NCBI GenBank assembly: GCA_903923905.1
Contig: CAIXZH010000101.1
Coordinates: 1 to 64,000 of the forward strand
Source of the DNA: an uncultured Bacteroidia bacterium
Lineage (GTDB): Bacteria; Bacteroidota; Bacteroidia; Bacteroidales; Prolixibacteraceae
Direction: 5' to 3'
Length of the DNA: 64,000 nucleotides
A model generated the notes under the pieces. That model was not told the DNA's origin, did not search any database, and was given only the letters and a program-made list of their open reading frames with translations. The position numbers and the translations under genes were made by a program. This document shows positions 1-64,000 of this stretch, piece by piece. Numbering within the stretch: the first letter of the stretch is position 1; every line of letters starts with the position of its first letter.

Positions 1-564
1 CTGTTGTTCCGGAATACATATCGCTCAAAATAGGTAATAAGCGAAAATATAAATTCAAGTCGTAAAATCGCAAAAACCTTGCAAATAACTATATATTAAT
101 ATATTACAACAATTAAAAAAATCTTAACCGGACACTAGTGATTTAATATATAATTTCAACTATATTTTCTGTTATAGTGAGGTTCCGACAAAGTTGCGCA
201 ACTTAATCGGTAAATGTGTTATATAATTCAATAAAAAAGTTATATAATTCACACATTTTCAGGTATTATGATTCATTTTACTTACCTTTCATGGGTATTA
301 CTAATAGCTAGGATAGCACGTACAGGATTTAAAGTAACGTAAGTTCGGTATAAGATAATTAAGGGGAGATATATTTCGATAATAACAATGCTTTGTTACT
401 ATTTAAATGTTTAAAGTTCAAATATTAAATAAAAGATATTGTCGCTATGAATCTATCAGGGACTTTAATAAATGAAGAAGTTTATCATAAATGGCAACCT
501 AATCCATTTTGGTAATTAAGTTGGTACACAATCCTGCAAGTAATTGATTATCAATATCTATAAG
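1..564. other. AT-rich spacer without a gene
   Basis: No open reading frame of convincing length or composition is present on either strand. The stretch is very AT-rich and holds a perfect 14-base palindrome (191-204) and a 13-base direct repeat, GTTATATAATTCA, at 218-230 and 239-251. No terminator or clear promoter was seen. Confidence 0.6.
185..210. repeat. palindrome within a weak hairpin
   Basis: AAGTTGCGCAACTT at 191-204 reads the same on both strands. It is flanked by CCGA (185-188) and TCGG (207-210), so the dyad can extend imperfectly to 26 bases. It lies far from any gene start. It could be a protein-binding dyad or the end of a lost element; nothing in the sequence decides this. 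Confidence 0.45.
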
Positions 565-638
565 TCGGGGTAGCCGGATTTGAACCGACGACCTCGTCGT
601 CCCGAACGACGCGCGCTACCAAGCTGCGCTACACCCCG
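565..638 (-). tRNA. tRNA-Pro (anticodon CGG)
   Basis: The minus strand folds as a complete 74-base tRNA: acceptor stem CGGGGTG paired with TACCCCG, a D arm, a five-pair anticodon stem CGTCG/CGACG around the loop TTCGGGA, and a T arm with the usual GTTCGAATC. The anticodon CGG lies at 602-604 and reads proline CCG codons. The opening CGGGGTGTAGCGCAG is typical of bacterial tRNA-Pro. The CCA tail is not encoded, as the following bases are TTA. The discriminator base is A. No neighbouring tRNA is seen. Confidence 0.95.
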
Positions 639-757
639 AAATGCCTGGTTTAAAACCGGGAGCAAATTTAATTTTTTTTATTCAAATCAAAGCAAATATC
701 AGTTTTATTGTGCTTTTGAATTTCGTACTTTTATACTTATTCTTAAAATATTCGAAA

Positions 758-1105
758 ATGAAAAATGAAAATTCAAGTCAACCTTTTAATGAGCTGACTG
801 ATGCGGAAGAACACGATTTATTTCATTTACTGAGAACTGCCGAATGTATTAAAGTCACTTCGGTATTGCCGGTGAAAGAGGAGTTGACCTCGCTGGAACT
901 GGCTGTTTATAATTTTCTTTTGAACCACTTGCGGGATTTTTCATCCCTTAAAGAAGGCTTCAACATTCAGTTTCTTAAAAATAATTTGGAATTTGAGTGC
1001 TCCGATGATGATTTGATCAATGCATTCAGAGCCCTGGATATGAAATACTACACAGAATGCGCCTTTGATGATAAGGGGAGATGTGCATGGGTTAAGCTGT
1101 TATAA
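758..1105 (+). CDS. hypothetical protein, 115 aa
   Basis: A small acidic protein that I do not recognise. An upstream in-frame ATG at 641 would add a 39-residue hydrophobic stretch, but that segment directly abuts the tRNA gene and is very AT-rich. The ATG at 758, which opens the charged sequence MKNENSSQ, is therefore the more likely start. The protein has no signal peptide or membrane segment, and is mostly predicted-helical with acidic clusters (DAEEHD, ECSDDD). It stands alone, 119 bases beyond the tRNA on the opposite strand. Function unknown. Confidence 0.6.
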   Translation: MKNENSSQPFNELTDAEEHDLFHLLRTAECIKVTSVLPVKEELTSLELAVYNFLLNHLRDFSSLKEGFNIQFLKNNLEFECSDDDLINAFRALDMKYYTECAFDDKGRCAWVKLL

Positions 1106-1211
1106 TTGATATATCTTCCAATAAATTAATTAATTGGTTAATGCCAATAGTCCAACAATTCGTTTGTTATGGCAAATTATGTTTATTTTGTCAAACTTAA
1201 ACTGATCACTT

Positions 1212-2357
1212 ATGAAAAAATTATTTGTATTATTTCTCCTATTTGTAATGTTTGTTGGTCCGGTGTTTAGTCAGAGTATCTCTTTCAATGGGATGCAGAA
1301 TAATCTGGGAAGCCTTTACCTGCTTTCCAATGCAAAAAGCCGGTCCATTAGTCCTGAGAACTTCACAGGAGAAAAAAGTAAAGGTGGAATGGCCAAGGTT
1401 GGTGAGGGATCTGCTTCAAATGCTGCACGTGAACTTGGCCAGGGATGGAAATTAAATCCTTTTATTGTAATAACTAAAGGGCAGATTTTTACACTGGCTG
1501 AGATTGATGGACAGGGGTCCATCGAGCATATCTGGATGACACCCACCGGGAACTGGCGGTTTTCTATCCTTCGTATTTACTGGGATGACGAAAAAGATCC
1601 TTCCGTCGAATGCCCTGTCGGAGATTTCTTTGGTATGGGTTGGGGTGAATATGCACCACTTCAGTCATTAGCTGTTTGTGTAAATCCCGGTAGCGCCTTT
1701 AATTGCTATTGGCCAATGCCTTTTCGGAAGAAGTGCAAAATTACCATGGAAAACCTGGATGAAAAGCAGATGTCACTCTATTATCAGATAGATTATTGTC
1801 TGACTGAGGTTCCACAAAATGCCTCCTATTTTCATGCCCAATTTCACCGGACCAATCCAATAAAATATAAGGAGGTCTATACTATTGTTGATCAGATCAA
1901 AGGGAAAGGACAATATGTTGGAACTTATCTTGCCTGGCAATCGAAAAACAATGGATGGTGGGGTGAAGGTGAGATCAAGTTTTACATGGACGAGGACAAG
2001 TCGTTCCCAACGATATGCGGAACCGGATTGGAAGATTATTTCTGTGGTTCCTACAATTTTGACCACAATGGAAAATATAGCGTATTTTGTTCCCCTTATT
2101 CGGGGCTGCATCAGGTTATCCTTCCCGACCAGTCTTACAAACCCAGCTTGCGCTTTGGCTTATACCGCTGGCATATTGCCGATCCGATCCGTTTCGAGAA
2201 AGATTTGAAAGTGACAATACAGGCATTGGGATGGAGAAGCGAAGGGCGTTATCTTCCGCTTCAGGATGATGTTTCATCAGTGGCTTTCTGGTATCAGACG
2301 GAGCCACATCAACCTTTTGCTACGTTACCTTCCAAAGACGAGTTGGAAGTCAATTAA
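1212..2357 (+). CDS. DUF2961 / GH172 family secreted glycosidase
   Basis: A 381-residue protein with a signal peptide (residues 1-20, cleavage near VFS-QS). The body matches the DUF2961 family, now classed as glycoside hydrolase family 172. Its known members act on fructofuranose and arabinofuranose linkages and build large oligomers of double jelly-roll folds. Visible hallmarks are EIDGQGSIEHIWM (residues 97-109), the acidic strand GEGEIKFYMDED (251-262) and GTGLEDYF (270-277), whose Glu274 sits in the conserved catalytic region. It is monocistronic and probably periplasmic or surface-exposed. The substrate cannot be read from sequence; an alpha-D-fructofuranoside or arabinofuranoside is a family-based guess. 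Confidence 0.85.
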   Translation: MKKLFVLFLLFVMFVGPVFSQSISFNGMQNNLGSLYLLSNAKSRSISPENFTGEKSKGGMAKVGEGSASNAARELGQGWKLNPFIVITKGQIFTLAEIDGQGSIEHIWMTPTGNWRFSILRIYWDDEKDPSVECPVGDFFGMGWGEYAPLQSLAVCVNPGSAFNCYWPMPFRKKCKITMENLDEKQMSLYYQIDYCLTEVPQNASYFHAQFHRTNPIKYKEVYTIVDQIKGKGQYVGTYLAWQSKNNGWWGEGEIKFYMDEDKSFPTICGTGLEDYFCGSYNFDHNGKYSVFCSPYSGLHQVILPDQSYKPSLRFGLYRWHIADPIRFEKDLKVTIQALGWRSEGRYLPLQDDVSSVAFWYQTEPHQPFATLPSKDELEVN

Positions 2358-2513
2358 CAGCTGCCAGGAATCATACGTTTGTCTTACTTAAAAATGTAAC
2401 CACAAGGAATACAAGGGATTTTCACGGGGAACGCAATTAGTTGAAATATTGGGATCTTGCTTTGTCTTCATTGTGCATTCCGGGTATCCTTGTGGACGAC
2501 ACAACGAAGCTAC

Positions 2514-3129
2514 ATGAAACAAAGAATATTAATAATATCGACATTTTTAATCCTAACTGGACTTTCTTCATGCAGAGACTCGGACAGTAATATTTTGTCT
2601 TACAAGACCTATCAAGACACACTTTTACAAAATATTGGTGGCTCACTACTATGAGACATTCATTATTATAACGACTTTCGGGCTTGGGACAGGGACGTTA
2701 CATATTCATACAAAGATAAACGTGACAGTATTTAAATAATTGGTAGCGGTAATTTTCACAATCAGGAACTACCTAAAGACGAACAGCTAATTCAACTTCA
2801 AAGTTTGACTATATTAAAAACTAATGACGGTTTTTATTGTAAAATATATTGGCTACTTGATAACTAAAAATTTTGTAGATTATGAATTTCCCCCTAAAAC
2901 AATAGAACAAAACTTAGTTTGGCAGAAACAAAAAATAGAATCAAACCCCATCACGGGAGATTCAAAAGTGACATTTGAAAAGATGAGTCGAAACGGCGAG
3001 TTTTCTGTTATTTATAAGTTTGCAAAAAAGGACAGAATATTTTCATTTATGACAAGTAAAAGGAGAGTGAATTATATAATTAATATTCAAACAGGCAAAC
3101 CGAAAATGACTGGTGTTTCAGAACTTTAA
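2514..3129 (+). pseudogene. broken lipoprotein gene
   Basis: The gene starts at ATG 2514 with a clear lipoprotein signal (MKQRILIIS, hydrophobic core, then LSSC; Cys at residue 20). The same frame is cut by TGA at 2652-2654 and by TAA at 2733-2735, yet keeps protein-like sequence on both sides (YYNDFRAWDRD; IIGSGNFHNQELPKDEQ). Near 2860 the coding signal moves to the +1 frame and runs to 3129 (YEFPPKTIEQNLVWQKQKI). Two nonsense changes and one frameshift therefore break a gene that would have encoded about 205 residues. The family is not recognised. The damage is seen directly; its cause is not. Confidence 0.75.
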
Positions 3130-3139
3130 TATGGACAAC

Positions 3140-3349
3140 TTAATTTCGGCAGAAAGAATTCCAGCAAATAACAACTCTGACTCAGGAACAACTTGGACTT
3201 CTTGTTGGCGTTAAAAAGGCGCAAATTCCAAATTGGAGAACAGCCTGACATATGCCAAATTTGATACAATATTCAAAGTTTTTATGACGTTAAATGCTAA
3301 GGTCAATTTCAATATGGAGTTACTATATCAGACCATAGAAATCGTATGA
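3140..3349 (+). pseudogene. relic of a HigA/XRE-type HTH antitoxin
   Basis: From 3177 the frame reads LTQEQLGLLVGVKKAQI. After one missing base at about 3228 the adjacent frame continues SKLENSLTYAKFDTIFKVF and ends NFNMELLYQTIEIV at TGA 3347-3349. Joined together, this is a typical XRE-type helix-turn-helix of the kind found in HigA-like antitoxins (TQEQL, VGV, QISKLEN). No matching toxin gene stands beside it, and the upstream start is unclear because of further damage. It lies 460 bases before the intact HigB-HigA pair, whose antitoxin has a different sequence, so it is not a simple duplicate. Confidence 0.72.
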
Positions 3350-3452
3350 CAGAATGAAAACCTGGAGGTATAATCAGTTACCCTCAAATTCGGCAACCTT
3401 TGTTTTCTGTGTGTATCTTTCTGTTTGGGCAGCTTATCGGCTTGACAGGAAT

Positions 3453-3529
3453 CGAAGATTAGTCTAAGCTAAACCGCCCTCAATGCGCACTGGCCACTCC
3501 GTTCTATGGGCATTGGTAAGAAATCTTCG
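3453..3529. repeat. nested inverted repeats
   Basis: CGAAGATT (3453-3460) pairs with AATCTTCG (3522-3529). Inside it, CAATGC (3481-3486) pairs with GCATTG (3510-3515). Two stems in correct nesting within 77 bases could fold as one cloverless hairpin structure, but the arms are short and chance is possible. No function can be assigned. Confidence 0.35.
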
Positions 3530-3573
3530 CCGGCAGGAGAAGCCAAATCATTAAGCACCGTATTATAGATAAC

Positions 3574-3671
3574 AGCGACTTGCAACCAGCGACCTGTAAG
3601 TTTAAACCAGACCACTGGGACTTTCAAATGACCACCTGCAAGTTTAAAAGATAAAACTGCGACTTATAAAT
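3574..3671. repeat. degenerate direct repeats, about 22-base period
   Basis: Four to five units resemble (G/C)CGACCTGTAAGTTTAAA: copies start near 3576, 3589, 3612, 3632 and 3659. The best pair is ACCTGTAAGTTTAAA and ACCTGCAAGTTTAAA. Spaced, imperfect short repeats of this kind occur at the ends of IS21-family elements, so this may be a leftover IS end. No transposase is present, so that reading is inference. Confidence 0.5.
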
Positions 3672-3767
3672 CTATATTTGAATTTATGCCGGCTGAGTTG
3701 AGCAAGCTATGGATCCTTGTTCAAAATTGCAAAAATAATCCTGCCAATAAATAAAGATTGATAATAG

Positions 3768-3799
3768 TTTCCTTTTGTGAAACATTTATTGTATATTTG
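3768..3799 (+). promoter_or_regulatory. candidate promoter of the HigBA operon
   Basis: TATATTTG at 3792-3799 is a perfect match to the Bacteroidota -7 element TAnnTTTG. Twenty bases upstream lies TTTC (3768-3771), a weak -33 element; TTTG at 3774-3777 is too close. Transcription would begin only a few bases before the ATG at 3811, leaving a very short leader. Confidence 0.45.
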
Positions 3800-3810
3800 C
3801 GGATAAGTAT

Positions 3811-4143
3811 ATGAAAGTACATTTGATTAAAAAACAGTCGATTGAGGATTATGTCCTGAAAAATGCCAGAAGTAAAGCATCTTTTGAGAATTGGTTGTCA
3901 ATCATTAAACGAGTTGATTGGAATGAACCTAATGAGATTATCTCGACCTTTAATAGTGCGGATATTCTAGGTAAAGGTTCAGACAGAGTTGTGTTTAATA
4001 TTGGCGGAAACAATTACAGGCTGATTTGCAAATATTATTTTGGAGATTCAAGAATTCATCTATTTGTAAAGTGGATTGGTACACATGCCGGGTATTCAAA
4101 ACTTTGCAATGAAGGAAAACAATATGAGATTGATGTTTATTAA
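3811..4143 (+). CDS. higB: HigB-family toxin (RelE-like mRNA interferase)
   Basis: A 110-residue basic protein that matches HigB toxins, ribosome-dependent mRNA interferases of the RelE fold. Family hallmarks are the N-terminal FENWLSIIKRVDW segment, the core SDRVVFNIGGNNYRLICK (residues 57-74) and the C-terminal strand LFVKWIGTHAGYSKL. The toxin gene comes first and the antitoxin gene follows 19 bases later, the order typical of HigB-HigA pairs. Expression is probably repressed by the HigA-HigB complex at the promoter just upstream. The gene appears intact, although it stands amid pseudogenes and repeat relics, which fits a mobile or recently acquired module. Confidence 0.88.
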   Translation: MKVHLIKKQSIEDYVLKNARSKASFENWLSIIKRVDWNEPNEIISTFNSADILGKGSDRVVFNIGGNNYRLICKYYFGDSRIHLFVKWIGTHAGYSKLCNEGKQYEIDVY

Positions 4144-4162
4144 ATGTAACAAAAGAGAAAAT

Positions 4163-4603
4163 ATGAAAACATTAAAATATACGGTAATACGGGATTTAAA
4201 GCAATACAAAGTGTACTGTGACACCTTAGAGAAATTGATTCTTCGAGACGGTAAAGAAATTAAAGACGAGATTGACCTGCTTACTCTATTGATTGAAACA
4301 TGGGATAGTGAGCATAATACATTTAATGACTCAGACCCAGTTGAATTAATAAAAACTCTAATGGAAAATCATGATTTACAGGCCAAAGATTTGGTAGATA
4401 TTATTGATCTATCAAAAGGGACAATCTCAAAGATTTTAAACTATCATAAAGGACTTTCAAAAGAAACCATAAGGAAACTTTCAGATTATTTTAAAGTATC
4501 TCAAGAAGCCTTTAATCGACCTTACAAACTGATTACCGAAGTGAATAGACATTTGCACAATGCAAGTTTAATGAAAACGAGTAAAAATATGATGGAGGTG
4601 TAA
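4163..4603 (+). CDS. higA: HigA-type antitoxin with HTH domain
   Basis: A 146-residue protein starting at ATG 4163. Longer in-frame starts from 4076 would overlap the toxin and lack homologous character. An N-terminal toxin-binding region of about 60 residues (YTVIRDLKQYKVYCDTLEKL) is followed by a helix-turn-helix (residues ~75-130: LMENHDLQAKDLVDIIDLSKGTISKILNY). This is the layout of long HigA antitoxins that act as the paired repressor. It neutralises the toxin encoded immediately upstream and probably binds the shared promoter. The C-terminal tail, rich in Lys, Met and Asn, is not conserved-looking. Confidence 0.85.
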   Translation: MKTLKYTVIRDLKQYKVYCDTLEKLILRDGKEIKDEIDLLTLLIETWDSEHNTFNDSDPVELIKTLMENHDLQAKDLVDIIDLSKGTISKILNYHKGLSKETIRKLSDYFKVSQEAFNRPYKLITEVNRHLHNASLMKTSKNMMEV

Positions 4604-4753
4604 AAAGTAACATTTGCACGATCGGGTAGCTCGCCCCGCCAGTAAAAACTGACAGGGAGAGGCTCACACCTTCCGCCAGCCGGCGGATGCGGGTCTCGTT
4701 TACCGCGGTTCATTAAGCCTCAGCCCTGGAGGCCTGATTTTCAGAAAATACAA
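4604..4753 (-). other. GC-rich structured segment, possible group II intron 3' relic
   Basis: On the minus strand, 4661-4630 forms a hairpin CTC/GAG, CCC/GGG and CAGT/ACTG around TTTT. Two base pairs are G-U on the minus strand but A-C mismatches on the plus strand, so the RNA would come from the minus strand. Just 5' of it the strand reads TGAACCGC, GAGACCCGCAT and GGTGTGAG, and just 3' of it CTACCCGAT. This order recalls domains V-VI of bacterial group II introns. A CCGCC/GGCGG palindrome (4674-4687) disturbs the domain V fold. No reverse transcriptase is present, so this would be a remnant. No gene is seen here. Confidence 0.3.
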
Positions 4754-5791
4754 TTACTTAAAATCAATCATCGCCTTCATTACCCCGTCCCGGTACCCTG
4801 AAACCAGATCAAAACCTGCCTTGGTATCTTCAAAACCAAACCGGTGGGTGGCCATCTTTTCAACATTTAAGATGCCATTTCCCATTGATTCAAGTGCCTC
4901 TTCAACCGAATGGTTTTGCCTGCGCACACTTTGAATGCAAATCTCTTTATGACGCAGCTTGTCGACACTGAAGTTCCAGCGGTCAAACTCAGGAATCCCG
5001 ATGATCATCAGTTTACCGCCCGGTTTTAGTATGTCAATGGCCTGATCTATTGCCTCCTGCTTCCCGCAACATTCAAAGACAACATCAAGAAGAAGCGGTT
5101 CTTTATCAGTGATCTCATTAACAACGTCTTCCCGGGAAGCATTGACAGTGCAGGTCGCTCCGCAAGCTTTTGCTATTGAAAGTCTTTCGTCAATCAAATC
5201 GCTCACAAAAATTTTCTCAGCCCCCTTAGCAATTGCCGGCAGGATAACGCTCATTCCGATAGGTCCAAATCCAAGGATTCCAATGGTTGCACCTTTCATC
5301 GGAATGGATTGATTTACCGCATAAACTCCGATGGCCAGCGGCTCGCTGATTGCCGCTTCGGTATAACTCATGGTATCTGCAATCCGAAAACAGCTCTGTT
5401 CCGGCATTACGATATATTCACTCAAACACCCGTCTGCCTGCCCGGGACATCCCAGAAAGTGAAGTTTTCTGCAGGTATGCGGCCGGCCGGCTTTACATTG
5501 ATCGCACTCGCCACAGGGCATAGCCGGTTCGATAGCGATTCTGTCTCCGGGTTTAACATTAGAAACCTTACTTCCAACACTGATTACATCCCCCGCACCT
5601 TCATGGCCGACGGGGAAAGGGTATTGTACGATCTGCCCTCCGATTTTCCCGGATTGGTAATAATGGACATCTGAACCACAAATGCCAACAACCTTCATTT
5701 TAATCAGGACATCGGTGTCGTTTTGAATCACCGGCATCGGAAACTCCTGCATTTCCATCGCCCGGATTCCGGTCAGGACCATTGCTTTCAT
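4754..5791 (-). CDS. zinc-dependent sugar-alcohol dehydrogenase
   Basis: A 345-residue medium-chain dehydrogenase of the sorbitol (L-iditol) 2-dehydrogenase type. The catalytic zinc ligands are Cys and His/Glu in GICGSDVHYY and GHEGAG. The structural zinc site is the four-cysteine cluster CGECDQCKAGRPHTC. The Rossmann motif is GILGFGPIGM, followed by an Asp (SDLIDER) that favours NAD over NADP. It is cytoplasmic. It is transcribed divergently from the rhamnose transporter across a 227-base shared regulatory region, so it may act in the same sugar response, for example on a polyol or on lactaldehyde. The exact substrate is not readable. Confidence 0.85.
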   Translation of the reverse strand: MKAMVLTGIRAMEMQEFPMPVIQNDTDVLIKMKVVGICGSDVHYYQSGKIGGQIVQYPFPVGHEGAGDVISVGSKVSNVKPGDRIAIEPAMPCGECDQCKAGRPHTCRKLHFLGCPGQADGCLSEYIVMPEQSCFRIADTMSYTEAAISEPLAIGVYAVNQSIPMKGATIGILGFGPIGMSVILPAIAKGAEKIFVSDLIDERLSIAKACGATCTVNASREDVVNEITDKEPLLLDVVFECCGKQEAIDQAIDILKPGGKLMIIGIPEFDRWNFSVDKLRHKEICIQSVRRQNHSVEEALESMGNGILNVEKMATHRFGFEDTKAGFDLVSGYRDGVMKAMIDFK

Positions 5792-5847
5792 TAGGAAAAT
5801 ATTTAAGAATTAATAAGACTATTGATAAATTAGTAGCTATTGATGTC

Positions 5848-5855
5848 CAAAGATA
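5848..5855 (-). promoter_or_regulatory. candidate -7 element for the dehydrogenase gene
   Basis: Read on the minus strand, 5855-5848 is TATCTTTG, a perfect TAnnTTTG, 57 bases before the start codon. No good TTTG is found 19 bases upstream, so an activator may be needed. The same octamer occurs on the plus strand for the opposite gene. Confidence 0.4.
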
Positions 5856-5928
5856 GAGTTTTTTGAACCTGAATTTTTCAGTTTTACGCTTAAGTGACAA
5901 TTTGGTTAAATCATGAATCATTTTGTAT

Positions 5929-5959
5929 ATTGTCAGCCTTGAATTACCCGATATCTTTG
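5929..5959 (+). promoter_or_regulatory. promoter of the rhamnose genes
   Basis: ATTG at 5929-5932, then exactly 19 bases, then TATCTTTG at 5952-5959. This fits the Bacteroidota sigma factor consensus TTTG-N19-TAnnTTTG with one mismatch. The start codon of rhaT is 60 bases further on. Confidence 0.6.
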
Positions 5960-6018
5960 TGATTCCGTAGTTCAGAACTAACTATTGAATTTATACCACT
6001 TTAATTAACAAAACCATT

Positions 6019-7146
6019 ATGCAAGTTTTATTTGGGATCCTTTTTCATTCATTAGGCGGCGGCGCCTCGGGAAGTTGGTACATGCCCTATAACTGGGTAA
6101 GGAAATGGCGCTGGGAAGTCTTTTGGATTGTCGGTGGACTTTTCTCGTGGTTAATCATGCCATTGCTTGCCGTATTGTTTACCATTCCTGACTGGCATGG
6201 AATTTTACATGCCACCCATGGGAAAGTTATCCTCGACACATATGTTATGGGTTTGCTCTGGGGAATCGGAGGGTTGACTTACGGACTGGCTATCCGCTAC
6301 CTGGGTATGTCGCTGGGTAACTCCGTTTTGTTGGGTATTACCTCCATAGTTGGCTCGCTGGGATTACCTGTTTTGCGTAATGTCCCGGGTATTTCTGAAA
6401 TAATCCCGGCCGGACTATCATTCTCCGATTTGTTTGGCAGTACCGGTGGCCGAATCGTTCTGCTTGGCATATTGATTCTTTTAGCTGGAATTATTCTAAG
6501 CGGGCGCGCCGGAATTAAGAAAGATAAGGATCTTGGCAACATTAAAGAGGGGGTTAACAGTGAATTCAAACTTTCGAAAGGATTGATTATAGCCATTGTT
6601 TCGGGTGTCCTGAGTGCCTTTTTCAGTTTTGGAATCGATGCAGGGAAAGAAATGGCAGCTGCTGCCAGAACGCTGGCCGTTGAACAAGGTTATCCTTTCG
6701 TCACCCAAGCCGGAAGTGGCTTTAAATATCTCTTCGAAAACAATATTATCTTTTTCGTCATTCTGTGGGGCGGTTTGACTTCTAACCTTATCTGGTCAAC
6801 CGTTCTGATCATAAAAAATAAAACCGGTGGCGACTTTGTTGACCGGAAAACCCCTTTATTGCGCAACTACCTTTTTTGTGCGCTGGCCGGTACCACCTGG
6901 TTTCTGCAATTCTTTTTTTACGGTATGGGTGAAACCAAAATTGGAAACGGTGCCAGTTCCTGGACACTTCACATGGCCACCATCATTCTGACTGCCAACC
7001 TTTGGGGTTTCTATCGCAAGGAATGGAAAGGTGTTTCGAAAAGAACCAATAACATGATTCTGGTGGGTATTGCCGCAATTCTGTTATCTGTAATTGTTAT
7101 CGGTGTCGCCAAATGGCTGTATCCTGAATTAAATGCGCTCGGATAA
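6019..7146 (+). CDS. rhaT: L-rhamnose/proton symporter RhaT
   Basis: A 375-residue inner-membrane protein with about ten hydrophobic segments and the RhaT family opening (HSLGGGASGSWYMPYNWVRKWRWE). It imports L-rhamnose, coupled to protons, into the cytoplasm. Conserved stretches are WGIGGLTYGLAIRYLGMSLG (residues 81-100) and the FFSFGIDAGKEMA segment, which has the expected loop after it. It is the first gene of a rightward operon: its TAA stop shares one base with the ATG of rhaM (TAATG), so the two are translationally coupled. Length is normal for the family. Confidence 0.95.
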   Translation: MQVLFGILFHSLGGGASGSWYMPYNWVRKWRWEVFWIVGGLFSWLIMPLLAVLFTIPDWHGILHATHGKVILDTYVMGLLWGIGGLTYGLAIRYLGMSLGNSVLLGITSIVGSLGLPVLRNVPGISEIIPAGLSFSDLFGSTGGRIVLLGILILLAGIILSGRAGIKKDKDLGNIKEGVNSEFKLSKGLIIAIVSGVLSAFFSFGIDAGKEMAAAARTLAVEQGYPFVTQAGSGFKYLFENNIIFFVILWGGLTSNLIWSTVLIIKNKTGGDFVDRKTPLLRNYLFCALAGTTWFLQFFFYGMGETKIGNGASSWTLHMATIILTANLWGFYRKEWKGVSKRTNNMILVGIAAILLSVIVIGVAKWLYPELNALG

Positions 7147-7463
7147 TGAAAAAACGTCTTGCTTTTAAAATGGTCCTGAAAGAAGGTCAGAAAGCCGAAT
7201 ACAAAAAACGGCACGATGAAATCTGGCCGGAATTAAAAATGCTACTGCAAGAGGCAGGTGTAAGTGAATATTCGATTTTTCTTGAAGAGGAAACCAATAT
7301 GCTGTTTGCCTTTCAAAAGGTGGATGGGAATTCCGGTTCGCAGGATCTGGGACAAACAGAAATCGTGCAGAAGTGGTGGGCATATATGGCTGATATCATG
7401 GAGAGTAATCCTGATAATTCTCCCGTAATGACATCGCTGGAGGAAGTTTTTTACATGGAGTAG
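7146..7463 (+). CDS. rhaM: L-rhamnose mutarotase
   Basis: A 105-residue protein of the RhaM/RhaU family, dimeric ferredoxin-like enzymes that interconvert the alpha and beta anomers of L-rhamnose so that the isomerase receives its substrate. Recognisable motifs are FKMVLKEGQKAEYKKRHDEIWPEL (residues 6-29), containing the active-site His, and QKWWAYMADIMES, containing the Trp pair. It begins within the stop codon of rhaT and precedes rhaA by 91 bases, which fits a dedicated rhamnose operon. Confidence 0.93.
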   Translation: MKKRLAFKMVLKEGQKAEYKKRHDEIWPELKMLLQEAGVSEYSIFLEEETNMLFAFQKVDGNSGSQDLGQTEIVQKWWAYMADIMESNPDNSPVMTSLEEVFYME

Positions 7464-7497
7464 GAGGAAAGGAGCTCTTAGTGAAGCAGCAAGTAGA

Positions 7498-7519
7498 AAG
7501 CCGCCAACAGCCAATTGGT
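7498..7519. repeat. intergenic repeat copy A (GCCAAT type)
   Basis: AGCCGCCAACAGCCAATTGG lies between rhaM and rhaA. It shares the core GCCAA(T/C)(A/T)GCCA with four other intergenic sites in this window, near 17374, 54324, 57286 and 59294. See the finding on the dispersed family. Confidence 0.4.
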
Positions 7520-7554
7520 TTTTTAATATATATTAGATTTAAAAACATATTATA

Positions 7555-8820
7555 ATGAATAAAGATTTTGTTCAAAAGGCATATGCCCTTGCAAAAGAAC
7601 AGTATGCCAAACTGGGTGTCGATACCGACGAGGCTATTGCCAAAATGAAAAGTGTAAAAATCAGTCTCCATTGCTGGCAAACAGATGATGTGGGCGGCTT
7701 TGAGAAACCTGATTCGACCCTTGGGGGTGGAGGAATCCAATGTACGGGTAATTATCCCGGTAAGGCCCGGTCAATAGAGGAAATGAAACTTGACCTGGAG
7801 AAGACAATGGCATTGTTGCCCGGAAAGCAACGGTTGAACCTGCATGCTATATATGGCGATTTTGGCAGGCAATTTGTGGACCGTGACCACATTGAGGTTA
7901 AACATTTTCAGGGCTGGATTGATTGGGCAAAAAAACATGAAATTGGTCTGGACTTTAATGCGACCTGTTTCTCCCATGCCAAAGCTGATGACGGATTTAC
8001 GTTATCCAGCAAAAATGAAACGATCCGCAGATTTTGGATCGAGCATGTGAAAAGGTGCAGGGTCATTGGTGCCGAAATGGGAAAACAGTTGGGTACGCCA
8101 TGCGTTCTGAACCACTGGATTCCTGATGGTTCCAAGGATATGCCGGTAGATCGGGGCGGGCACCGAGCCATTCTTAAAAAATCGCTTGATGAGATCTTCT
8201 CAGTGGAATATCCGAAAGAATATCTTAAGGATTCGGTAGAGTGTAAATTGTTCGGGATTGGCTCTGAGGCAATGGTTGTTGGATCACATGAATTCTACAT
8301 GGGATATGCTATTAAGAACAATAAACTATTATGTCTCGATATGGGCCATTTTCACCCTACTGAAACGGTCGGCGACAAAATCTCTTCCTGTCTGCTTTTT
8401 GTGGATGAACTTATGTTGCACGTTTCCAGAGGTGTGAGATGGGACAGCGACCATGTGGTGACTTTTAATGAAGACATCTGCCTGATTGCACAGGAGGTCA
8501 TTCGCAACAAGGCGCTCGATCGCGTAAATGTTGGACTTGATTTTTTTGATGGAAGCATAAACCGCATCGGGGCATATGTGGTTGGCACACGGGCTGCACA
8601 GCAGGCATTTCTGTTTGCCTTGCTGGAACCCACCGAAAAGATTATGGATTACGAGGAGAAAGGGAAAAATTTCGAAAGGCTGGCTTATCTCGAAGGGATG
8701 AAAACTCTCCTTTTTGGTGCAGTTTACGATAAATATTGCCTGGATAACAATGTCCCTGCCGGCATTGATTATGTGGCTGAAATTCAGAAATATGAATCTG
8801 ATGTTTTAAGTAAAAGATAA
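7555..8820 (+). CDS. rhaA: L-rhamnose isomerase
   Basis: A 421-residue cytoplasmic enzyme that converts L-rhamnose to L-rhamnulose, the first committed step of catabolism. It is a metal-dependent TIM barrel of the RhaA family. Visible signatures are ISLHCWQTDDVGGFE (residues 36-50), GLDFNATCFSHAK and the metal-binding segment CLDMGHFHPTETV, where Asp and His bind the divalent ions, with SDHVV further on. It follows RhaT and RhaM on the same strand and is closed by a strong terminator. The rhamnulokinase and rhamnulose-1-phosphate aldolase genes are not in the window. Confidence 0.95.
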   Translation: MNKDFVQKAYALAKEQYAKLGVDTDEAIAKMKSVKISLHCWQTDDVGGFEKPDSTLGGGGIQCTGNYPGKARSIEEMKLDLEKTMALLPGKQRLNLHAIYGDFGRQFVDRDHIEVKHFQGWIDWAKKHEIGLDFNATCFSHAKADDGFTLSSKNETIRRFWIEHVKRCRVIGAEMGKQLGTPCVLNHWIPDGSKDMPVDRGGHRAILKKSLDEIFSVEYPKEYLKDSVECKLFGIGSEAMVVGSHEFYMGYAIKNNKLLCLDMGHFHPTETVGDKISSCLLFVDELMLHVSRGVRWDSDHVVTFNEDICLIAQEVIRNKALDRVNVGLDFFDGSINRIGAYVVGTRAAQQAFLFALLEPTEKIMDYEEKGKNFERLAYLEGMKTLLFGAVYDKYCLDNNVPAGIDYVAEIQKYESDVLSKR

Positions 8821-8836
8821 TTTGCGTGAAATTCGT

Positions 8837-8873
8837 AACCTGCCGGGATTTTTAATCCCGGCAGGTTTTTTTA
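8837..8873 (+). terminator. rho-independent terminator after rhaA
   Basis: Perfect 13-base arms AACCTGCCGGGAT (8837-8849) and ATCCCGGCAGGTT (8855-8867) enclose a five-base loop and run into a T tract (8866-8872). It ends the rhamnose operon 17 bases after the rhaA stop. Confidence 0.92.
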
Positions 8874-8942
8874 TGTCATTATAAGGAGCTTTCCACTTTA
8901 TTCCTGTGAAATTTGTAACTTTATCCAAAATATCAGGGTGTA

Positions 8943-11426
8943 GTGAAGACAGAATTTATCAGTAACGATCAGCTCCAGCTGGCATTTGATTTTGTAAAAT
9001 ACACCGGTAAACATATCTTTCTTACCGGGAAGGCAGGAACCGGTAAAACGACTTTCCTTCACCAGCTTAAACTAAATTCACCCAAACGAATGGTTGTTGT
9101 AGCTCCTACAGGTGTTGCAGCGATAAATGCCGGCGGGGTCACGATTCACTCTTTTTTCCAATTGCCGTTTGGTCCTTTTCTACCTGCCGGAGATCAAAAT
9201 GCCACCTCCACCGAAGGGTTTCAAAAATTTAACCGGGAAAAAATAGCGATACTTAAAAGTCTTGATTTATTGGTGATTGATGAAATCAGTATGGTAAGGG
9301 CTGATTTACTTGACGGCATTGACAGCGTTTTGAGGCGCTATAAGGACAGGAACCAGCCTTTCGGTGGGGTACAACTGCTGATGATTGGCGATTTGCAGCA
9401 ATTGGCTCCGGTAGCAAAAGAAGAGGAGTGGAATCTGCTCCGGCCACACTATGAAACCATCTATTTTTTCAGCAGTAAGGCATTAAAAAGTACTGACTAT
9501 ATCAGTCTTGAGCTGACCCATATTTTCCGTCAGCGTGACGAAAGGTTTATCAAACTGCTGAACAGGATCAGGGATAATGATGCCGATCAGCAAACTCTGG
9601 ATGATCTGAACAAAAGATATATTCCTGGTTTTACCGGGAAGGAAGGTGATGGATACATTACCTTGACTACCCATAATTATCAGGCTCATGATCTTAATGA
9701 GACAAAGCTTGCAAAATTAGGGGAGAAAGCCTGGAAATTTACTGCAACCGTTGAAGGGGAATTCCCCGAATATTCATACCCAACCGATTTTGAATTGAGT
9801 CTAAAAGTTGGGGCTCAGGTGATGTTCGTCAAGAACGATATTTCGCGTGAGAAGTTTTTTTATAACGGAAAGATTGGCCGGATCGTTTCAATTGATGAAG
9901 ATGCGGTTCATGTCCGTTGCCCTGGAGATTCAGAAGATATTGCTGTTGAGAATGTTGAGTGGCAGAATAACAAATATACGATTGATGATAAGACCAAAGA
10001 GATTAAGGAAACTGTCCTTGGGACTTTCAGTCAGATTCCTTTAAAACTGGCGTGGGCGATTACGATTCATAAAAGCCAGGGGTTGACATTCGAGAAAGCG
10101 ATTATAGATGCCAAAGCCGCATTTGCCCATGGTCAGGTATACGTGGCACTCAGCCGTTGCAAAACACTCGAAGGAATGGTGCTCAGCACTCCAATCTCAA
10201 GTCAATGCCTGAGAAGCGATTCCCGGATATCAAGTTTTAATCTGGAACTTCAGAAAAATCCACCTGGAAATGAGCTTTTAAACGAATCAAAACTTGCATT
10301 TCAGCAGCTTCTATTGTTTGAACTCTTTGACTTTCAGCCGCTTTTGAGGAGGGCAGGGTATTGCGCGAGATTAATGACAGAGCATCGGGAAAGTATAGAT
10401 GCTATTCTTAGGGAAAATATGGAGCAGATGCACCTGGAGGTGAAACGTGAACTAACTGAGGTTTCAGAGAAATTCAAAGGGCAGATGCGCCATTTATTGG
10501 CTGAAAACCGCAATGTCGAAACAAATATACCCTTGCATGAACGGGTGGGTAAGGCCTGTCATTATTTCGTTGACAAACTGGATCAAATTGTGGTTCGTAA
10601 ATTAAAAGTTATTGACATTGAAATAGATAATAAGACGGTCAGGAAATCGGTCAATGACGCGATCAATAAACTGAGTGAAGACAGCCACCTGAAACTGGCC
10701 TGTTTGAATGGCTGCATGAATGAATTCACAGTGAAGCGTTATATGGAGATTCGGGCCAAATCTGCTATCGAACCTGCTGAAAAAGTACATAAATTTAAAA
10801 CTTCACCCCTTGCTTCTGAAGGTTTAATGCCAAATCCCGGTTTATACGCTACACTTAAATCGTGGCGGAATCAAAAGGCGGATGACTTAAATCTCGATGC
10901 ATACCTGATCTTGCCCCAGAAAACACTTCTCGAATTGATTACTCATCTGCCATCCACTATTGCCGAGCTAAAAAGAGTAAAAGGTTTCGGTGCAAAAAAG
11001 GTGGCGCAATTTGGGAAGGAGATATTATCCCTGATTATTAAGTACAGGATTGAAAATAAATTAGGGGTGCCTGAAATCCAGCCTGAAAGTGAACCTGATG
11101 AGGAAATAAAACCTGCAAAAACCGATTCCAAGCTACTCTCTTTCGAATTGTTCAGGAGTGGCAAATCAGTTAGGGAAATAGCTGCTGAACGGAACATGGC
11201 CGTTACAACCATCGAGGGACACCTGTCTCATTATGTGGGATTAGGTGAGCTAAGTATTGAAGAGCTGGTGTCGCCTGAAAAAGTTGCTGAAATTTCCCGG
11301 TGGTATATTGAAAACAGATCAAATAGTCTCGGAGCTGCCAAGGCGGAACTTGGCGATAATATCAGTTATTCCGAACTGAAATATGTGCTTAAATATCTGG
11401 TTTTTTCTGAACATATTACCGGTTAA
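8943..11426 (+). CDS. PIF1/RecD-like helicase with HRDC and HTH domains
   Basis: An 827-residue cytoplasmic superfamily 1B DNA helicase beginning with GTG at 8943, the only start that keeps the N-terminal motif. Walker A is TGKAGTGKTTF (residues ~28-38). Walker B and following motifs are VIDEISMV and GDLQQLAPV, and the C-terminal helicase motif is WAITIHKSQGLTF with VYVALSRC. After about residue 480 come a helical linker, an HRDC nucleic-acid-binding domain (YLILPQKTLLELITHLP and VKGFGAKK) and a C-terminal winged helix-turn-helix (GKSVREIAAERNMAVTTIEGH). This architecture is common in Bacteroidota. It probably unwinds DNA or R-loops during repair; the precise role is unknown. Confidence 0.9.
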   Translation: MKTEFISNDQLQLAFDFVKYTGKHIFLTGKAGTGKTTFLHQLKLNSPKRMVVVAPTGVAAINAGGVTIHSFFQLPFGPFLPAGDQNATSTEGFQKFNREKIAILKSLDLLVIDEISMVRADLLDGIDSVLRRYKDRNQPFGGVQLLMIGDLQQLAPVAKEEEWNLLRPHYETIYFFSSKALKSTDYISLELTHIFRQRDERFIKLLNRIRDNDADQQTLDDLNKRYIPGFTGKEGDGYITLTTHNYQAHDLNETKLAKLGEKAWKFTATVEGEFPEYSYPTDFELSLKVGAQVMFVKNDISREKFFYNGKIGRIVSIDEDAVHVRCPGDSEDIAVENVEWQNNKYTIDDKTKEIKETVLGTFSQIPLKLAWAITIHKSQGLTFEKAIIDAKAAFAHGQVYVALSRCKTLEGMVLSTPISSQCLRSDSRISSFNLELQKNPPGNELLNESKLAFQQLLLFELFDFQPLLRRAGYCARLMTEHRESIDAILRENMEQMHLEVKRELTEVSEKFKGQMRHLLAENRNVETNIPLHERVGKACHYFVDKLDQIVVRKLKVIDIEIDNKTVRKSVNDAINKLSEDSHLKLACLNGCMNEFTVKRYMEIRAKSAIEPAEKVHKFKTSPLASEGLMPNPGLYATLKSWRNQKADDLNLDAYLILPQKTLLELITHLPSTIAELKRVKGFGAKKVAQFGKEILSLIIKYRIENKLGVPEIQPESEPDEEIKPAKTDSKLLSFELFRSGKSVREIAAERNMAVTTIEGHLSHYVGLGELSIEELVSPEKVAEISRWYIENRSNSLGAAKAELGDNISYSELKYVLKYLVFSEHITG

Positions 11427-11472
11427 ATAGATACTTTTACCCCCCATTATTATTCAACGAAATCATTGAATT

Positions 11473-13059
11473 ATGCAGCTTATTCCACAAAATTGCCGCT
11501 TTAAACTTATCCTCTTAGCAGGTATTCTCTTTCTTCAATTGTTCGCAAAAGCATTGCCACCAGCTGATCTTTCAACCGTGAGTATCATCCCGAAGCCTGT
11601 TTCACTGACACCCTCAGCAGGGACCTTCACTTTAACAAATAGCAGCAGCATATTTTTTGAGGGACATTCGGATGGGATTTTGAATGTAAGTAAGTACCTT
11701 GCTGCCAGACTGTCTCCGGCTACAGGGTTTCCGATGGCTGTTAAACCGTTGACCGCAAAGCCGTCGGCGGGTAATATATATCTGAAACTGGGGCAGAACG
11801 ATGCACAATTGGGGGATGAAGGGTACCAGCTTACGATTAAACATGAAATGATAACTCTGACGGCCAATAAACCGTCCGGTCTTTTTAATGGAATTCAAAC
11901 CATCAGACAGCTTTTCCCGCCAAAGATTGAGAGTGCTTCCTTGCAATCAGGACCATGGCAGATTCCTGACGGAGTTATCTGTGATTTCCCTGAATATTCC
12001 TATCGTGGCGTCATGCTTGATGTGGCCCGCCATTTTTTCCAGATAGGAGATGTGAAACGGTACATTGATCTGATTGCACTCTATAAGATGAATGTGATGC
12101 ATCTCCATCTTTCGGATGATCAGGGATGGAGAATAGAGATCAAAAAATGGCCAAACCTTACTAAAATAGGTGGCAGTTCCCAGGTCGGCGGTGAAAAGGG
12201 TGGTTTTTATACCCAGGAGCAATACACAGAAATCGTGAAATATGCAGCAGAACGATATATCACTATTATTCCCGAAATTGATATGCCGGGTCATATCAAC
12301 GCTGCGATGGCTTCCTATCCTGAACTGAATTGTAACAATAAGGCAACTGATATTTATACCGGGACTGATGTGGGTTTCAGCTCTTTGTGTACCGGAAAAG
12401 AGTTAACCTATCAGTTTATTGCCGATGTTCTGGGAGAGATTTCGGCAATCACACCTGGTCCATATCTCCATATTGGAGGTGATGAATCACATGTGACAAA
12501 GCTTGGGGATTATATTCCATTTGTTAACCGGGTACAGGAAATCGTAAGCAAACTTGGTAAAAAGGTGATTGGATGGGACGAAATTGCCCTTTCAACGTTA
12601 AAACCCAATACTTCTGTTCAATATTGGGCGAAAGCTGAAAATGCTGTAAAAGGGGTCAAAAAGGGGGCAAAGGTCATTATGTCGCCTGCCGCAAATTCCT
12701 ATCTGGACATGAAGTATGATTCAACCACAACCCTTGGGTTGCATTGGGCTGGTTATGTTGAAGTGGATCAGTGCTATAACTGGGATCCGGCAACCCTGGT
12801 TCCTGGGATTGGCAAAGCGGATATTCTTGGGATTGAAGCCCCACTGTGGACAGAAACCATTACCAATATGAAAGAGTTGGAATATATGGTTTTTCCGCGG
12901 CTTTTAGGATTGGCTGATCTTGGATGGCGCTCCCCATCTTCAGGTAACTGGAATGAATACAAAACCCGACTTGCCAGTCAAGGTGAGCGGTTAAAAGCAA
13001 TTCGGATCAATTATTGCCCATCAAAATTAGTTCCCTGGGTGGTTCTGCCCATTAGATGA
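11473..13059 (+). CDS. beta-N-acetylhexosaminidase (GH20)
   Basis: A 528-residue exported enzyme with a signal peptide (residues ~1-27, ending LFAKA). An N-terminal GH20b domain (residues 33-165) is followed by the catalytic TIM barrel. It shows the family blocks YRGVMLDVARHF (177-188), HLHLSDDQGWRIEIKKWP (210-227) and the catalytic Asp337-Glu338 pair in HIGGDESH. It removes terminal N-acetylglucosamine or N-acetylgalactosamine from chitin fragments, peptidoglycan or glycans in the periplasm or outside. It stands convergent with the mutarotase gene, with a long hairpin between them. Confidence 0.93.
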   Translation: MQLIPQNCRFKLILLAGILFLQLFAKALPPADLSTVSIIPKPVSLTPSAGTFTLTNSSSIFFEGHSDGILNVSKYLAARLSPATGFPMAVKPLTAKPSAGNIYLKLGQNDAQLGDEGYQLTIKHEMITLTANKPSGLFNGIQTIRQLFPPKIESASLQSGPWQIPDGVICDFPEYSYRGVMLDVARHFFQIGDVKRYIDLIALYKMNVMHLHLSDDQGWRIEIKKWPNLTKIGGSSQVGGEKGGFYTQEQYTEIVKYAAERYITIIPEIDMPGHINAAMASYPELNCNNKATDIYTGTDVGFSSLCTGKELTYQFIADVLGEISAITPGPYLHIGGDESHVTKLGDYIPFVNRVQEIVSKLGKKVIGWDEIALSTLKPNTSVQYWAKAENAVKGVKKGAKVIMSPAANSYLDMKYDSTTTLGLHWAGYVEVDQCYNWDPATLVPGIGKADILGIEAPLWTETITNMKELEYMVFPRLLGLADLGWRSPSSGNWNEYKTRLASQGERLKAIRINYCPSKLVPWVVLPIR

Positions 13060-13078
13060 AAATTCAAAATGCAGAATT

Positions 13079-13126
13079 AAAATGCAGAATGCAAAGTCAA
13101 AAAATGAACTTTGCATTTTGCATTTT
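13079..13126. terminator. long hairpin between convergent genes
   Basis: Nineteen-base arms (13079-13097 and 13108-13126) pair with a single mismatch around a ten-base loop. The arms are built of the unit (A)AATGCAAA and are flanked by A and T runs, so the structure can end transcription in both directions. A further partial unit lies at 13062-13072 and another at 13131-13140. Confidence 0.6.
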
Positions 13127-13143
13127 TCACTTTGCATTTTGAA

Positions 13144-14046
13144 TTACTCTTCCATTCCTATAATTACTGAGGTTTCGTGAGATTCGCCGGGCTTCAGGTT
13201 AACTGTATCATCAAACGAGTTTACGGCCTCAATACAAACGAAAGTTTTGTAAGCATCATCGGGCATATCATTCATTTTGGCAGATCCTTCCATCCAAGGG
13301 TTCCAGACCGTGGTAACCTTACTTCCTGATTTGTCCACATGGATTTTCCTGCCGAAGCTGGAATCCGAGATTATGCAGACTGCTTCAGTATCATGATAAT
13401 GACGATCGACGGACTTATGAATTTCCAGTAATGATGAGTCTTGTTTGAAATCACCCGGCTCACCGTGTTTATAGTAGCTTGCTCCACCCAATCCATCAAT
13501 TGTAATTGCCTCAATATCTGATATATTATAGTAGGTATGCAGAGCACAGGTGTATTCAAAATGACCAGATGAGGTATTGGTAACTTTCAGAGTTGCCTTC
13601 AGCATTTTCCCAATTATTACCTTAATCTCTGCAATAAAGTTATATGGCCAGAATAGTTTTGTTGCTTCTGATGAACGAAGCTGTAACCTGATCAGAGTCT
13701 CTCCATTTGGCATAACAGCCGTTTCAGTTAGATCCCATGACATAAGCCTTCCAAAACCATGTTGCGGTTTCTTATTATCCGTTTTATGGGGTCCAAACCA
13801 TGGGAAACAGATAGGGATCCCCCCACGTATGGCTTTCCCGACTTCAAAGTTGCTATTGGAGCTCATCCAAAGGATATCCGGCTTATTTATAGGCCTGAAG
13901 CTGGTAATCTGTCCACCATATAAACAAATCCTGGCATCTGCATATCGGTTTGAAACAAGCAGGTCTATTATATTATTTGTCCGCTTTTCAAAAATCACTA
14001 CTCCAGGCATGCTGAATTTTTCATTTAATTCAAACAGGTTGTTCAT
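13144..14046 (-). CDS. D-hexose-6-phosphate mutarotase (YeaD-like)
   Basis: A 300-residue member of the aldose-1-epimerase superfamily, closest in pattern to glucose-6-phosphate 1-epimerase (YeaD). Motifs are the Arg-containing AIRGGIPICFPWFGPH (residues ~92-107), PQHGFGR with the active-site His, and LHTYYNISDI with the second His. WNPWMEGSAKMNDMPDD near the end carries the family's conserved Asp. It interconverts anomers of phosphorylated hexoses in the cytoplasm. No signal peptide is present. It is probably monocistronic or follows the patatin gene upstream (32-base gap). Confidence 0.85.
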   Translation of the reverse strand: MNNLFELNEKFSMPGVVIFEKRTNNIIDLLVSNRYADARICLYGGQITSFRPINKPDILWMSSNSNFEVGKAIRGGIPICFPWFGPHKTDNKKPQHGFGRLMSWDLTETAVMPNGETLIRLQLRSSEATKLFWPYNFIAEIKVIIGKMLKATLKVTNTSSGHFEYTCALHTYYNISDIEAITIDGLGGASYYKHGEPGDFKQDSSLLEIHKSVDRHYHDTEAVCIISDSSFGRKIHVDKSGSKVTTVWNPWMEGSAKMNDMPDDAYKTFVCIEAVNSFDDTVNLKPGESHETSVIIGMEE

Positions 14047-14078
14047 TGTATTTATCTCAAATTGAAAGGATTAAAAAA

Positions 14079-16373
14079 TTACCGGTTCCCTCTGTTATAG
14101 AGCAAATATCCAAAACTAATCTGGAGGTATAATTTCGGATTACTGGCACTGTAATAATTGAGAAGTAAACTGGCCGGACCAAAAGGGGTGTGAACCACAA
14201 ACCCTCCGCTTCCGACAATAGCATTGGACGTAAAAAGTTTATTACTGTAAAACGGGACATTATTGGTTCCGCTCAATAAATCTTTAAATGGCTGAAAGTA
14301 ATATCCTTCAAGGCGCAGATGAGTAGAAGGAGTGATCGGAATTATTGCCTTTAGTCCACCAGCAAGAAAATTATTTGACCTCAGATAGGGCAAATATCTT
14401 ATGGTGCTATTCACAGTGGGAGAGAAGTTTTGTGATGCAAGCAGGGTAGAAGTATAATTATTAAAAAGCTCTTTATTTGAAAAATAGGAATTTGCAGTAA
14501 ACCCTATTGTTAACCATTTTGTAGTTTTTAGATATCTTTCAAAATCAATTTTTAACTGCAGATAATCGTGTGTTTTGCGATAAGGAATATTTTGCGGATT
14601 CGTTGAACCCGGATCTTCTTTTTCAGTTCCGAATATATAGCTTGTTTCGATATTGAACATTTTCCCTTCAGTTGGATACTGTTTTTTATTAAAGGTTTTT
14701 GTTTCAAAACGAAGGTGTAAATTCCCGGAAGTATAGGTTGTAATATCAGGTGTGTCATTTTTTGTGAAATCAGCGATTTGATAATAACTGTCAGCCTGAT
14801 TTAAGAAGTCGATTCCGGTTTCCCATTTGGAGGAAGTTTTTGCCGGAAAAGAAATATTAAATTGAATATTATCATCATTTCGAATAAAATAGTGCGAAAC
14901 CTGGTCTTCAAAGAGAAGCTGAGTGGAGCCTGAATAGTAATCGGTTCTGTTTTTAATGAAATAGAGCTCCATAGAGAAAGGCCATTTTGTGGTAAAGTTA
15001 AAGCGGGAGCCTGCCATAAACGAACTGTAGAATTTACCAAATTGGATATTTGACTGAATAGTTATGGGAAGATTATTAAATAGCCTGTAGTCCAACCCAA
15101 GGTAACCCTGATTGACATCTGAAAACGAAAAATAACCTCCTACACCTACTGCAAGGGGTTTTTTCTGCTCTGCTTTTAACTGTAGATCGTAGAGCCCTGT
15201 TTCCTTACTGTAATAGGCTGTTGGTAAAAGTGACTGAATTTTATCGTCAGCGAGAATCTTAAAGTATTCCCGCCTTAACTCCTCTAAATCGAAGGTTTTT
15301 GATTTATGTCGGATGGAGTGAATAATGTAATACCTCTGAGATCCGTCCACCCCGGAAACCTGTATGTTATTAAATTTCATTGAAGGAGCCTGGCTTCGGT
15401 ACTCCTCACGTTTTCGTGTAAGCTGTTCAAGATCGGATCTTCTGGTAATTCGGGATTTTATTTTTTCAATTTGAGCCATCGCAGACATATAACCTACTTT
15501 TTCAATTTCATCGAGTCGTTCGAAATCGAAAAGGGCAATATGTTCCACTGGTGATTTTATAGTAATTCCCAAACTATCCGGGATATAATAATTTGTTTTA
15601 CGGACCATCATATTTTCAAGTTGAAGCTTTATATCGTCTTTTTTTGGCTTAATGTCCTTGGAGGCAACGGTACTTCCTATCATAATATTGGGATGAAAAT
15701 CCTGAAGCATAACGTCAATGGGAAAGTTATTGACCAGTCCGCCATCGAAAAGCAGAACGCTGTCGATTTCAATAGGTTTAAAATAGAATGGAAAAGTCAT
15801 GGACGCTCTGATTGATGATCCAAGGTCACCAGACTTGAAAACGACCGGTTCGCCACGATAGATATCTGTGGCAACACACCTGAAAGGGACAAATAAGTGG
15901 TCGAAGTTTTCACCGGCAACGGCATTTGCCGGACTGAAAAGTTCCATAAAGCCGAAATCCATTTGCCCCGAAGGGATAAGATTAGTAGGAAGTGCAAGTT
16001 TCATCTTATCCTCCTTTTTGGCAAAGTCCATATCTATAAATGATGGGTTTTCATCAAGTTGCTTGAAGAAATAGTTGTACTTGGGTGGAATAATGCCCGT
16101 TGACCACCGCTTAAAATCCTCTGATTTAAAGAGTATTTCCATTTCCTCAGTTGAATAGCCTGCAGCATAAAGTCCGCCAATAATTGCACCCATAGATGTT
16201 CCCGTGATATAGTCGATAGGAATATTGTTTTCCTCCAGGGCCTTGATCACGCCTATATGAGCAAGTCCTTTTGCACCCCCTCCGCTGAGGACCAATCCAA
16301 CTTTTTGACTGAGCCCGGGAAACGGTAACATGTAAAGACTAAAAATAAACAGGCATATTGCCTTTTTTATCAT
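14079..16373 (-). CDS. patatin-like phospholipase with outer-membrane barrel
   Basis: A 764-residue protein with a signal peptide (residues ~1-22). The patatin domain (residues 25-310) carries the oxyanion loop GGGAKG (31-36), the nucleophile Ser60 in GTSMG and the catalytic Asp in FDGGLVNNFPID. It is followed by a POTRA-like segment (about 345-400) and a C-terminal region of alternating aromatic strands ending in an aromatic residue run typical of a surface-antigen (BamA-like) barrel. This layout is that of type V-D-like autotransported lipases such as PlpD, widespread in Bacteroidota. It probably anchors in the outer membrane and hydrolyses phospholipids; whether the lipase faces outside is unknown. 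Confidence 0.88.
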   Translation of the reverse strand: MIKKAICLFIFSLYMLPFPGLSQKVGLVLSGGGAKGLAHIGVIKALEENNIPIDYITGTSMGAIIGGLYAAGYSTEEMEILFKSEDFKRWSTGIIPPKYNYFFKQLDENPSFIDMDFAKKEDKMKLALPTNLIPSGQMDFGFMELFSPANAVAGENFDHLFVPFRCVATDIYRGEPVVFKSGDLGSSIRASMTFPFYFKPIEIDSVLLFDGGLVNNFPIDVMLQDFHPNIMIGSTVASKDIKPKKDDIKLQLENMMVRKTNYYIPDSLGITIKSPVEHIALFDFERLDEIEKVGYMSAMAQIEKIKSRITRRSDLEQLTRKREEYRSQAPSMKFNNIQVSGVDGSQRYYIIHSIRHKSKTFDLEELRREYFKILADDKIQSLLPTAYYSKETGLYDLQLKAEQKKPLAVGVGGYFSFSDVNQGYLGLDYRLFNNLPITIQSNIQFGKFYSSFMAGSRFNFTTKWPFSMELYFIKNRTDYYSGSTQLLFEDQVSHYFIRNDDNIQFNISFPAKTSSKWETGIDFLNQADSYYQIADFTKNDTPDITTYTSGNLHLRFETKTFNKKQYPTEGKMFNIETSYIFGTEKEDPGSTNPQNIPYRKTHDYLQLKIDFERYLKTTKWLTIGFTANSYFSNKELFNNYTSTLLASQNFSPTVNSTIRYLPYLRSNNFLAGGLKAIIPITPSTHLRLEGYYFQPFKDLLSGTNNVPFYSNKLFTSNAIVGSGGFVVHTPFGPASLLLNYYSASNPKLYLQISFGYLLYNRGNR

Positions 16374-16396
16374 TTGAAATTTAATTTTTCAGACTA

Positions 16397-17320
16397 TTAA
16401 TGGTCATCAATTTTGCGCTTTAAAGAATGAAATCCCTCACCGAGAATCTCACTGGCATCCATGATTGTAATAAATGCCTGGGGATCAATTTTATTGATGT
16501 GTTCTTCGAGAATAGCTACCTCCCGACGGCTTACAACCGTGAAAATAATATTTTTTTCAGTATTGGTAAACATCCCAACGCCTTTCAGATAAGTGCCGCC
16601 ACGTGCCAGATCATGAATGATTTTATCCCGGATATCCTCATGTTTATCAGATATGATGATCAGCGCTTTATTGTAATTTGTCCCTTCCAGAATGATGTCA
16701 ATTGCCCTTCCGGTGATGTAGATCACAATCATACTGTACAAGGGAATTTGCCAATCTTTAAATGCAGCCAACGCGACCAAAACAATCGCAGAATCCACCC
16801 AGATCAGCATCTGTCCAATTGGAATTCTGGTGTATCGCGTGATCACCATCGCAACGATATCGCTGCCGCCTGAAGTTGCCCGTGCCTTGAAAATTAATCC
16901 AAGTCCAATGCCTGTTAATACACCTCCAAATATGCATGAAAGTAATACATCATTTACCAACGGTGCATCGCCAACCACACGCATCCAGGTGATACAATCC
17001 ATAAAAACTGATGAGGATATAAATCCATAAATGGTTTTTGTTCCAAATCTGGGACCAAGAAGTTTAATGCCAAAGTAAGTCAGCGGTATATTTACCAGAA
17101 GGTTGAATAATCCGATAGGAAATCCTTCAGGCCATAATGCCATCCCTTTACTCAGATAGTGAACAATGATTCCCAGACCATAAATACCTCCTGGAACGAT
17201 TTTATGCGGTGTAATAAAAAATACAAAACCCGCAGCCATAATAAAGGATCCAATCGTGATTAAACTGTAATCTATAAACCAGCGTTTCGTGAAAAGTTTT
17301 TCCTTGTTAAGAAGGGGCAT
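16397..17320 (-). CDS. YitT family membrane protein
   Basis: A 307-residue inner-membrane protein with about five to six hydrophobic segments (residues 15-200), followed by a soluble DUF2179 domain (about 220-300: DKHEDIRDKIIHDLARGGTYLKGV). The family (DUF161 plus DUF2179) is widespread but without a settled function; some members are proposed transporters. Typical features are GLIFKARATSGGSDIVAM and the VSRREVAILEEHI segment. It ends 23 bases before the patatin start and may share its transcript. Confidence 0.88.
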   Translation of the reverse strand: MPLLNKEKLFTKRWFIDYSLITIGSFIMAAGFVFFITPHKIVPGGIYGLGIIVHYLSKGMALWPEGFPIGLFNLLVNIPLTYFGIKLLGPRFGTKTIYGFISSSVFMDCITWMRVVGDAPLVNDVLLSCIFGGVLTGIGLGLIFKARATSGGSDIVAMVITRYTRIPIGQMLIWVDSAIVLVALAAFKDWQIPLYSMIVIYITGRAIDIILEGTNYNKALIIISDKHEDIRDKIIHDLARGGTYLKGVGMFTNTEKNIIFTVVSRREVAILEEHINKIDPQAFITIMDASEILGEGFHSLKRKIDDH

Positions 17321-17373
17321 GTCCGTTAAAGTATTAGTTTGATGACTTTTGGTGAGAGTGAACGTATGGAGAT

Positions 17374-17405
17374 GCTGGCAATTGGCAGCTTGCGACTGGC
17401 AACCC
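17374..17405 (-). repeat. intergenic repeat copy B (GCCAAT type)
   Basis: On the minus strand it reads TTGCCAGTCGCAAG followed by CTGCCAATTGCCAGC. It shares CCAGTCGCAAG with copy E at 59294-59330 and GCCAATTGCCA with copy D at 57286-57328. Confidence 0.5.
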
Positions 17406-17584
17406 TCAATCGAAGCTATTATGTCTTATTTATCCTATGTCAGAAAGACAGACAACTGTGATTATGTATCTGCGTTACCTGTCAGGAACCAGTGAGTGAC
17501 ATCCAAATCTCCTCCGATTTAAAGAACTTCCGATTTATTTTCACACCCAGAAAACAACAAAACCATATTTCCTATAAAAGTAGG

Positions 17585-17617
17585 AAAAAAAAGGGTTCCT
17601 TTTTGAGGAACCCTTTT
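17585..17617 (-). terminator. rho-independent terminator after rplS
   Basis: On the minus strand, AAAAGGGTTCC (17617-17607) and GGAACCCTTTT (17599-17589) form an 11-base stem with a seven-base loop and continue into a run of T. It lies 13 bases past the L19 stop codon. Confidence 0.9.
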
Positions 17618-17629
17618 AAAATTGTTTGC

Positions 17630-17980
17630 TTAGAATCTTTTTTCCTTGATACGGGCTTTCTTGCCTGTCAGTTCGCGGAGATAATACAAACGTGCACGAC
17701 GTACACGTCCCATCCGATTTACTTCAATGCCGTCAATAAATGGAGAAAAGAAAGGGAAAATCCTTTCAACACCAATATTTCCGGACATTTTGCGAACGGT
17801 GAATGTTTTAGTTGTACCGGTACCCTTGATTTGAATAACAGTACCTTTGTAATTCTGAATTCTTTCTTTGGCACCCTCGACGATCTTGTAACGGACTGTC
17901 ACCGTGTCGCCTGCATGAAAACTAGGGAGTTCTTTTTGTTCGCCTAGAAACGCATTTTCTGCAATTTTAATCAGATCCAT
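17630..17980 (-). CDS. rplS: 50S ribosomal protein L19
   Basis: A 116-residue protein with the full L19 pattern: [11 protein letters not shown] at the start, [15 protein letters not shown], the core [17 protein letters not shown] and [27 protein letters not shown] at the end. It sits at the 30S-50S interface of the ribosome. A second ATG directly upstream (17981-17983) would add one Met; the inner ATG matches known Bacteroidota L19 starts. A longer reading to 18016 would give a basic extension not seen in the family. It is monocistronic with its own terminator. Confidence 0.96.
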
Positions 17981-18100
17981 CATAAATGATTTTAACGAAA
18001 TTTTTAACGAACGCAATATTCACAGTGTCTATTTGTTTGCTGTCAGAGATTGCGTACGGAACTGGCCGCAAAAGTAGATAAAATTTTCGTTAAAAAAATG

Positions 18101-19303
18101 CTATAATTTGAGTTTTTTCCTGATTTGATCCGGAATAGCTGCCTTATTCACCATAATCGCTGTAGTTTTATAGCGCAAATAGGGTTGCGAAGCATAAAAG
18201 TATCCTTTAAACTGGTTGTAACTACCCCAGGAATTTTTCACTTTATAGTAAAGTGCACCGTTCTGATCTTTTGCAATTCCGATCAGATGCATCGCATGAT
18301 CATCGGTTGTTTCCAGATTGTCAAAGGCCATCTGTCTGATTTCCTGGCTAATCACACGTTCTTTAACAGGTTTGTCAAATTTATAATAGGTAGCATCCTT
18401 CTCTTTTTCAGATAGACTATCCCATTTTGCGGTTTCGACTTCATTCATAATTTTCGGCGTCTTATCCGGTACGACAGCAATGCCTTTTGTGGATGTTGCA
18501 AATCCCTTGTCACTCACATCGGCAGCCCATAATACAGAATACCCGTTTTGCAGTGAATAATCAACAATCTCCTGAAATTCGTCAAGTGGAACGTTATAGA
18601 AGGGACTCCAGAGCCAGTTATCGGAAACTTCAAGGCTAAATGTCTGATAAAAAGGGTGATGAGTAAAAGAAGTGATTTGGACGTAATCATCCGGGTTAAT
18701 ACCGCAATATTCGGAAGCAAAAGATTTTGGAGTGTATGTTTTACCCTGATAATCAAATTTTTCAGGAAGGTCACCAAGGTATGCATCCAGCGTTTTTCCT
18801 ACCGCAATGTCCCAGACATTGGTAAGCTTTTTATCCTTGTTTTCCACAACTGCCTCGACCATTTTGAGGAGAACCTCATCCATTTCGCCATGTACATGTT
18901 TCTCTTCCCCATATTTGATCCCTGGAAATGCACTTTCCGGGACAAGACCAAATTTATTGGCAACATATAAATCATCATAAAGCTCACCACCGGAACTGAA
19001 CCCAATTTTGCCCTGCATCCTGACATATTTTTGAGCTTTGTCTCGGTAACACTGACTTACCTCAAACATTTCGGATAAATCAACTTCCGGCTTTCCCATC
19101 CGAAGCATCTCCGCTTCAAAGAATGACATCCCGGCAAAAGACCAACAGGTTCCTGAATGATACTGATTTTTAACCGACGTGTGGAGTACCTCCTTAATTA
19201 ATTCAAACTTATATCCTTCCTGATCCTTATTTTCGCCGAAAGAAGAGGCTGTGAAGAACCACAATATCAGTGAGAGAATGAGACCTTTTTTGATGATTGT
19301 CAT
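18101..19303 (-). CDS. C1 family peptidase (bleomycin hydrolase-like)
   Basis: A 400-residue papain-fold cysteine peptidase of the bleomycin hydrolase / aminopeptidase C branch, but with an N-terminal signal peptide (residues ~1-23), so it is exported to the periplasm. The nucleophile is Cys53 in HSGTCWSFAG. The catalytic His lies in DDHAMHLIGIA and the Asn in VKNSWG. These secreted Bacteroidota forms probably trim peptides for uptake. It is monocistronic between rplS and the 7TMR-HD gene. Confidence 0.9.
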   Translation of the reverse strand: MTIIKKGLILSLILWFFTASSFGENKDQEGYKFELIKEVLHTSVKNQYHSGTCWSFAGMSFFEAEMLRMGKPEVDLSEMFEVSQCYRDKAQKYVRMQGKIGFSSGGELYDDLYVANKFGLVPESAFPGIKYGEEKHVHGEMDEVLLKMVEAVVENKDKKLTNVWDIAVGKTLDAYLGDLPEKFDYQGKTYTPKSFASEYCGINPDDYVQITSFTHHPFYQTFSLEVSDNWLWSPFYNVPLDEFQEIVDYSLQNGYSVLWAADVSDKGFATSTKGIAVVPDKTPKIMNEVETAKWDSLSEKEKDATYYKFDKPVKERVISQEIRQMAFDNLETTDDHAMHLIGIAKDQNGALYYKVKNSWGSYNQFKGYFYASQPYLRYKTTAIMVNKAAIPDQIRKKLKL

Positions 19304-19439
19304 AATATTTGCCGATTGTAAAATTTAAGGTCGAAAAATAGTAAAACTGATTGAATTTCAACGATTGGAATGGGATTAGAATAATTATAAATTGGAAGGC
19401 TATTATAAATTAAAATATGAACCCGGAGAAGGTTCCTTG

Positions 19440-21527
19440 TCAGGTCACTTTTAGGGGATAGGTGATGCGGGCGTGATAGATATTCAATAATTTTTCGAGA
19501 AAAATTTGCTGCAAAAGTGTAATATCCTTGAATGTCAAGGGTGCATAATCAAGCTGACCGGCCTTTATTTTTCGATCGAAGATAGATTCTATCAGTTCTT
19601 TAAGGTTAGCGGCATCTTTTTTATCCAGGCTTCTGGAGGCTGCCTCGATGCTGTCAGCCAACATAACCACTGCGGTTTCACGGGTTGATGGAACTGGTCC
19701 GGGATAAGTGAATGGTTTTTTATCGATCTCCTGATCAGGCTTGTTATTTAATTCAACATAAAAATAACCGGTTATTGTTGTCCCGTGATGCGTTCGGATG
19801 AAATCAATGATCTGCTCCGGAATTTTATGTTTTCTGGCAAGTTCTACTCCATTATTGACATGGTTCATGATTATTTGCGTGCTCTCCTGAACCGATCTCT
19901 GATCGTGTGGATTTATTCCAAATGTTTGATTTTCAATAAAATATTGTGGATTTACCAGTTTCCCAATATCATGGTAAAGTGCTCCAGCCCTAACCAGCAA
20001 AGGATTACCTCCAAGTTGCAGGATGGCCTCTTCAGCCAGATTGGCTACCTGCATGGAATGTTGGAAAGTACCGGGTGCCTCTTCAGCAAGTTTCCGAAGT
20101 AGTTTTTGGCTGGAGTAGGATAATTCAATCAATGTGACATCCGAAATAAACCCAAATGACTTTTCAATTACAAAAACCAGGAGATACGTAATTAACGTTA
20201 GTGCGGCATTAATGAGAAACCATTTCATAACCTCCCAGTCTATCCCTGAAAGGCTAGCCTCCTGGATCAATGAGATTCCGATATAGGTAAATGCATATAC
20301 AAAAAAGACAATAATTGAAGTCAGAATTAGCTGGTCACGCCTTTGTAGATTATTCTGACTGATCACGGCAATGCTCCCTGCTGGTATAGTAAGAAGGACG
20401 AACTCATATCCGTTGGGAACCATAAAGCCAACTATTAATGCTGTAATTGTGTTTACAAAAATGGCAAGCCGGGCGTCCAAAAAGGTTCGTATAATCAGGG
20501 CCAGGGCAGTGAATGGAACGATGTAAATCGGAATGGTATTTGAAGAAATAATGACCCGGCAAAAATAGATCATCAGAATCATCATTAGCAGGGTAAAGGT
20601 GACATCCCGTTTTGATTTCAATAACTTACGGCGAATATTGTAAATAAACAGAAATAATGTGAGCATTAACATGCAGATAAATACCGCTTTACCTAGAACG
20701 ATCAAGTAGGATTTGGTCAGATCCCCGCGGCTTTTTTCGGAGGCTGATTTCAGTGATTCCAGTATCAGATAGGTATGCGGGGAGACAACATCACCCTGCG
20801 AGACAATACGTTCTCCTTCCTGTACAACACCATTGGTCGTGCTGAGATTCTCCAGAATTTTTTGCTTTTCTGTTTCCGTCTTATCAGGATCAAAGGTAAG
20901 GTTAACAGCCAGATAATCTTCAGCATGGAATTTTTCAATAATTTGCTTTAAATCAGGATCGCCGTTTTTCAGCAGGTCAAGAGCTGAATTGGCTTCAGAA
21001 TAGGCTGTTTTTAAAGAGTATAGCTGTCCTACAGGAACTTTTTCTGCTAAATTATTTCTGACAATCAGCAACTCATTTTTACCTGATAACGCCTCCGGGT
21101 TGATTGCCCCTTGTTCGAGAATTCCTGTACAATAGATTTTGTCAAATATAGTGAGTACTTTATTTTTGACCACTCTAGAATAAAGAATCTCTGTATTTTC
21201 CTTAAGCGTGATCTCATCAATTTTTAACGAAAGTGCTATGATTTGTTGCTTTCTAACTGAGTCATGATATTGAAAATAAGGAGTTAAAGACTTTAAAAGA
21301 GAGTCGCGTTCTTCGCTGATCACCTGATCCGATTTCATAATTGCAAAGTCGAATGGAGCGATTAGGGTTGCATGCATCCAGGGTCTCCCTTTCTGAAATT
21401 CGTAGCGGAATCTCCCTTCCTGCGGCAGCGCAAAATAGAGGACAATGGCCGTAATGATAAAGATGGAGGTAATATAAATCGTGTGCCAGCTTTCCGATTC
21501 AAACCATTTTTTCTTTTGTGGATTCAT
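19440..21527 (-). CDS. 7TMR-HD family phosphodiesterase (PgpH-like)
   Basis: A 695-residue inner-membrane protein. A first membrane helix (residues ~15-32) precedes an extracytoplasmic 7TMR-HDED sensor region (about 45-270). About seven membrane segments (275-475) follow, then a cytoplasmic HD domain (490-660) with VRAGALYHDIGKLVNP and the later metal-binding MNHVNNGVELARKH and RTHHGT. In Firmicutes the homologous PgpH hydrolyses cyclic di-AMP; that role is an inference here. The gene starts 435 bases from a divergent sensor kinase, and hairpin element copy 1 lies just upstream of its start codon. Confidence 0.88.
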   Translation of the reverse strand: MNPQKKKWFESESWHTIYITSIFIITAIVLYFALPQEGRFRYEFQKGRPWMHATLIAPFDFAIMKSDQVISEERDSLLKSLTPYFQYHDSVRKQQIIALSLKIDEITLKENTEILYSRVVKNKVLTIFDKIYCTGILEQGAINPEALSGKNELLIVRNNLAEKVPVGQLYSLKTAYSEANSALDLLKNGDPDLKQIIEKFHAEDYLAVNLTFDPDKTETEKQKILENLSTTNGVVQEGERIVSQGDVVSPHTYLILESLKSASEKSRGDLTKSYLIVLGKAVFICMLMLTLFLFIYNIRRKLLKSKRDVTFTLLMMILMIYFCRVIISSNTIPIYIVPFTALALIIRTFLDARLAIFVNTITALIVGFMVPNGYEFVLLTIPAGSIAVISQNNLQRRDQLILTSIIVFFVYAFTYIGISLIQEASLSGIDWEVMKWFLINAALTLITYLLVFVIEKSFGFISDVTLIELSYSSQKLLRKLAEEAPGTFQHSMQVANLAEEAILQLGGNPLLVRAGALYHDIGKLVNPQYFIENQTFGINPHDQRSVQESTQIIMNHVNNGVELARKHKIPEQIIDFIRTHHGTTITGYFYVELNNKPDQEIDKKPFTYPGPVPSTRETAVVMLADSIEAASRSLDKKDAANLKELIESIFDRKIKAGQLDYAPLTFKDITLLQQIFLEKLLNIYHARITYPLKVT

Positions 21528-21962
21528 CCTTTTCTCTTTTCATTTGATAATAATTTGTTTTTATAAAGCCAAATGGAATAGCCATGATTGGAGGTGATTC
21601 TCATTTCCGGTTTGTGATTCATGAATCATGGCTATTTCACATGGTTCAAGCAGCAACCAATTATTTTGTTTACTTGGGAATAATCAAAAGTAATAAATAA
21701 TATTTGTTTTATTCGATTAAATCAGATTAGGTTCTTTAGATTTACAAACGATTATGAGTACAGTCGGATTAAAATTAATTCTCAATATCCACTGAAGGTT
21801 AACCATGTATAAACACTAACAACTTTATCCAAAATGATTATGCTATCTATAAGTAACGCTTATGGTTGAAAATTATGAACCAAACGTATTTATTGAATTT
21901 GTTCTGCTAAGGCTGGAAAAAGTAAGGATACAGAAGTTTTAACGTTAAAATCAAATTTTGCA
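21528..21962. other. divergent spacer holding hairpin element copy 1
   Basis: The 435-base spacer separates two divergent genes. Besides the hairpin repeat at 21549-21640 I see no gene. TTTAGATTTACAAACG near 21735 might be a weak promoter for the kinase, but no full consensus is present. Confidence 0.6.
21549..21640. repeat. structured repeat element, copy 1
   Basis: AATAGCCATGATT (21577-21589) pairs perfectly with AATCATGGCTATT (21624-21636). The element is homologous to 32717-32802: both have ATAATTTGTTTTT, then GCCA(A/G)ATGGAAT, the left arm, a conserved right loop with GGTT(T/G)GTGAT, the right arm and TTTCA. One stem pair is A-T here and C-G in the other copy. It lies in the leader region of the 7TMR-HD gene. 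It may be a REP-like or small inverted-repeat element. Confidence 0.7.
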
Positions 21963-24566
21963 ATGGACATACAGGACGAAACTAAAGAAATGCTCCTAAA
22001 CGAGCTAATGGAATTACGGCAGGAGAATACACACCTTAAGGAATTGTATGAAATGGAACTCACCCTGCGCAATTATTCAGAAGAAGCGATGCATGAATCC
22101 AATATTAAGTTAATATCGGCTTTGAAAGGCGGAAATATGGCCTGGTGGGAAATGGATGTAACAACAGGCAACGTCACTTTCGACAAACATAAGGTTGAAA
22201 TGCTGGGTTATCCACCCGAAAATTTCAAACATTACAAGGATTTTACCGCTTTGGTTCATCCTAAAGATTATAAAAGGATCATGAATGCAATGAGAGGCCA
22301 CCTTGATGGTACTCTTGACAAATATGAAACTGAATATCGGATTCTGACCAACTCAGGTGAATATATATGGTTCTATGATTATGGTTCTGTTGTAAAACGA
22401 GATGCGAATGGAAGCCCGCAAATTTGTACGGGATTTGTATTTAACATATCAGACCGAAAGGAAACCGAGCTAAATTTGCTTAAAATCACTAAAGCACTTG
22501 ATTCCGCGAGTGATGCCATTGCCATTGCTGATTCTGAAGGGCATCATTTTTATCAGAACAAAGCACTATCCAATCTATTTGGATATGAAACTGCGGAAGA
22601 GACAGAAGTGGCTGGAGGGGGTGTGGCCAGAATTAAAGACCCAGCCATTGCAAAAGAAATGTTTGACAATATCTTAAATGGTATATCCTGGTCTGGTGAA
22701 TTGGAAATGATAACAAAAAGCGGACGGATCTTTCCAGCTTATGAGCGTGCAGATGCTATTAAAGATAAGGAGGGAAATATTATTGGTATAATTGGCATAA
22801 TATCTGATATTACCGAACGCATAGAGGCTGAAAAGATTTTACGAAGAAGAGAACAATTATTTCAAACGGTCCTGGATAATTTCCCTGGGGTTGTATTTTG
22901 GAAAGACAGGCAGTCGAATTATTTAGGATGTAATCAGTCGTTTGCCTCCGGAGCAGGATTAAAAAGTCCGTCTGAGATTGTTGGAAAAAATGACTTTGAA
23001 ATGCCCTGGGGATCAGCAGAAGCCATTAATTACCTTAATGACGATAGGGATGTTATGGAATGTGGTAAAGGAAGATTGCACACTATTGAAACGCAGCATC
23101 AATTCGATGGAGAGGTAATATGGCTGGATACCAGCAAATTTCCTTTACGGGATTCAGTTGGTCAGGTAATTGGTGTCATTGGTGTATCCAATGACATTTC
23201 AACAATCAAGGCTGCAGAGCAAAAATTATTCATTAACAATAAAGAACTCCTCTTTCAAAACGAAGAGAAAGAAAAACGTGCAGCAGAATTATTTATTGCT
23301 AACAGGGAACTTAATCTTCAAAACAGGGAGAAAGAAATTCGAGCCGATGAGTTAATAATGGCCAACAAGGAACTTCTTTATCAGAATGAAGAGAAAGAAA
23401 ACCGTGCTGCAGAACTAATCATTGCCAACAAGGAACTTGGATTTCAAAACGTTGAAAGAGCGAGACGAGCAACAGAATTAATCATTGCCAACAAGGAACT
23501 TGGATTTCAAAACGTTGAAAGAGCGAGACGAGCAGCAGAATTAATCATTGCCAACAAGGAACTTGCCTTTCAAAACAGAGAAAAAGAAAAACGAGCCGAT
23601 GAGTTAAAAATGGCCAACAAGGAACTTCTTTATCAGAATAGAGAAAAAGAAAACCGCGCTGCAGAATTAGTCATTGCCAACAAGGAACTTGATTTTCAAA
23701 ATGAAGAAAAAGAAAAACGGGCGGATGAATTAATTATTGCCAATAAAGAACTTGTTTTTCAAAATGAAGAAAAAGAAAAACGGGCGGATGAATTATTGAT
23801 TGCTATGGACAAAGCCCAAGCCAGTGATCGTTTAAAAACTGCTTTTATGAATAATATTTCACATGAAATCAGAACGCCACTTAATGGCATTTTGGGAGTT
23901 GTCCCAATTATTATCCAGGATGATATCCAAATTAAAGATAAGGAGGAATTGATGGAAATTCTAAAGCTCAGTAGCAACCGTTTGATGAAAACAATTGACA
24001 ACTATATTGATCTTTCCCTGATTATTACAAAGAATATGGTAGTGAACACCAAACCCGTTAATATTTCTATAATTTTGGCGAACGCTATTGAGGTCTTTCA
24101 AGAGTCTCTTAAAAAAAATAATCTGGAGATTAAAATGCAATTCCCCGATAATCCAAATGACTATATAATATATGCGGACGGAAAAATACTGCAAAAAGCT
24201 GTTTCTGAACTGTTGGATAACTCGATAAAATTTACAAATACAGGGAGTATTACTATAGGGTTTGAATTTATAAATAGTAATATTGAAATTTTCGTAAAAG
24301 ACACGGGCATTGGTATTGAAAAAGATTTTCAAGAAAAAGTATTTGAGCGTTTTATGCAGGAAGATGTATCTGTCACACGTGAGAAGGATGGTAGTGGATT
24401 AGGGTTATCTATTGCCCAAGGAATGATTCAATTACTTGGTGGGAAAATACGTTTAGAATCAACAAAACATATAGGAACTTCTGTCTTTTTAACGCTTCCA
24501 AATTTTAAATCAACCGCTTCATCAAAGCCTAAGAATTCAACCATTGCAATCAAAGTAGAATCATGA
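21963..24566 (+). CDS. PAS-rich sensor histidine kinase with 21-residue repeats
   Basis: An 867-residue kinase without membrane segments, hence cytoplasmic. After a short coiled coil come three PAS domains (about residues 45-165, 170-290 and 295-420), each ending in a PAC-type pattern. Residues 424-612 are nine tandem 21-residue units of the form IANKELxFQNxEKEKRAxEL, a three-heptad repeat that should form one long coiled coil. The kinase core follows: His634 in SHEIRTPLNG, the N box LLDNSIKF, and DTGIGI and GSGLGLSIA in the ATPase domain. No receiver is attached. The final ATGA overlaps the next gene by four bases. The signal sensed is unknown. Confidence 0.9.
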   Translation: MDIQDETKEMLLNELMELRQENTHLKELYEMELTLRNYSEEAMHESNIKLISALKGGNMAWWEMDVTTGNVTFDKHKVEMLGYPPENFKHYKDFTALVHPKDYKRIMNAMRGHLDGTLDKYETEYRILTNSGEYIWFYDYGSVVKRDANGSPQICTGFVFNISDRKETELNLLKITKALDSASDAIAIADSEGHHFYQNKALSNLFGYETAEETEVAGGGVARIKDPAIAKEMFDNILNGISWSGELEMITKSGRIFPAYERADAIKDKEGNIIGIIGIISDITERIEAEKILRRREQLFQTVLDNFPGVVFWKDRQSNYLGCNQSFASGAGLKSPSEIVGKNDFEMPWGSAEAINYLNDDRDVMECGKGRLHTIETQHQFDGEVIWLDTSKFPLRDSVGQVIGVIGVSNDISTIKAAEQKLFINNKELLFQNEEKEKRAAELFIANRELNLQNREKEIRADELIMANKELLYQNEEKENRAAELIIANKELGFQNVERARRATELIIANKELGFQNVERARRAAELIIANKELAFQNREKEKRADELKMANKELLYQNREKENRAAELVIANKELDFQNEEKEKRADELIIANKELVFQNEEKEKRADELLIAMDKAQASDRLKTAFMNNISHEIRTPLNGILGVVPIIIQDDIQIKDKEELMEILKLSSNRLMKTIDNYIDLSLIITKNMVVNTKPVNISIILANAIEVFQESLKKNNLEIKMQFPDNPNDYIIYADGKILQKAVSELLDNSIKFTNTGSITIGFEFINSNIEIFVKDTGIGIEKDFQEKVFERFMQEDVSVTREKDGSGLGLSIAQGMIQLLGGKIRLESTKHIGTSVFLTLPNFKSTASSKPKNSTIAIKVES
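23232..23798 (+). repeat. nine 63-base in-frame repeats
   Basis: Nine units of 63 bases encode the 21-residue coiled-coil repeat of the kinase. Units 4 and 5 (23421-23546) are almost identical at the base level (FQNVERARRA), which points to a recent duplication, while the outer units differ more. The tract should be prone to gain or loss of whole units. Confidence 0.9.
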
Positions 24567-25354
24567 GATACGGAATCTCCAACTTAAGTATTGTTCCTGT
24601 TCATTCTGAACCGCGCGAAAAGGGGGAAATGTGCACTCAGATACTTTTTGGTGAACACTATACCATACTGGAAGAGCAGGCGAAATGGTGCCGGATAAAA
24701 CTTGAATTTGATGGTTATGAGGGTTGGATTGACCGCATAATGGTCAATGAAGTTGATGAACAATCCTTTGCTCAACTGTCAGATATACCCCAGATTGTGA
24801 CTACTGATGTGTTTAATATTGTTCAACAGGCAGACAATTATACCAATTTTTTAATCGTAGCTGGCAGTTCCTTGCCCCATTTTGATCCGGTTTCCCGGAC
24901 ATTTCAAATCGGCGAGGTCATTTATAATATTCTTGGTCATAATATCAGCAAGGATAGGCAGGGTGTGCGTGAAATAATTATCGATAATGCACTTAAATAC
25001 TTCAATTCTCCCTATCTTTGGGGAGGAAGGTCTCCATTTGGGATCGATTGCTCTGGTTTTACACAGGTTTTGTATAAAATGGCCGGGCTTTCCATTCCGC
25101 GGGATGCAGTTCAACAATCTCTTTTAGGTGATAACCTGAGTTTTGTTGAAGAGGCTTTGCCGGGTGACCTGGCTTTCTTCGACAACGAAGATGGCGCTAT
25201 TGTGCATGTAGGAATTATCTGGGAAAAGAATAAAATCATCCACTCATCGGGTAAGGTCCGTATAGATAATGTTGACCATTCGGGAATTTATAATATTGAT
25301 ACAAAGAGGTATACTCACCAGATGAGACTTATGCGACGGATAATCCGGGATTAA
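24563..25354 (+). CDS. NlpC/P60 peptidase with SH3 domain
   Basis: A 263-residue protein: an N-terminal bacterial SH3-like domain (residues 1-60, WCRIKLEFDGYEGWI), a middle linker (SH3-like, 80-130) and a C-terminal NlpC/P60 cysteine peptidase. Cys163 lies in FGIDCSGFTQ, and the His in AIVHVGIIW. This is the plan of gamma-D-glutamyl-L-diamino acid endopeptidases (YkfC / dipeptidyl-peptidase VI), which cut muropeptides. No signal peptide is visible, so it probably works in the cytoplasm on recycled wall peptides. It overlaps the sensor kinase by four bases and is translationally coupled to it. Confidence 0.88.
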   Translation: MRYGISNLSIVPVHSEPREKGEMCTQILFGEHYTILEEQAKWCRIKLEFDGYEGWIDRIMVNEVDEQSFAQLSDIPQIVTTDVFNIVQQADNYTNFLIVAGSSLPHFDPVSRTFQIGEVIYNILGHNISKDRQGVREIIIDNALKYFNSPYLWGGRSPFGIDCSGFTQVLYKMAGLSIPRDAVQQSLLGDNLSFVEEALPGDLAFFDNEDGAIVHVGIIWEKNKIIHSSGKVRIDNVDHSGIYNIDTKRYTHQMRLMRRIIRD

Positions 25355-25389
25355 ATACATCTCATTTCTAAACTCTAAAAAGTGAAATT

Positions 25390-25929
25390 ATGGGACATCT
25401 CGAAATCGTAGGTTATATAGCGGCAATTATTATTGTTATCTATATCGTATGGCGAAATGCCGAAAAGGAAAAGAAGGAAATTAAGGATAGAGAACTTGGG
25501 TTAAAATATTCGTATAAATATCCCCGGTTAGCCATGACCGTAGATGCTATTGTTGTAACTGAAAAGGAGGGTCAGGAAATGATCTTGCTGATTCAGCGGA
25601 AATTTGACCCTTTTCAGGGATTCTGGGCATTGCCCGGAGGCTTTGTTGGGATGGAAGAGACACTTATCCAGGCTTGCAGCCGGGAATTACTCGAAGAGAC
25701 CGGATTAAAAGAGGTCGCACTTAAGCAATTTTTTACATTTGATGCCATTGGACGCGATCCGAGGCATCGCACTGTTACTACAGTCTTTTATGGTAAGGTT
25801 AGAGGCAATTCCCAGGTTCTTGGGGGTGATGATGCCGCCATGGCAGAGTGGTTCCCATTGGATTCCCTGCCTGGTATGGCCTTCGACCATAACGATATTG
25901 TTCGGAAATTCATTAAAGAGAAGCTTTGA
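25390..25929 (+). CDS. membrane-anchored Nudix hydrolase
   Basis: A 179-residue protein with an N-terminal membrane helix (residues 5-22) followed by a charged linker and a Nudix domain. The Nudix box reads GGFVGMEETLIQACSRELLEETGL, with all metal-binding Glu and the Arg in place. The AMTVDAIVVT and GRDPRHRTVTTVFYG patterns resemble ADP-ribose pyrophosphatase or NrtR-type Nudix domains. It hydrolyses a nucleoside diphosphate linked to another moiety; the substrate is not readable. It starts 35 bases after the peptidase and ends two bases before the exonuclease start, so these genes form one operon. Confidence 0.86.
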   Translation: MGHLEIVGYIAAIIIVIYIVWRNAEKEKKEIKDRELGLKYSYKYPRLAMTVDAIVVTEKEGQEMILLIQRKFDPFQGFWALPGGFVGMEETLIQACSRELLEETGLKEVALKQFFTFDAIGRDPRHRTVTTVFYGKVRGNSQVLGGDDAAMAEWFPLDSLPGMAFDHNDIVRKFIKEKL

Positions 25930-25931
25930 AC

Positions 25932-26501
25932 ATGTATCTATTTTTTGACACTGAAACCACCGGATTACCAAAAAATTGGAAAGCTCCTGTCACTGATTTA
26001 AAAAACTGGCCAAGATTGGTGCAGTTAGCTTTTTTAATCTTTGATAAAAATGGCACTAAACTTTCGGAAGGGAATTTCATTATCAAACCGGAAGGTTTTA
26101 ATATTCCAGCAGATGTTTCGATGATCCATGGCATTTCACATGACCGGGCTGTTCGAGAAGGTGTCTCTTTAACAGAAGTTTTAAACGCATTTCATTCACT
26201 GATTGATAACTCGGAAGTCCTTGTAGCTCATAACATCAGTTTTGATGCAATGATTGTCGGAGCTGAATTTTTGAGAATGGGTCTTACCAATCCAATCCCC
26301 TCCAAAAAGAAGGTCTGCACCATGGAAAGTTCTACAAATTATTGTGCAATTCAGGGTCCATACGGATATAAATGGCCGAAGTTGTCAGAATTGCATTATA
26401 AGCTCTTCCGAACCGGTTTTGAAGAGGCCCATAATGCGGCCGTTGACATTAATGCAACTGCAAAATGTTTCTGGGAACTAAAAAGATTGGGGAAGATTTA
26501 A
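25932..26501 (+). CDS. DEDDh 3'-5' exonuclease (DnaQ-like)
   Basis: A 189-residue exonuclease domain protein starting at ATG 25932; the TTG at 25926 is a less likely start. The four motifs are FFDTETTGLP (Asp and Glu), HNISFDAMIVG, and HNAAVDINATA, giving the metal-binding Asp-Glu-Asp-His-Asp set. The segment KNWPRLVQLAFLIFD is typical of stand-alone DnaQ-like nucleases in Bacteroidota. It probably trims single-stranded DNA or RNA; no polymerase subunit is encoded nearby. Confidence 0.87.
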   Translation: MYLFFDTETTGLPKNWKAPVTDLKNWPRLVQLAFLIFDKNGTKLSEGNFIIKPEGFNIPADVSMIHGISHDRAVREGVSLTEVLNAFHSLIDNSEVLVAHNISFDAMIVGAEFLRMGLTNPIPSKKKVCTMESSTNYCAIQGPYGYKWPKLSELHYKLFRTGFEEAHNAAVDINATAKCFWELKRLGKI

Positions 26502-26564
26502 TCTGCTTTATAGTGACCGGGTGAGTTTCTTAACCTGAACATAGTCACACGGCCACTTTAGCCT

Positions 26565-27221
26565 TCAACGAATGCACGATCTCAGGTAACTGATGCTTTC
26601 TGGCCCTTCATTAAAGAGCAAATCGAGAATACTTAAATTAGGTACAAATCCCCATTTTTCATGAAATACCTGGACATATCGTACAGGGAAGAAATGTTTA
26701 TCTTCAATTTGCCTCTGAGGTTTGGGATGAATAATATAACGAAAATCATCCATAATTCCGGAAACCTGATCAACAGGAATATATTCATCAGTATATTTAA
26801 CCAGAGCATCAAAATTAATTGCCTTCAAAACAGCTTGTTGTACTTCAATATTGAAATCAGTTAAATATTTCCATCTTTTTTTTTGAAAATATGGGGCCAG
26901 GTCATCGGCATAATATTCGAAAAAAGGTGAATTGTTGTAAGCTGAACTAATCCCTCGCCAATGCATTTGTTGCCAGGGAAAGTCATAGGATAGCAACTGA
27001 TCCCGGATGGGGCCTTTTGCCCGAGGTCCATCCACTATCGGCAATGTCAATTGTAACGGACCGTTGGCAGCAAGGATTACAGTACGATTTCGGTACGATT
27101 GCTTCACATAATTCTCACAAAATTCAATGTAGATGTGAGGATAGTTAATCAATTTGGTATAATATTGAACTGGTGCAAAATAAGCAATGCTCAGCAAGGC
27201 GCATGTTTCCTGATTGTCCAT
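26565..27221 (-). CDS. WbqC family protein
   Basis: A 218-residue protein matching the WbqC-like family. Shown by AYFAPVQYYTKLINYPHIYIEFCENYVKQ-type opening (residues 13-40, seen in pieces), RNRTVILAANGPLQLTLPI and WRGISSAYNNSPFFEYY. WbqC proteins occur in O-antigen clusters, and a stand-alone copy next to lepB and dapB is usual in Bacteroidota. The biochemical role is not settled. It begins one base after the LapA-like gene ends, so it belongs to the same leftward transcript. Confidence 0.85.
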   Translation of the reverse strand: MDNQETCALLSIAYFAPVQYYTKLINYPHIYIEFCENYVKQSYRNRTVILAANGPLQLTLPIVDGPRAKGPIRDQLLSYDFPWQQMHWRGISSAYNNSPFFEYYADDLAPYFQKKRWKYLTDFNIEVQQAVLKAINFDALVKYTDEYIPVDQVSGIMDDFRYIIHPKPQRQIEDKHFFPVRYVQVFHEKWGFVPNLSILDLLFNEGPESISYLRSCIR

Positions 27222-27569
27222 TTAATAGTCGAAAAATTTGTGACCCGGCTCGCCCTCAACAGTCATTTCATCCCCGGCATCTAAATCTCCTGACTTTTGA
27301 AAGGTTTCATCTTCAGTTCCAGGATTTTCAAGCTCCCTTAATCTGACCTGAAGCTTTTTAATTCTGCTTCTCAATCTTTGTTTATCAATGTATGCAAACA
27401 GTGCGGTTACTAATACCCCAATTAGAAGGGGGATCACCAAAATCAGTGTTAGCGGGACCTCGGCGAATTTCATCCAAAGGAATTTGACCGGAACTTTGAC
27501 CGAATTTTGTAAGGCAAAAATGACCATAGCCACTCCAAACATTATTCCTGTCAGTAATCCTCGTTGCAT
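27222..27569 (-). CDS. LapA-like membrane protein (DUF1049)
   Basis: A 115-residue protein with two membrane helices (residues ~4-20 and 38-62) and a cytoplasmic coiled coil (IDKQRLRSRIKKLQVRLREL) followed by an acidic tail. This matches the lipopolysaccharide assembly protein A domain family. In Escherichia coli LapA takes part in control of LPS synthesis; an equivalent role here is inference. It is packed between a lipoprotein gene (12-base gap) and the WbqC gene (no gap). Confidence 0.75.
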   Translation of the reverse strand: MQRGLLTGIMFGVAMVIFALQNSVKVPVKFLWMKFAEVPLTLILVIPLLIGVLVTALFAYIDKQRLRSRIKKLQVRLRELENPGTEDETFQKSGDLDAGDEMTVEGEPGHKFFDY

Positions 27570-27581
27570 CGTCTGATTATT

Positions 27582-28091
27582 TTAGTTTTTTATTTGATCT
27601 CCCGATTTGATTTTTCCAGGCTTAAGCCTGACTTTACGGATTTGAGCAGTATTTATCTCCACCTTTTCATCGTCAGGGGCATTGAATTCATTCCTGAAGA
27701 ATATATTGTATACGGCGCCCAAGGGGACGATCATCCGGGCTTTCTGCAAAGGAGGCAACACTATTTCCCGAATGTCACAAAAGGACGAATCCTTCCAATG
27801 AAAATCGGTTACCATATTTACAAAAAGGGTATCATTTGAATCATTGACCAGCCTCATTTTCTTAAACGATTGAGATTGAGGATTTGCATATACATTCATG
27901 CCGGTATATAAAGCGCCCACAGAAGCCGCCACTATCAATCCAATATCGGCGATGTTGACACCAGTACGATAATTCCGCATTTGTTCTTGCCTTTTAATAC
28001 TCTGAGGATCTGCAATATAACCAGAGGCCCTGCAAGAAAGAAGAATTGCTAATGAGATAAGTACAACTATTATCCGGCTAAAAGTCCTCAT
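27582..28091 (-). CDS. hypothetical lipoprotein, 169 aa
   Basis: I do not recognise a named family. A lipoprotein signal is clear (MRTFSRIIVVLISLAILLSC, Cys at residue 20). A second hydrophobic stretch (residues ~46-64, GVNIADIGLIVAASVGALYT) may be a membrane-associated helix. The rest is a beta-rich domain with LVNDSNDTLFVNMVTDF. It lies in the dapB-lepB-WbqC transcript. An envelope role is likely from the signal alone. Confidence 0.7.
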   Translation of the reverse strand: MRTFSRIIVVLISLAILLSCRASGYIADPQSIKRQEQMRNYRTGVNIADIGLIVAASVGALYTGMNVYANPQSQSFKKMRLVNDSNDTLFVNMVTDFHWKDSSFCDIREIVLPPLQKARMIVPLGAVYNIFFRNEFNAPDDEKVEINTAQIRKVRLKPGKIKSGDQIKN

Positions 28092-28236
28092 GTATCAAAT
28101 ATTTTTAAACTCAATGGAAGTGAGTACATTCTGAAATAAATTGTCCTCTACAGGACGCCCAATCCGCAAAGCATTTATTTAAAATCTTTTCCTCGTGTTC
28201 TTCCTGTCTTTGTATAAATATTAAAACTCAGAAAGA

Positions 28237-29574
28237 CTACTTAACACTCATAAAAAACCTTTCCCAACGAATTTTAGATAAGAAACTTTTGTTCTTATCC
28301 AGTGATAGCCAAACGAAAGATGCCTTCCCTACCACATGATCTTCCGGTACAAATCCCCAGTACCTTGAATCAGCCGAATTATAGCGGTTGTCTCCCATCA
28401 TCCAGTAATAGTTCATTTTAAAAGTATAGGTCGAAGCAGGGGCTCCATTAATGTAGATGATATTTTCTTTAACCTTTAGATCATTTTCTTCGTAAACGGC
28501 TATGATTCTTTTAAATAAAGGCAGATTGGCCAACGTAAGATTGATGGTAACCCCCTTTTTTGGAATCCATATCGGGCCAAAATTATCAAGATTCCAGGTA
28601 AACTTCGGATCGCTTGGAAAGATTGCCGGATCACTATTTTCAGATGGCCAGGTCACTCTTTCCTTGGATTGGATAAACTTCATACCATCCAGCTTTTTTG
28701 CCTGTTCTGCCGTGAGGGAGAGGATGTAACGGGAGTCAGAGCCTTCAATTTCGGAACGGGTGATATCCAGTTTTTCCAGAATATTGTCGTTAATGGCTGT
28801 TCCATTGGTGGTAATCAGGTATTTATACTGGATTCCGGGAATCTCCTTTTGAGGTTTTCCATTGACATAGACCTGCCCTTTTACAAGTTTAAGGGAATCC
28901 CCGGGAATGGCGATGCAACGTTTTATATAGTTTTCCCGCTTATCTACCGGACGGTAAATAATATCTCCAAAAGTACTTTTATCACCCCAAACTCTGTCCC
29001 TGCCATAGGAACGTACCATTTCGTAATAACTTCTTTCCTGCATACTCACTGCAACGGTATCACCTTCAGGAAAGTTGAAAACTACGACATCATCGTTTTT
29101 AACCTTTCCTGTACCGGCAATTCTCCGGTAAGGATAATGGATGAGGGTTGAGAAGGATTGTACAGTATTTGAAAGCGGCATGGTATGATGCACAAACGGG
29201 AAGGAGATGGGTGTATTGGGCATTTTGGGACCGTATGCGGTTTTGCTCACAAACAGGTAATCACCAACCATCATCGATTTTTCCATAGATGAGGTAGGGA
29301 TAGTATAGGCTTCAATAAAGAAGAGCCTGATAAAAGTAGCTGCTATGACTGCGAAGATTATGGCATCAACCCACTCGACTACCTTCGTTTGCTTTCCTTC
29401 AGGAGGGTTTCTCTTTTTCCAAAAGGCCCAATGAACCTTTTTGGAAATATAGGTATCAAAAATGATCACTAATCCAATAAGCCACCAGAAATTACTTAAC
29501 CAAATAACCCATAGCAGGTAAAGACCACCAACCAGGCCAAACTTAAACCATTTGTTTTCCAATAAATTATTCAT
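28237..29574 (-). CDS. lepB: signal peptidase I
   Basis: A 445-residue inner-membrane peptidase, longer than proteobacterial LepB because of an insertion of about 130 residues (230-360) typical of Bacteroidota. Two N-terminal membrane helices (residues 12-42 and 70-88) precede the catalytic Ser96 in TIPTSSMEKS. The general base is Lys218 in YIKRCIAIPGD. The last box is GDNRYNSADSRYWGFVP. It cleaves Sec signal peptides on the outer face of the membrane. It starts 20 bases after dapB ends. Essential housekeeping gene. Confidence 0.95.
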   Translation of the reverse strand: MNNLLENKWFKFGLVGGLYLLWVIWLSNFWWLIGLVIIFDTYISKKVHWAFWKKRNPPEGKQTKVVEWVDAIIFAVIAATFIRLFFIEAYTIPTSSMEKSMMVGDYLFVSKTAYGPKMPNTPISFPFVHHTMPLSNTVQSFSTLIHYPYRRIAGTGKVKNDDVVVFNFPEGDTVAVSMQERSYYEMVRSYGRDRVWGDKSTFGDIIYRPVDKRENYIKRCIAIPGDSLKLVKGQVYVNGKPQKEIPGIQYKYLITTNGTAINDNILEKLDITRSEIEGSDSRYILSLTAEQAKKLDGMKFIQSKERVTWPSENSDPAIFPSDPKFTWNLDNFGPIWIPKKGVTINLTLANLPLFKRIIAVYEENDLKVKENIIYINGAPASTYTFKMNYYWMMGDNRYNSADSRYWGFVPEDHVVGKASFVWLSLDKNKSFLSKIRWERFFMSVK

Positions 29575-29594
29575 TCTTATTTAATTTTATTTTA

Positions 29595-30311
29595 TTAAAA
29601 ATTCAGGAGATCTGCCATTGAAAATACTCCAATGCGCCCTTTACTATATTCAGCCGCCAAAACAGCTCCAAATGCAAGCCCTTTTCTACTGTATGCGCTA
29701 TGCGTGATCTCGATATAATCCACCTCTGAATCGTATTTGATGGTATGAATTCCGGGAACCTGGCCTTCACGTATAGGGTTGATATATAGTTCGTTCTTTG
29801 ATTGAGGTTCGTGAATTGTCCACTTCGTTTTAATGTTGTTTACCGCAAGGATATCTTCAGCCAATGTGATAGCTGTCCCGCTGGGGGCATCCAGCTTCTG
29901 GGTATGGTGAACCTCAGTCATGGAAACATCATATTGGGGGAACTCTTTCATTGTTTTTGCCAGGAATTTATTCAAGGCAAAAAAGATATTAGCGCCCAGG
30001 CTGAAGTTCGATGCATAGAAAAAACAACCTTGCTGGTCGGAACAGGCTTTTTCAACGGTTGTTTTATGTTCCAGCCAGCCCGTGGTACCGCTCACCACTG
30101 CAACACCAGCTTCAAAACATTTTAAATAGTTGCCTACTGCAGTTTCCGGACCTGTGAACTCTATTGCAACATCAGCCTTGGAGAGATTCTCCATAGTCAA
30201 ATCAGCCTGATTCTGAATATCAATCTTTAGAACAATCGCGTGTCCTCGACTAATGGCAATCTGCTCGATCTCTTTTCCCATTTTCCCGTAACCGATCAGT
30301 GCAATCTTCAT
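29595..30311 (-). CDS. dapB: 4-hydroxy-tetrahydrodipicolinate reductase
   Basis: A 238-residue cytoplasmic enzyme of the diaminopimelate/lysine pathway that reduces 4-hydroxy-tetrahydrodipicolinate with NAD(P)H. The Rossmann motif is GYGKMGKEIE, the substrate region VSGTTGW and SNFSLGANIFF, and the signature EVHHTQKLDAPSGTA carries the catalytic His and Lys. It lies directly upstream of lepB, a conserved arrangement in this phylum. Length is slightly short but normal for Bacteroidota DapB. Confidence 0.95.
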   Translation of the reverse strand: MKIALIGYGKMGKEIEQIAISRGHAIVLKIDIQNQADLTMENLSKADVAIEFTGPETAVGNYLKCFEAGVAVVSGTTGWLEHKTTVEKACSDQQGCFFYASNFSLGANIFFALNKFLAKTMKEFPQYDVSMTEVHHTQKLDAPSGTAITLAEDILAVNNIKTKWTIHEPQSKNELYINPIREGQVPGIHTIKYDSEVDYIEITHSAYSRKGLAFGAVLAAEYSKGRIGVFSMADLLNF

Positions 30312-30365
30312 ATTTTTTTTTTAAGAATTTGTATCTTTTCCCTATATAGAATTGCAAAGATAAGA

Positions 30366-32330
30366 TTATTGATTATAATTATTGACTGCAAATTGATGAA
30401 TCCGGCAGGCAAAACCCTTACTTCTTTGATTCTTTGTTGCTGACACCCTCAATTGCAAGGTGTGCTTGCCTGCCAGAAGCTCATCCTCAAGCATAATCAG
30501 CCAGGGAAGATGGAGTTGCTGGCTCCATTGGGTGAACTGATCGGAAGTATTGAAGGCTGCTCCGTCAATACTATATTCAAGCATCCCTGAATCAGGACCG
30601 GAGGTAACAAATAACCCGATGGCGGTACCCGAGAATTTTAATTTTAACGTTGCCCCGGGTTGTAAGGCCTCTAGAACAGGAACATTGACAAATCCCTCCC
30701 GGGTGGACACTTTATCTTCGGGTATCCAGTTACGGATTAATTTCCAACCCGACTTCAGTTTTGCATTTTTAATCGGTTCAAAATGACCATTGACATATGA
30801 ATTAGTATCCAATGTTTTACCGGGTAGTTTTTTAGGGTTTTGTTCCATTGGAGCGGGATTTTTCCATGATGTATCAAAAAAATGCTTGATTGTTCTGAAA
30901 TAAATGGCCTGTCCAAATGGGGAAGGGTGCAGGTCTTTGAAATCATCGCGCCAGGAAAACTCCCCGTTTAGGATCCGGTCGTTTACTTCTTTGGCGAAAT
31001 CGATGGATGGAATCGCATAATATTCAGCCACTTTCTCATGTTGTTCAATCACCTCCGGTGTTTTGCCCCGGTTATAATCTGCCATCTTATCCTGATCCAC
31101 AAAGTGAAGCATCACGATATCCATATTCGGATTTGATTTGATCGCATGATAAACGATTCCTTCCATACCCCTAAGCTGCATTTTAGGACTAATACCATTA
31201 GTGGCATCATTTACTGCAGCTTCTTCGAATAATAAATCGATCATTCCTTTCGATAAAACATCACGGACGAGTCTCATGGCTCCCGGGGTAGAACCGGTCG
31301 AGGGAATACCCGCATTGATAAACTCAAAGTCAGTTTCCGGAAACTTTTGCTGCAGATAGTTGCAAATACTGTCTCGCCAACCGGAATTAAAGGTAATTGA
31401 CCCTCCGAGAAAAGCAACTCTCCCTTTTTTTTCATGGTCAAATTTTATCCGGCAATTGTCGATAGTTCCTCTAAAACTGATGACCATTTTTGAATTGGGA
31501 GGCGATGGAAGATCCTGTAGTTCGGGGGCAGTATGCGAAAGAATAAAACGTACGATAGGGTAGGGATCCTTTAAACTGTGCGGATGATGGCCTCCCCCTT
31601 CCTTGACAATAATTTGGATTTCACCCCCTGCTTCCTTATAAGTTTTTTCAAGGACATACGTATTCTCTTCAATTGGAACTGCTTCATCTTTAGCTCCGCA
31701 AACATGGATGACCGGAACACGGGCTTCTGCCAATTTCACCGCATTGTAAATAGGCATCTCCTTAAATTTATTTACGGTCAGTTCAGTGAGGTTGTAAGCT
31801 TTTAGATGAGCTTTCCAGTCATCCGGTGAGCCTGCCCCTTTCCCTTTTCCACCCGGCCAGCTACGCAGATCGCAAACCGGAGCATCGGCATAGATGCAGG
31901 CAACTTTAGTGACATTCTCTGAGCCCCAGTTGTAAACATAAAGACCTCCGCGACTGAATCCTTCGAGTACAGCTTTGGGGTTCAACTGGTATTGGGAGAT
32001 CAAATAATCGTAAAAATGGTTCCATAAATTTACAGCCTCCTGATTGCCGCAATATTCGGCAGCATCAATATAAACTACGTGAAATCCTTTCTTCAGTAAG
32101 GCTATCTCAGTTTGTGGCTCATGACCCCAGAATCGGGCTCTCCAGATCCAATGACGGCCGGCATCAGCTTTCTCAGGAAAAACGATTTTGGCATCCTGCC
32201 CCTCGAATTTAAAGTCCAGACATTTAAACCCATGATAATTGGTCTCCTGGGCTTTTATTGTCAATGAGAATGCAATAATAAATAAACTAAGAAATATCGA
32301 TTTAATATGCTGGTGGTATGCTGGTTGCAT
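30366..32330 (-). CDS. two-domain esterase: alpha/beta hydrolase plus SGNH
   Basis: A 654-residue secreted protein (signal peptide ~1-27, ending IKAQ). Residues 32-268 form an alpha/beta hydrolase with nucleophile Ser126 in GFSRGG and likely Asp215 and His248. Residues 300-480 form a separate SGNH hydrolase with Ser311 in FLGGSIT, Asn379-region blocks and Asp466/His468 in DLHPS. A C-terminal region (about 520-650) of beta type resembles a carbohydrate-binding or jelly-roll module. Both hydrolase centres look complete. It probably removes acyl groups from polysaccharides outside the cell. It precedes dapB by 54 bases on the same strand. Confidence 0.8.
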   Translation of the reverse strand: MQPAYHQHIKSIFLSLFIIAFSLTIKAQETNYHGFKCLDFKFEGQDAKIVFPEKADAGRHWIWRARFWGHEPQTEIALLKKGFHVVYIDAAEYCGNQEAVNLWNHFYDYLISQYQLNPKAVLEGFSRGGLYVYNWGSENVTKVACIYADAPVCDLRSWPGGKGKGAGSPDDWKAHLKAYNLTELTVNKFKEMPIYNAVKLAEARVPVIHVCGAKDEAVPIEENTYVLEKTYKEAGGEIQIIVKEGGGHHPHSLKDPYPIVRFILSHTAPELQDLPSPPNSKMVISFRGTIDNCRIKFDHEKKGRVAFLGGSITFNSGWRDSICNYLQQKFPETDFEFINAGIPSTGSTPGAMRLVRDVLSKGMIDLLFEEAAVNDATNGISPKMQLRGMEGIVYHAIKSNPNMDIVMLHFVDQDKMADYNRGKTPEVIEQHEKVAEYYAIPSIDFAKEVNDRILNGEFSWRDDFKDLHPSPFGQAIYFRTIKHFFDTSWKNPAPMEQNPKKLPGKTLDTNSYVNGHFEPIKNAKLKSGWKLIRNWIPEDKVSTREGFVNVPVLEALQPGATLKLKFSGTAIGLFVTSGPDSGMLEYSIDGAAFNTSDQFTQWSQQLHLPWLIMLEDELLAGKHTLQLRVSATKNQRSKGFACRIHQFAVNNYNQ

Positions 32331-32799
32331 GCAAGATTGAATTATCCGAATTACTTTGAAACTGTTTTAATTTCCCTGGAAAAGCATAATTCCGGGAATA
32401 AATTTCCCGTAGGGATTTAACCATGAATCTGTTAATGTCCTGACAGACAATTGGTCTTTTCAGACTTATTTTTCTATTGAAATTAATGACCTACGGCCAA
32501 AAAAAGGTCAATTTAATTTTTAAACAGAAGCTTAGTGATGTTTGTGAATTTATCTTTGTGAACATTGTGGTTAAAAAAGTTGCTCTAAAGCGCCATTTAT
32601 TTCACACGTATAAATTTTAATTAACTTACTAATATTTAGATTCTTGATCCGTGTGGAACCCTCATTGATTTTTACATTGCCTTTTTTGGTTGTAAGTTCA
32701 TGAGGGTTTCATCTGTATATAATTTGTTTTTTCAAGGCCAGATGGAATCGCCATGGGGAAATATTTATTTCGGTTGGTGATATTCTTATCATGGCGATT
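32331..32799. other. spacer holding hairpin element copy 2
   Basis: No gene is supported in these 469 bases between two leftward genes. The hairpin repeat at 32717-32802 touches the stop codon of the AsmA-like gene. The rest is AT-rich; TTTG and TA-rich words occur, but no convincing promoter for the esterase was found. Confidence 0.6.
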
Positions 32800-32802
32800 T
32801 CA
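32717..32802. repeat. structured repeat element, copy 2
   Basis: AATCGCCATG (32746-32755) pairs with CATGGCGATT (32790-32799). Homologous to 21549-21640 along its length, with the C-G pair replacing A-T at the same stem position. Its right end runs into the stop codon of the AsmA-like gene (32800-32802), so on that strand it would be the start of the 3' untranslated region. No T tract follows, which argues against a simple terminator. Confidence 0.7.
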
Positions 32803-35262
32803 TTTAAACAACTTATCCAGCCCGAATTTCTTGAGGGCATCCTGGATCGCCGACCCCGCCTTTTTGGTGAACTCTTTCGCAACCAGGTCCTTGGCCTCAG
32901 TTAGATCAACTTTTACGTCCGGTTTGTCGAATGACCCTCCCAGGTTGATTTCAATCGGATATTTTTTAATATTCTCAGCTCCCGGTACAAAACCGATATA
33001 GGTATTTACATCCTGACTCAGATCTTCCTTATTTACCTTGAAATCAAGTTTGTAGTCCAGAATCAGGTTTGCTGATTGCTTTCCGGATATGGTTACATCC
33101 TGTCCCGCTAACCGGGTACTAAATGGCGCGACGGTCAAACCCCCGTTTACCATTTTAAAGTTTGTTGTAAAATCGCTGATTTTGACCCGTTTAAAAAGAT
33201 CTTTTCTAAAATACTTTGCGATTTCATTAAAAAAGTCAGCTCCGACCAACTCTATATTTTTCCCGGTTAAGGTGCCTCCTCCATTTATGCTCGTAAATAC
33301 GGGTGTGTCATCGGGGCCGATTTTGCCGGTAAAAGAAATTGAAGAATTGAAGGCTCCGGTACTTTGACCTGCAATTGGAAGGAAATGCCGGATGGTTCCT
33401 GATGATTGATAGGCAGTTGGCAAATCAACATCTTTAATATCCAATTTAATATCGAAATCCGGTACTGCCCCTTTGGGTGTAGAATAGGTGCCCGAAATCA
33501 ATACTTTTCCCTGAAGCATATTCATATTCAACCCTTCAAGAATAACTTTCTGCTCTTTGATTATCACTTTCCCCGTAATTCCTGTGATGCTCAGTCTGTC
33601 ATAAAGTGCCCTGGTAACTGATGTTTGTATGGTTAAATTCAGGTTTTCAGGAATCCCCGAGGATTTACCCGCTTCACCGGACTCTTTGGATCCAGAATTT
33701 GTTTTTACCATTAACTGATTGAAATTGAAGTAGCTTGAATTAAGTGTGATCGCTCCGGTTAAAACACTTTTGCGCAACAGATAACTCCAGTAATTCGTGA
33801 TTGTTCCCTGAGCGGTAAATGTGCTCTCTCCAAAGTTTCCTGATAGCTGGGTTAATGAAATTGCTTTTGAATTCAAACTGACGTTTGCAGATTTCACCTC
33901 AAAATTTTGCGGTAAAGATTTCGAGGCAACCACGAAGTTCTGGAATGAGATCTTTCCATCGGTTTTGAAATTTTCATAGTCCCCTTTATCAATGGAGGAG
34001 TATCGTCCGTCGAATTCAACTGAGGCATCAACAATTCCTTTTAAATCAATCGAATCCATAGGGATTGCCTGCCTTAGTAAAGCAAAGTCAACTACACCTT
34101 TGAGACTTCCCTGCAATTGGGGATCGCTCACAGGTGTGGAAATACTCAAAGCAGCTTTAACCTGATTCCCGGCTAAAGAGGCATCTGCTTTCCCGATATC
34201 GACCCTGGTGAGATCGAGTACTCCCTGCGGTTTGGAAATATTGGCATTTATCTCAATCTGACCAATCTCTTTCGGTAATTTTGGATATTTCAATCGGCCA
34301 CCTGCAATTTTCAGATCGACATTAAAAGCGGGCAGAGAGTCGCCTGAATAAGTCCCTTTCACAAATCCGCCAAAAGTGATAGCGCCATTTGTTTCTATCC
34401 CTTTTAGATTTTTTTGATATTTTTCGGGAATAAAACCCAACAGATCGCCTAAGGAGGAGGTAGGTGATTTAAATGTTAAATCGAACAGGCTTGCTTTTTC
34501 GGCAAACGAAAATACTCCTTGCAATTCAATTGGCAATTTATTGATTAATAATTCGTTCTGAAGAATTTTGAAGGTTTTTTTATCAAAATCGGATTGCAGA
34601 TTTCCTTTGATTGCGATTTTCATATTTGAAATATACCGGGAACCATTGGAATCCAGGTTCAGACTGTCAGCCTGCCCTGAAATTCGGAGTTTGCTGCTAT
34701 TCCCATTGAATGCTCCGGAAAGCTCAAAATTTCCATTAAGAAGAGCGAATGATAATGGAGAGGATTCATTTTGATAGGATAGGGAAGCATCACTGATCTC
34801 AATTTTCTCCAGGTTGATTATGGAACGTTTTTTGTCGGAAGCTGTCCCTGCTCCAGGGCTGGTCTTTGTCTTTGAAATATCCCAGCTCGATTTTCCGAAT
34901 TTGTTTACCAGAATATTTATCGATGGGTGTTTAAGTTTTATGGATGAGATAATTAGCCCGTCGTTGCTCCACAAGCTTGAAATATTTACAGATATTGAAA
35001 GCTGATCTGATGTTAGCAGTTTGGAATTATCAAAATCATCAGTTCCGGTTAATGAAAGGTTTTTTAATTCAATATTTAATTGTGGAAAACTTCTGAATAG
35101 GGATAACTTAATCTTTTCGAAATCAACTTTTGCATGAACCGCATCAGTTGCAGCCCACTTGATTTTCTGCGTAATTTTATTTTCAAAAAGGATTGGAATA
35201 TTGATGAGGATTATGAGGAGTGACCCTAGAATCAGTGCTGTCTTAATTAATTTATTTTTCAT
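32800..35262 (-). CDS. AsmA family protein
   Basis: An 820-residue protein with one N-terminal membrane helix (residues ~8-25) and a long beta-rich periplasmic region. It matches the AsmA family: VDFEKIKLSLFRSFPQLNIELKNL near the start (seen in parts) and repeated beta-strand units ending in an AsmA-like C-terminal block (about 640-780, GGGTLTGKNIELVGADFF and YKLDFKVN). AsmA-like proteins are thought to bridge the two membranes and move or sort lipids. The ATG overlaps the stop of cinA (ATGA), so both are translated from one message. Confidence 0.85.
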   Translation of the reverse strand: MKNKLIKTALILGSLLIILINIPILFENKITQKIKWAATDAVHAKVDFEKIKLSLFRSFPQLNIELKNLSLTGTDDFDNSKLLTSDQLSISVNISSLWSNDGLIISSIKLKHPSINILVNKFGKSSWDISKTKTSPGAGTASDKKRSIINLEKIEISDASLSYQNESSPLSFALLNGNFELSGAFNGNSSKLRISGQADSLNLDSNGSRYISNMKIAIKGNLQSDFDKKTFKILQNELLINKLPIELQGVFSFAEKASLFDLTFKSPTSSLGDLLGFIPEKYQKNLKGIETNGAITFGGFVKGTYSGDSLPAFNVDLKIAGGRLKYPKLPKEIGQIEINANISKPQGVLDLTRVDIGKADASLAGNQVKAALSISTPVSDPQLQGSLKGVVDFALLRQAIPMDSIDLKGIVDASVEFDGRYSSIDKGDYENFKTDGKISFQNFVVASKSLPQNFEVKSANVSLNSKAISLTQLSGNFGESTFTAQGTITNYWSYLLRKSVLTGAITLNSSYFNFNQLMVKTNSGSKESGEAGKSSGIPENLNLTIQTSVTRALYDRLSITGITGKVIIKEQKVILEGLNMNMLQGKVLISGTYSTPKGAVPDFDIKLDIKDVDLPTAYQSSGTIRHFLPIAGQSTGAFNSSISFTGKIGPDDTPVFTSINGGGTLTGKNIELVGADFFNEIAKYFRKDLFKRVKISDFTTNFKMVNGGLTVAPFSTRLAGQDVTISGKQSANLILDYKLDFKVNKEDLSQDVNTYIGFVPGAENIKKYPIEINLGGSFDKPDVKVDLTEAKDLVAKEFTKKAGSAIQDALKKFGLDKLFK

Positions 35263-36509
35263 ATCGTTTTGTTTTTAATCAGTTCGAGCCTGAGCATGTT
35301 CAAAGCAGTCATGCTCGACCGGATAATATTTCTTTCCCGGTTATTTGCAAAATTGGATACTTTCGAGAATACGGAATCGGGGCCGGCAACAGCTATCCAG
35401 ACGGTTCCCACAGGTTTTTCCGGGGTTCCTCCGTCAGGACCGGCAATGCCTGAGGTCGCAATGGCATAATCCGTGTGGAGGTGCATTCGGGCGCCCACAG
35501 CCATAGCTTCAACCACCTCCTTACTCACTGCACCTCTGTCGGATATAACATTTCGATCAATTCCCAATAAATCAATTTTCAATTCGTTGGAGTAGGCAAT
35601 AATGCCCCCTTTAAAATACTGAGAACTACCCGGATTTGAAGTAATCAAGTGGGCAATATATCCTCCTGTACAACTTTCAGCCACCGACAGGGTCAAATTT
35701 TGCTCCTTAAGAATTTCACCAATATTCCCGGCCATTGTATCTTCTTCATATCCATAGATATATTCGGGAATTATTTCTGTAAGTTCTTTGATTTCCTTAT
35801 CCAGCAGTTTCAGGAGATATTTTTTATTCTCGCCACGCGCCGAAAGTCTTAATCTCACATTTTGGGGATTTGGAAGATATGCCAGACTGATGCATTCAGG
35901 CAGGTTCTCCTCCCAGTTACTGATTTTTTCTGCAAGCATTGATTCGCCTAAGCCTGTAGTCAGGATGGTTCGGTGAAGAATAGTTAAGGTATTGAATAGT
36001 TTATTGAGCCGTGGTATCACCTCGTTTTCCATGAGGTATTTCATCTCGAAAGGGACTCCTGGCATAAATACAAAAATGGTCCCTTCATGCTTAAACCACA
36101 GTCCTGGAGCTGTACCTAACTTATTATGAAGAACGGTAGCGGAAGCCGGGACGAGAGCCTGATCGCGATTGAGTGAATTAATCACAATGCCGCGCGGAGC
36201 CAATAAGTGGATAACATGATCCAGTACACCCTGGTGTTCAATTAGATGTGTTCCAAAAAAGGTGCACAATGCCGATTTTGTACGGTCATCCTTGGTAGGG
36301 CCGAGTCCTCCGGTCACCAATACAACAGATGATTTACCGGCAGATTCATTTAAGGTTGATATAATATGTTCAGGTTGATCGGAAATGCTGGTGATCTGAC
36401 GGATATTGATCCCTTCGTCATTCAGTTTCTGCGCCATCCAGGCTGAATTGGTATCCACAATCTGACCGATCAGAATTTCGTCCCCAATTGTAATTAAATC
36501 TGCTTCCAT
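35259..36509 (-). CDS. cinA: CinA family protein (NMN deamidase-related)
   Basis: A 416-residue cytoplasmic protein with both CinA domains. The N-terminal molybdopterin-binding-like domain (residues 1-170) shows ITIGDEILIGQIVDTNSAWM and VTGGLGPTKDDRTK. The C-terminal amidohydrolase domain (about 255-410) shows SVAESCTGGYIAHLITSNPGSS, GAVSKEVVEAMA and TSGIAGPDGGTPEKPVGTVWI. The family hydrolyses ADP-ribose-type compounds and deamidates NMN in pyridine nucleotide recycling. It is first in a two-gene transcript with the AsmA-like gene. Confidence 0.92.
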   Translation of the reverse strand: MEADLITIGDEILIGQIVDTNSAWMAQKLNDEGINIRQITSISDQPEHIISTLNESAGKSSVVLVTGGLGPTKDDRTKSALCTFFGTHLIEHQGVLDHVIHLLAPRGIVINSLNRDQALVPASATVLHNKLGTAPGLWFKHEGTIFVFMPGVPFEMKYLMENEVIPRLNKLFNTLTILHRTILTTGLGESMLAEKISNWEENLPECISLAYLPNPQNVRLRLSARGENKKYLLKLLDKEIKELTEIIPEYIYGYEEDTMAGNIGEILKEQNLTLSVAESCTGGYIAHLITSNPGSSQYFKGGIIAYSNELKIDLLGIDRNVISDRGAVSKEVVEAMAVGARMHLHTDYAIATSGIAGPDGGTPEKPVGTVWIAVAGPDSVFSKVSNFANNRERNIIRSSMTALNMLRLELIKNKTI

Positions 36510-36870
36510 TTTATTATGGATTAAAAAGATGTTTTAAGGTCTAAATATTTCGTGTAAAATTAAGGATGTTTTAGAAAGTACCGGCTATCCTCATTCGGGA
36601 AATAAGGGACAATTGATTGGCATAGGATATCTTTTATAGTAAATTAACAAAAAAGAAAATAGCTATCCTGACTGTATTTTGAACCTTTTCAATTACCTTT
36701 GAGTCATTAAGCAGTATCTATGCCTTAGCACTTCATTCAACTATCTGAAATAATCTGACTAACTGCCTTTAGTTAAAACCCAATCATAAAATTTAGAGAA
36801 CAAGAGGTATTATTTGTGATTTTAGGTACTGTTTGAAAATTTTATTCGAACTTAAGTATCATTTGCTTTT
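36510..36870. other. divergent spacer, candidate kinase promoter
   Basis: The 361 bases hold no gene. TTTG at 36832-36835 and TATCATTTG at 36857-36865 form a near-consensus promoter with a spacer two bases longer than usual, immediately before the ATG at 36871. Nothing else was recognised. Confidence 0.4.
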
Positions 36871-39800
36871 ATGAAAAAGATAAATCCCCATGCATTAAAA
36901 TCCGCTGAAATTCTTCGGATAAAGGCTGAAGAAATGATGAAAACGCATTCGCCCAGGAGCGTTATCTCACTTTCTGAATCTGATTTATTAAAGCTGGTTC
37001 ATGAACTGGAGGTCCATAAGATCGAACTGCAAATTCAGAACGATGAACTTCTGATCGCCAAGGAGAAGGCGGCAAAGCTTGCAGAGGATAAATATGCTGA
37101 GTTGTACGACCTGGCGCCAACAGGATATTTTACAATTTCAAAAGAGGGTGAGATTTTAGAACTGAATCTTTGCGGTGCCCGGATGCTGGGTAAGGAACGG
37201 CTGCATCTTATCAACAGTCGATTTGGATTCTTTATTTCGGAGGATACCAAACCTATTTTTAATCACTTCCTGAATGAATTATTTTCCTCTAAAAACCCGA
37301 AGATTTGTGAAGTGATTCTGAGAGACTCGAATAATACGACCAAATATGTTCAGTTAACAGGCATAGAATCACATTTAGGAGGGCAGTGCCTGATCACAAT
37401 GGCAGACATATCCGGTCAAATGGAGGCTCAAGCCAGGATTCGGCATAATGAAGTTTTTTTAAGAACAGCCCAGATGATAGCCGGGCTGGGGACCTTTTCG
37501 CTCGATCTGGTTAACAGTTCCTGGGAAAGTTCTGAAGTGCTCGATTTGATTTTTGGCATTGACCCGGATTTTGATAAATCATTTGAAGGGTGGATGGCGA
37601 TTGTCCATCCTGAATGGCAAAAGAAGATGAGAGCGTATTTCCACCAACTGGTTGTGGAGCACGATTCGATTTTTGAAATCGAATATAAGATTTTACGAAT
37701 GAATGATCATGCTGAACGTTGGATTCATGTTACAGGTCAAATTGAGTTTGATGCTCGAAAACGGCCTGTGGCACTACTCGGAGCCTTGGCCGACATCACT
37801 GCACGCAAATTGATTGAAGAGCGGCTAAGGGAAAGTGAAAAATCCTATCAAAGCCTGATTTCAAACCTGCATATTGGTGTTTTGGTCCAGGGCCCTTTGG
37901 CCGAAATATTGTTGAGTAATAACAGGGCACTTGAACTTCTGGGGCTTACCGAAGATCAGCTGTTGGGAAAAACTTCATTTGATGCAGACTGGAATGTAAT
38001 CCATGTAGACGGATCACCCTATCCTGGTCCCTCGCACCCGGTGCCACAATGTATTGCCACGCGTCAACCTGTGCACAACGCGGTGATGGGAGTCTTTCGA
38101 CCCACTACTGGAGACAGAGTGTGGTTATTGGTGAATGCCGACCCTGAATTAAATCCTGACGGTAAAGTAAAAGAGATAATATGCACCTTTAAAGATATAA
38201 CTGACCGTAAAATGGTTGAGGACGAGTTATTTCAAACTATAATCCGGCTGAACCAGGCTCAGGAAATCAGCAATATGGGGAGTTTTAGTTTTGAAATTGC
38301 AACAAACACAATAATTGCTACTTCACAGTCAGATCGGATTTTTGGGTTTAATTCGGATCAGACAAATGGTCTCTCAGCTTGGGAACCGCTGATCCATCCC
38401 GATGATTGTAAGATTATGCAGGCTTTATTAACTGCCTGCCTTGAGCAGGGGATTCCATTCGAAAAGGATTATCGGATTTACCGGCAATCAGATCATGAGC
38501 CGCGTTGGCTCCATGGTATTTACAGGGCCGAGAAGGACTCATCTGGCAAGGTCATCCGGCTCTCAGGTGTTAATATTGATATCACAGAACGTAAAAAACT
38601 GGAAGAAACGTTGCTTTCCAGTGAACGGCAATACCGCGATATCTTTCAAAAAAACAATGCAGTAAAATTGGTCATTGATCCGGATTCCGGAACGATTATA
38701 ACTGCAAATCAGGCCGCCGCTAAGTTTTATGGCTATTCAGTCAGTCAGCTGGAAACAATGAATATCAATGAAATCAATGTCTTGTCACCTGAATTGATCA
38801 CTACTGAAATGACACTGGCAGTTAATGAAAAACGTAAATATTTTAATTTTCTTCACCGTCTGGCTTCAGGTGAAATCCGTAATGTAGAGGTTTATTCAGG
38901 TCCCATAGATTCAGGTGGGCGGATCTTGCTTTATTCAATCATTCATGATATTACAGACAAAAGGCTGGCAGAAGAGAAATTAGCCAGGTCAGAATCCTTT
39001 CTGAACAGTATTGTCGATTTTAGCCCCAATTCATTATGGATTTCCGATGAACATGGAACTTTGATTCGGATGAATAATGCATGTCGTGATCTTCTGCAAA
39101 TACAGGATGACGAAGTCGTTGGAAAATACAATATTTTGAATGATAATCTGATTGAAGATCAGGGGTTTATGCAGGAAGTAATAAATGTTTTTGAGAAAAG
39201 TGAAAAAACCCGTTTCACCATGGCATATGATACCTCCAAGGTTAAAAATCTTCAATTAAAGAATACAAAAAAAGCGGATCTCGATATTAATATTTCGCCT
39301 GTATTAGACTTAAATGGGAAATTAACCAATGCAATAATACAGCATACCGACATTACTAATCTTAAACAGATTGAAGCGAATTTAAAACTTAACGAAACCC
39401 GGTTTCGGACCATCCTTGAAAATTCGTATGATGCAATTGGGGTTCATGTTAACGGTATATGGGATATGTGCAACCCGGCAGCATTGAAACTTTTTGGGGT
39501 TGATTCTTGCGATGAGCTGTTAGGAACATCGATTCTCAATGTGATAAGTACTGAGGAAAGAACGCGAATCGGAAGCTTTATAAGGAGCCGCATGGAAGAT
39601 TCTTCTGCTCCAGACAATTATTTGACCCGTGGATTAAGGAAAGATGGTTCAGAATTCGATATGAATGTTAGATTGTCTACCTTTATTTTGGAAAACAAAC
39701 GACATATTCTGGTGATCTTGCGTGACATAACCGAATCGTTAAAAAATCAGAAGGTTCTTCTGGATAATGATGCTGAAATCAAACGTAAAAATGAGGAACT

Positions 39801-40500
39801 TCAAAAAGTAAACGCTGAAAAAGACAGGCTCTTTTCGGTTATAGCGCATGATCTGCGTAGTCCGTTTAATGGGTTTTTAGGACTCACTGAGTTGATGTGT
39901 AATGAGTTGAAGGATATGTCAACCGAAGATATACAAAAATCTGCCCAATTGATGCGGAATTCTGCGAACAATCTTTTCGATCTGCTTGGAAATCTGTTGG
40001 AATGGTCGCGTATGCAAAGAGGGTTGATCACCTTTCTGCCAACATCTGTGTTATTGAAAGTCAAATTTGAAGAATCCTCGAACATGTTGAAGGATTCAAT
40101 TGTTAAGAAAAAGATTACACTGATCGACGAAATTCCACATGATCTGAAGGTTTGGGCTGAAGAAAATATGCTAAACAGCATTCTCCGAAATTTAGTGAGT
40201 AATGCACTAAAATTTACCCCTAAAGGTGGAATTATTGTCGTATCAGCAAAATTACTCCCGGATAAAATGGTTGAGATTTCGGTTCGGGATTCCGGTATTG
40301 GAATGAGTAAACAGTTGATTGACAATCTTTTTAAAATTGATGCTCCTGTAGGTAGAAAGGGGACTGATGGCGAATTAAGTACGGGATTGGGATTGATTAT
40401 ATGTAAGGATTTTATTGAGAAAAACGGCGGGGAAATAGAAGTGTTTAGCGAAGTAGGCATTGGAAGTGTCTTTCGTTTTACCATTCCCACGATTGAATGA
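36871..40500 (+). CDS. multi-PAS sensor histidine kinase
   Basis: A 1209-residue cytoplasmic-type kinase with no clear membrane helix. A short N-terminal helix (KLVHELEVHKIELQIQNDEL) is followed by about six PAS domains (first near residues 70-185, the last near 840-960), most ending in PAC-like (D)ITxRK motifs. A coiled coil leads into the kinase: His993 in IAHDLRSPFNGF, the N box LRNLVSNALKF, DSGIGMS and TGLGLIICKDF. No receiver domain is attached. The N-terminal 190 residues are paralogous to the next gene's N-terminus. The ligand is unknown; such proteins often sense redox state, light or small molecules through PAS. Confidence 0.9.
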   Translation: MKKINPHALKSAEILRIKAEEMMKTHSPRSVISLSESDLLKLVHELEVHKIELQIQNDELLIAKEKAAKLAEDKYAELYDLAPTGYFTISKEGEILELNLCGARMLGKERLHLINSRFGFFISEDTKPIFNHFLNELFSSKNPKICEVILRDSNNTTKYVQLTGIESHLGGQCLITMADISGQMEAQARIRHNEVFLRTAQMIAGLGTFSLDLVNSSWESSEVLDLIFGIDPDFDKSFEGWMAIVHPEWQKKMRAYFHQLVVEHDSIFEIEYKILRMNDHAERWIHVTGQIEFDARKRPVALLGALADITARKLIEERLRESEKSYQSLISNLHIGVLVQGPLAEILLSNNRALELLGLTEDQLLGKTSFDADWNVIHVDGSPYPGPSHPVPQCIATRQPVHNAVMGVFRPTTGDRVWLLVNADPELNPDGKVKEIICTFKDITDRKMVEDELFQTIIRLNQAQEISNMGSFSFEIATNTIIATSQSDRIFGFNSDQTNGLSAWEPLIHPDDCKIMQALLTACLEQGIPFEKDYRIYRQSDHEPRWLHGIYRAEKDSSGKVIRLSGVNIDITERKKLEETLLSSERQYRDIFQKNNAVKLVIDPDSGTIITANQAAAKFYGYSVSQLETMNINEINVLSPELITTEMTLAVNEKRKYFNFLHRLASGEIRNVEVYSGPIDSGGRILLYSIIHDITDKRLAEEKLARSESFLNSIVDFSPNSLWISDEHGTLIRMNNACRDLLQIQDDEVVGKYNILNDNLIEDQGFMQEVINVFEKSEKTRFTMAYDTSKVKNLQLKNTKKADLDINISPVLDLNGKLTNAIIQHTDITNLKQIEANLKLNETRFRTILENSYDAIGVHVNGIWDMCNPAALKLFGVDSCDELLGTSILNVISTEERTRIGSFIRSRMEDSSAPDNYLTRGLRKDGSEFDMNVRLSTFILENKRHILVILRDITESLKNQKVLLDNDAEIKRKNEELQKVNAEKDRLFSVIAHDLRSPFNGFLGLTELMCNELKDMSTEDIQKSAQLMRNSANNLFDLLGNLLEWSRMQRGLITFLPTSVLLKVKFEESSNMLKDSIVKKKITLIDEIPHDLKVWAEENMLNSILRNLVSNALKFTPKGGIIVVSAKLLPDKMVEISVRDSGIGMSKQLIDNLFKIDAPVGRKGTDGELSTGLGLIICKDFIEKNGGEIEVFSEVGIGSVFRFTIPTIE

Positions 40501-40703
40501 ATGAAACAGAGAAAATAATATAATCTTTTGGTACCTTGCCAAATCTTTTTTTGTATCTTAGTAAACAATGGCATTTACGAAAATTCGTTAATTTTTTAAA
40601 CCTGGTATATCCTTAAAATTGGTAACAATTTATCATAAAATACTATTAATTGGATATTCTTCAGTACAGAAAAATGTCCGGTTTTATTCTTCTAAATAGT
40701 CGC

Positions 40704-42164
40704 ATGATGGAAAAAGCTAATAAATCTGTAGCTGGTTTACTTCGCCAAAAGGCGGAAGAAGATGTTAAAAGGAAATCCCTGAATCCGGAAGTGAAATATT
40801 TATCTGATGATATTCAGCTGATTATTCATGAGCTTCAGGTTCATCAAATTGAATTGGAGATGCAGAACGAGGAACTTATCCGTGCACGAGAGGAGTCTGA
40901 GATTGCCCATAGAAAATATAAGGAGCTTTATGATTTTGCACCATCGGGGTATTTTAGATTGTCGCAGGAGGATGAAATTGTCGAATTAAACCTATGTGCT
41001 TCTCAAATGGTTGGGAAAGAACGTTTGAATCTTAAAAAAAGCAGATTGGGTTTTTTTATTTCAGAACGAACGAAGCATATTTATAATGATTTTCTTGTGC
41101 AGGTAGTAAATAGTGATAGACAACAGAGTTGTGAAGTGGAATTTGTCAGTTCCGGGAATGTTCCAATTGTGGTTCAACTTAGTGGTATTGCCTCAGATAA
41201 TCGGGAAAATTGTCTTGTGACCGCAGTCGATATTACACAGCGTAAAGTAACGGAAATTGAGTTGACAGAGAGCCGTGAACTTTATGAGGATTTGGTGGCC
41301 AGCCAGGTAGCCGGAATTTATCGCGTCCATGTTCAGAATCCGAAAGCGGGGAAATCAATAATGGAACTCACTTCATTGGAATTTGCCAGTAATCGTTTCT
41401 GTGAACTTTTTGAGGTGAATAATTCCGGGGATCTTTATGATATATTGGCCCGGAGTATTGGAAAAATTAATCCTGACTGTTTGCAGGGATTTATTCATTC
41501 ACAAGAGGTTGCCTTAAATACGCTCGAGCCTTATAAATATGAGATGCAAATATTGGTTGAATCGGGTATGAAATGGATCCGGTTAGAGGCAAATCCTCAT
41601 CTGCTTGCGGATGGATGTACGCGATGGACTGGTTTAGTCATTGATATTACGAAGCAAAAGCTGGCTGAGGAGGCAATGCGGAGAAGTGAGGAAAAATACA
41701 GGATGCTGCTTGAACTTGCCTCTGATGCATTTTTTCAGGGAAGTGAAAAGGGTGATTTTATTATAGTTAATACCGCGGCCAAGGAACTGACCGGTTATTC
41801 GAAAGATGAGCTGTTAAAAATGAATATGAAGGACCTGTTTTCTGCTGTTACACTTCAGGAAAATCCTCCTAAATATGAGCAGCTCAGGAAAGGGGAAACC
41901 GTTTATTCGGAGCGTGATCTTGTCCGTAAAGATGGGACTATAATTAACATTGAAATGAACTCCCGGATGATGCCTGATCAAACCTATCAGGCATTTATCA
42001 GGAATATCACTGAGCGTAAGCGGATTGAGAAAGCGTTAAAACAAAAATTAGGTGAGATGGAGATCTATTATGAGCTGGCGATTACCCGGGAACGCAAAAT
42101 GATTGCACTGAAGAGCGAAATTAACATTTTGCTCGGTAGGTTAGGGGAGATGCCAAAATATTAA
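40704..42164 (+). CDS. PAS protein without a kinase domain
   Basis: A 486-residue protein. I chose ATG 40704 because it aligns with the start of the upstream paralogue; longer forms begin at ATG 40674 or TTG 40650. The same N-terminal block (IHELQVHQIELEMQNEEL, then ELYDFAPSGYF and MVGKERL) is followed by three PAS domains (roughly residues 60-185, 190-335 and 345-460) and a final coiled coil (ERKMIALKSEINILLGRL). There is no histidine kinase, receiver, GGDEF or HTH domain, and no frameshift explains the lack. It is 40 bases from the next kinase and may act as its sensor partner. Confidence 0.8.
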   Translation: MMEKANKSVAGLLRQKAEEDVKRKSLNPEVKYLSDDIQLIIHELQVHQIELEMQNEELIRAREESEIAHRKYKELYDFAPSGYFRLSQEDEIVELNLCASQMVGKERLNLKKSRLGFFISERTKHIYNDFLVQVVNSDRQQSCEVEFVSSGNVPIVVQLSGIASDNRENCLVTAVDITQRKVTEIELTESRELYEDLVASQVAGIYRVHVQNPKAGKSIMELTSLEFASNRFCELFEVNNSGDLYDILARSIGKINPDCLQGFIHSQEVALNTLEPYKYEMQILVESGMKWIRLEANPHLLADGCTRWTGLVIDITKQKLAEEAMRRSEEKYRMLLELASDAFFQGSEKGDFIIVNTAAKELTGYSKDELLKMNMKDLFSAVTLQENPPKYEQLRKGETVYSERDLVRKDGTIINIEMNSRMMPDQTYQAFIRNITERKRIEKALKQKLGEMEIYYELAITRERKMIALKSEINILLGRLGEMPKY

Positions 42165-42204
42165 ATAATTCGAAAAAACTTGTCAAACTACTAATTCGGC
42201 CTGA

Positions 42205-45200
42205 ATGGGAAATTGTCTGCATGTTTTATTTTTTAGTGATTCACCTGATGATGCCGCATTCATCGTACAAAATCTTGAACAAGCCGGTCTGACAATTAAT
42301 CACGAATGTATAGGAAACCCTGAGAAGTTTAAAATTGCATTATTGAAACAATACTGGGATTTGATTCTTGCTGAAAACAAGGCTTCTCATTTTGATCCTT
42401 ATTTTGCACTGACGGTCCGGAATGAATTTGCCTTGGATATTCCACTTATTATTTTGGCAGATAAATATTCAGATCATATCGCCCTTGGTCTGTTGAATGC
42501 CGGGGCATCAGATTATATATCCAGAGACCAGATATCCAGACTTTTACCATCAATTATTCGTGAACTGGACAGACCAAAGATTAGAAAGGACAACTACTAT
42601 ACAGATAATATTGAAGGTATAGGAGCCGAAGCTTTACTGATTCAAACCAACGAGCGCTTAGTCAGGGCCGCTTTAGTTTCAAAATCAGGTAATTGGGAAT
42701 ACAATCTTGAGACAGGCATCATTTCAAGTTCTGTTGGGGCCCAAAAATTGTATGGGCTGGAGGGTGAGTACTGGAATATTTGTGATATAAAAATGATGCC
42801 ATTGCCTGAGTACCGGGAATTATTGGATAATGGCCTTTTAGCACTGATCAATTCCGGAAAACCTTACGATTATGAATTTAAAATCAGACAAAGGAATACT
42901 GGTCAGATCATCGATATTCATTCTATTGCAGAGTATGATTCATCCAAAAGAATAGTTTTCGGAGTAATTCAGGATATTACCGAACGAAAAAAAATTGAAG
43001 TCGCATTGCTTAAAAGTGAGGAGCAGTACCGTGTATTAATTGAAAATCAGGGCGAAGGGGTTGCAACTGTTGATTTGAATGAAATATTTGTTTTCGCTAA
43101 TCCTGCTGCAGACCAGATGTTTGGTGTTCCTGGAGGAACTCTGGTTAACCGGTGTTTACTCGATTTTATTGCCCCGGATCATCAGACAAGAGTTAGGGAA
43201 CAATCGGACAAAAGGGCAAAGCTTGAGATGAGTACTTACGAGCTTGAGATTATTACATTCAAGGGCGAAAAACGTCATTTGTTGGTAACAGCCACACCGC
43301 AAACCAACGAAAGGGGAGAAATTACCGGAACTTTTGGCATTTTCAGGGATATGACTGCGCACAAAAATGCTGAAAGGGAATTGATTAACAGTGAAAGAAA
43401 GTATCGTGAATTGGCCAATTCCTTACCGGTTGGCATATTCGAATCTGATCTGACCGGAATCATAACATTTGCCAATGAGACTTTGATGAATTGGCTTAAT
43501 TATTCTGAGGATGAGGTGATTGTTGGTGCTAATATGTTGCAGTTCATCCTTGAAAGCCAACGTGTCAGGGCTTTTGAGCGATTTTCAGAACTCATTGGAA
43601 AAGAGTTGCAAACAGCCAGTGAATACAATGCAATTCGAAAAGATGGTTCATCATTTCCGGTTGTAGCTTCTGTTTGTGTCATAAAAAGTAGTGGAGTAGT
43701 AACCGGAATAAGGGGTACTTTAACTGACATTACTGAACAAAAGCAGATTGAGGAGGCTTTAAATGCAAGCGATAAGCTTTTCAGTAATTTGGTAGAGAAG
43801 ATGCCTGACGGAGTCTATAAAAGCACCTCCGACGGAAAATTCGTTTCCGTAAATCCTGCAATGGTTAGCATGCTGGGCTATTCAAGTAAGGCAGAGCTCA
43901 TGGCAATTGACATTAAAAAAGAGCTGTATTTCGATCCTGATGAACGAAGTCAGGTGGTTTTAACTACTAATACCGGAGGAACTGAAATTTTCAGGTTGAA
44001 AAAGAAGGATAGGTCTGAGATCTGGGTGGAAGATCATGGATGGTTTAATTTTGATGAAAAAAGGAACATCCTTTTTCACGAAGGTATTCTTAGGGATATC
44101 ACTGAACGAAAGAGTGTTGAGGATAAATTGAGAATACTGTCCCAGACGGTGGAGCAAAATCCCTCTTCAACTATAATTACCGATGCGAAAGGAAACATAG
44201 AATATGTAAATAATGCCTTTACTTCCTTAACACAATATACGCTTGAAGAGGTTGTGTATAAACCTCCCCGGATCTTTAACCCCGGCCACATCCCGGAAGT
44301 TGATTTTGATTTAATGTGGAAGACCTTGTCTGATAGAAAGATATGGAAAGGGGAATACCGGAATCGAAGGAAAGATAAATCGACCTATTGGGAAAATGTT
44401 ACCATATCCTCACTTACCAATAATGCCGGGGTGATCAGCAATTTTATCCTGATCATGGAGGATATCTCTGAAAAAAAGAAGATGCTCGATGATCTGATCC
44501 GGGCAAAGGAGAGTGCTGAAGAGAGTGACAGGCTCAAATCGGCATTTCTGGCAATGATGAATCATGAATTGCGAACCCCGCTAACTCACATCCTGGGTTT
44601 TAGCGAATTGATTATGTCCGGAGTATCTGCCGAGGATAATATCAGTTTTGCATCAAGTATTCAATCAAGCGGCCAGAATCTCCTTTCTATTATTGAAGGG
44701 GTATTTGACCTGGCCATTATGGACAATTCAAAAGTAAAACCGAGTAATCAAACTTTCAACCTGATGGACCATTATATGGAAAACAGGGCTTCCTTCGATC
44801 ATATCCTGAGAACTTCTGGCAAACATGAACTGATAAATCTGATTTTCAGACCCGATACACACTGGCTTTCCAGTTACGTCACTGCCGACCGCGGCAAAAT
44901 CAACCAGGTATTAACCAATCTGTTTAAGAATGCTGTAAAATTCACGCACGAAGGGACCATTGAATTTGGCTTTCATATTGAAAATGATTCTATAATTAAT
45001 TTTTATATAAAGGATAGTGGGATAGGCATTGCGGAGGAGAAACAAAGTGTTATCTTTGACTATTTCAGGCAGGTTGATGATTCCTATACCCGGGTTTATG
45101 GAGGGATAGGGGTTGGATTGGCTATCTCGAAAAAAATAGCCAATATCCTCCAGGGTGAATTAAAAGTTATTTCAAAACCAGGTGAAGGGAGCATTTTTTC

Positions 45201-45240
45201 ACTTTCTCTTCCGGTTGAATTATCCTATATCAAAGATTGA
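42205..45240 (+). CDS. PAS histidine kinase with degenerate receiver
   Basis: A 1011-residue protein. Residues 1-125 have a CheY-like receiver fold (VLFFSDSPDDAAFI, LIILADK, GASDYISRD), but the phospho-acceptor position in WDLILAENKASHFDP is Glu57, not Asp. The conserved Thr and Lys are Ala85 and Arg107, so it cannot be phosphorylated in the normal way. Five PAS domains follow (about 140-765), then the kinase: His787 in MNHELRTPLTH, N box LTNLFKNAVKF, DSGIGIAEE and GIGVGLAISKK. It is the last gene of a three-gene PAS signalling cluster. Confidence 0.88.
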   Translation: MGNCLHVLFFSDSPDDAAFIVQNLEQAGLTINHECIGNPEKFKIALLKQYWDLILAENKASHFDPYFALTVRNEFALDIPLIILADKYSDHIALGLLNAGASDYISRDQISRLLPSIIRELDRPKIRKDNYYTDNIEGIGAEALLIQTNERLVRAALVSKSGNWEYNLETGIISSSVGAQKLYGLEGEYWNICDIKMMPLPEYRELLDNGLLALINSGKPYDYEFKIRQRNTGQIIDIHSIAEYDSSKRIVFGVIQDITERKKIEVALLKSEEQYRVLIENQGEGVATVDLNEIFVFANPAADQMFGVPGGTLVNRCLLDFIAPDHQTRVREQSDKRAKLEMSTYELEIITFKGEKRHLLVTATPQTNERGEITGTFGIFRDMTAHKNAERELINSERKYRELANSLPVGIFESDLTGIITFANETLMNWLNYSEDEVIVGANMLQFILESQRVRAFERFSELIGKELQTASEYNAIRKDGSSFPVVASVCVIKSSGVVTGIRGTLTDITEQKQIEEALNASDKLFSNLVEKMPDGVYKSTSDGKFVSVNPAMVSMLGYSSKAELMAIDIKKELYFDPDERSQVVLTTNTGGTEIFRLKKKDRSEIWVEDHGWFNFDEKRNILFHEGILRDITERKSVEDKLRILSQTVEQNPSSTIITDAKGNIEYVNNAFTSLTQYTLEEVVYKPPRIFNPGHIPEVDFDLMWKTLSDRKIWKGEYRNRRKDKSTYWENVTISSLTNNAGVISNFILIMEDISEKKKMLDDLIRAKESAEESDRLKSAFLAMMNHELRTPLTHILGFSELIMSGVSAEDNISFASSIQSSGQNLLSIIEGVFDLAIMDNSKVKPSNQTFNLMDHYMENRASFDHILRTSGKHELINLIFRPDTHWLSSYVTADRGKINQVLTNLFKNAVKFTHEGTIEFGFHIENDSIINFYIKDSGIGIAEEKQSVIFDYFRQVDDSYTRVYGGIGVGLAISKKIANILQGELKVISKPGEGSIFSLSLPVELSYIKD

Positions 45241-45609
45241 TCATCTTAAATCGTAGCCAAAGGGGTAAATGGCCAGCCGCATTAGCTTAAAGTGCTGTAA
45301 ACCAAAGGGTATTCCTATAATGGTTATACAAAGTAAAACTCCAAAAAAGAGCTCAGCAAGGGCTATCCATATTCCTGCAAAGATTATCCAGATCAGGTTA
45401 AAAAGAAATGAGATCACGGGAATTGAACCCCCTGACGGAACCACTTTCCGCCCAAAAGGCATCAGATGAGCTAATCCAATCTTCATAGCCTGAAATCCCC
45501 AGGGTATTCCTACAATTGTCAGGCATAGAAGAAAACCTCCCCAGAGATATCCAAAACAAGTGAATAATCCGCCACAAATCAACCAGATGAGATTGCCAAT
45601 TAGTCGCAT
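45241..45609 (-). CDS. YccF domain membrane protein
   Basis: A 122-residue inner-membrane protein with two similar halves, each carrying the YccF motif: GFLLCLTIVGIPWGFQAMKIG and GVLLCITIIGIPFGLQHFKL. The internal duplication is a family trait. ATG 45609 fits the family start (MRLIGNLIWLICGG); a GTG at 45615 would add two residues. Function unknown in all organisms I know of. It converges on the end of the kinase gene with no gap. Confidence 0.85.
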   Translation of the reverse strand: MRLIGNLIWLICGGLFTCFGYLWGGFLLCLTIVGIPWGFQAMKIGLAHLMPFGRKVVPSGGSIPVISFLFNLIWIIFAGIWIALAELFFGVLLCITIIGIPFGLQHFKLMRLAIYPFGYDLR

Positions 45610-45709
45610 AAGCACAGTGATTTAGAGATTGATTGATCTGTGCAATTTACGAAATTGTTTCCATTTATCAAAATTAAAATCTCCAACCTCCACAGACTTA
45701 AGTTAAGCC

Positions 45710-45732
45710 TTCATTCCTTCATTCCTTCATTC
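45710..45732. repeat. short tandem repeat TTCATTCC
   Basis: Almost three head-to-tail copies of the octamer TTCATTCC lie immediately downstream of the glutathione peroxidase stop. It is a simple repeat without visible role. Confidence 0.6.
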
Positions 45733-46284
45733 TTAATTCGTCTTTCGTCCCTCAATCCAGCTTATAATTTTTTCAGAGTCGGGTTTCTCCTTTGGCGATA
45801 CAAATCCGACCAATTGACCTTGTTCATTAATCATGAATTTCTGGAAATTCCACTGCACATCAGCATCAACGACTCCATTCAGTGATTTGGATGTCAGCCA
45901 TTTATATAATGGGTCGATATCGTCGCCCTTAACCGAAATTTTTGACATCATCGGGAAGGTAACTCCATAATTTTTAGTGCAAAATTCCTTGATTTCGGCA
46001 TTTGTTCCGGGTTCCTGGCTCATGAAATTGTTTGCAGGAAATCCTACAATCACAAAGTTTCGATCCCTGTAAGAATCATATAGCTTTTGAAGCAAAGCAT
46101 ATTGAGGGGTCAAACCACATTTGGAGGCTGTATTAACCACCAGTACCTTTTTACCTTTTAAGGCAGACAAATCGAATGGTTGTCCGTCAAGGGTGGTTGC
46201 TTTAAAATCATAAAGTGTTTTTTGCTGGGCAATTGCTCCTGCCATCAGGGTCAGCATAAAAATTGAAAGAAATAATTTTTTCAT
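45733..46284 (-). CDS. glutathione peroxidase family protein (Cys type)
   Basis: A 183-residue thiol peroxidase with a signal peptide (residues ~1-19, ending AIAQ), so periplasmic. The peroxidatic residue is Cys56 in NTASKCGLTPQY, encoded by TGT rather than by a selenocysteine TGA. The other tetrad residues are in FPANNFMSQEPG and WNFQKFM. It removes hydrogen and organic peroxides; like other bacterial forms it probably uses thioredoxin-type reductants. It is divergent from the GH92 gene across 113 bases. Confidence 0.92.
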   Translation of the reverse strand: MKKLFLSIFMLTLMAGAIAQQKTLYDFKATTLDGQPFDLSALKGKKVLVVNTASKCGLTPQYALLQKLYDSYRDRNFVIVGFPANNFMSQEPGTNAEIKEFCTKNYGVTFPMMSKISVKGDDIDPLYKWLTSKSLNGVVDADVQWNFQKFMINEQGQLVGFVSPKEKPDSEKIISWIEGRKTN

Positions 46285-46397
46285 ATTACGACTTTTTAAT
46301 TGTTTAACATTAACTGTATGTAAAAACTATTATAACAGATATATTTACGAAATGTTCCGTTTACGGTTATTTTTATGAAAAAACAACGAAAACCACG

Positions 46398-49300
46398 ATG
46401 CCTGTGATATTCAGGAATCTATTCCGTATATTCTTTTGTCTGACATTTCTGTGCAATCAGGTTGTTGCTCAGGATGTGCCCGCTATTCAATTCGTGAATC
46501 CATTTATTGGCACCTCGAATACCAGAACCCCTTCTCTTTGGGGAAGCGAAGGTGGTACCTATCCGGGGGCAGTTGCACCCTTTGGTTTTGTGCAACTAAC
46601 ACCTGAAACCAGAGCAGGGGATTCAAATGGATATAATTACCAGGATACCACTATCTGTTATTTTAGCTGCATCAATCATCTGACCGGGTACCCGGATGGA
46701 TCGTCAGGAATGATTCGCATAATGCCTGTCGAAGATGGGTTAAATATTCAATCCGGCAAATTTAATCGCACCTATAACCATCGTGACGAATTAGCAGTGC
46801 CCGGTTTTTACAGCGTGTTATTTCGGGATAATGGGACACTTACAGAAATTTCTGCTGCGGAACATTCGGGAATGTTTCGATTTAGTGTTCCACCTCACTT
46901 GAAACTGAAGATTTTTATAGGTGACCCTGGTAAAATTGAAACTGTTTCAACGAGAGTTTTAAGCGGTGAAACCTGTCACGCATTACTTTCTTTCAGTAGA
47001 GATATTCTAACCAAAGAAGAGATTCCAGGTGGATGCCTTCTGACTTTTGCACCTGTTGAACATGGGAAAAATGTTTTGGTCCTCAAAATCGGGGTCTCAC
47101 CGGTTGATTTTGAAAGTACCCGAAATAACCTTCAGTCAGAAACCGACAATCTCAGTTTTGATCAGTTTAAAATTCAAAATCAACTGAAATGGAAGAAGGC
47201 CTTATCAGTTATAACGGTGGAAGACACTGCAATAATTGCTAAAACTGTCTTTTATACAGCACTTTACCATTCTATGCTTATGCCATGGATCATCTCGGAT
47301 GTCAAAGGAAACTATAAAGGTGGAGACGGAACAGTTCACCAAACCAAAGGGCAAAATCAGTATGGAGGGTTCTCCGCCTGGGATACCTTTCGCTCTCTTC
47401 ATCCACTATTGTGTTTGATCGCTCCGGACCGGCAGCAGGATATGATCCTTTCAATGCTGGATGAATTCGAACAATCTGGCATGTTGCCGATCGGGCCCAT
47501 GACTGGAAATCATGTCATTGATATTCTCGTTGATTCTTACCTGAAAGGGATTGATCGTTTTGACAAAGTGCTGGCATATAAAGCAATGAAAGCATGTTTA
47601 GAAGCAGCGTCAGGTTCAACGGATTTTTCGGCTTATGCAAGCCTTGGATATGTCCCGGCTTCCTGTTCTGAATCGGTGACCAAAACAGTCGAATTTGCTT
47701 ATGATGACTGGGCTTTGTCGCAGTTTGCCGGAAAGGTAACGGGCGACCAGGATGAATATAACAAATTAGAGAAAAGGAGTTTTAATTACCGTAATCTTTT
47801 CAATCCAGAGGCGATGGCCTTATTGCCCCGCCAGGGAAATAAGTTCAACCTGAATCCGGGCAATTCAGGTTTTAAAGAGGGAGATCCATGGAGCTACTCG
47901 ATGTTTGTCCCCCAAAACCCCATCGACCTGATCAACCTTTTTGGAGGAGATGCAGAATTTGCAGAACACCTTGACAGTGCTTTGAGAAAGCAGTTCATCC
48001 TGTTTGATAACGAACCGGTTCTTCATGTTCCTTATCTTTTTAATTATGCCAACCGGGCTGACTTGACGCAAAAATGGGTGAGAAATCTTTTAACGACTCA
48101 TTATACACCATTCCCATGGGGATTGCCAGGAAACGACGATCATGGCGCCATGTCAAGCTGGTATGTTTTCAGTGCGATGGGCTTTTACCCTTTTTGCCCG
48201 GGCAGGCCAGTTTATGATTTAGGTTCCCCCATTTTTAAGAAGGTGACTATTCACATGCAAAATGGAAAGAAATGGGTCATCCGGACAAAAAATAATGGAA
48301 AGGATCGGCTATTTGTTAAAAGTATCGGGCTCGATGGACTACCCTTTAACAAATCATGGATAACTCATTCGACGATTGACAGGGGAGGCGAACTAATTTT
48401 TGAAATGGATAACGTTCCTCATCCGGTAAGCAGGGATGTTTTAACGGATGTTCTGCCTTCCGAAACAATAAAAGTAACTGATTTTCAGTTTACCGGATTT
48501 TACCCTTCACAGAAGCAGGTTAACCCGGACCAGTTATTCTACGTCAATTTCACACTCAAAAACAATGGAAGTAAAGGGACTAAGATTGTTAGGCTATTTG
48601 TCGACGGGAAAGAATATGCAAAAAAGAATATTCTGCTTGATGAAAACCTGGTAAAAAAAGATTCTATTCATTGCCGCCTCTATCCTCTGGGCACACGATT
48701 GATTAGGCTGGATCAGCTTAAAGAGCAATCCATTGAAGTTGTTCCGCAATCCAACAGTATCTCCTTACCCATTCAAGTAATTGATCTTAGTTGCAAGGCA
48801 ATTGTAAAAATCAATACTCCACTGAATTATTCCTTTCTGATGCAAAATAAAGGTGGCATCGATGAGACTGCAACGATCTCCGTTTTAGTGGATGATTCCA
48901 TCTGCGAAAAGCGAGTCGTTTCGCTGGCACCGGGGGAAATTAAAAAAATGGAGGGAAGGCTGCTTTTTAAAAAAGATGGCTTTCACAGACTTCAGGTTGG
49001 ATCAAAATTGAATCACATCAAGATTTATGAAAAGAATATTAATTCCGGGGTTATAGATTTGGTTGTCAGTAATACGGCTAAGGGAGATACGATCAAAGAT
49101 CAGTCAGGACTATGGAATAATGGACTGATCCATGGAAGGTCCGGTGATCCTGCTCCTTTTTTACAGGCTATTAAAGCCGATTCAATTTGTTATGCAGTAA
49201 TTCCCAATGCTAAAAGTCTGGATAATCTGGATGAGAGGATTACCATAATGGCCTGGGTTAAACCTACTGGAAATAACAGCGGATTGGCAGATATCATCAC

Positions 49301-49673
49301 CAAGGGCGATTTTATTGCGCTTCAATCTTCCGGCAGCAAATCGCTTTCGTGGTTCGCAGGTGGATGGGGCAGAGGAAGTTGCAGCGCTGATCTTCCGGAT
49401 AACTGGATGAATAACTGGCACCATATCGCAGGAGTAGCTGACGGGAGAACCCTTAAAATATATATAGATGGGGTGGAATCCGGTTCCGTGACAATAAATC
49501 CTCCGGTTAATCTCTCCTCACCTGCAAGATGGATGTTAGGGCGGAATGAAGAATTTCCTGACCAGCGATTTTTTGATGGATTTGTCAATCATTTTAAGAT
49601 CTTTGTTGAACCATTAAGCGAAGCGGAAATTTTATCGGAAATGCAGAACGGGAACCCGAAGAAAGAAAACTAA
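46398..49673 (+). CDS. GH92 alpha-mannosidase-family protein with LamG domain
   Basis: A 1091-residue exported enzyme (signal peptide ~1-25, ending VVAQ). The GH92 body runs to about residue 690: INPFIGTSNTRT-type start, YPGAVAPFGFVQLTPETR, GGFSAWDTFRSLHPL, and the C-terminal catalytic block GLPGNDDHGAMSSWYVFSAMGFYP. GH92 enzymes are calcium-dependent, inverting alpha-mannosidases. The usual GNEDCGQMSAW is changed to GNDDHGAMSSW, and the N-terminal GFSHTHLSG region is also divergent, so linkage preference may differ. Two beta domains follow: a CARDB-like segment (~700-880) and a LamG-type lectin (~890-1085). Its neighbour is an MGH1-like hydrolase. Confidence 0.88.
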   Translation: MPVIFRNLFRIFFCLTFLCNQVVAQDVPAIQFVNPFIGTSNTRTPSLWGSEGGTYPGAVAPFGFVQLTPETRAGDSNGYNYQDTTICYFSCINHLTGYPDGSSGMIRIMPVEDGLNIQSGKFNRTYNHRDELAVPGFYSVLFRDNGTLTEISAAEHSGMFRFSVPPHLKLKIFIGDPGKIETVSTRVLSGETCHALLSFSRDILTKEEIPGGCLLTFAPVEHGKNVLVLKIGVSPVDFESTRNNLQSETDNLSFDQFKIQNQLKWKKALSVITVEDTAIIAKTVFYTALYHSMLMPWIISDVKGNYKGGDGTVHQTKGQNQYGGFSAWDTFRSLHPLLCLIAPDRQQDMILSMLDEFEQSGMLPIGPMTGNHVIDILVDSYLKGIDRFDKVLAYKAMKACLEAASGSTDFSAYASLGYVPASCSESVTKTVEFAYDDWALSQFAGKVTGDQDEYNKLEKRSFNYRNLFNPEAMALLPRQGNKFNLNPGNSGFKEGDPWSYSMFVPQNPIDLINLFGGDAEFAEHLDSALRKQFILFDNEPVLHVPYLFNYANRADLTQKWVRNLLTTHYTPFPWGLPGNDDHGAMSSWYVFSAMGFYPFCPGRPVYDLGSPIFKKVTIHMQNGKKWVIRTKNNGKDRLFVKSIGLDGLPFNKSWITHSTIDRGGELIFEMDNVPHPVSRDVLTDVLPSETIKVTDFQFTGFYPSQKQVNPDQLFYVNFTLKNNGSKGTKIVRLFVDGKEYAKKNILLDENLVKKDSIHCRLYPLGTRLIRLDQLKEQSIEVVPQSNSISLPIQVIDLSCKAIVKINTPLNYSFLMQNKGGIDETATISVLVDDSICEKRVVSLAPGEIKKMEGRLLFKKDGFHRLQVGSKLNHIKIYEKNINSGVIDLVVSNTAKGDTIKDQSGLWNNGLIHGRSGDPAPFLQAIKADSICYAVIPNAKSLDNLDERITIMAWVKPTGNNSGLADIITKGDFIALQSSGSKSLSWFAGGWGRGSCSADLPDNWMNNWHHIAGVADGRTLKIYIDGVESGSVTINPPVNLSSPARWMLGRNEEFPDQRFFDGFVNHFKIFVEPLSEAEILSEMQNGNPKKEN

Positions 49674-49745
49674 AGGACAATTTGTCTATTGTTCTGCTAT
49701 TTAGTAATGTATACCGTAATTAGAAACTTATAAAACTGAGTCCTT

Positions 49746-51380
49746 ATGACCTCAAGACGTGATTTTTTTCTGAAAAGTGCCGTGATAGCAGGAGCAACAG
49801 CGTTTCCCGCAATTAAAGTAATGGCGGATGATCCGGTTCAGACTATCGCCACAACTACCGGGAAATTACCTTATAAAAATACGTACATTAAAAATGTGTT
49901 TGTCACAGAAAATGATTTCCGCAATGCCAAACCCAACATTATCGCGTCACCTGGTTTCCTGAAAGCAAAGGAGATACTGCCGGTTCCGTACTGGAAAGGA
50001 AACGAAACGGCCATTGACATGTACTGGAAAACCTGGGAAATTGCCTTCCGGAATATTAAAGATCCTGCACCGGCTTCAGGATTCATAACCTCTTACATTG
50101 ATACCGCTTACAATGGCAATATTTTCATGTGGGATTCCAATTTTATCACTCTTTTCACCCGTTATGGTTCACGCGCTTACCCTTTTCAGAGAACATTGGA
50201 TAATTTCTATGCCAAGCAGCATCCGGATGGTTTCATTTGCCGCGAAATCTGGGGAAATTCTGGTGAGGACTGCTTTAACCGGTACGATCCTACCAGTACC
50301 GGACCCAATCTGATTCCATGGAGTGAAATGGTCTATTTTGAGCACTTTGGAGAATGGGACCGGGTTAATAAAATATTTCCAGTGCTTGTTGCTTATTATC
50401 AATGGCTTAAGCTAAACCGAACCTGGCAGGATGGGTCTTACTGGTCGAGTGGTTGGGGAACCGGCATGGATAATCAGCCACGCGTTCCAAAGAACTATAA
50501 TCCGATCTTTTCTCACGGCCATATGACCTGGCTGGATACCTGCCTGCAGCAGCTTTTTATTGGAAAATTGCTTGTTGAATTTGGATTTTATGTCGAACGA
50601 TGGCAGGAGATCGAAGAGATTGAAGATGAAACTAAATCGCTTAAAAAACTGATCCGTGAAAAACTCTGGAATCCGAAAACCTCTTTCTTCTATGATAAAT
50701 ATGCTGATGGTAGCCAGGGAACACTGATGAGCATTGGCGCTTACTGGGCGCTGTGGAGTGATATCCTGAATAAGGATGAATTAAAAGCATTTGTATCCCA
50801 CCTGTTTGATCCGGTGACTTTCTACCGCAAACACCCGGTTCCCTCCATGCCCGCCAACCACGAAAAATACCAGGCAGATGGCAGGTATTGGGAAGGTGGG
50901 GTCTGGGCTCCGACCAATTATATGGTAATTAAAGGACTTCAACGAAATGGTCTGAACAAACAGGCCTTTGACCTGGCACAAAAACACCACGAACAGGTTG
51001 CAGAGGTGTTTAAAAAAACAAATACCTTTTATGAATATTATGCTCCGGAAGCGACTGAACCGGGATTACTTGCCCGTCCGGACTTTGTGGGTTGGACAGG
51101 ACTTGTTCCGGTGGCTCTACTCTTTGAATCGATCTTTGGCATCAACCCTAACTTCCTGAAAAAAACGATTGAATGGCATGTTAATCTGACAGATGAACAT
51201 GGGATTGACCGCTATCCGATCGGACCCGATGGCATGCTATCCCTGAAATGTGCAGCAAGAAGTTCAGTCAAACAACGCCCTTCAATTGAAATAAACTCAA
51301 ATCTGGAATTTAAACTTTTACTTACGTGGGAAGGCGGATCTGAAACATTTCAGGTAAAAGCCGGGCTTAATACGATTTAG
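49746..51380 (+). CDS. MGH1-like (GH63/GH37 clan) glycoside hydrolase
   Basis: A 544-residue protein with a twin-arginine-like signal (TSRRDFFLKSAVIAGATAF, residues 2-20). It forms an (alpha/alpha)6 barrel of the MGH1/GH63/trehalase group. Blocks are FMWDSNFITLFTRYG (residues 127-141), SGWGTGMDNQPR (235-246) with the likely acid Asp242, GRYWEGGVWAPTNYMVIKGL and the Glu region FYEYYAPE. Substrates in the group include glucosides and mannosyl-glycerate; this one is not resolved. It follows the GH92 gene by 72 bases and probably acts with it on the same glycan. Confidence 0.8.
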   Translation: MTSRRDFFLKSAVIAGATAFPAIKVMADDPVQTIATTTGKLPYKNTYIKNVFVTENDFRNAKPNIIASPGFLKAKEILPVPYWKGNETAIDMYWKTWEIAFRNIKDPAPASGFITSYIDTAYNGNIFMWDSNFITLFTRYGSRAYPFQRTLDNFYAKQHPDGFICREIWGNSGEDCFNRYDPTSTGPNLIPWSEMVYFEHFGEWDRVNKIFPVLVAYYQWLKLNRTWQDGSYWSSGWGTGMDNQPRVPKNYNPIFSHGHMTWLDTCLQQLFIGKLLVEFGFYVERWQEIEEIEDETKSLKKLIREKLWNPKTSFFYDKYADGSQGTLMSIGAYWALWSDILNKDELKAFVSHLFDPVTFYRKHPVPSMPANHEKYQADGRYWEGGVWAPTNYMVIKGLQRNGLNKQAFDLAQKHHEQVAEVFKKTNTFYEYYAPEATEPGLLARPDFVGWTGLVPVALLFESIFGINPNFLKKTIEWHVNLTDEHGIDRYPIGPDGMLSLKCAARSSVKQRPSIEINSNLEFKLLLTWEGGSETFQVKAGLNTI

Positions 51381-51400
51381 TTAATCTCAGCGGTTTCTGG

Positions 51401-51441
51401 TCCTGAAATAGGTTTACAGATTCTGTAAACAAAATTCAGGA
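51401..51441. repeat. nested dyad between convergent genes
   Basis: TCCTGAA (51401-51407) pairs with TTCAGGA (51435-51441). Inside, GTTTACAGA (51412-51420) pairs with TCTGTAAAC (51422-51430) around one base. The two internal gaps are four bases each, so the dyad is symmetrical. There is no T tract. It may be a bidirectional terminator between the hydrolase and AraC genes, or a protein-binding cruciform. Confidence 0.55.
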
Positions 51442-51500
51442 CGGGTTAATTTCTGGAATAAGTTTGAGAAAAAATATCAGATATTGGTTTTGGTACAGAT

Positions 51501-52370
51501 TTAGTCCTTTTTAAAGGCTGAAATGTATTCACTGGGGGTTAATTTCATAACCCGCTTAAACTGGTCGTTGAAATGAGATAAATTATTAAAACCACTCTCC
51601 ATTCCTGCCATGGAGATATTCATTTTTCTATCAACCATCAGTTTACAGGCATGTCCGATTCTCATTTCATTCAAAAAAGAGAGAAATGTTTTGCCGGTAT
51701 GTTTTTTAAAATACCGGCAAAAAGCAGTTGGAGAGATATTTACAGTACTGGCAACATCTTCAAGTTTAATGGGTTTGTTAAAATTCAGAATGATATGTTC
51801 GTGAATTTTGTTAAACCGATAAAAATCGAAGGTATTAATAGTTTTTGAATAGCCGATACTTGCATGATATTTATACTCCCTGGTATTTGCCATCATATCG
51901 AGTAACAGAATCAGTTCTGTAATCCTGCTTATGCCTGAAAGCTGGAAAATCCTGGCTATCTGGTCTCCTAACGTTTTTCTGCTTTTGCCAAGAAATTGAA
52001 CTCCTCGTTGCGTCTTCTTCAGAAAGTCACCAATCGCATTCATCTCAGGCAATTTGATAAAGTTACTATCAAAAATTTCTCTTCTAAACTGGATAATCAA
52101 CGCCTTTATTCCTGAGGTATCGGTCCCGTCAGAATATTTACGGTCACTCTTCCACCAATGAGGGACATTCTCTCCAATAATGCTAATCTCCCCATCTGCA
52201 AAGCGATGAATACCATCCCCGACATAACTGGTTCCTGAACTTTTGGCTACAAAAAGAATTTCGATTTCGGGATGGAAATGCCATGGCACCGCAAAATGTG
52301 GCCTTTCTTCATCGAAAAAAATGACCGATTCAGTAGGTATTGCAGCAAGTTTCTGATAAAATGGTTTCAT
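51501..52370 (-). CDS. AraC family regulator, probable control of inositol genes
   Basis: A 289-residue regulator starting at ATG 52370; a TTG at 52382 would add four residues. The N-terminal cupin (residues 15-115: PWHFHPEIEILFVAKSSGTSYVGDG) should bind a small ligand. The C-terminal pair of helix-turn-helix motifs (about 185-288) reads IKLEDVASTVNISPTAFCRYFKKHTG and SMAGMESGFNNLSHFNDQFKR, each seen in parts. It is divergent from the symporter that heads the inositol operon, with a palindrome between them. That position suggests it activates the operon and perhaps controls itself. No IolR-type repressor is in the window. Confidence 0.87.
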   Translation of the reverse strand: MKPFYQKLAAIPTESVIFFDEERPHFAVPWHFHPEIEILFVAKSSGTSYVGDGIHRFADGEISIIGENVPHWWKSDRKYSDGTDTSGIKALIIQFRREIFDSNFIKLPEMNAIGDFLKKTQRGVQFLGKSRKTLGDQIARIFQLSGISRITELILLLDMMANTREYKYHASIGYSKTINTFDFYRFNKIHEHIILNFNKPIKLEDVASTVNISPTAFCRYFKKHTGKTFLSFLNEMRIGHACKLMVDRKMNISMAGMESGFNNLSHFNDQFKRVMKLTPSEYISAFKKD

Positions 52371-52411
52371 AAAATCCAACAATTAGCCGAAATAATATAA
52401 TCCGGTTAAAA

Positions 52412-52428
52412 AATGCTAAAATAGCATT
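52412..52428. promoter_or_regulatory. palindromic operator candidate
   Basis: AATGCTA, three A, TAGCATT: a perfect 7-3-7 inverted repeat, 42 bases before the AraC start and 81 bases before the symporter start. Its position between divergent regulator and target genes suggests a binding site. Confidence 0.5.
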
Positions 52429-52471
52429 ATATTTAGATAAAAATGCCCAAAGGCGGAGAAAAAATTGATAC

Positions 52472-52479
52472 TATGTTTG
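52472..52479 (+). promoter_or_regulatory. candidate -7 element of the inositol operon
   Basis: TATGTTTG matches TAnnTTTG exactly, 30 bases before the ATG. No TTTG is present 19-21 bases upstream, which suits an activator-dependent promoter. Confidence 0.45.
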
Positions 52480-52508
52480 TTTTGACTCAACAAGGACAAA
52501 ACTGACTA

Positions 52509-54320
52509 ATGAAACAATTTGCAACGATCGACTGGATTGTCTTCCTCGGCTATGCCTCCATTATTGTTTTTACAGGATTATGGGTCTCCCGGTCAAAGAA
52601 AGGAGAACAAAAAACAACTTCCGACTATTTTCTTGCCGGTCGCTCTTTGCCATGGTGGACAATTGGAGCCGCCTTACTGGCTGCCAATATTTCGGCTGAA
52701 CATTTTATTGCCATGTCAGGGTCTGGTTATGCGGTCGGATTAGCCATTGCTGCCTACGAATGGATAGCCGCGATTGTGCTGATTTTTGTTGCCAAATATT
52801 TCCTTCCGGTTTTTATTCAAAAGGGGATCTACACGATGCCCCAGTTTTTGGCTCAGCGTTACGACAAAAGAGTAAGTACCATTATGGCTGTTTTCTGGGT
52901 GTTGGTCTACATTTTTGTAAATATGACAGCCGTTCTCTACCTGGGAGCTCTGGCCATGGAAAAAATTATCGGTGTTCCGATGGTCTATGGAATTATCGGG
53001 TTTTCGTTTTTTTCAGCGGTTTACTCTTTGTGGGGAGGGATGAAAGCTATTGCCTGGACCGATGTGATCAATGTTACAGTGTTGATTTTTGGAGGATTAT
53101 TGACCACTTTCCTGGCCGTTAGTGCCGTTGGCGTTGACCATGGGTTCTTCTCCGGATTTATCGAACTGATACACAAGGCTCCCCATAAATTTCATATGAT
53201 TATTGCAAAGGGGACTATCTTTGTCCCTGATGGTGCAGGAGGCAAGAAAGATGCTTTCCTCGATCTTCCCGGTCTGGGGGTCGTACTAGGTTCAATGTGG
53301 CTGACCAATTTTGCGTTCTGGGGATTTAACCAGTTCATTATTCAACGCGGATTGGCAGGGAAAAGTCTCAAGGAAGCCCAATATGGAGTGGTCTTTGCCG
53401 GTTATCTGAAATTATTAATACCCCTTTTGGTTGTGGTTCCGGGAATTGCAGCGTTTGCCCTTGGAGCTGATCTGGCAAAATCGGATGAAGCCTATCCATG
53501 GTTGCTGAGTAATATTGTTCCTGCCGGAATTAAGGGACTCGCCTTCTCCGCTATTGCAGCAGCTGCAGTCTCTGCCCTTAGCTCAATTGTAAACAGTGTT
53601 TCTACTGTTTTTACAATGGACATTTATAAAGCCCATTTAAGGAAAGGGACCGAAGATAAAAAACTGGTCATTGTCGGACGCGTTGTCGCCCTGATCGCTT
53701 TGATCATCGCCACCTGTGTGGCTCCGCAACTTAGGACACTTGATCAGGCATACCAGTATATCCAGGAGTACACCGGGTATATTTATCCCGGCGAATTCTT
53801 AATCTTTTTTTGCGGACTTTTCTGGCGCAAGTCAACCGCAACGGCTGCAGTCTGGATTGCCCTGCTTACCATCCCGCTGGGAATTCTGCTCAAAGTTATT
53901 AACCCGGGCCTCCCTTTCATCTTAAGAATCGGGTATGTCTTTATTATCCTAACCGTTGTAATGATTGGATTGAGCCTGCTTGACAAATCACATCAGGTTG
54001 AAAATCAATTTGCAGGTGACCTTGCAAAAAGAAGAACGGTTAAACTTGGATGGAGAATCATAGCTATAGCCGCTTTTGTTGGCCTTGTTGCAGCCTTTTT
54101 TGTGGTGCCTCTGCGAAATCTGGCTATCGAGGCTATATATGTCCTGGTCACCGGATTTATTTTGATCGGTACTATATTGATATTCAATTCTTCAAGTCAA
54201 ACCATGAACGAAAAAGGGTTGATTATCGAACGTTCGATGTTTAAAACTACGGATAAATTCAACATCGCAGCCATCGGTATTTGTGGGATATTGGCAGTTC
54301 TTTACGCATGTTTTTGGTAA
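52509..54320 (+). CDS. sodium:solute symporter (SSS family), probable inositol uptake
   Basis: A 603-residue inner-membrane protein with about 14 hydrophobic helices, of the SLC5/SSS family. Motifs are DYFLAGRSLPWWTIGAALLA (residues 40-59), NISAEHFIAMSGSGYAVG and FSAIAAAAVSALSSIVNSVSTVFTMDIY, which carries the sodium-site serines. It couples sugar or polyol uptake to sodium. As first gene of the inositol operon it is the likely myo-inositol importer, by context rather than by a sequence signature. Confidence 0.88.
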   Translation: MKQFATIDWIVFLGYASIIVFTGLWVSRSKKGEQKTTSDYFLAGRSLPWWTIGAALLAANISAEHFIAMSGSGYAVGLAIAAYEWIAAIVLIFVAKYFLPVFIQKGIYTMPQFLAQRYDKRVSTIMAVFWVLVYIFVNMTAVLYLGALAMEKIIGVPMVYGIIGFSFFSAVYSLWGGMKAIAWTDVINVTVLIFGGLLTTFLAVSAVGVDHGFFSGFIELIHKAPHKFHMIIAKGTIFVPDGAGGKKDAFLDLPGLGVVLGSMWLTNFAFWGFNQFIIQRGLAGKSLKEAQYGVVFAGYLKLLIPLLVVVPGIAAFALGADLAKSDEAYPWLLSNIVPAGIKGLAFSAIAAAAVSALSSIVNSVSTVFTMDIYKAHLRKGTEDKKLVIVGRVVALIALIIATCVAPQLRTLDQAYQYIQEYTGYIYPGEFLIFFCGLFWRKSTATAAVWIALLTIPLGILLKVINPGLPFILRIGYVFIILTVVMIGLSLLDKSHQVENQFAGDLAKRRTVKLGWRIIAIAAFVGLVAAFFVVPLRNLAIEAIYVLVTGFILIGTILIFNSSSQTMNEKGLIIERSMFKTTDKFNIAAIGICGILAVLYACFW

Positions 54321-54337
54321 CAAACGGCTTTCAGCGA

Positions 54338-54355
54338 TTAGCGGCTAGCCGCTAA
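54338..54355. repeat. intergenic repeat copy C (18-base palindrome)
   Basis: TTAGCGGCTAGCCGCTAA is a perfect 18-base palindrome between the symporter and aldolase genes. Its half TTAGCGGCT recurs at 57299-57308 in copy D, so it belongs to the same loose intergenic family. Confidence 0.5.
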
Positions 54356-54391
54356 TTACCAGTAAATAAATCGATTGATATAAATGAATTT

Positions 54392-55318
54392 ATGAGAGTC
54401 TCTATTAAAAAATTATATAAGGAAGCATACGGCAAATTTGGCATCGGGGCATTTAATGTATTCAATGCAGAGCAGGTGCATGGGGTATTCAGTGGAGCCT
54501 CTAAAGTATCAGCGCCGGTTATCATTCAGCTAACTCCTGTTGCCCGTGAATACCTCCATCCTGAAATGTTGGAAGGAATCTTAACCGCTGCCGGGAAAAT
54601 CTATCCGAAGGTCACTTTTACTGTTCATCTCGATCATGGAAATTATATACATTGTCTAAATGCGATCGAATCCGGATATTACAATTCCATTATGATCGAC
54701 GCGTCGCATGAAACTTTTGACGAAAATGTTCGGATTACCAGTGAGATTGCAGAACGTGCTCATGCCAAAGGGATTGCGGTCGAAGCGGAATTAGGGGTGT
54801 TAAGTGGTGTTGAAGATCATATTTCAATCGATGAGAAACTTGCCTTGTACACCGATCCCCAACAGGCTGAGGAATTTGTCCGTCGGACTGGTTGTGACAG
54901 CCTGGCTGTTGCCGCGGGAACAAGCCATGGCGCCTATAAATTTTCAGGGGGAGAGGGATTGCAACTGAATATTTTAAAAGAGATGCAACAGAGAATTCCG
55001 GGATTCCCGTTGGTTCTTCATGGCGCATCTGCAGTTCCGGCAGAGGAGGTGAACCGGATTAACCTTGCCGGTGGAACAATAAGCCCAGGCGCTAAAGGCA
55101 CAAATGATGAGGAATTACTAAAAGCAATCAACTTTGGTGTTTGTAAAGTGAATATTGCCACCGATATGCGCCTGATCTGGACCCGAATCCATCGTGAATT
55201 TTTTCGTGACTCCCCCGAATTATTTGACATGGTAATTCCCGGTAAAACCTATATGAATGTTCTGGAAGCTTTTGTGGCTCAAAAGTGCACTTTTTTAAAA
55301 TCCAATAACAGAAATTAA
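54392..55318 (+). CDS. iolJ: class II aldolase, 5-keto-2-deoxygluconate-6-phosphate cleaving
   Basis: A 308-residue class II fructose-bisphosphate-aldolase family enzyme. Zinc and substrate residues lie in FTVHLDHGNY, MIDASHE, AAGTSHGAYKF and LVLHGASAVP. In this operon it should split 2-deoxy-5-keto-gluconate 6-phosphate into dihydroxyacetone phosphate and malonic semialdehyde, the IolJ step. A general fructose-bisphosphate aldolase is the alternative, but its place next to iolB and iolC argues for IolJ. One base separates its stop from the iolB start. Confidence 0.85.
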   Translation: MRVSIKKLYKEAYGKFGIGAFNVFNAEQVHGVFSGASKVSAPVIIQLTPVAREYLHPEMLEGILTAAGKIYPKVTFTVHLDHGNYIHCLNAIESGYYNSIMIDASHETFDENVRITSEIAERAHAKGIAVEAELGVLSGVEDHISIDEKLALYTDPQQAEEFVRRTGCDSLAVAAGTSHGAYKFSGGEGLQLNILKEMQQRIPGFPLVLHGASAVPAEEVNRINLAGGTISPGAKGTNDEELLKAINFGVCKVNIATDMRLIWTRIHREFFRDSPELFDMVIPGKTYMNVLEAFVAQKCTFLKSNNRN

Positions 55319-55319
55319 A

Positions 55320-56213
55320 ATGAAAAGAGATACAAAATGCCCCCTCATTGCCAGGGCAACTACTTCAGGTTCTGTTTACCAGAGCATTACATGTGCAGAG
55401 GCAGGATGGGAATTTCTAAATTTCGAGGCCCGTACTCTAATAAAGGATGAGCGATGGTCGCACATCACCGGGAATTATGAATTACTTATTGTTCTGTTGG
55501 GTGGAAATTTTTCAGTTCAATCGGAATTAGGGAGTTGGCAAACCAAGAATGGCCGGAAAGACGTTTTCAGCGGTTTGCCCCACGGATTATACCTTCCACC
55601 AAACACCTCATTCATTCTTACAGCCGAAAGCCAGGCACTCGATATAGCCTGCAGCTGGGTTTTATCGGATGAGAGCTTTCCACCCTCCTTTATTACTCCG
55701 GACGATGTGGAGAAAATGGGTATTGAATATCGTGGAGGAGATAACGCAAGCCGTCAGATCAACCGTTTGCTTCCTCCGGGTTCAGCCTGTCACAAGCTCG
55801 TTTGTGTTGAAGTATACACCCCTTCAGGAAACTGGAGCTCTTTCCCTGCCCATAAACACGACAGCAGGAAGGTAGATCCAATTTCGGGTCAATTGCTGGA
55901 AGCAGAACTTGAAGAGATCTATTTTTACAAGATTGATAAGCCTCAGGGTTTTGCTTTACAAAAAGTCTATACTGATGACCGAAGCCTCGATGAAATTGCT
56001 GAAGTCAATAATAATGATGTTGTACTGATCCCAAAAGGTTACCATCCGGTAATTGCTGGTCATGGATACAATGTTTATTACCTGAATTTCCTGGCTGGAA
56101 GTGACCAGAGTCTGGCCAGCAGCGACGATCCCGGGCATCAATGGATTTACGGAACCTGGAAAGAGATGGATCCGCGAATTCCGATGGTAACCAGGGAGAT
56201 GAATACTTTTTAA
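55320..56213 (+). CDS. iolB: 5-deoxy-glucuronate isomerase
   Basis: A 297-residue bicupin of the IolB family. It converts 5-deoxy-D-glucuronate to 2-deoxy-5-keto-D-gluconate. The second cupin shows the metal ligands in FPAHKHDSRK and EEIYFYK and the HPV/H region PKGYHPVIAGHGYNVYYLN. Family hallmarks also include GNYELLIVLLGG and VFSGLPHGLYLPP. Cytoplasmic. It is immediately adjacent to the aldolase gene and precedes iolC. Confidence 0.95.
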   Translation: MKRDTKCPLIARATTSGSVYQSITCAEAGWEFLNFEARTLIKDERWSHITGNYELLIVLLGGNFSVQSELGSWQTKNGRKDVFSGLPHGLYLPPNTSFILTAESQALDIACSWVLSDESFPPSFITPDDVEKMGIEYRGGDNASRQINRLLPPGSACHKLVCVEVYTPSGNWSSFPAHKHDSRKVDPISGQLLEAELEEIYFYKIDKPQGFALQKVYTDDRSLDEIAEVNNNDVVLIPKGYHPVIAGHGYNVYYLNFLAGSDQSLASSDDPGHQWIYGTWKEMDPRIPMVTREMNTF

Positions 56214-56268
56214 TGCTGAATGGGTCAGGCAACCAAATGAAAAATTGAATGAATTAAGAAATGAAAAA

Positions 56269-57282
56269 ATGATAGAAAAATCTTATGATGTAATCACTTA
56301 TGGACGCTCATCCATCGATCTTTATTCGGCCAATATCGGAGCTGACTTTGTGGACATACAATCATTTAATGCATATGTCGGCGGATCGCCCCTGAATATG
56401 GCAGTGGGGACAAAGCGATTAGGGCTTCGGTCTGCACTGATTACTGCAATTGGTCAGGATCAGGTTGGTGATTTCCTGCTCCATTTTCTGAAAAAGGAGG
56501 GAGTTGAAACAAAATTCATCCCACGCAAACCTGGCTTCCGGACAAGCGCTGTCATTCTGGGTATCCAACCACCGGACAATTTTCCACTGGTTTACTATCG
56601 TGAGAATTGTGCAGATTCAAAAATTTCAATCGATGATGTCATATACGCAAATGTCGGCGATTGCCGGTTATTCGAAATCTCGGCTACAGCCCTGAATGTT
56701 GAGCCTTCACGGTCAGCCGGATTCTTTGCAGCCGAAGAAGCGGTCAAAAATAATGTTCCGATCTTAATTGATCTGGACTTTCGTGCAGATCAGTGGCACG
56801 ACCCACGCTCTTTTGGGGTAACTACCCGGGCGTACCTGCAAAATTGCACCATTGCACTTGGGACTGAAGAGGAAATTCTTGCCACCATGTTAAGCGATCC
56901 TAATCAGATCAGAATAACGAACCAGCAGATTTCGGCCCCTGAGATTCGCGGAAATGTAGAGGCTGCTATTCACAAAATTATGGCTCTGGGCACTGAAGCC
57001 TTAATTGTAAAAAAGGGAGCTAAAGGTTCAACAGTTTTCCTTAAAAATGGTGAGATTATTGATGTTCCGGGCTACCAGGTCGAAGTGATGAATGTCCTGG
57101 GGGCCGGCGATGCTTTTGCAAGCGGCTTCATTTATGGATACCTCAACGATTGGGATTGGTATAAATGTTGCCGGATGGGAAATGCCTGCGGTGCTATCCT
57201 GGTTACTAAACCCGGGTGTTCTAATTTCAATCCAACGCTTGACGAAGTGATGAAATTTATCGGTGAAAAGGGGGGATTTTAG
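56269..57282 (+). CDS. iolC: 5-dehydro-2-deoxygluconokinase
   Basis: A 337-residue PfkB-family sugar kinase. ATG 56269 (MIEKSYDVITYGRSSIDLY) matches the family start; TTG 56245 would add eight residues. N-terminal pattern: VGGSPLNMAVGTKRLGL. ATP and base region: NVLGAGDAFASGFIYGYL, with the catalytic Asp in GAGD. It phosphorylates 2-deoxy-5-keto-D-gluconate. It is a stand-alone kinase, whereas some bacteria carry an IolC fused to an aldolase domain; here the aldolase is the separate gene upstream. Confidence 0.93.
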   Translation: MIEKSYDVITYGRSSIDLYSANIGADFVDIQSFNAYVGGSPLNMAVGTKRLGLRSALITAIGQDQVGDFLLHFLKKEGVETKFIPRKPGFRTSAVILGIQPPDNFPLVYYRENCADSKISIDDVIYANVGDCRLFEISATALNVEPSRSAGFFAAEEAVKNNVPILIDLDFRADQWHDPRSFGVTTRAYLQNCTIALGTEEEILATMLSDPNQIRITNQQISAPEIRGNVEAAIHKIMALGTEALIVKKGAKGSTVFLKNGEIIDVPGYQVEVMNVLGAGDAFASGFIYGYLNDWDWYKCCRMGNACGAILVTKPGCSNFNPTLDEVMKFIGEKGGF

Positions 57283-57285
57283 AAA

Positions 57286-57328
57286 ATGGCAATTGGCTAT
57301 TAGCGGCTGGCAGACAGCTGTCAGTCGC
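57286..57328 (-). repeat. intergenic repeat copy D (GCCAAT type)
   Basis: On the minus strand it reads CTGCCAGCCGCTAATAGCC and then AATTGCC. It shares CTGCCAGCCGC with copy E and GCCAATTGCC with copy B. It begins four bases after the iolC stop. The short inverted repeat GACAGCTGTC lies at 57313-57322. Confidence 0.5.
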
Positions 57329-57373
57329 TTTTCTTAAATATTGCAAGCCAAATTTTGAATAAACAATAGCAAA

Positions 57374-59233
57374 ATGAAAACACAACAAATGACAGTTGGA
57401 CAGGCTGTAATTAAGTTCCTTAAAAACCAGCATGTTGAACGCGATGGCATTGAAAATCCGTTTTTTGCAGGATGTCTGGGTATTTTTGGACATGGGATTA
57501 TCGCTGGTGTTGGTCAGGGGTTGACCCAGAATACAGATTTTCGTTACATTATGACCCGAAATGAGCAATCTTCGGTCCATATCGCCATCGCCTATGCGAA
57601 GATGAAGAACAGGATGGGCACTTTTGCCTGTATCTCTTCCATCGGCCCCGGGGCTACCAATATGATCACAGGTGCTGCCTGTGCAACAATCAACCGAATA
57701 CCGGTGCTGATTATCCCGGGTGATCTTTTCGCCACCCGTAGTGTTGGACCGGTTTTGCAACAATTGGAATCTTCCTCAACTCAGGACATATCGGTCAATG
57801 ATTGTTTTAAACCTGTTTCGAAATACTGGGACCGAATTAACCGGGCTGAGCAACTGGTTACCTCCTTACCCGAAGTAATGCGTGTGCTCACCTCTCCATC
57901 GGATACAGGTACCGTAACCCTCTGTTTACCTCAGGATGTGCAGGCCGAAGCCTTCGACTTTCCAGAGGAACTGTTCCGGAAAAGGGTATGGAGAATTGAG
58001 CGTCCCCGACCCGATATTTCCGCTATCAACGAAGCTGCCAGGCTGATTAAAGGTTCTAAAAAGCCGGTGATCATTACCGGAGGTGGGACGATTTATAGTG
58101 AAGCCACCCTAATATTGCAGCAACTGGTCGAACGCACCGGAATTCCGGTTGCCGAAACGTTTGCAGGTAAAGGGGCACTTCGATATGACCACCCATGTAA
58201 TCTGGGTGCAGTTGGAGCAACCGGTACACCGGGCGCCAATGAAATTACAGGGGAAGCCGATTTAGTTATTGGGATAGGGACCCGTTACAGTGATTTTACA
58301 ACCGCTTCTAAAACAGCCTTTCAGAACCCCAATGTAAAATTCATCAATATAAACATTGCCAGCTTCGATTCAGGGAAACAAAGCGCATTACCCCTCACCG
58401 GAGATGCAAGGGTATGCCTCGAAGAACTCAGTGAATTACTGACAGACTATAAAGTTGCATCCGAATACAGCAATCATGTCAAAGAACTTAACCAGGCCTG
58501 GGACAGACAGGTCTCCGAATTCTATCAGGTAAAGGGTGATCTTCCGGTAAGTCAGCCCGAAGTAGTTGGAGCTGTGAATGATTTCGCCAGACCCCGCGAC
58601 GTAGTCCTCTGTGCTGCAGGAAGCCTGCCAGGTGATCTTCACAAACTCTGGAGAACCTCTGATCCGAAAGGGTTTCACCTCGAATATGGCTATTCTACCA
58701 TGGGATATGAAATTGCTGCAGGAATAGGTGCCAAAATGGCCTGTCCCGATCGGGAGATCTATGTGATGGTTGGGGATGGCAATTACCTGATGATGAATAA
58801 TGAAATTGTTACAGCCATCCAGGAGGGGATTAAATTTACGATTATCCTTCTGAATAACAACGGGTTTGCAAGTATCGGGGGATTGTCGCAGTCAATAGGC
58901 TCAATGCGCTTTGGAACCAAATACCGGTATCGCGACCAGGAGACCGGGCTCTTAACCGGTGAAACCCTTCCGGTCGATTTTGCTCAGAATGCCCGAAGTC
59001 TTGGCGCTCATGTCATCGAGGCTCATGATATTGATTCGCTCAAATCAGCGCTTAATCATGCAAAAAAGCAAACACAAACAACGGTGATAACTATTGAAAC
59101 AAGCCTGACTAAAGGGGTCCCCGGTTATGCGTGGTGGGAAGTGGCGATAGCCGAAGTTTCAGAGCAATCTACTGTGCAACAAGCACGTACAGAATATATG
59201 GAACATAAGAAAAAACAACGATACTATTTATAA
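57374..59233 (+). CDS. iolD: 3D-(3,5/4)-trihydroxycyclohexane-1,2-dione hydrolase
   Basis: A 619-residue thiamine-diphosphate enzyme of the acetolactate-synthase superfamily. It opens the ring of the diketo-inositol to give 5-deoxy-glucuronate. The N-terminal catalytic Glu region is RNEQSSVHIAIAYAKM; the C-terminal cofactor motif is GDGNYLMMNNEIVTAIQ with LNNNGFASIGGLSQS, and the end block GYAWWEVAIAEVS is characteristic of IolD. Length is normal for the family. It sits between iolC and iolA. Confidence 0.95.
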   Translation: MKTQQMTVGQAVIKFLKNQHVERDGIENPFFAGCLGIFGHGIIAGVGQGLTQNTDFRYIMTRNEQSSVHIAIAYAKMKNRMGTFACISSIGPGATNMITGAACATINRIPVLIIPGDLFATRSVGPVLQQLESSSTQDISVNDCFKPVSKYWDRINRAEQLVTSLPEVMRVLTSPSDTGTVTLCLPQDVQAEAFDFPEELFRKRVWRIERPRPDISAINEAARLIKGSKKPVIITGGGTIYSEATLILQQLVERTGIPVAETFAGKGALRYDHPCNLGAVGATGTPGANEITGEADLVIGIGTRYSDFTTASKTAFQNPNVKFININIASFDSGKQSALPLTGDARVCLEELSELLTDYKVASEYSNHVKELNQAWDRQVSEFYQVKGDLPVSQPEVVGAVNDFARPRDVVLCAAGSLPGDLHKLWRTSDPKGFHLEYGYSTMGYEIAAGIGAKMACPDREIYVMVGDGNYLMMNNEIVTAIQEGIKFTIILLNNNGFASIGGLSQSIGSMRFGTKYRYRDQETGLLTGETLPVDFAQNARSLGAHVIEAHDIDSLKSALNHAKKQTQTTVITIETSLTKGVPGYAWWEVAIAEVSEQSTVQQARTEYMEHKKKQRYYL

Positions 59234-59293
59234 ACGAAAAATAAAAAATGATCTTGACAAGGTTCTGGCAGAAAATAAAGTTCTGAAAATAAT

Positions 59294-59330
59294 CTGCCAG
59301 CCGCGAGCCGCCAATAGCCAGTCGCAAGGA
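59294..59330 (+). repeat. intergenic repeat copy E (GCCAAT type)
   Basis: CTGCCAGCCGCGAGCCGCC continues into AATAGCCAGTCGCAAG between iolD and iolA. It joins the halves seen separately in copies B and D, which makes it the most complete member of the family. Confidence 0.55.
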
Positions 59331-59396
59331 GCTTAAAAAATATCTGTAAAAAGAGAACCAAATATCGTCTAAAACAACTTTAAAAAAGAGATTATA

Positions 59397-60869
59397 ATGC
59401 CAACGGTACTAAAAAACTACATCAACGGCCAATGGTGTGAGAGCAGAAGCTCTACATTGATTGAAGTGATTAACCCGGCCACCGGACAAAGGATTTGCAG
59501 GGTGCCGGCCGGTTGCAGCCAGGATATTGCGGATGCTGCAGAATCAGCGAATCAGGCCTGGGAAATATGGAGAAACACTCCAGCAATTCAACGTATTCAG
59601 TATCTGTTTAAAATGAAGCATGTTCTTGAAACCCATACTGACGAGATTGCCGCTATTTGTACCAAAGAATGCGGAAAAACATTTGCTGAATCAAAAGCGG
59701 AAATGACCCGTGCACTGGAAAACATTGAAGTAGCCTGCGGAATTCCCACACTGATGCAAAGCGTATTTTCAGAGGATATTGCAACAGGGGTTGATGAGTT
59801 CGTAATCCGTCAGCCATTGGGAGTCGGGGCTTGCATCTCCCCGTTCAACTTTCCGATCATGATCCCTTTTTGGTTTATGCCTTATGCCATTGCCTGCGGA
59901 AATACCTATATTATTAAACCTTCCGAGAAGGTCCCGATGACCATGACCCGGATTTTCGAGCTATTCGAAACATTAAATTTTCCCAAGGGAGTACTCAATA
60001 TGGTTCATGGCGGAAAAGAAGTTGTCGATGCTATTCTTGAAAATCCATTTATCCCTGCCATCAGTTTCGTCGGTTCTACTCCGGTCGCAAAACATGTCTA
60101 TCAATTGGGAACCCTGAATGGGAAAAGGGTACAGGCACAAGGGGGGGCAAAAAATGCAGTGGTTGTCATGCCCGATGCAGAGATTGAAACAACGGTAAGA
60201 ATAATCGTGGATAGCGCCTTTGGATGCGCAGGTCAACGATGTCTTGCGGCTTCAGTAGTAATAACTGTCGGAGATGTGGCAGAAAAAATCACTGGAAAGA
60301 TCGTAAAGCTGGCTCAATCTAAAAAGACAGGTAACGGAATGGTTGGAGAAGTTGATATGGGGCCGGTAATTACAATGGAAAGTAAAGAGCGGATACTCAG
60401 ACTTATTCAATCGGGGATCGATGAAGGGGCTGAACTTTTACTCGACGGACGTGATGTAAAAGTAACCGGATTCGAAGATGGCAACTTTATTGGACCCACC
60501 ATCCTTGGAAAAGTTAGCGCTGAGAGCGAAGTCTACAAAACGGAGATCTTTGGCCCGGTGCTTAGTTTCATCAATGTTAAAACCCTGGACGAGGCCATTC
60601 AACTGATCAACCTTAACCGTTATGGAAACTCTGCCTGTATTTTCACGCGAAGTGGAGCCGCAGCACGCAAGTTCCGCCATAATGCACTTGCCGGAAATAT
60701 CGGTGTAAACATTGGAGTGGCAGCCCCTATGGCATTCTTCCCGTTCAGTGGCTGGAAGGAGAGCTTTTTCGGCGATCTGCATGGACAGTCATCGCATGCC
60801 GTTGAATTTTATACCCAGACCAAAGTGGTCATTGAACGGTGGAATGAGGAATGGTCCCGAAAATTCTGA
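59397..60869 (+). CDS. iolA: (methyl)malonate-semialdehyde dehydrogenase, CoA-acylating
   Basis: A 490-residue aldehyde dehydrogenase of the MmsA/IolA branch. It converts malonic semialdehyde with CoA and NAD to acetyl-CoA and carbon dioxide. Features are PFNFPIMIPFWFMPYAIACG, KPSEKVPMT, FVGSTPVAKHVY and the nucleophile in DSAFGCAGQRCLA, where GQRC holds the catalytic Cys. This branch lacks the usual general-base Glu, as it should for CoA-acylating members. It completes the pathway to central metabolism and lies between iolD and iolE. Confidence 0.93.
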   Translation: MPTVLKNYINGQWCESRSSTLIEVINPATGQRICRVPAGCSQDIADAAESANQAWEIWRNTPAIQRIQYLFKMKHVLETHTDEIAAICTKECGKTFAESKAEMTRALENIEVACGIPTLMQSVFSEDIATGVDEFVIRQPLGVGACISPFNFPIMIPFWFMPYAIACGNTYIIKPSEKVPMTMTRIFELFETLNFPKGVLNMVHGGKEVVDAILENPFIPAISFVGSTPVAKHVYQLGTLNGKRVQAQGGAKNAVVVMPDAEIETTVRIIVDSAFGCAGQRCLAASVVITVGDVAEKITGKIVKLAQSKKTGNGMVGEVDMGPVITMESKERILRLIQSGIDEGAELLLDGRDVKVTGFEDGNFIGPTILGKVSAESEVYKTEIFGPVLSFINVKTLDEAIQLINLNRYGNSACIFTRSGAAARKFRHNALAGNIGVNIGVAAPMAFFPFSGWKESFFGDLHGQSSHAVEFYTQTKVVIERWNEEWSRKF

Positions 60870-60905
60870 TAGATAAGATTATAACCTCTTTAAAATTTAT
60901 TCAAA

Positions 60906-61805
60906 ATGATAAAAATTGCTAATGCCCCATGCTCATGGGGGGTTCTTGAATTTGATCTGGAAGGGAAAGCAGCCGGATTTGAACAAGTACTCGATGAAAT
61001 CAGAGAAACCGGTTACGAGGGGAGTGAACTCGGCGACTGGGGCTTTATGCCTTCTGTTCCGGCGCAATTGAAATGGGAACTTGATTTTCGTGGTCTATCC
61101 ATGGTGGGAGCATTTGTCCCCATTGCCTTAAAAGATCCTTCCAAACATGCGGCAGGTGTCGGTTTAGCAGTCAAAACAGCTAAACTTATGGCTGATGCCG
61201 GTTACCCGGATGCATTCATTGTACTGGCAGATGACAATGGAAGCGTGAAGGAGCGGACCCTAAATGCCGGACGAGTTACACCGGAGATGGGATTGTCGAA
61301 ATTGGAGTGGCAGATCTTTGCAGAAGGAGCTAACCGGGTGGCCCATGAGGTAAAAACCAAAACAGGATTACGAACTGTTTTCCATCACCATTGCGCAGGT
61401 TATGTTGAAACACCTGATGAAATTGATCAATTATTAGCATTGACCGATCCATCCATTTTAGGTTTAGTTCTGGATATGGGACATTCCCGGTATGGCGGAG
61501 GCGATCCGTTGGCTGCTCTGAAAAAACATAAAAACCGGATATGGCATATCCACTTTAAAGATTGTCATCCCAACATTGCCGCTCAATCAAGAATTGAAGG
61601 GTGGAATTATTTTCAGTCAGTTGGTCATGGTGTATTTTGTGAACTGGGGAAGGGCAATGTTGATTTTCCTGCTATTGTTGAAGAATTAACCAAACAAGAG
61701 TATTGCGGCTGGATTGTCGTTGAACAGGATGTCCTTCCGGGGATGGGAAATCCTAAGGTTTGCGCACTGCGAAACCGGAAATACATCGAATCACTTGGAT
61801 TATAA
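60906..61805 (+). CDS. iolE: inosose dehydratase
   Basis: A 299-residue TIM-barrel enzyme of the xylose-isomerase-like family. It dehydrates scyllo-inosose to the trihydroxycyclohexanedione. IolE patterns are NAPCSWGVLEFD at the start, GYEGSELGDWGFMP, FHHHCAGYVETPDEIDQLL with metal-binding His/Glu, and LVLDMGHSRYGGGDP, then HIHFKDCHP. It ends 31 bases before iolG. Confidence 0.95.
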   Translation: MIKIANAPCSWGVLEFDLEGKAAGFEQVLDEIRETGYEGSELGDWGFMPSVPAQLKWELDFRGLSMVGAFVPIALKDPSKHAAGVGLAVKTAKLMADAGYPDAFIVLADDNGSVKERTLNAGRVTPEMGLSKLEWQIFAEGANRVAHEVKTKTGLRTVFHHHCAGYVETPDEIDQLLALTDPSILGLVLDMGHSRYGGGDPLAALKKHKNRIWHIHFKDCHPNIAAQSRIEGWNYFQSVGHGVFCELGKGNVDFPAIVEELTKQEYCGWIVVEQDVLPGMGNPKVCALRNRKYIESLGL

Positions 61806-61836
61806 ACTATTAATTGGACCAAATTTATTTATTAAA

Positions 61837-62850
61837 ATGAAAAAACTAAAACTTGGAGTTATCGGTACCGGAAGGATAGGCAAAGTTCATATTGCAACAT
61901 TGGTACAAAGTGTTCCTCAGGCAGAAGTTGTAGCAATTGCTGATGCTGACCTTAATAGTGTCGAAAAGGTAGCAAAAGCGTTTGGAATCAAAACTTTCTT
62001 TGCCAACTATCGGGATGTGATCGACCATCCGGAAGTGGAGGCGGTGGTTATCTGCTCTCCAACAGACACTCATGCCCAATACATTATAGAAATAGCCCGG
62101 GCAGGAAAACACATTTTTTGCGAGAAACCTGTGGATCTCTCTCTGAAAGAAATTCAGGGAGCTATTGAGGAGGTCAGGAAGGCGGGAGTGAAACTGATGG
62201 TTGGGTTTAACCGTCGTTTCGATCCCGATTTTTTAAAAATTAAACAATTAGTAGAATCCGGAAAGGTTGGGGACCCCCATATTCTGAAAATAACCTCCCG
62301 TGATCCTGCACCACCACCTGCCGAATATAGTGCAGTCTCCGGAGGGATGTTTATGGACATGACCATCCATGATTTCGATATGGCCAGGTATATTACCGGG
62401 AGCGAAGTTACTGAGGTCTATACCAATGCCACTGTGTTAGTGGATCCGGAAATCGGTAAAGCCGGTGATGTCGATACAGCCATTATTACGCTCACCTTTG
62501 CCAATGGGGCGATCGGGGTCATTGACAATAGCCGCAAGGCAGTGTACGGCTATGACCAGCGTATCGAGATTTTCGGATCAAAAGGGATGGCTTGCGCCGA
62601 TAATAATTATCCTGAAAATCACCGCTATTTTGCAGCTGACGGAGTTCACAGTTCGTTACCACTTAACTTCTTTATGGAAAGGTACCTCGAATCTTATGCC
62701 AATGAGATGAAAATCTTCTGCGAGGCTGTCATTAATGATTTACCGCTTCCGGTTTCAGGAGATGACGGACTACAATCGGTCGCCATTGCTCTGGCTGCAA
62801 AAAAATCATATTTAGAACATCGTCCGGTGCTGCTTTCCGAAATCTTTTAG
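61837..62850 (+). CDS. iolG: inositol 2-dehydrogenase
   Basis: A 337-residue Gfo/Idh/MocA oxidoreductase starting at ATG 61837; the longer frame from 61714 only overlaps iolE. The nucleotide-binding motif is GVIGTGRIGKVH (residues 7-18), the conserved EKP motif is IFCEKPVDLSL, and the catalytic region is GGMFMDMTIHDFDMARYI with the His and Asp of inositol dehydrogenases. It oxidises myo-inositol to scyllo-inosose with NAD, the first pathway step, although it is the last gene of the operon. Confidence 0.92.
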   Translation: MKKLKLGVIGTGRIGKVHIATLVQSVPQAEVVAIADADLNSVEKVAKAFGIKTFFANYRDVIDHPEVEAVVICSPTDTHAQYIIEIARAGKHIFCEKPVDLSLKEIQGAIEEVRKAGVKLMVGFNRRFDPDFLKIKQLVESGKVGDPHILKITSRDPAPPPAEYSAVSGGMFMDMTIHDFDMARYITGSEVTEVYTNATVLVDPEIGKAGDVDTAIITLTFANGAIGVIDNSRKAVYGYDQRIEIFGSKGMACADNNYPENHRYFAADGVHSSLPLNFFMERYLESYANEMKIFCEAVINDLPLPVSGDDGLQSVAIALAAKKSYLEHRPVLLSEIF

Positions 62851-63051
62851 CTGTTTTAGTTTTCAGTCTGTTATTTCGTTGTCGATTCTTCTGTATATGT
62901 GATAATTATATGGGGAAAGGCAACTGCTTTAGGTTCCTTGATAAGACAATTCAGGCTCTTAAATACTATTCTGTTTTGTGTTAAGATATGTTTTTAAGAC
63001 TACTATATATATTCATTTTTACTATTTACACAATCACTAAAATCACTAATT

Positions 63052-64000
63052 ATGAAATGGAAGTCAATTTTTAAAACGCGTACAGCTCTGCTACTTATCG
63101 TAGGCGCTGTTGTATTTTCTTCCGGAGCTTATGCCAGTTCATTCTCAGGGCAAAATATTTCCGGAAATCCAGGCATTGCCGCACCGGTAAAAATCACCGG
63201 GAAGGTAACTGATGCAGCCGGTGTTCCAATACCTGGAGTAACGGTTATTGTAAAAGGGACATCTACCGGAACAGTGACCGATTCTGAAGGTAAATATCAT
63301 CTTGATGTTCCTGATGCCAGGTCAAAACTGGTCTTTTCATTTGTAGGGTATGCATCCATTGAACAATCAGCCAGTCAGAAAGAGATAAATGTTGTTCTTT
63401 CCGAAGACATTAAAAAGCTGGATGACGTGATCGTCATAGGTTATGGAACAACCAAGAAAGAGGATCTTTCGGCTTCTGTTGCTGTTATCCAGAATATGGA
63501 CCAAATAAAAGAGAGTCCAACATTTAGTCTGGAATCAATGATTCAGGGACGTATTCCGGGTGTTACCATTGCCAACCAGGGTGGACAACCGGGCGACACG
63601 CCACAGGTAACCATTCGCGGAACAGGTTCTGCCACTGAAAGCGTATTGTATGTTGTTGACGGTGTTCCCAATGCTCCATATAATCCAGCCGATGTTGAAT
63701 CAATAACGGTCTTGAAGGATGCCGCTTCAGCAGCTATTTACGGTGCAAGCGCAGGATCAGCCGGGGTTATCCTGATCACAACCCGCCAGGCAAAAGCGGG
63801 TAAAACAACAATTGATTACAACGGATTTTATGGAGTCAAGAGTGCCTGGAGATTGCCAGAATCGCTGACTGCTGCCCAGCAGGGGCAACTTTCAAACCTG
63901 GCTTTTGCAAATGCAGGAGAACAGGGACTTGCTGCCTGGGATCCAACGTTGAATCCTTCAGGCCAAATCACCCGTACTGACTGGATCCACGCGATATTCC
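63052..64000 (+). CDS. SusC/RagA-type TonB-linked outer-membrane receptor (5' part)
   Basis: The reading frame from ATG 63052 is open to the window end, so the gene continues beyond it; 316 residues are visible. A signal peptide (residues ~1-28, ending AYAS) precedes a carboxypeptidase-like regulatory domain (about 45-120: ITGKVTDAAGVPIPGVTVIV). The plug domain follows with the TonB-box-like DDVIVIGYGTTKKEDL, GRIPGVTI, VLYVVDGVP and the signature ILITTRQAKAG. SusC proteins import oligosaccharides with a SusD lipoprotein, which would lie just outside. It starts 201 bases after iolG on the same strand. Confidence 0.92.
   Translation, partial: MKWKSIFKTRTALLLIVGAVVFSSGAYASSFSGQNISGNPGIAAPVKITGKVTDAAGVPIPGVTVIVKGTSTGTVTDSEGKYHLDVPDARSKLVFSFVGYASIEQSASQKEINVVLSEDIKKLDDVIVIGYGTTKKEDLSASVAVIQNMDQIKESPTFSLESMIQGRIPGVTIANQGGQPGDTPQVTIRGTGSATESVLYVVDGVPNAPYNPADVESITVLKDAASAAIYGASAGSAGVILITTRQAKAGKTTIDYNGFYGVKSAWRLPESLTAAQQGQLSNLAFANAGEQGLAAWDPTLNPSGQITRTDWIHAIF

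Follow-up and report, generated by a model that had tools for sequence, protein, structure and literature searches.

Repeat units in the window

What are the related hairpin elements found in the window (the whole stretch of 64,000 nucleotides analysed here), and how did they come to lie where they do? A preliminary description had reported two homologous elements of about 90 bases and proposed that they could be REP-like transposable palindromes or a structured RNA. Both hairpins were present at the positions and with the stems described, and the compensatory change of an A-T pair in one stem to a C-G pair in the other was seen again. Each hairpin is, however, only part of a longer unit (copy 1, 21544-21640; copy 2, 32713-32803). 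The units are ~95 nt long and consist, in this order, of a left site TTCAT, NNG, a linker (short in 142 units, as judged by distance and inspection), CNN, a guide ATGGAA, a covarying hairpin and a terminal TTTCAT. Together with its CNN, the guide is able to base-pair with the left site; by pairing with the right end, it also forms the closing stretch of the hairpin.

The three units of the window lie on the forward strand. Copy 1, a member of family A, was recovered by R1, a covariance model built from the eight places matching an exact two-arm pattern (21536-21642, 100.2 bits), and by R2, a hairpin-only model (21573-21640). It is preceded by its left (target) site TTTCAT at 21538-21543 (complement ATGAAA) and ends in TTTCAC. 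The stretch at 21570-21578, CAA plus the guide ATGGAA, serves both as the 3' arm of an upstream stem, H1, in which it pairs with TTCATTTG at 21539-21546, and as the 5' foot of the hairpin H2 (TAGCCATGA / TCATGGCTA, 21579-21634). The element does lie upstream of the gene that had been called a phosphodiesterase gene (19440-21527, reverse strand), whose Pfam identity is corrected here to a 7TM-HD hydrolase (PF07698, PF01966); the ATG at the left end of copy 1 stands 16 nt before the ATG of this gene, in a different frame.

Copy 2, also of family A (R1 32705-32805, 115.1 bits; R2 32742-32803), has its guide ATGGAA at 32742-32747, preceded by a CAG that pairs with CTG at 32713-32715, and its hairpin H2 (TCGCCATG / CATGGCGA) at 32748-32797. 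As had been noticed earlier, this element touches a stop codon: within its right end TTTCAT (32798-32803), the TCA at 32800-32802 provides the TGA of a conserved gene for an 820-aa protein with no Pfam match (32800-35262, reverse strand), the 3' end of which borders the array. Copy 2 is arranged in tandem with a third unit (32606-32712; R2 32653-32712, 38.9 bits, E 5.7e-6) and abuts the TTTCAT end of that unit (32707-32712). The third unit follows a left site TTTCAC (32600-32605, complement GTGAAA), carries the guide GTGGAA (32653-32658) and the hairpin CCCTCAT / ATGAGGG, and belongs to family D, which recurs in loci L353 and L355-L361.

Copy number, distribution and covariation

The exact two-arm pattern occurred at eight places in the 5.4-Mb genome and a reversed control pattern at none; therefore, the copies are not a product of chance. 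The search with a covariance model that the preliminary description had suggested yielded further copies: R1 gave 40 matches in the genome (E<=1e-3), and R2 recovered copy 2, which is in its training set, with an E-value of 5.6e-15 and copy 1, which is outside it, with 5.2e-10. Matches were found in 26 of 41 genomes and in 40 of 295 genomes of the class Bacteroidia, the own genome being included in both counts, and their number within one genus ranged from 1 to 60. The single R1 matches in genomes G004, G007 and G016 were weak, with only partial agreement of R2, and may not be units. In the window, Rfam at gathering score returned only a tRNA and no match on the units; three weak Rfam matches in loci L001, L004 and L005 likewise fell outside any unit. 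Collections of phage, plasmid and viral contigs, queried with one copy or one pattern, gave no match.

Covariation of the hairpin was assessed in an alignment of 37 rows, in which 33 cells had changed on both sides and the score was 0.190 versus 0.086 after shuffling, with neither value reached in any of 500 shuffles. For two of five measures the shuffles were not surpassed, namely the number of pairs with changes in both positions (5, against 4.0) and that of further pair types (14, against 14.1). Variation of one stem arm alone, named beforehand as evidence against the reading, was the lesser part: most changes are paired, yet unpaired cells occur. Among 147 units selected on [AG]TGGAA, 18 G-T and 11 A-C wobbles were counted in the stem, a weak strand bias. 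In the second stem, H1, located upstream of the hairpin, TTCATYTG faces CARATGGAA and one pair covaries in two of eight copies; 81 of 98 scored units were fully Watson-Crick at its three variable positions, in eight combinations. Throughout, units were located by motifs or models in which the pairing is already built in.

Guide and left site change together. Of 172 units, 39 had no scored left site; among the others, units with an A-guide carried TTCAT in 123 cases and TTCAC in two, and units with a G-guide carried TTCAC in seven cases and TTCAT in one. The GTGGAA family of this genome thus has mostly TTCAC as its left site, and the Fisher p for this co-change is overstated because it comes essentially from one lineage in one genome. 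The GTGGAA units of genome G116 retain TTCAT. If guide and target did change together naturally within a single genome, that genome would offer a natural experiment on whether insertion is directed by the guide.

Insertion sites and the search for a mobilising gene

Relatives without units make it possible to see the sites before insertion. The site at dxr was empty in all 13 relatives whose start region was visible and the site at metF in 15 of 16 relatives, and no unit was found at the 820-aa gene beside copy 2 in any of 15 relatives. Genome G001 bears an independent unit at metF. A motif match ~0.9 kb upstream of dxr in locus L077 had no matching left site nearby and was taken as chance. 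In all three genes the unit directly follows the short target on its 3' side, and nothing beyond this target is duplicated. The empty sites indicate that insertion occurs precisely just 3' of TTCAT or TTCAC. Moreover, our comparisons showed, at the level of sequence, that the right-end TTTCAT belongs to the element and that tandem arrays are joined at this end.

Taken together, we consider it probable that the units form a family of short, non-autonomous, REP-like mobile elements. The strand comprising TTCAT, the element and TTTCAT would fold and be processed in single-stranded form. Within it, the guide ATGGAA with its CNN extension would pair with both the left site and the right end, and this pairing would direct cleavage and target selection in a manner similar to that of IS200/IS605 and REP systems; the mobilising enzyme would act in trans. 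A dependence of target choice on a guide is a feature shared with IS200/IS605 elements (PMC6006769). The units also resemble those elements in inserting 3' of a short fixed target that is retained at the left end, in carrying, immediately 5' to the foot of the hairpin, a guide whose pairing with the target can be read from the letters, and in a right end that likewise pairs with a guide. Unlike in IS200/IS605, a single hairpin with a single guide seems to serve the two ends, the pairing found in nature covers 6-9 nt instead of a tetranucleotide, the units frequently stand at start codons, and no tnpA copy with unit ends was found.

With the REP sequences of TnpA_REP/RAYT systems (REPtrons) the units share a high-copy, extragenic, palindromic character, a hairpin with a 5' guide, occurrence in clusters and genome-specific variants. 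They differ in the guide, which is ATGGAA or GTGGAA instead of the GT[AG]G of REPs (GT[AG]G was not seen at the hairpin foot, and most of the 30 G000 copies found by R1 have ATGGAA), in the ~95-nt unit with its linker and in the arrays of direct units. The palindrome-associated transposable elements of Haloquadratum, reportedly short palindromic transposable elements, are alike by name. Literature searches, several of them narrow and with most subscription papers outside reach, returned no description of such an element; going by this result, the family might be undescribed.

The missing mobiliser is a concrete question that the family raises. PF01797 was searched in the own genome, 18 genomes of the genus, five genomes behind GTDB loci and 10 further genomes. 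Thirty-five Y1 loci were scanned for units with R1 and, together with 10 more, with R2; 24 further loci were scanned with R2 and 30 with an exact-motif scan. No autonomous element combining the same ends with a Y1 tnpA was found in the fetched loci, nor was a cognate tnpA_REP flanked by the repeat. The anatomy and mobility suspected at the outset are supported (many copies, covarying stems, empty sites), whereas the suspected RAYT partner did not turn up: the inspected RAYT-type and other Y1 genes sit among different palindromes or without any. Five of the 45 Y1 loci contained units, which stood at the start codon of the Y1 gene in L120, inside the 3' end of the gene in L215, at the start of another ORF in L114, and at no ORF of 60 aa in L110 and L122. 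The Y1 genes of L120 and L215 seemed at first to be partners but were rejected: the palindromes close to both are of another kind, and the unit appears to have inserted there incidentally. A Y1 gene of the MSKEFISC type is present in many genomes of the genus, and the flanks of six copies, inspected by eye, had neither unit nor palindrome. Among the 24 loci, one unit lay ~1 kb from a RAYT-like match (L268), at no ORF start.

Could an enzyme outside the Y1 type mobilise the units? An RNA copy in gene sense, with AUGAAA at both ends, might be primed from a nicked TTTCAT, or another recombinase might act on the folded strand. We regard this as a possible but rather doubtful explanation. It agrees with the exact-motif scan, in which none of the 30 Y1 loci contained a unit, with the high-copy genome bin51, whose sole Y1 match lies in a gene that has a different palindrome nearby and was itself hit by a unit near its 3' end, and with G260, listed as 100% complete, in which R2 matched five times and Y1_Tnp not at all. 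In G116 (86%), R2 matched six times and Y1_Tnp again not at all. Both genomes weigh against the reading preferred above, as does the failure to find an autonomous copy or an evidently cognate transposase gene. The copies of G260 differ among themselves, so a lost partner is possible there, and the guide anatomy and the co-change of guide and left site match the logic of Y1 enzymes.

Units at start codons

When the outer ATGGAA units that have a left site were counted, 85 of 126 stood at the start of an ORF; in the own genome, starts make up 41% of the non-genic sites. By source, the counts were 20/26 in G000, 14/19 in relatives, 21/26 in other named GTDB genomes, 11/16 in the class, 19/36 in bin51 and 0/3 in Y1 and other loci. 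This placement is frequent because TTCAT reads ATGAA on the opposite strand; for the same reason, tolerated insertions would often fall directly before M-K or M-N starts, with the unit becoming a new 5' leader. ATG-exact insertions that replace the leader and leave the protein untouched would offer a selfish repeat a way to be nearly harmless, and they perhaps rewire the expression of many genes.

Effects on translation are something that we infer. In predicted folds, the AUG was fully paired at 15 of 24 unit-bearing starts, compared with 46 of the 135 starts used as controls (p 0.012). A more far-reaching proposal, which we hold to be unlikely, is that the units are orphan start-codon-seeking mobile elements of Bacteroidia, moved by a non-Y1 enzyme, in which an A-rich leader and a start-pairing guide make up a portable translational switch. 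It is still harder to see the units as a cis-regulatory 5'-leader RNA, retained for its control of translation, in which UUCCAU would have the start codon and the AUGAAA copy further upstream as alternative pairing partners, and we judge this to be improbable. The paired AUGs, together with the many genera in which units directly precede start codons, would suit such an RNA, but the genes behind the units are, from their translations, of different kinds, the unit is absent from orthologues, only one of the eight G-guide units of G000 stands at a start, and on the gene-sense strand an A.C mismatch occurs in either pairing; the tandem arrays and the wide range of match numbers within one genus argue in the same direction.

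Least of all do we expect an ordinary MITE derived from a DDE transposon. Such an element would combine inverted repeats at its termini with a duplicated target, and that combination was not found in the units: they are short, multi-copy and non-coding, and the flanking TTTCAT copies resemble a target duplication, but the ends are direct (TTTCAT..TTTCAT), and the right end, which belongs to the element, is still TTTCAT when the left site reads TTTCAC.

Unit structure and paired stems

Both elements of the preliminary description are present as described (copy 1, 21544-21640; copy 2, 32713-32803; both of family A). A two-arm exact pattern occurs at eight places in the source genome, G000 (5.41 Mb, 119 contigs), and the reversed control pattern at none. 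Alignment of the eight copies gave a common unit of ~95 nt, which lies next to a left (target) site, TTCAT, and reads NNG, linker, CNN, the guide ATGGAA, a hairpin and the right end, TTTCAT. A covariance model built from these copies (R1) gave 40 matches in G000 at E<=1e-3 and four additional weak ones at E<=0.05 in 30 G000 stretches of 20 kb. Of 41 genomes examined with R1, G000 among them, 26 held matches, and each of these had between 1 and 60; genomes with one match are doubtful carriers. The repeat is of an ordinary kind, REP-like and non-autonomous; its unusual aspects are the target, a single guide facing both ends and the absence of a visible partner.

In the eight aligned copies, the unit has two stems: H1, in which TTCAT(Y)TG at the left site pairs with CA(R)ATGGAA at the guide, and H2, in which ATGGAATAGCCATGA pairs with TCATGGCTATTTCAT. 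The compensatory change claimed earlier was borne out, with a both-sided change in each stem. Over 37 hairpins, chosen by motif or R1 so that selection favours pairing, 91.7% of cells were paired and 33 showed change in both bases; none of 500 shuffles and no slid version attained the covariation score of 0.190. On two of the five measures the hairpins did not exceed the shuffles, with 5 pairs (4.0 in shuffles) altered on both sides and 14 (14.1 in shuffles) additional pair types. At two adjacent pairs, 11 cells each were unpaired, in many cases as a TC/TC internal loop. The three variable positions of H1 were fully complementary in 81 of 98 scored units, in eight combinations that include CTG/CAG, TTG/CAA, GTG/CAC, GCG/CGC, CCG/CGG and ACG/CGT. 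TTTCAT pairs with the guide through one G.T wobble (the gene-sense equivalent is an A.C mismatch), which was G.T in all 37 motif-selected rows; wobbles within the stem (18 G-T, 11 A-C) do not settle the strand. In loci L030 and L032, the guide of a variant unit is separated from the hairpin by ~20 additional bases (GAATCGAAGATCAGCG...), and the longer R1 matches in genome G006 may be the same variant.

Distribution across Bacteroidia

Among GTDB contigs, the exact pattern was found in 75 stretches whose records bear titles of Bacteroidota groups; a single MAG, bin51, accounts for 36. The hairpin-only model (R2), for which no more than 18 candidates per genome were scored, matched in 40 of 295 genomes of the class (G000 among them) and in 24 of 156 genera, and near-identical unit copies occur in G092 and G217. 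Tandem arrays with several linker types, together with linker/hairpin chimeras, were found in bin51. In loci L155, L173 and L188, chimeric units combine the linker of one family with the hairpin of another.

Insertion sites, start codons and guides

Empty sites are visible in relatives. In G000, units lie directly before ATGAAA at dxr and metF; the dxr unit is absent from all 13 relatives with a visible start region, and the metF leader lacks a unit in 15 of 16, with a unit of another subfamily ~40 nt before the GTG start in G001. In the window, copy 2 adjoins a third unit (32606-32712, family D), and this array borders a gene for an 820-aa protein (32800-35262, minus strand). The protein ends in LDKLFK in 13 of 15 relatives and in LDQLFK in one, the remaining copy, that of G001, having an internal TAG; a motif scan of the gene loci of these 15 relatives found no unit (locus L380 covers ~200 nt past the gene). 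Joined by eye, the G000 array flanks (left of the third unit, right of copy 2) read ...TTTAA|GTGAAA, giving K-stop with TGA, and at the occupied site the stop comes from the unit's own ATGAAA, as AAA-TGA. In the inferred order, the third unit would have inserted first, at TTTCAC; its own TTTCAT end would then have received copy 2.

The left TTCAT is ATGAA on the opposite strand. In an initial set of 58 copies, 40 have an ORF of 60 aa or more (in some cases truncated by the locus end) whose start lies on this ATG or a few bases from it and which heads away from the unit; the same holds for 24 of the 40 R1 copies in G000. Among motif-found outer ATGGAA units with a recognisable left site, 85 of 126 begin an ORF: 20/26 in G000, 14/19 in relatives, 21/26 in other named GTDB genomes, 11/16 in genomes elsewhere in the class, 19/36 in bin51 and 0/3 in Y1 (PF01797-type transposase) and other loci, with identical sequences counted once and 24 inner array members and six units without a left site excluded. 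As background, 664 kb of G000 contain 2784 ATGAA sites, of which a simple longest-ORF gene caller, with "start" defined generously, placed 2267 within genes, 212 at starts and 305 elsewhere between genes, so that starts make up 41% of non-genic sites. The G000 copies exceed this level (24/40, p 0.012; 24/37 with three inner array members removed, p 0.003). We regard this as a moderate excess over intergenic chance; much of the placement is owed to the target sequence itself and to loss of insertions within genes.

A second G000 family (L353, L355-L361), of which the third unit is a member, has the guide GTGGAA. A left site was scored in all but 39 of 172 units (six of the 39 being G-guide): it was TTCAC in seven G-guide units and TTCAT in one, against 123 A-guide units with TTCAT and two with TTCAC. 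Such co-change is what guide-directed target choice would predict, although the scored G-guide units are one lineage in one genome, which makes it close to a single event. An ORF start was found at one of the eight G-guide units in G000. As a counter-case, three GTGGAA units of G116 retain TTCAT, with another palindrome inserted beside the guide. In several units of this genome (L336, L340, L341), a different palindrome (CCTGCCTACCGCAGGCAGG) lies at the linker/guide border.

Candidate mobilisers and host genes

The best explanation, a non-autonomous REP-like element mobilised in trans, has its missing partner as its main weakness. Y1 transposases occur in all 18 genus genomes searched, but the RAYT-type partner suggested earlier did not emerge: several Y1 genes inspected sit beside other palindromes, such as those in L120 (ACCGCGTAGCGGT) and L071 (GGATTTGCAATCC), which are distinct from the unit. 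Of 45 Y1 loci searched with R1 or R2, five hold a unit: that of L120 lies at the start codon of the Y1 gene, that of L215 within the gene's 3' end, and those of L110, L114 and L122 are some 0.4 to 1 kb distant, the L114 unit being at the start of another ORF. A motif scan of 30 further Y1 loci found none. G260 (5 contigs, listed as 100% complete) gave five matches to R2 but none to Y1, G116 (86% complete) six and none, and G041 (bin51) has one Y1 match. This search, which covered Y1 transposases in the own and related genomes, implies that a Y1 partner was lost or is located elsewhere, or that the mobiliser is of another kind. The sole Y1 match found in bin51 (L215, 1489-1995) lies in the gene with a unit near its 3' end. 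By motif, L067, L069, L070, L120, L211 and L214 hold YxxxQxxHH-type Y1 genes with short palindromes of their own nearby (e.g. ACCGCGTAGCGGT, ACCCCCAATTATTTATTGGGGGT, GCCGCATCGCGGCG); this type is subclass 1.2, for which PMC6006769 lists no secondary structures.

PMC6847099 describes initiation in F. johnsoniae as favoured by adenines at -3, -6, -12 and -13 and hindered by structure. The family A linker brings in an A-rich stretch at roughly -11 to -20 relative to the ATG, and the unit base at -3 is C. When 130-nt gene-sense segments were folded in silico, full pairing of the AUG was predicted for 15 of 24 unit-bearing starts and for 46 of 135 controls (p 0.012); it is possible that such predicted pairing lowers or regulates translation of these genes. 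Elsewhere in the window, seven tandem copies at 63-nt spacing (23224-23853) lie inside a PAS histidine kinase ORF (21963-24566).
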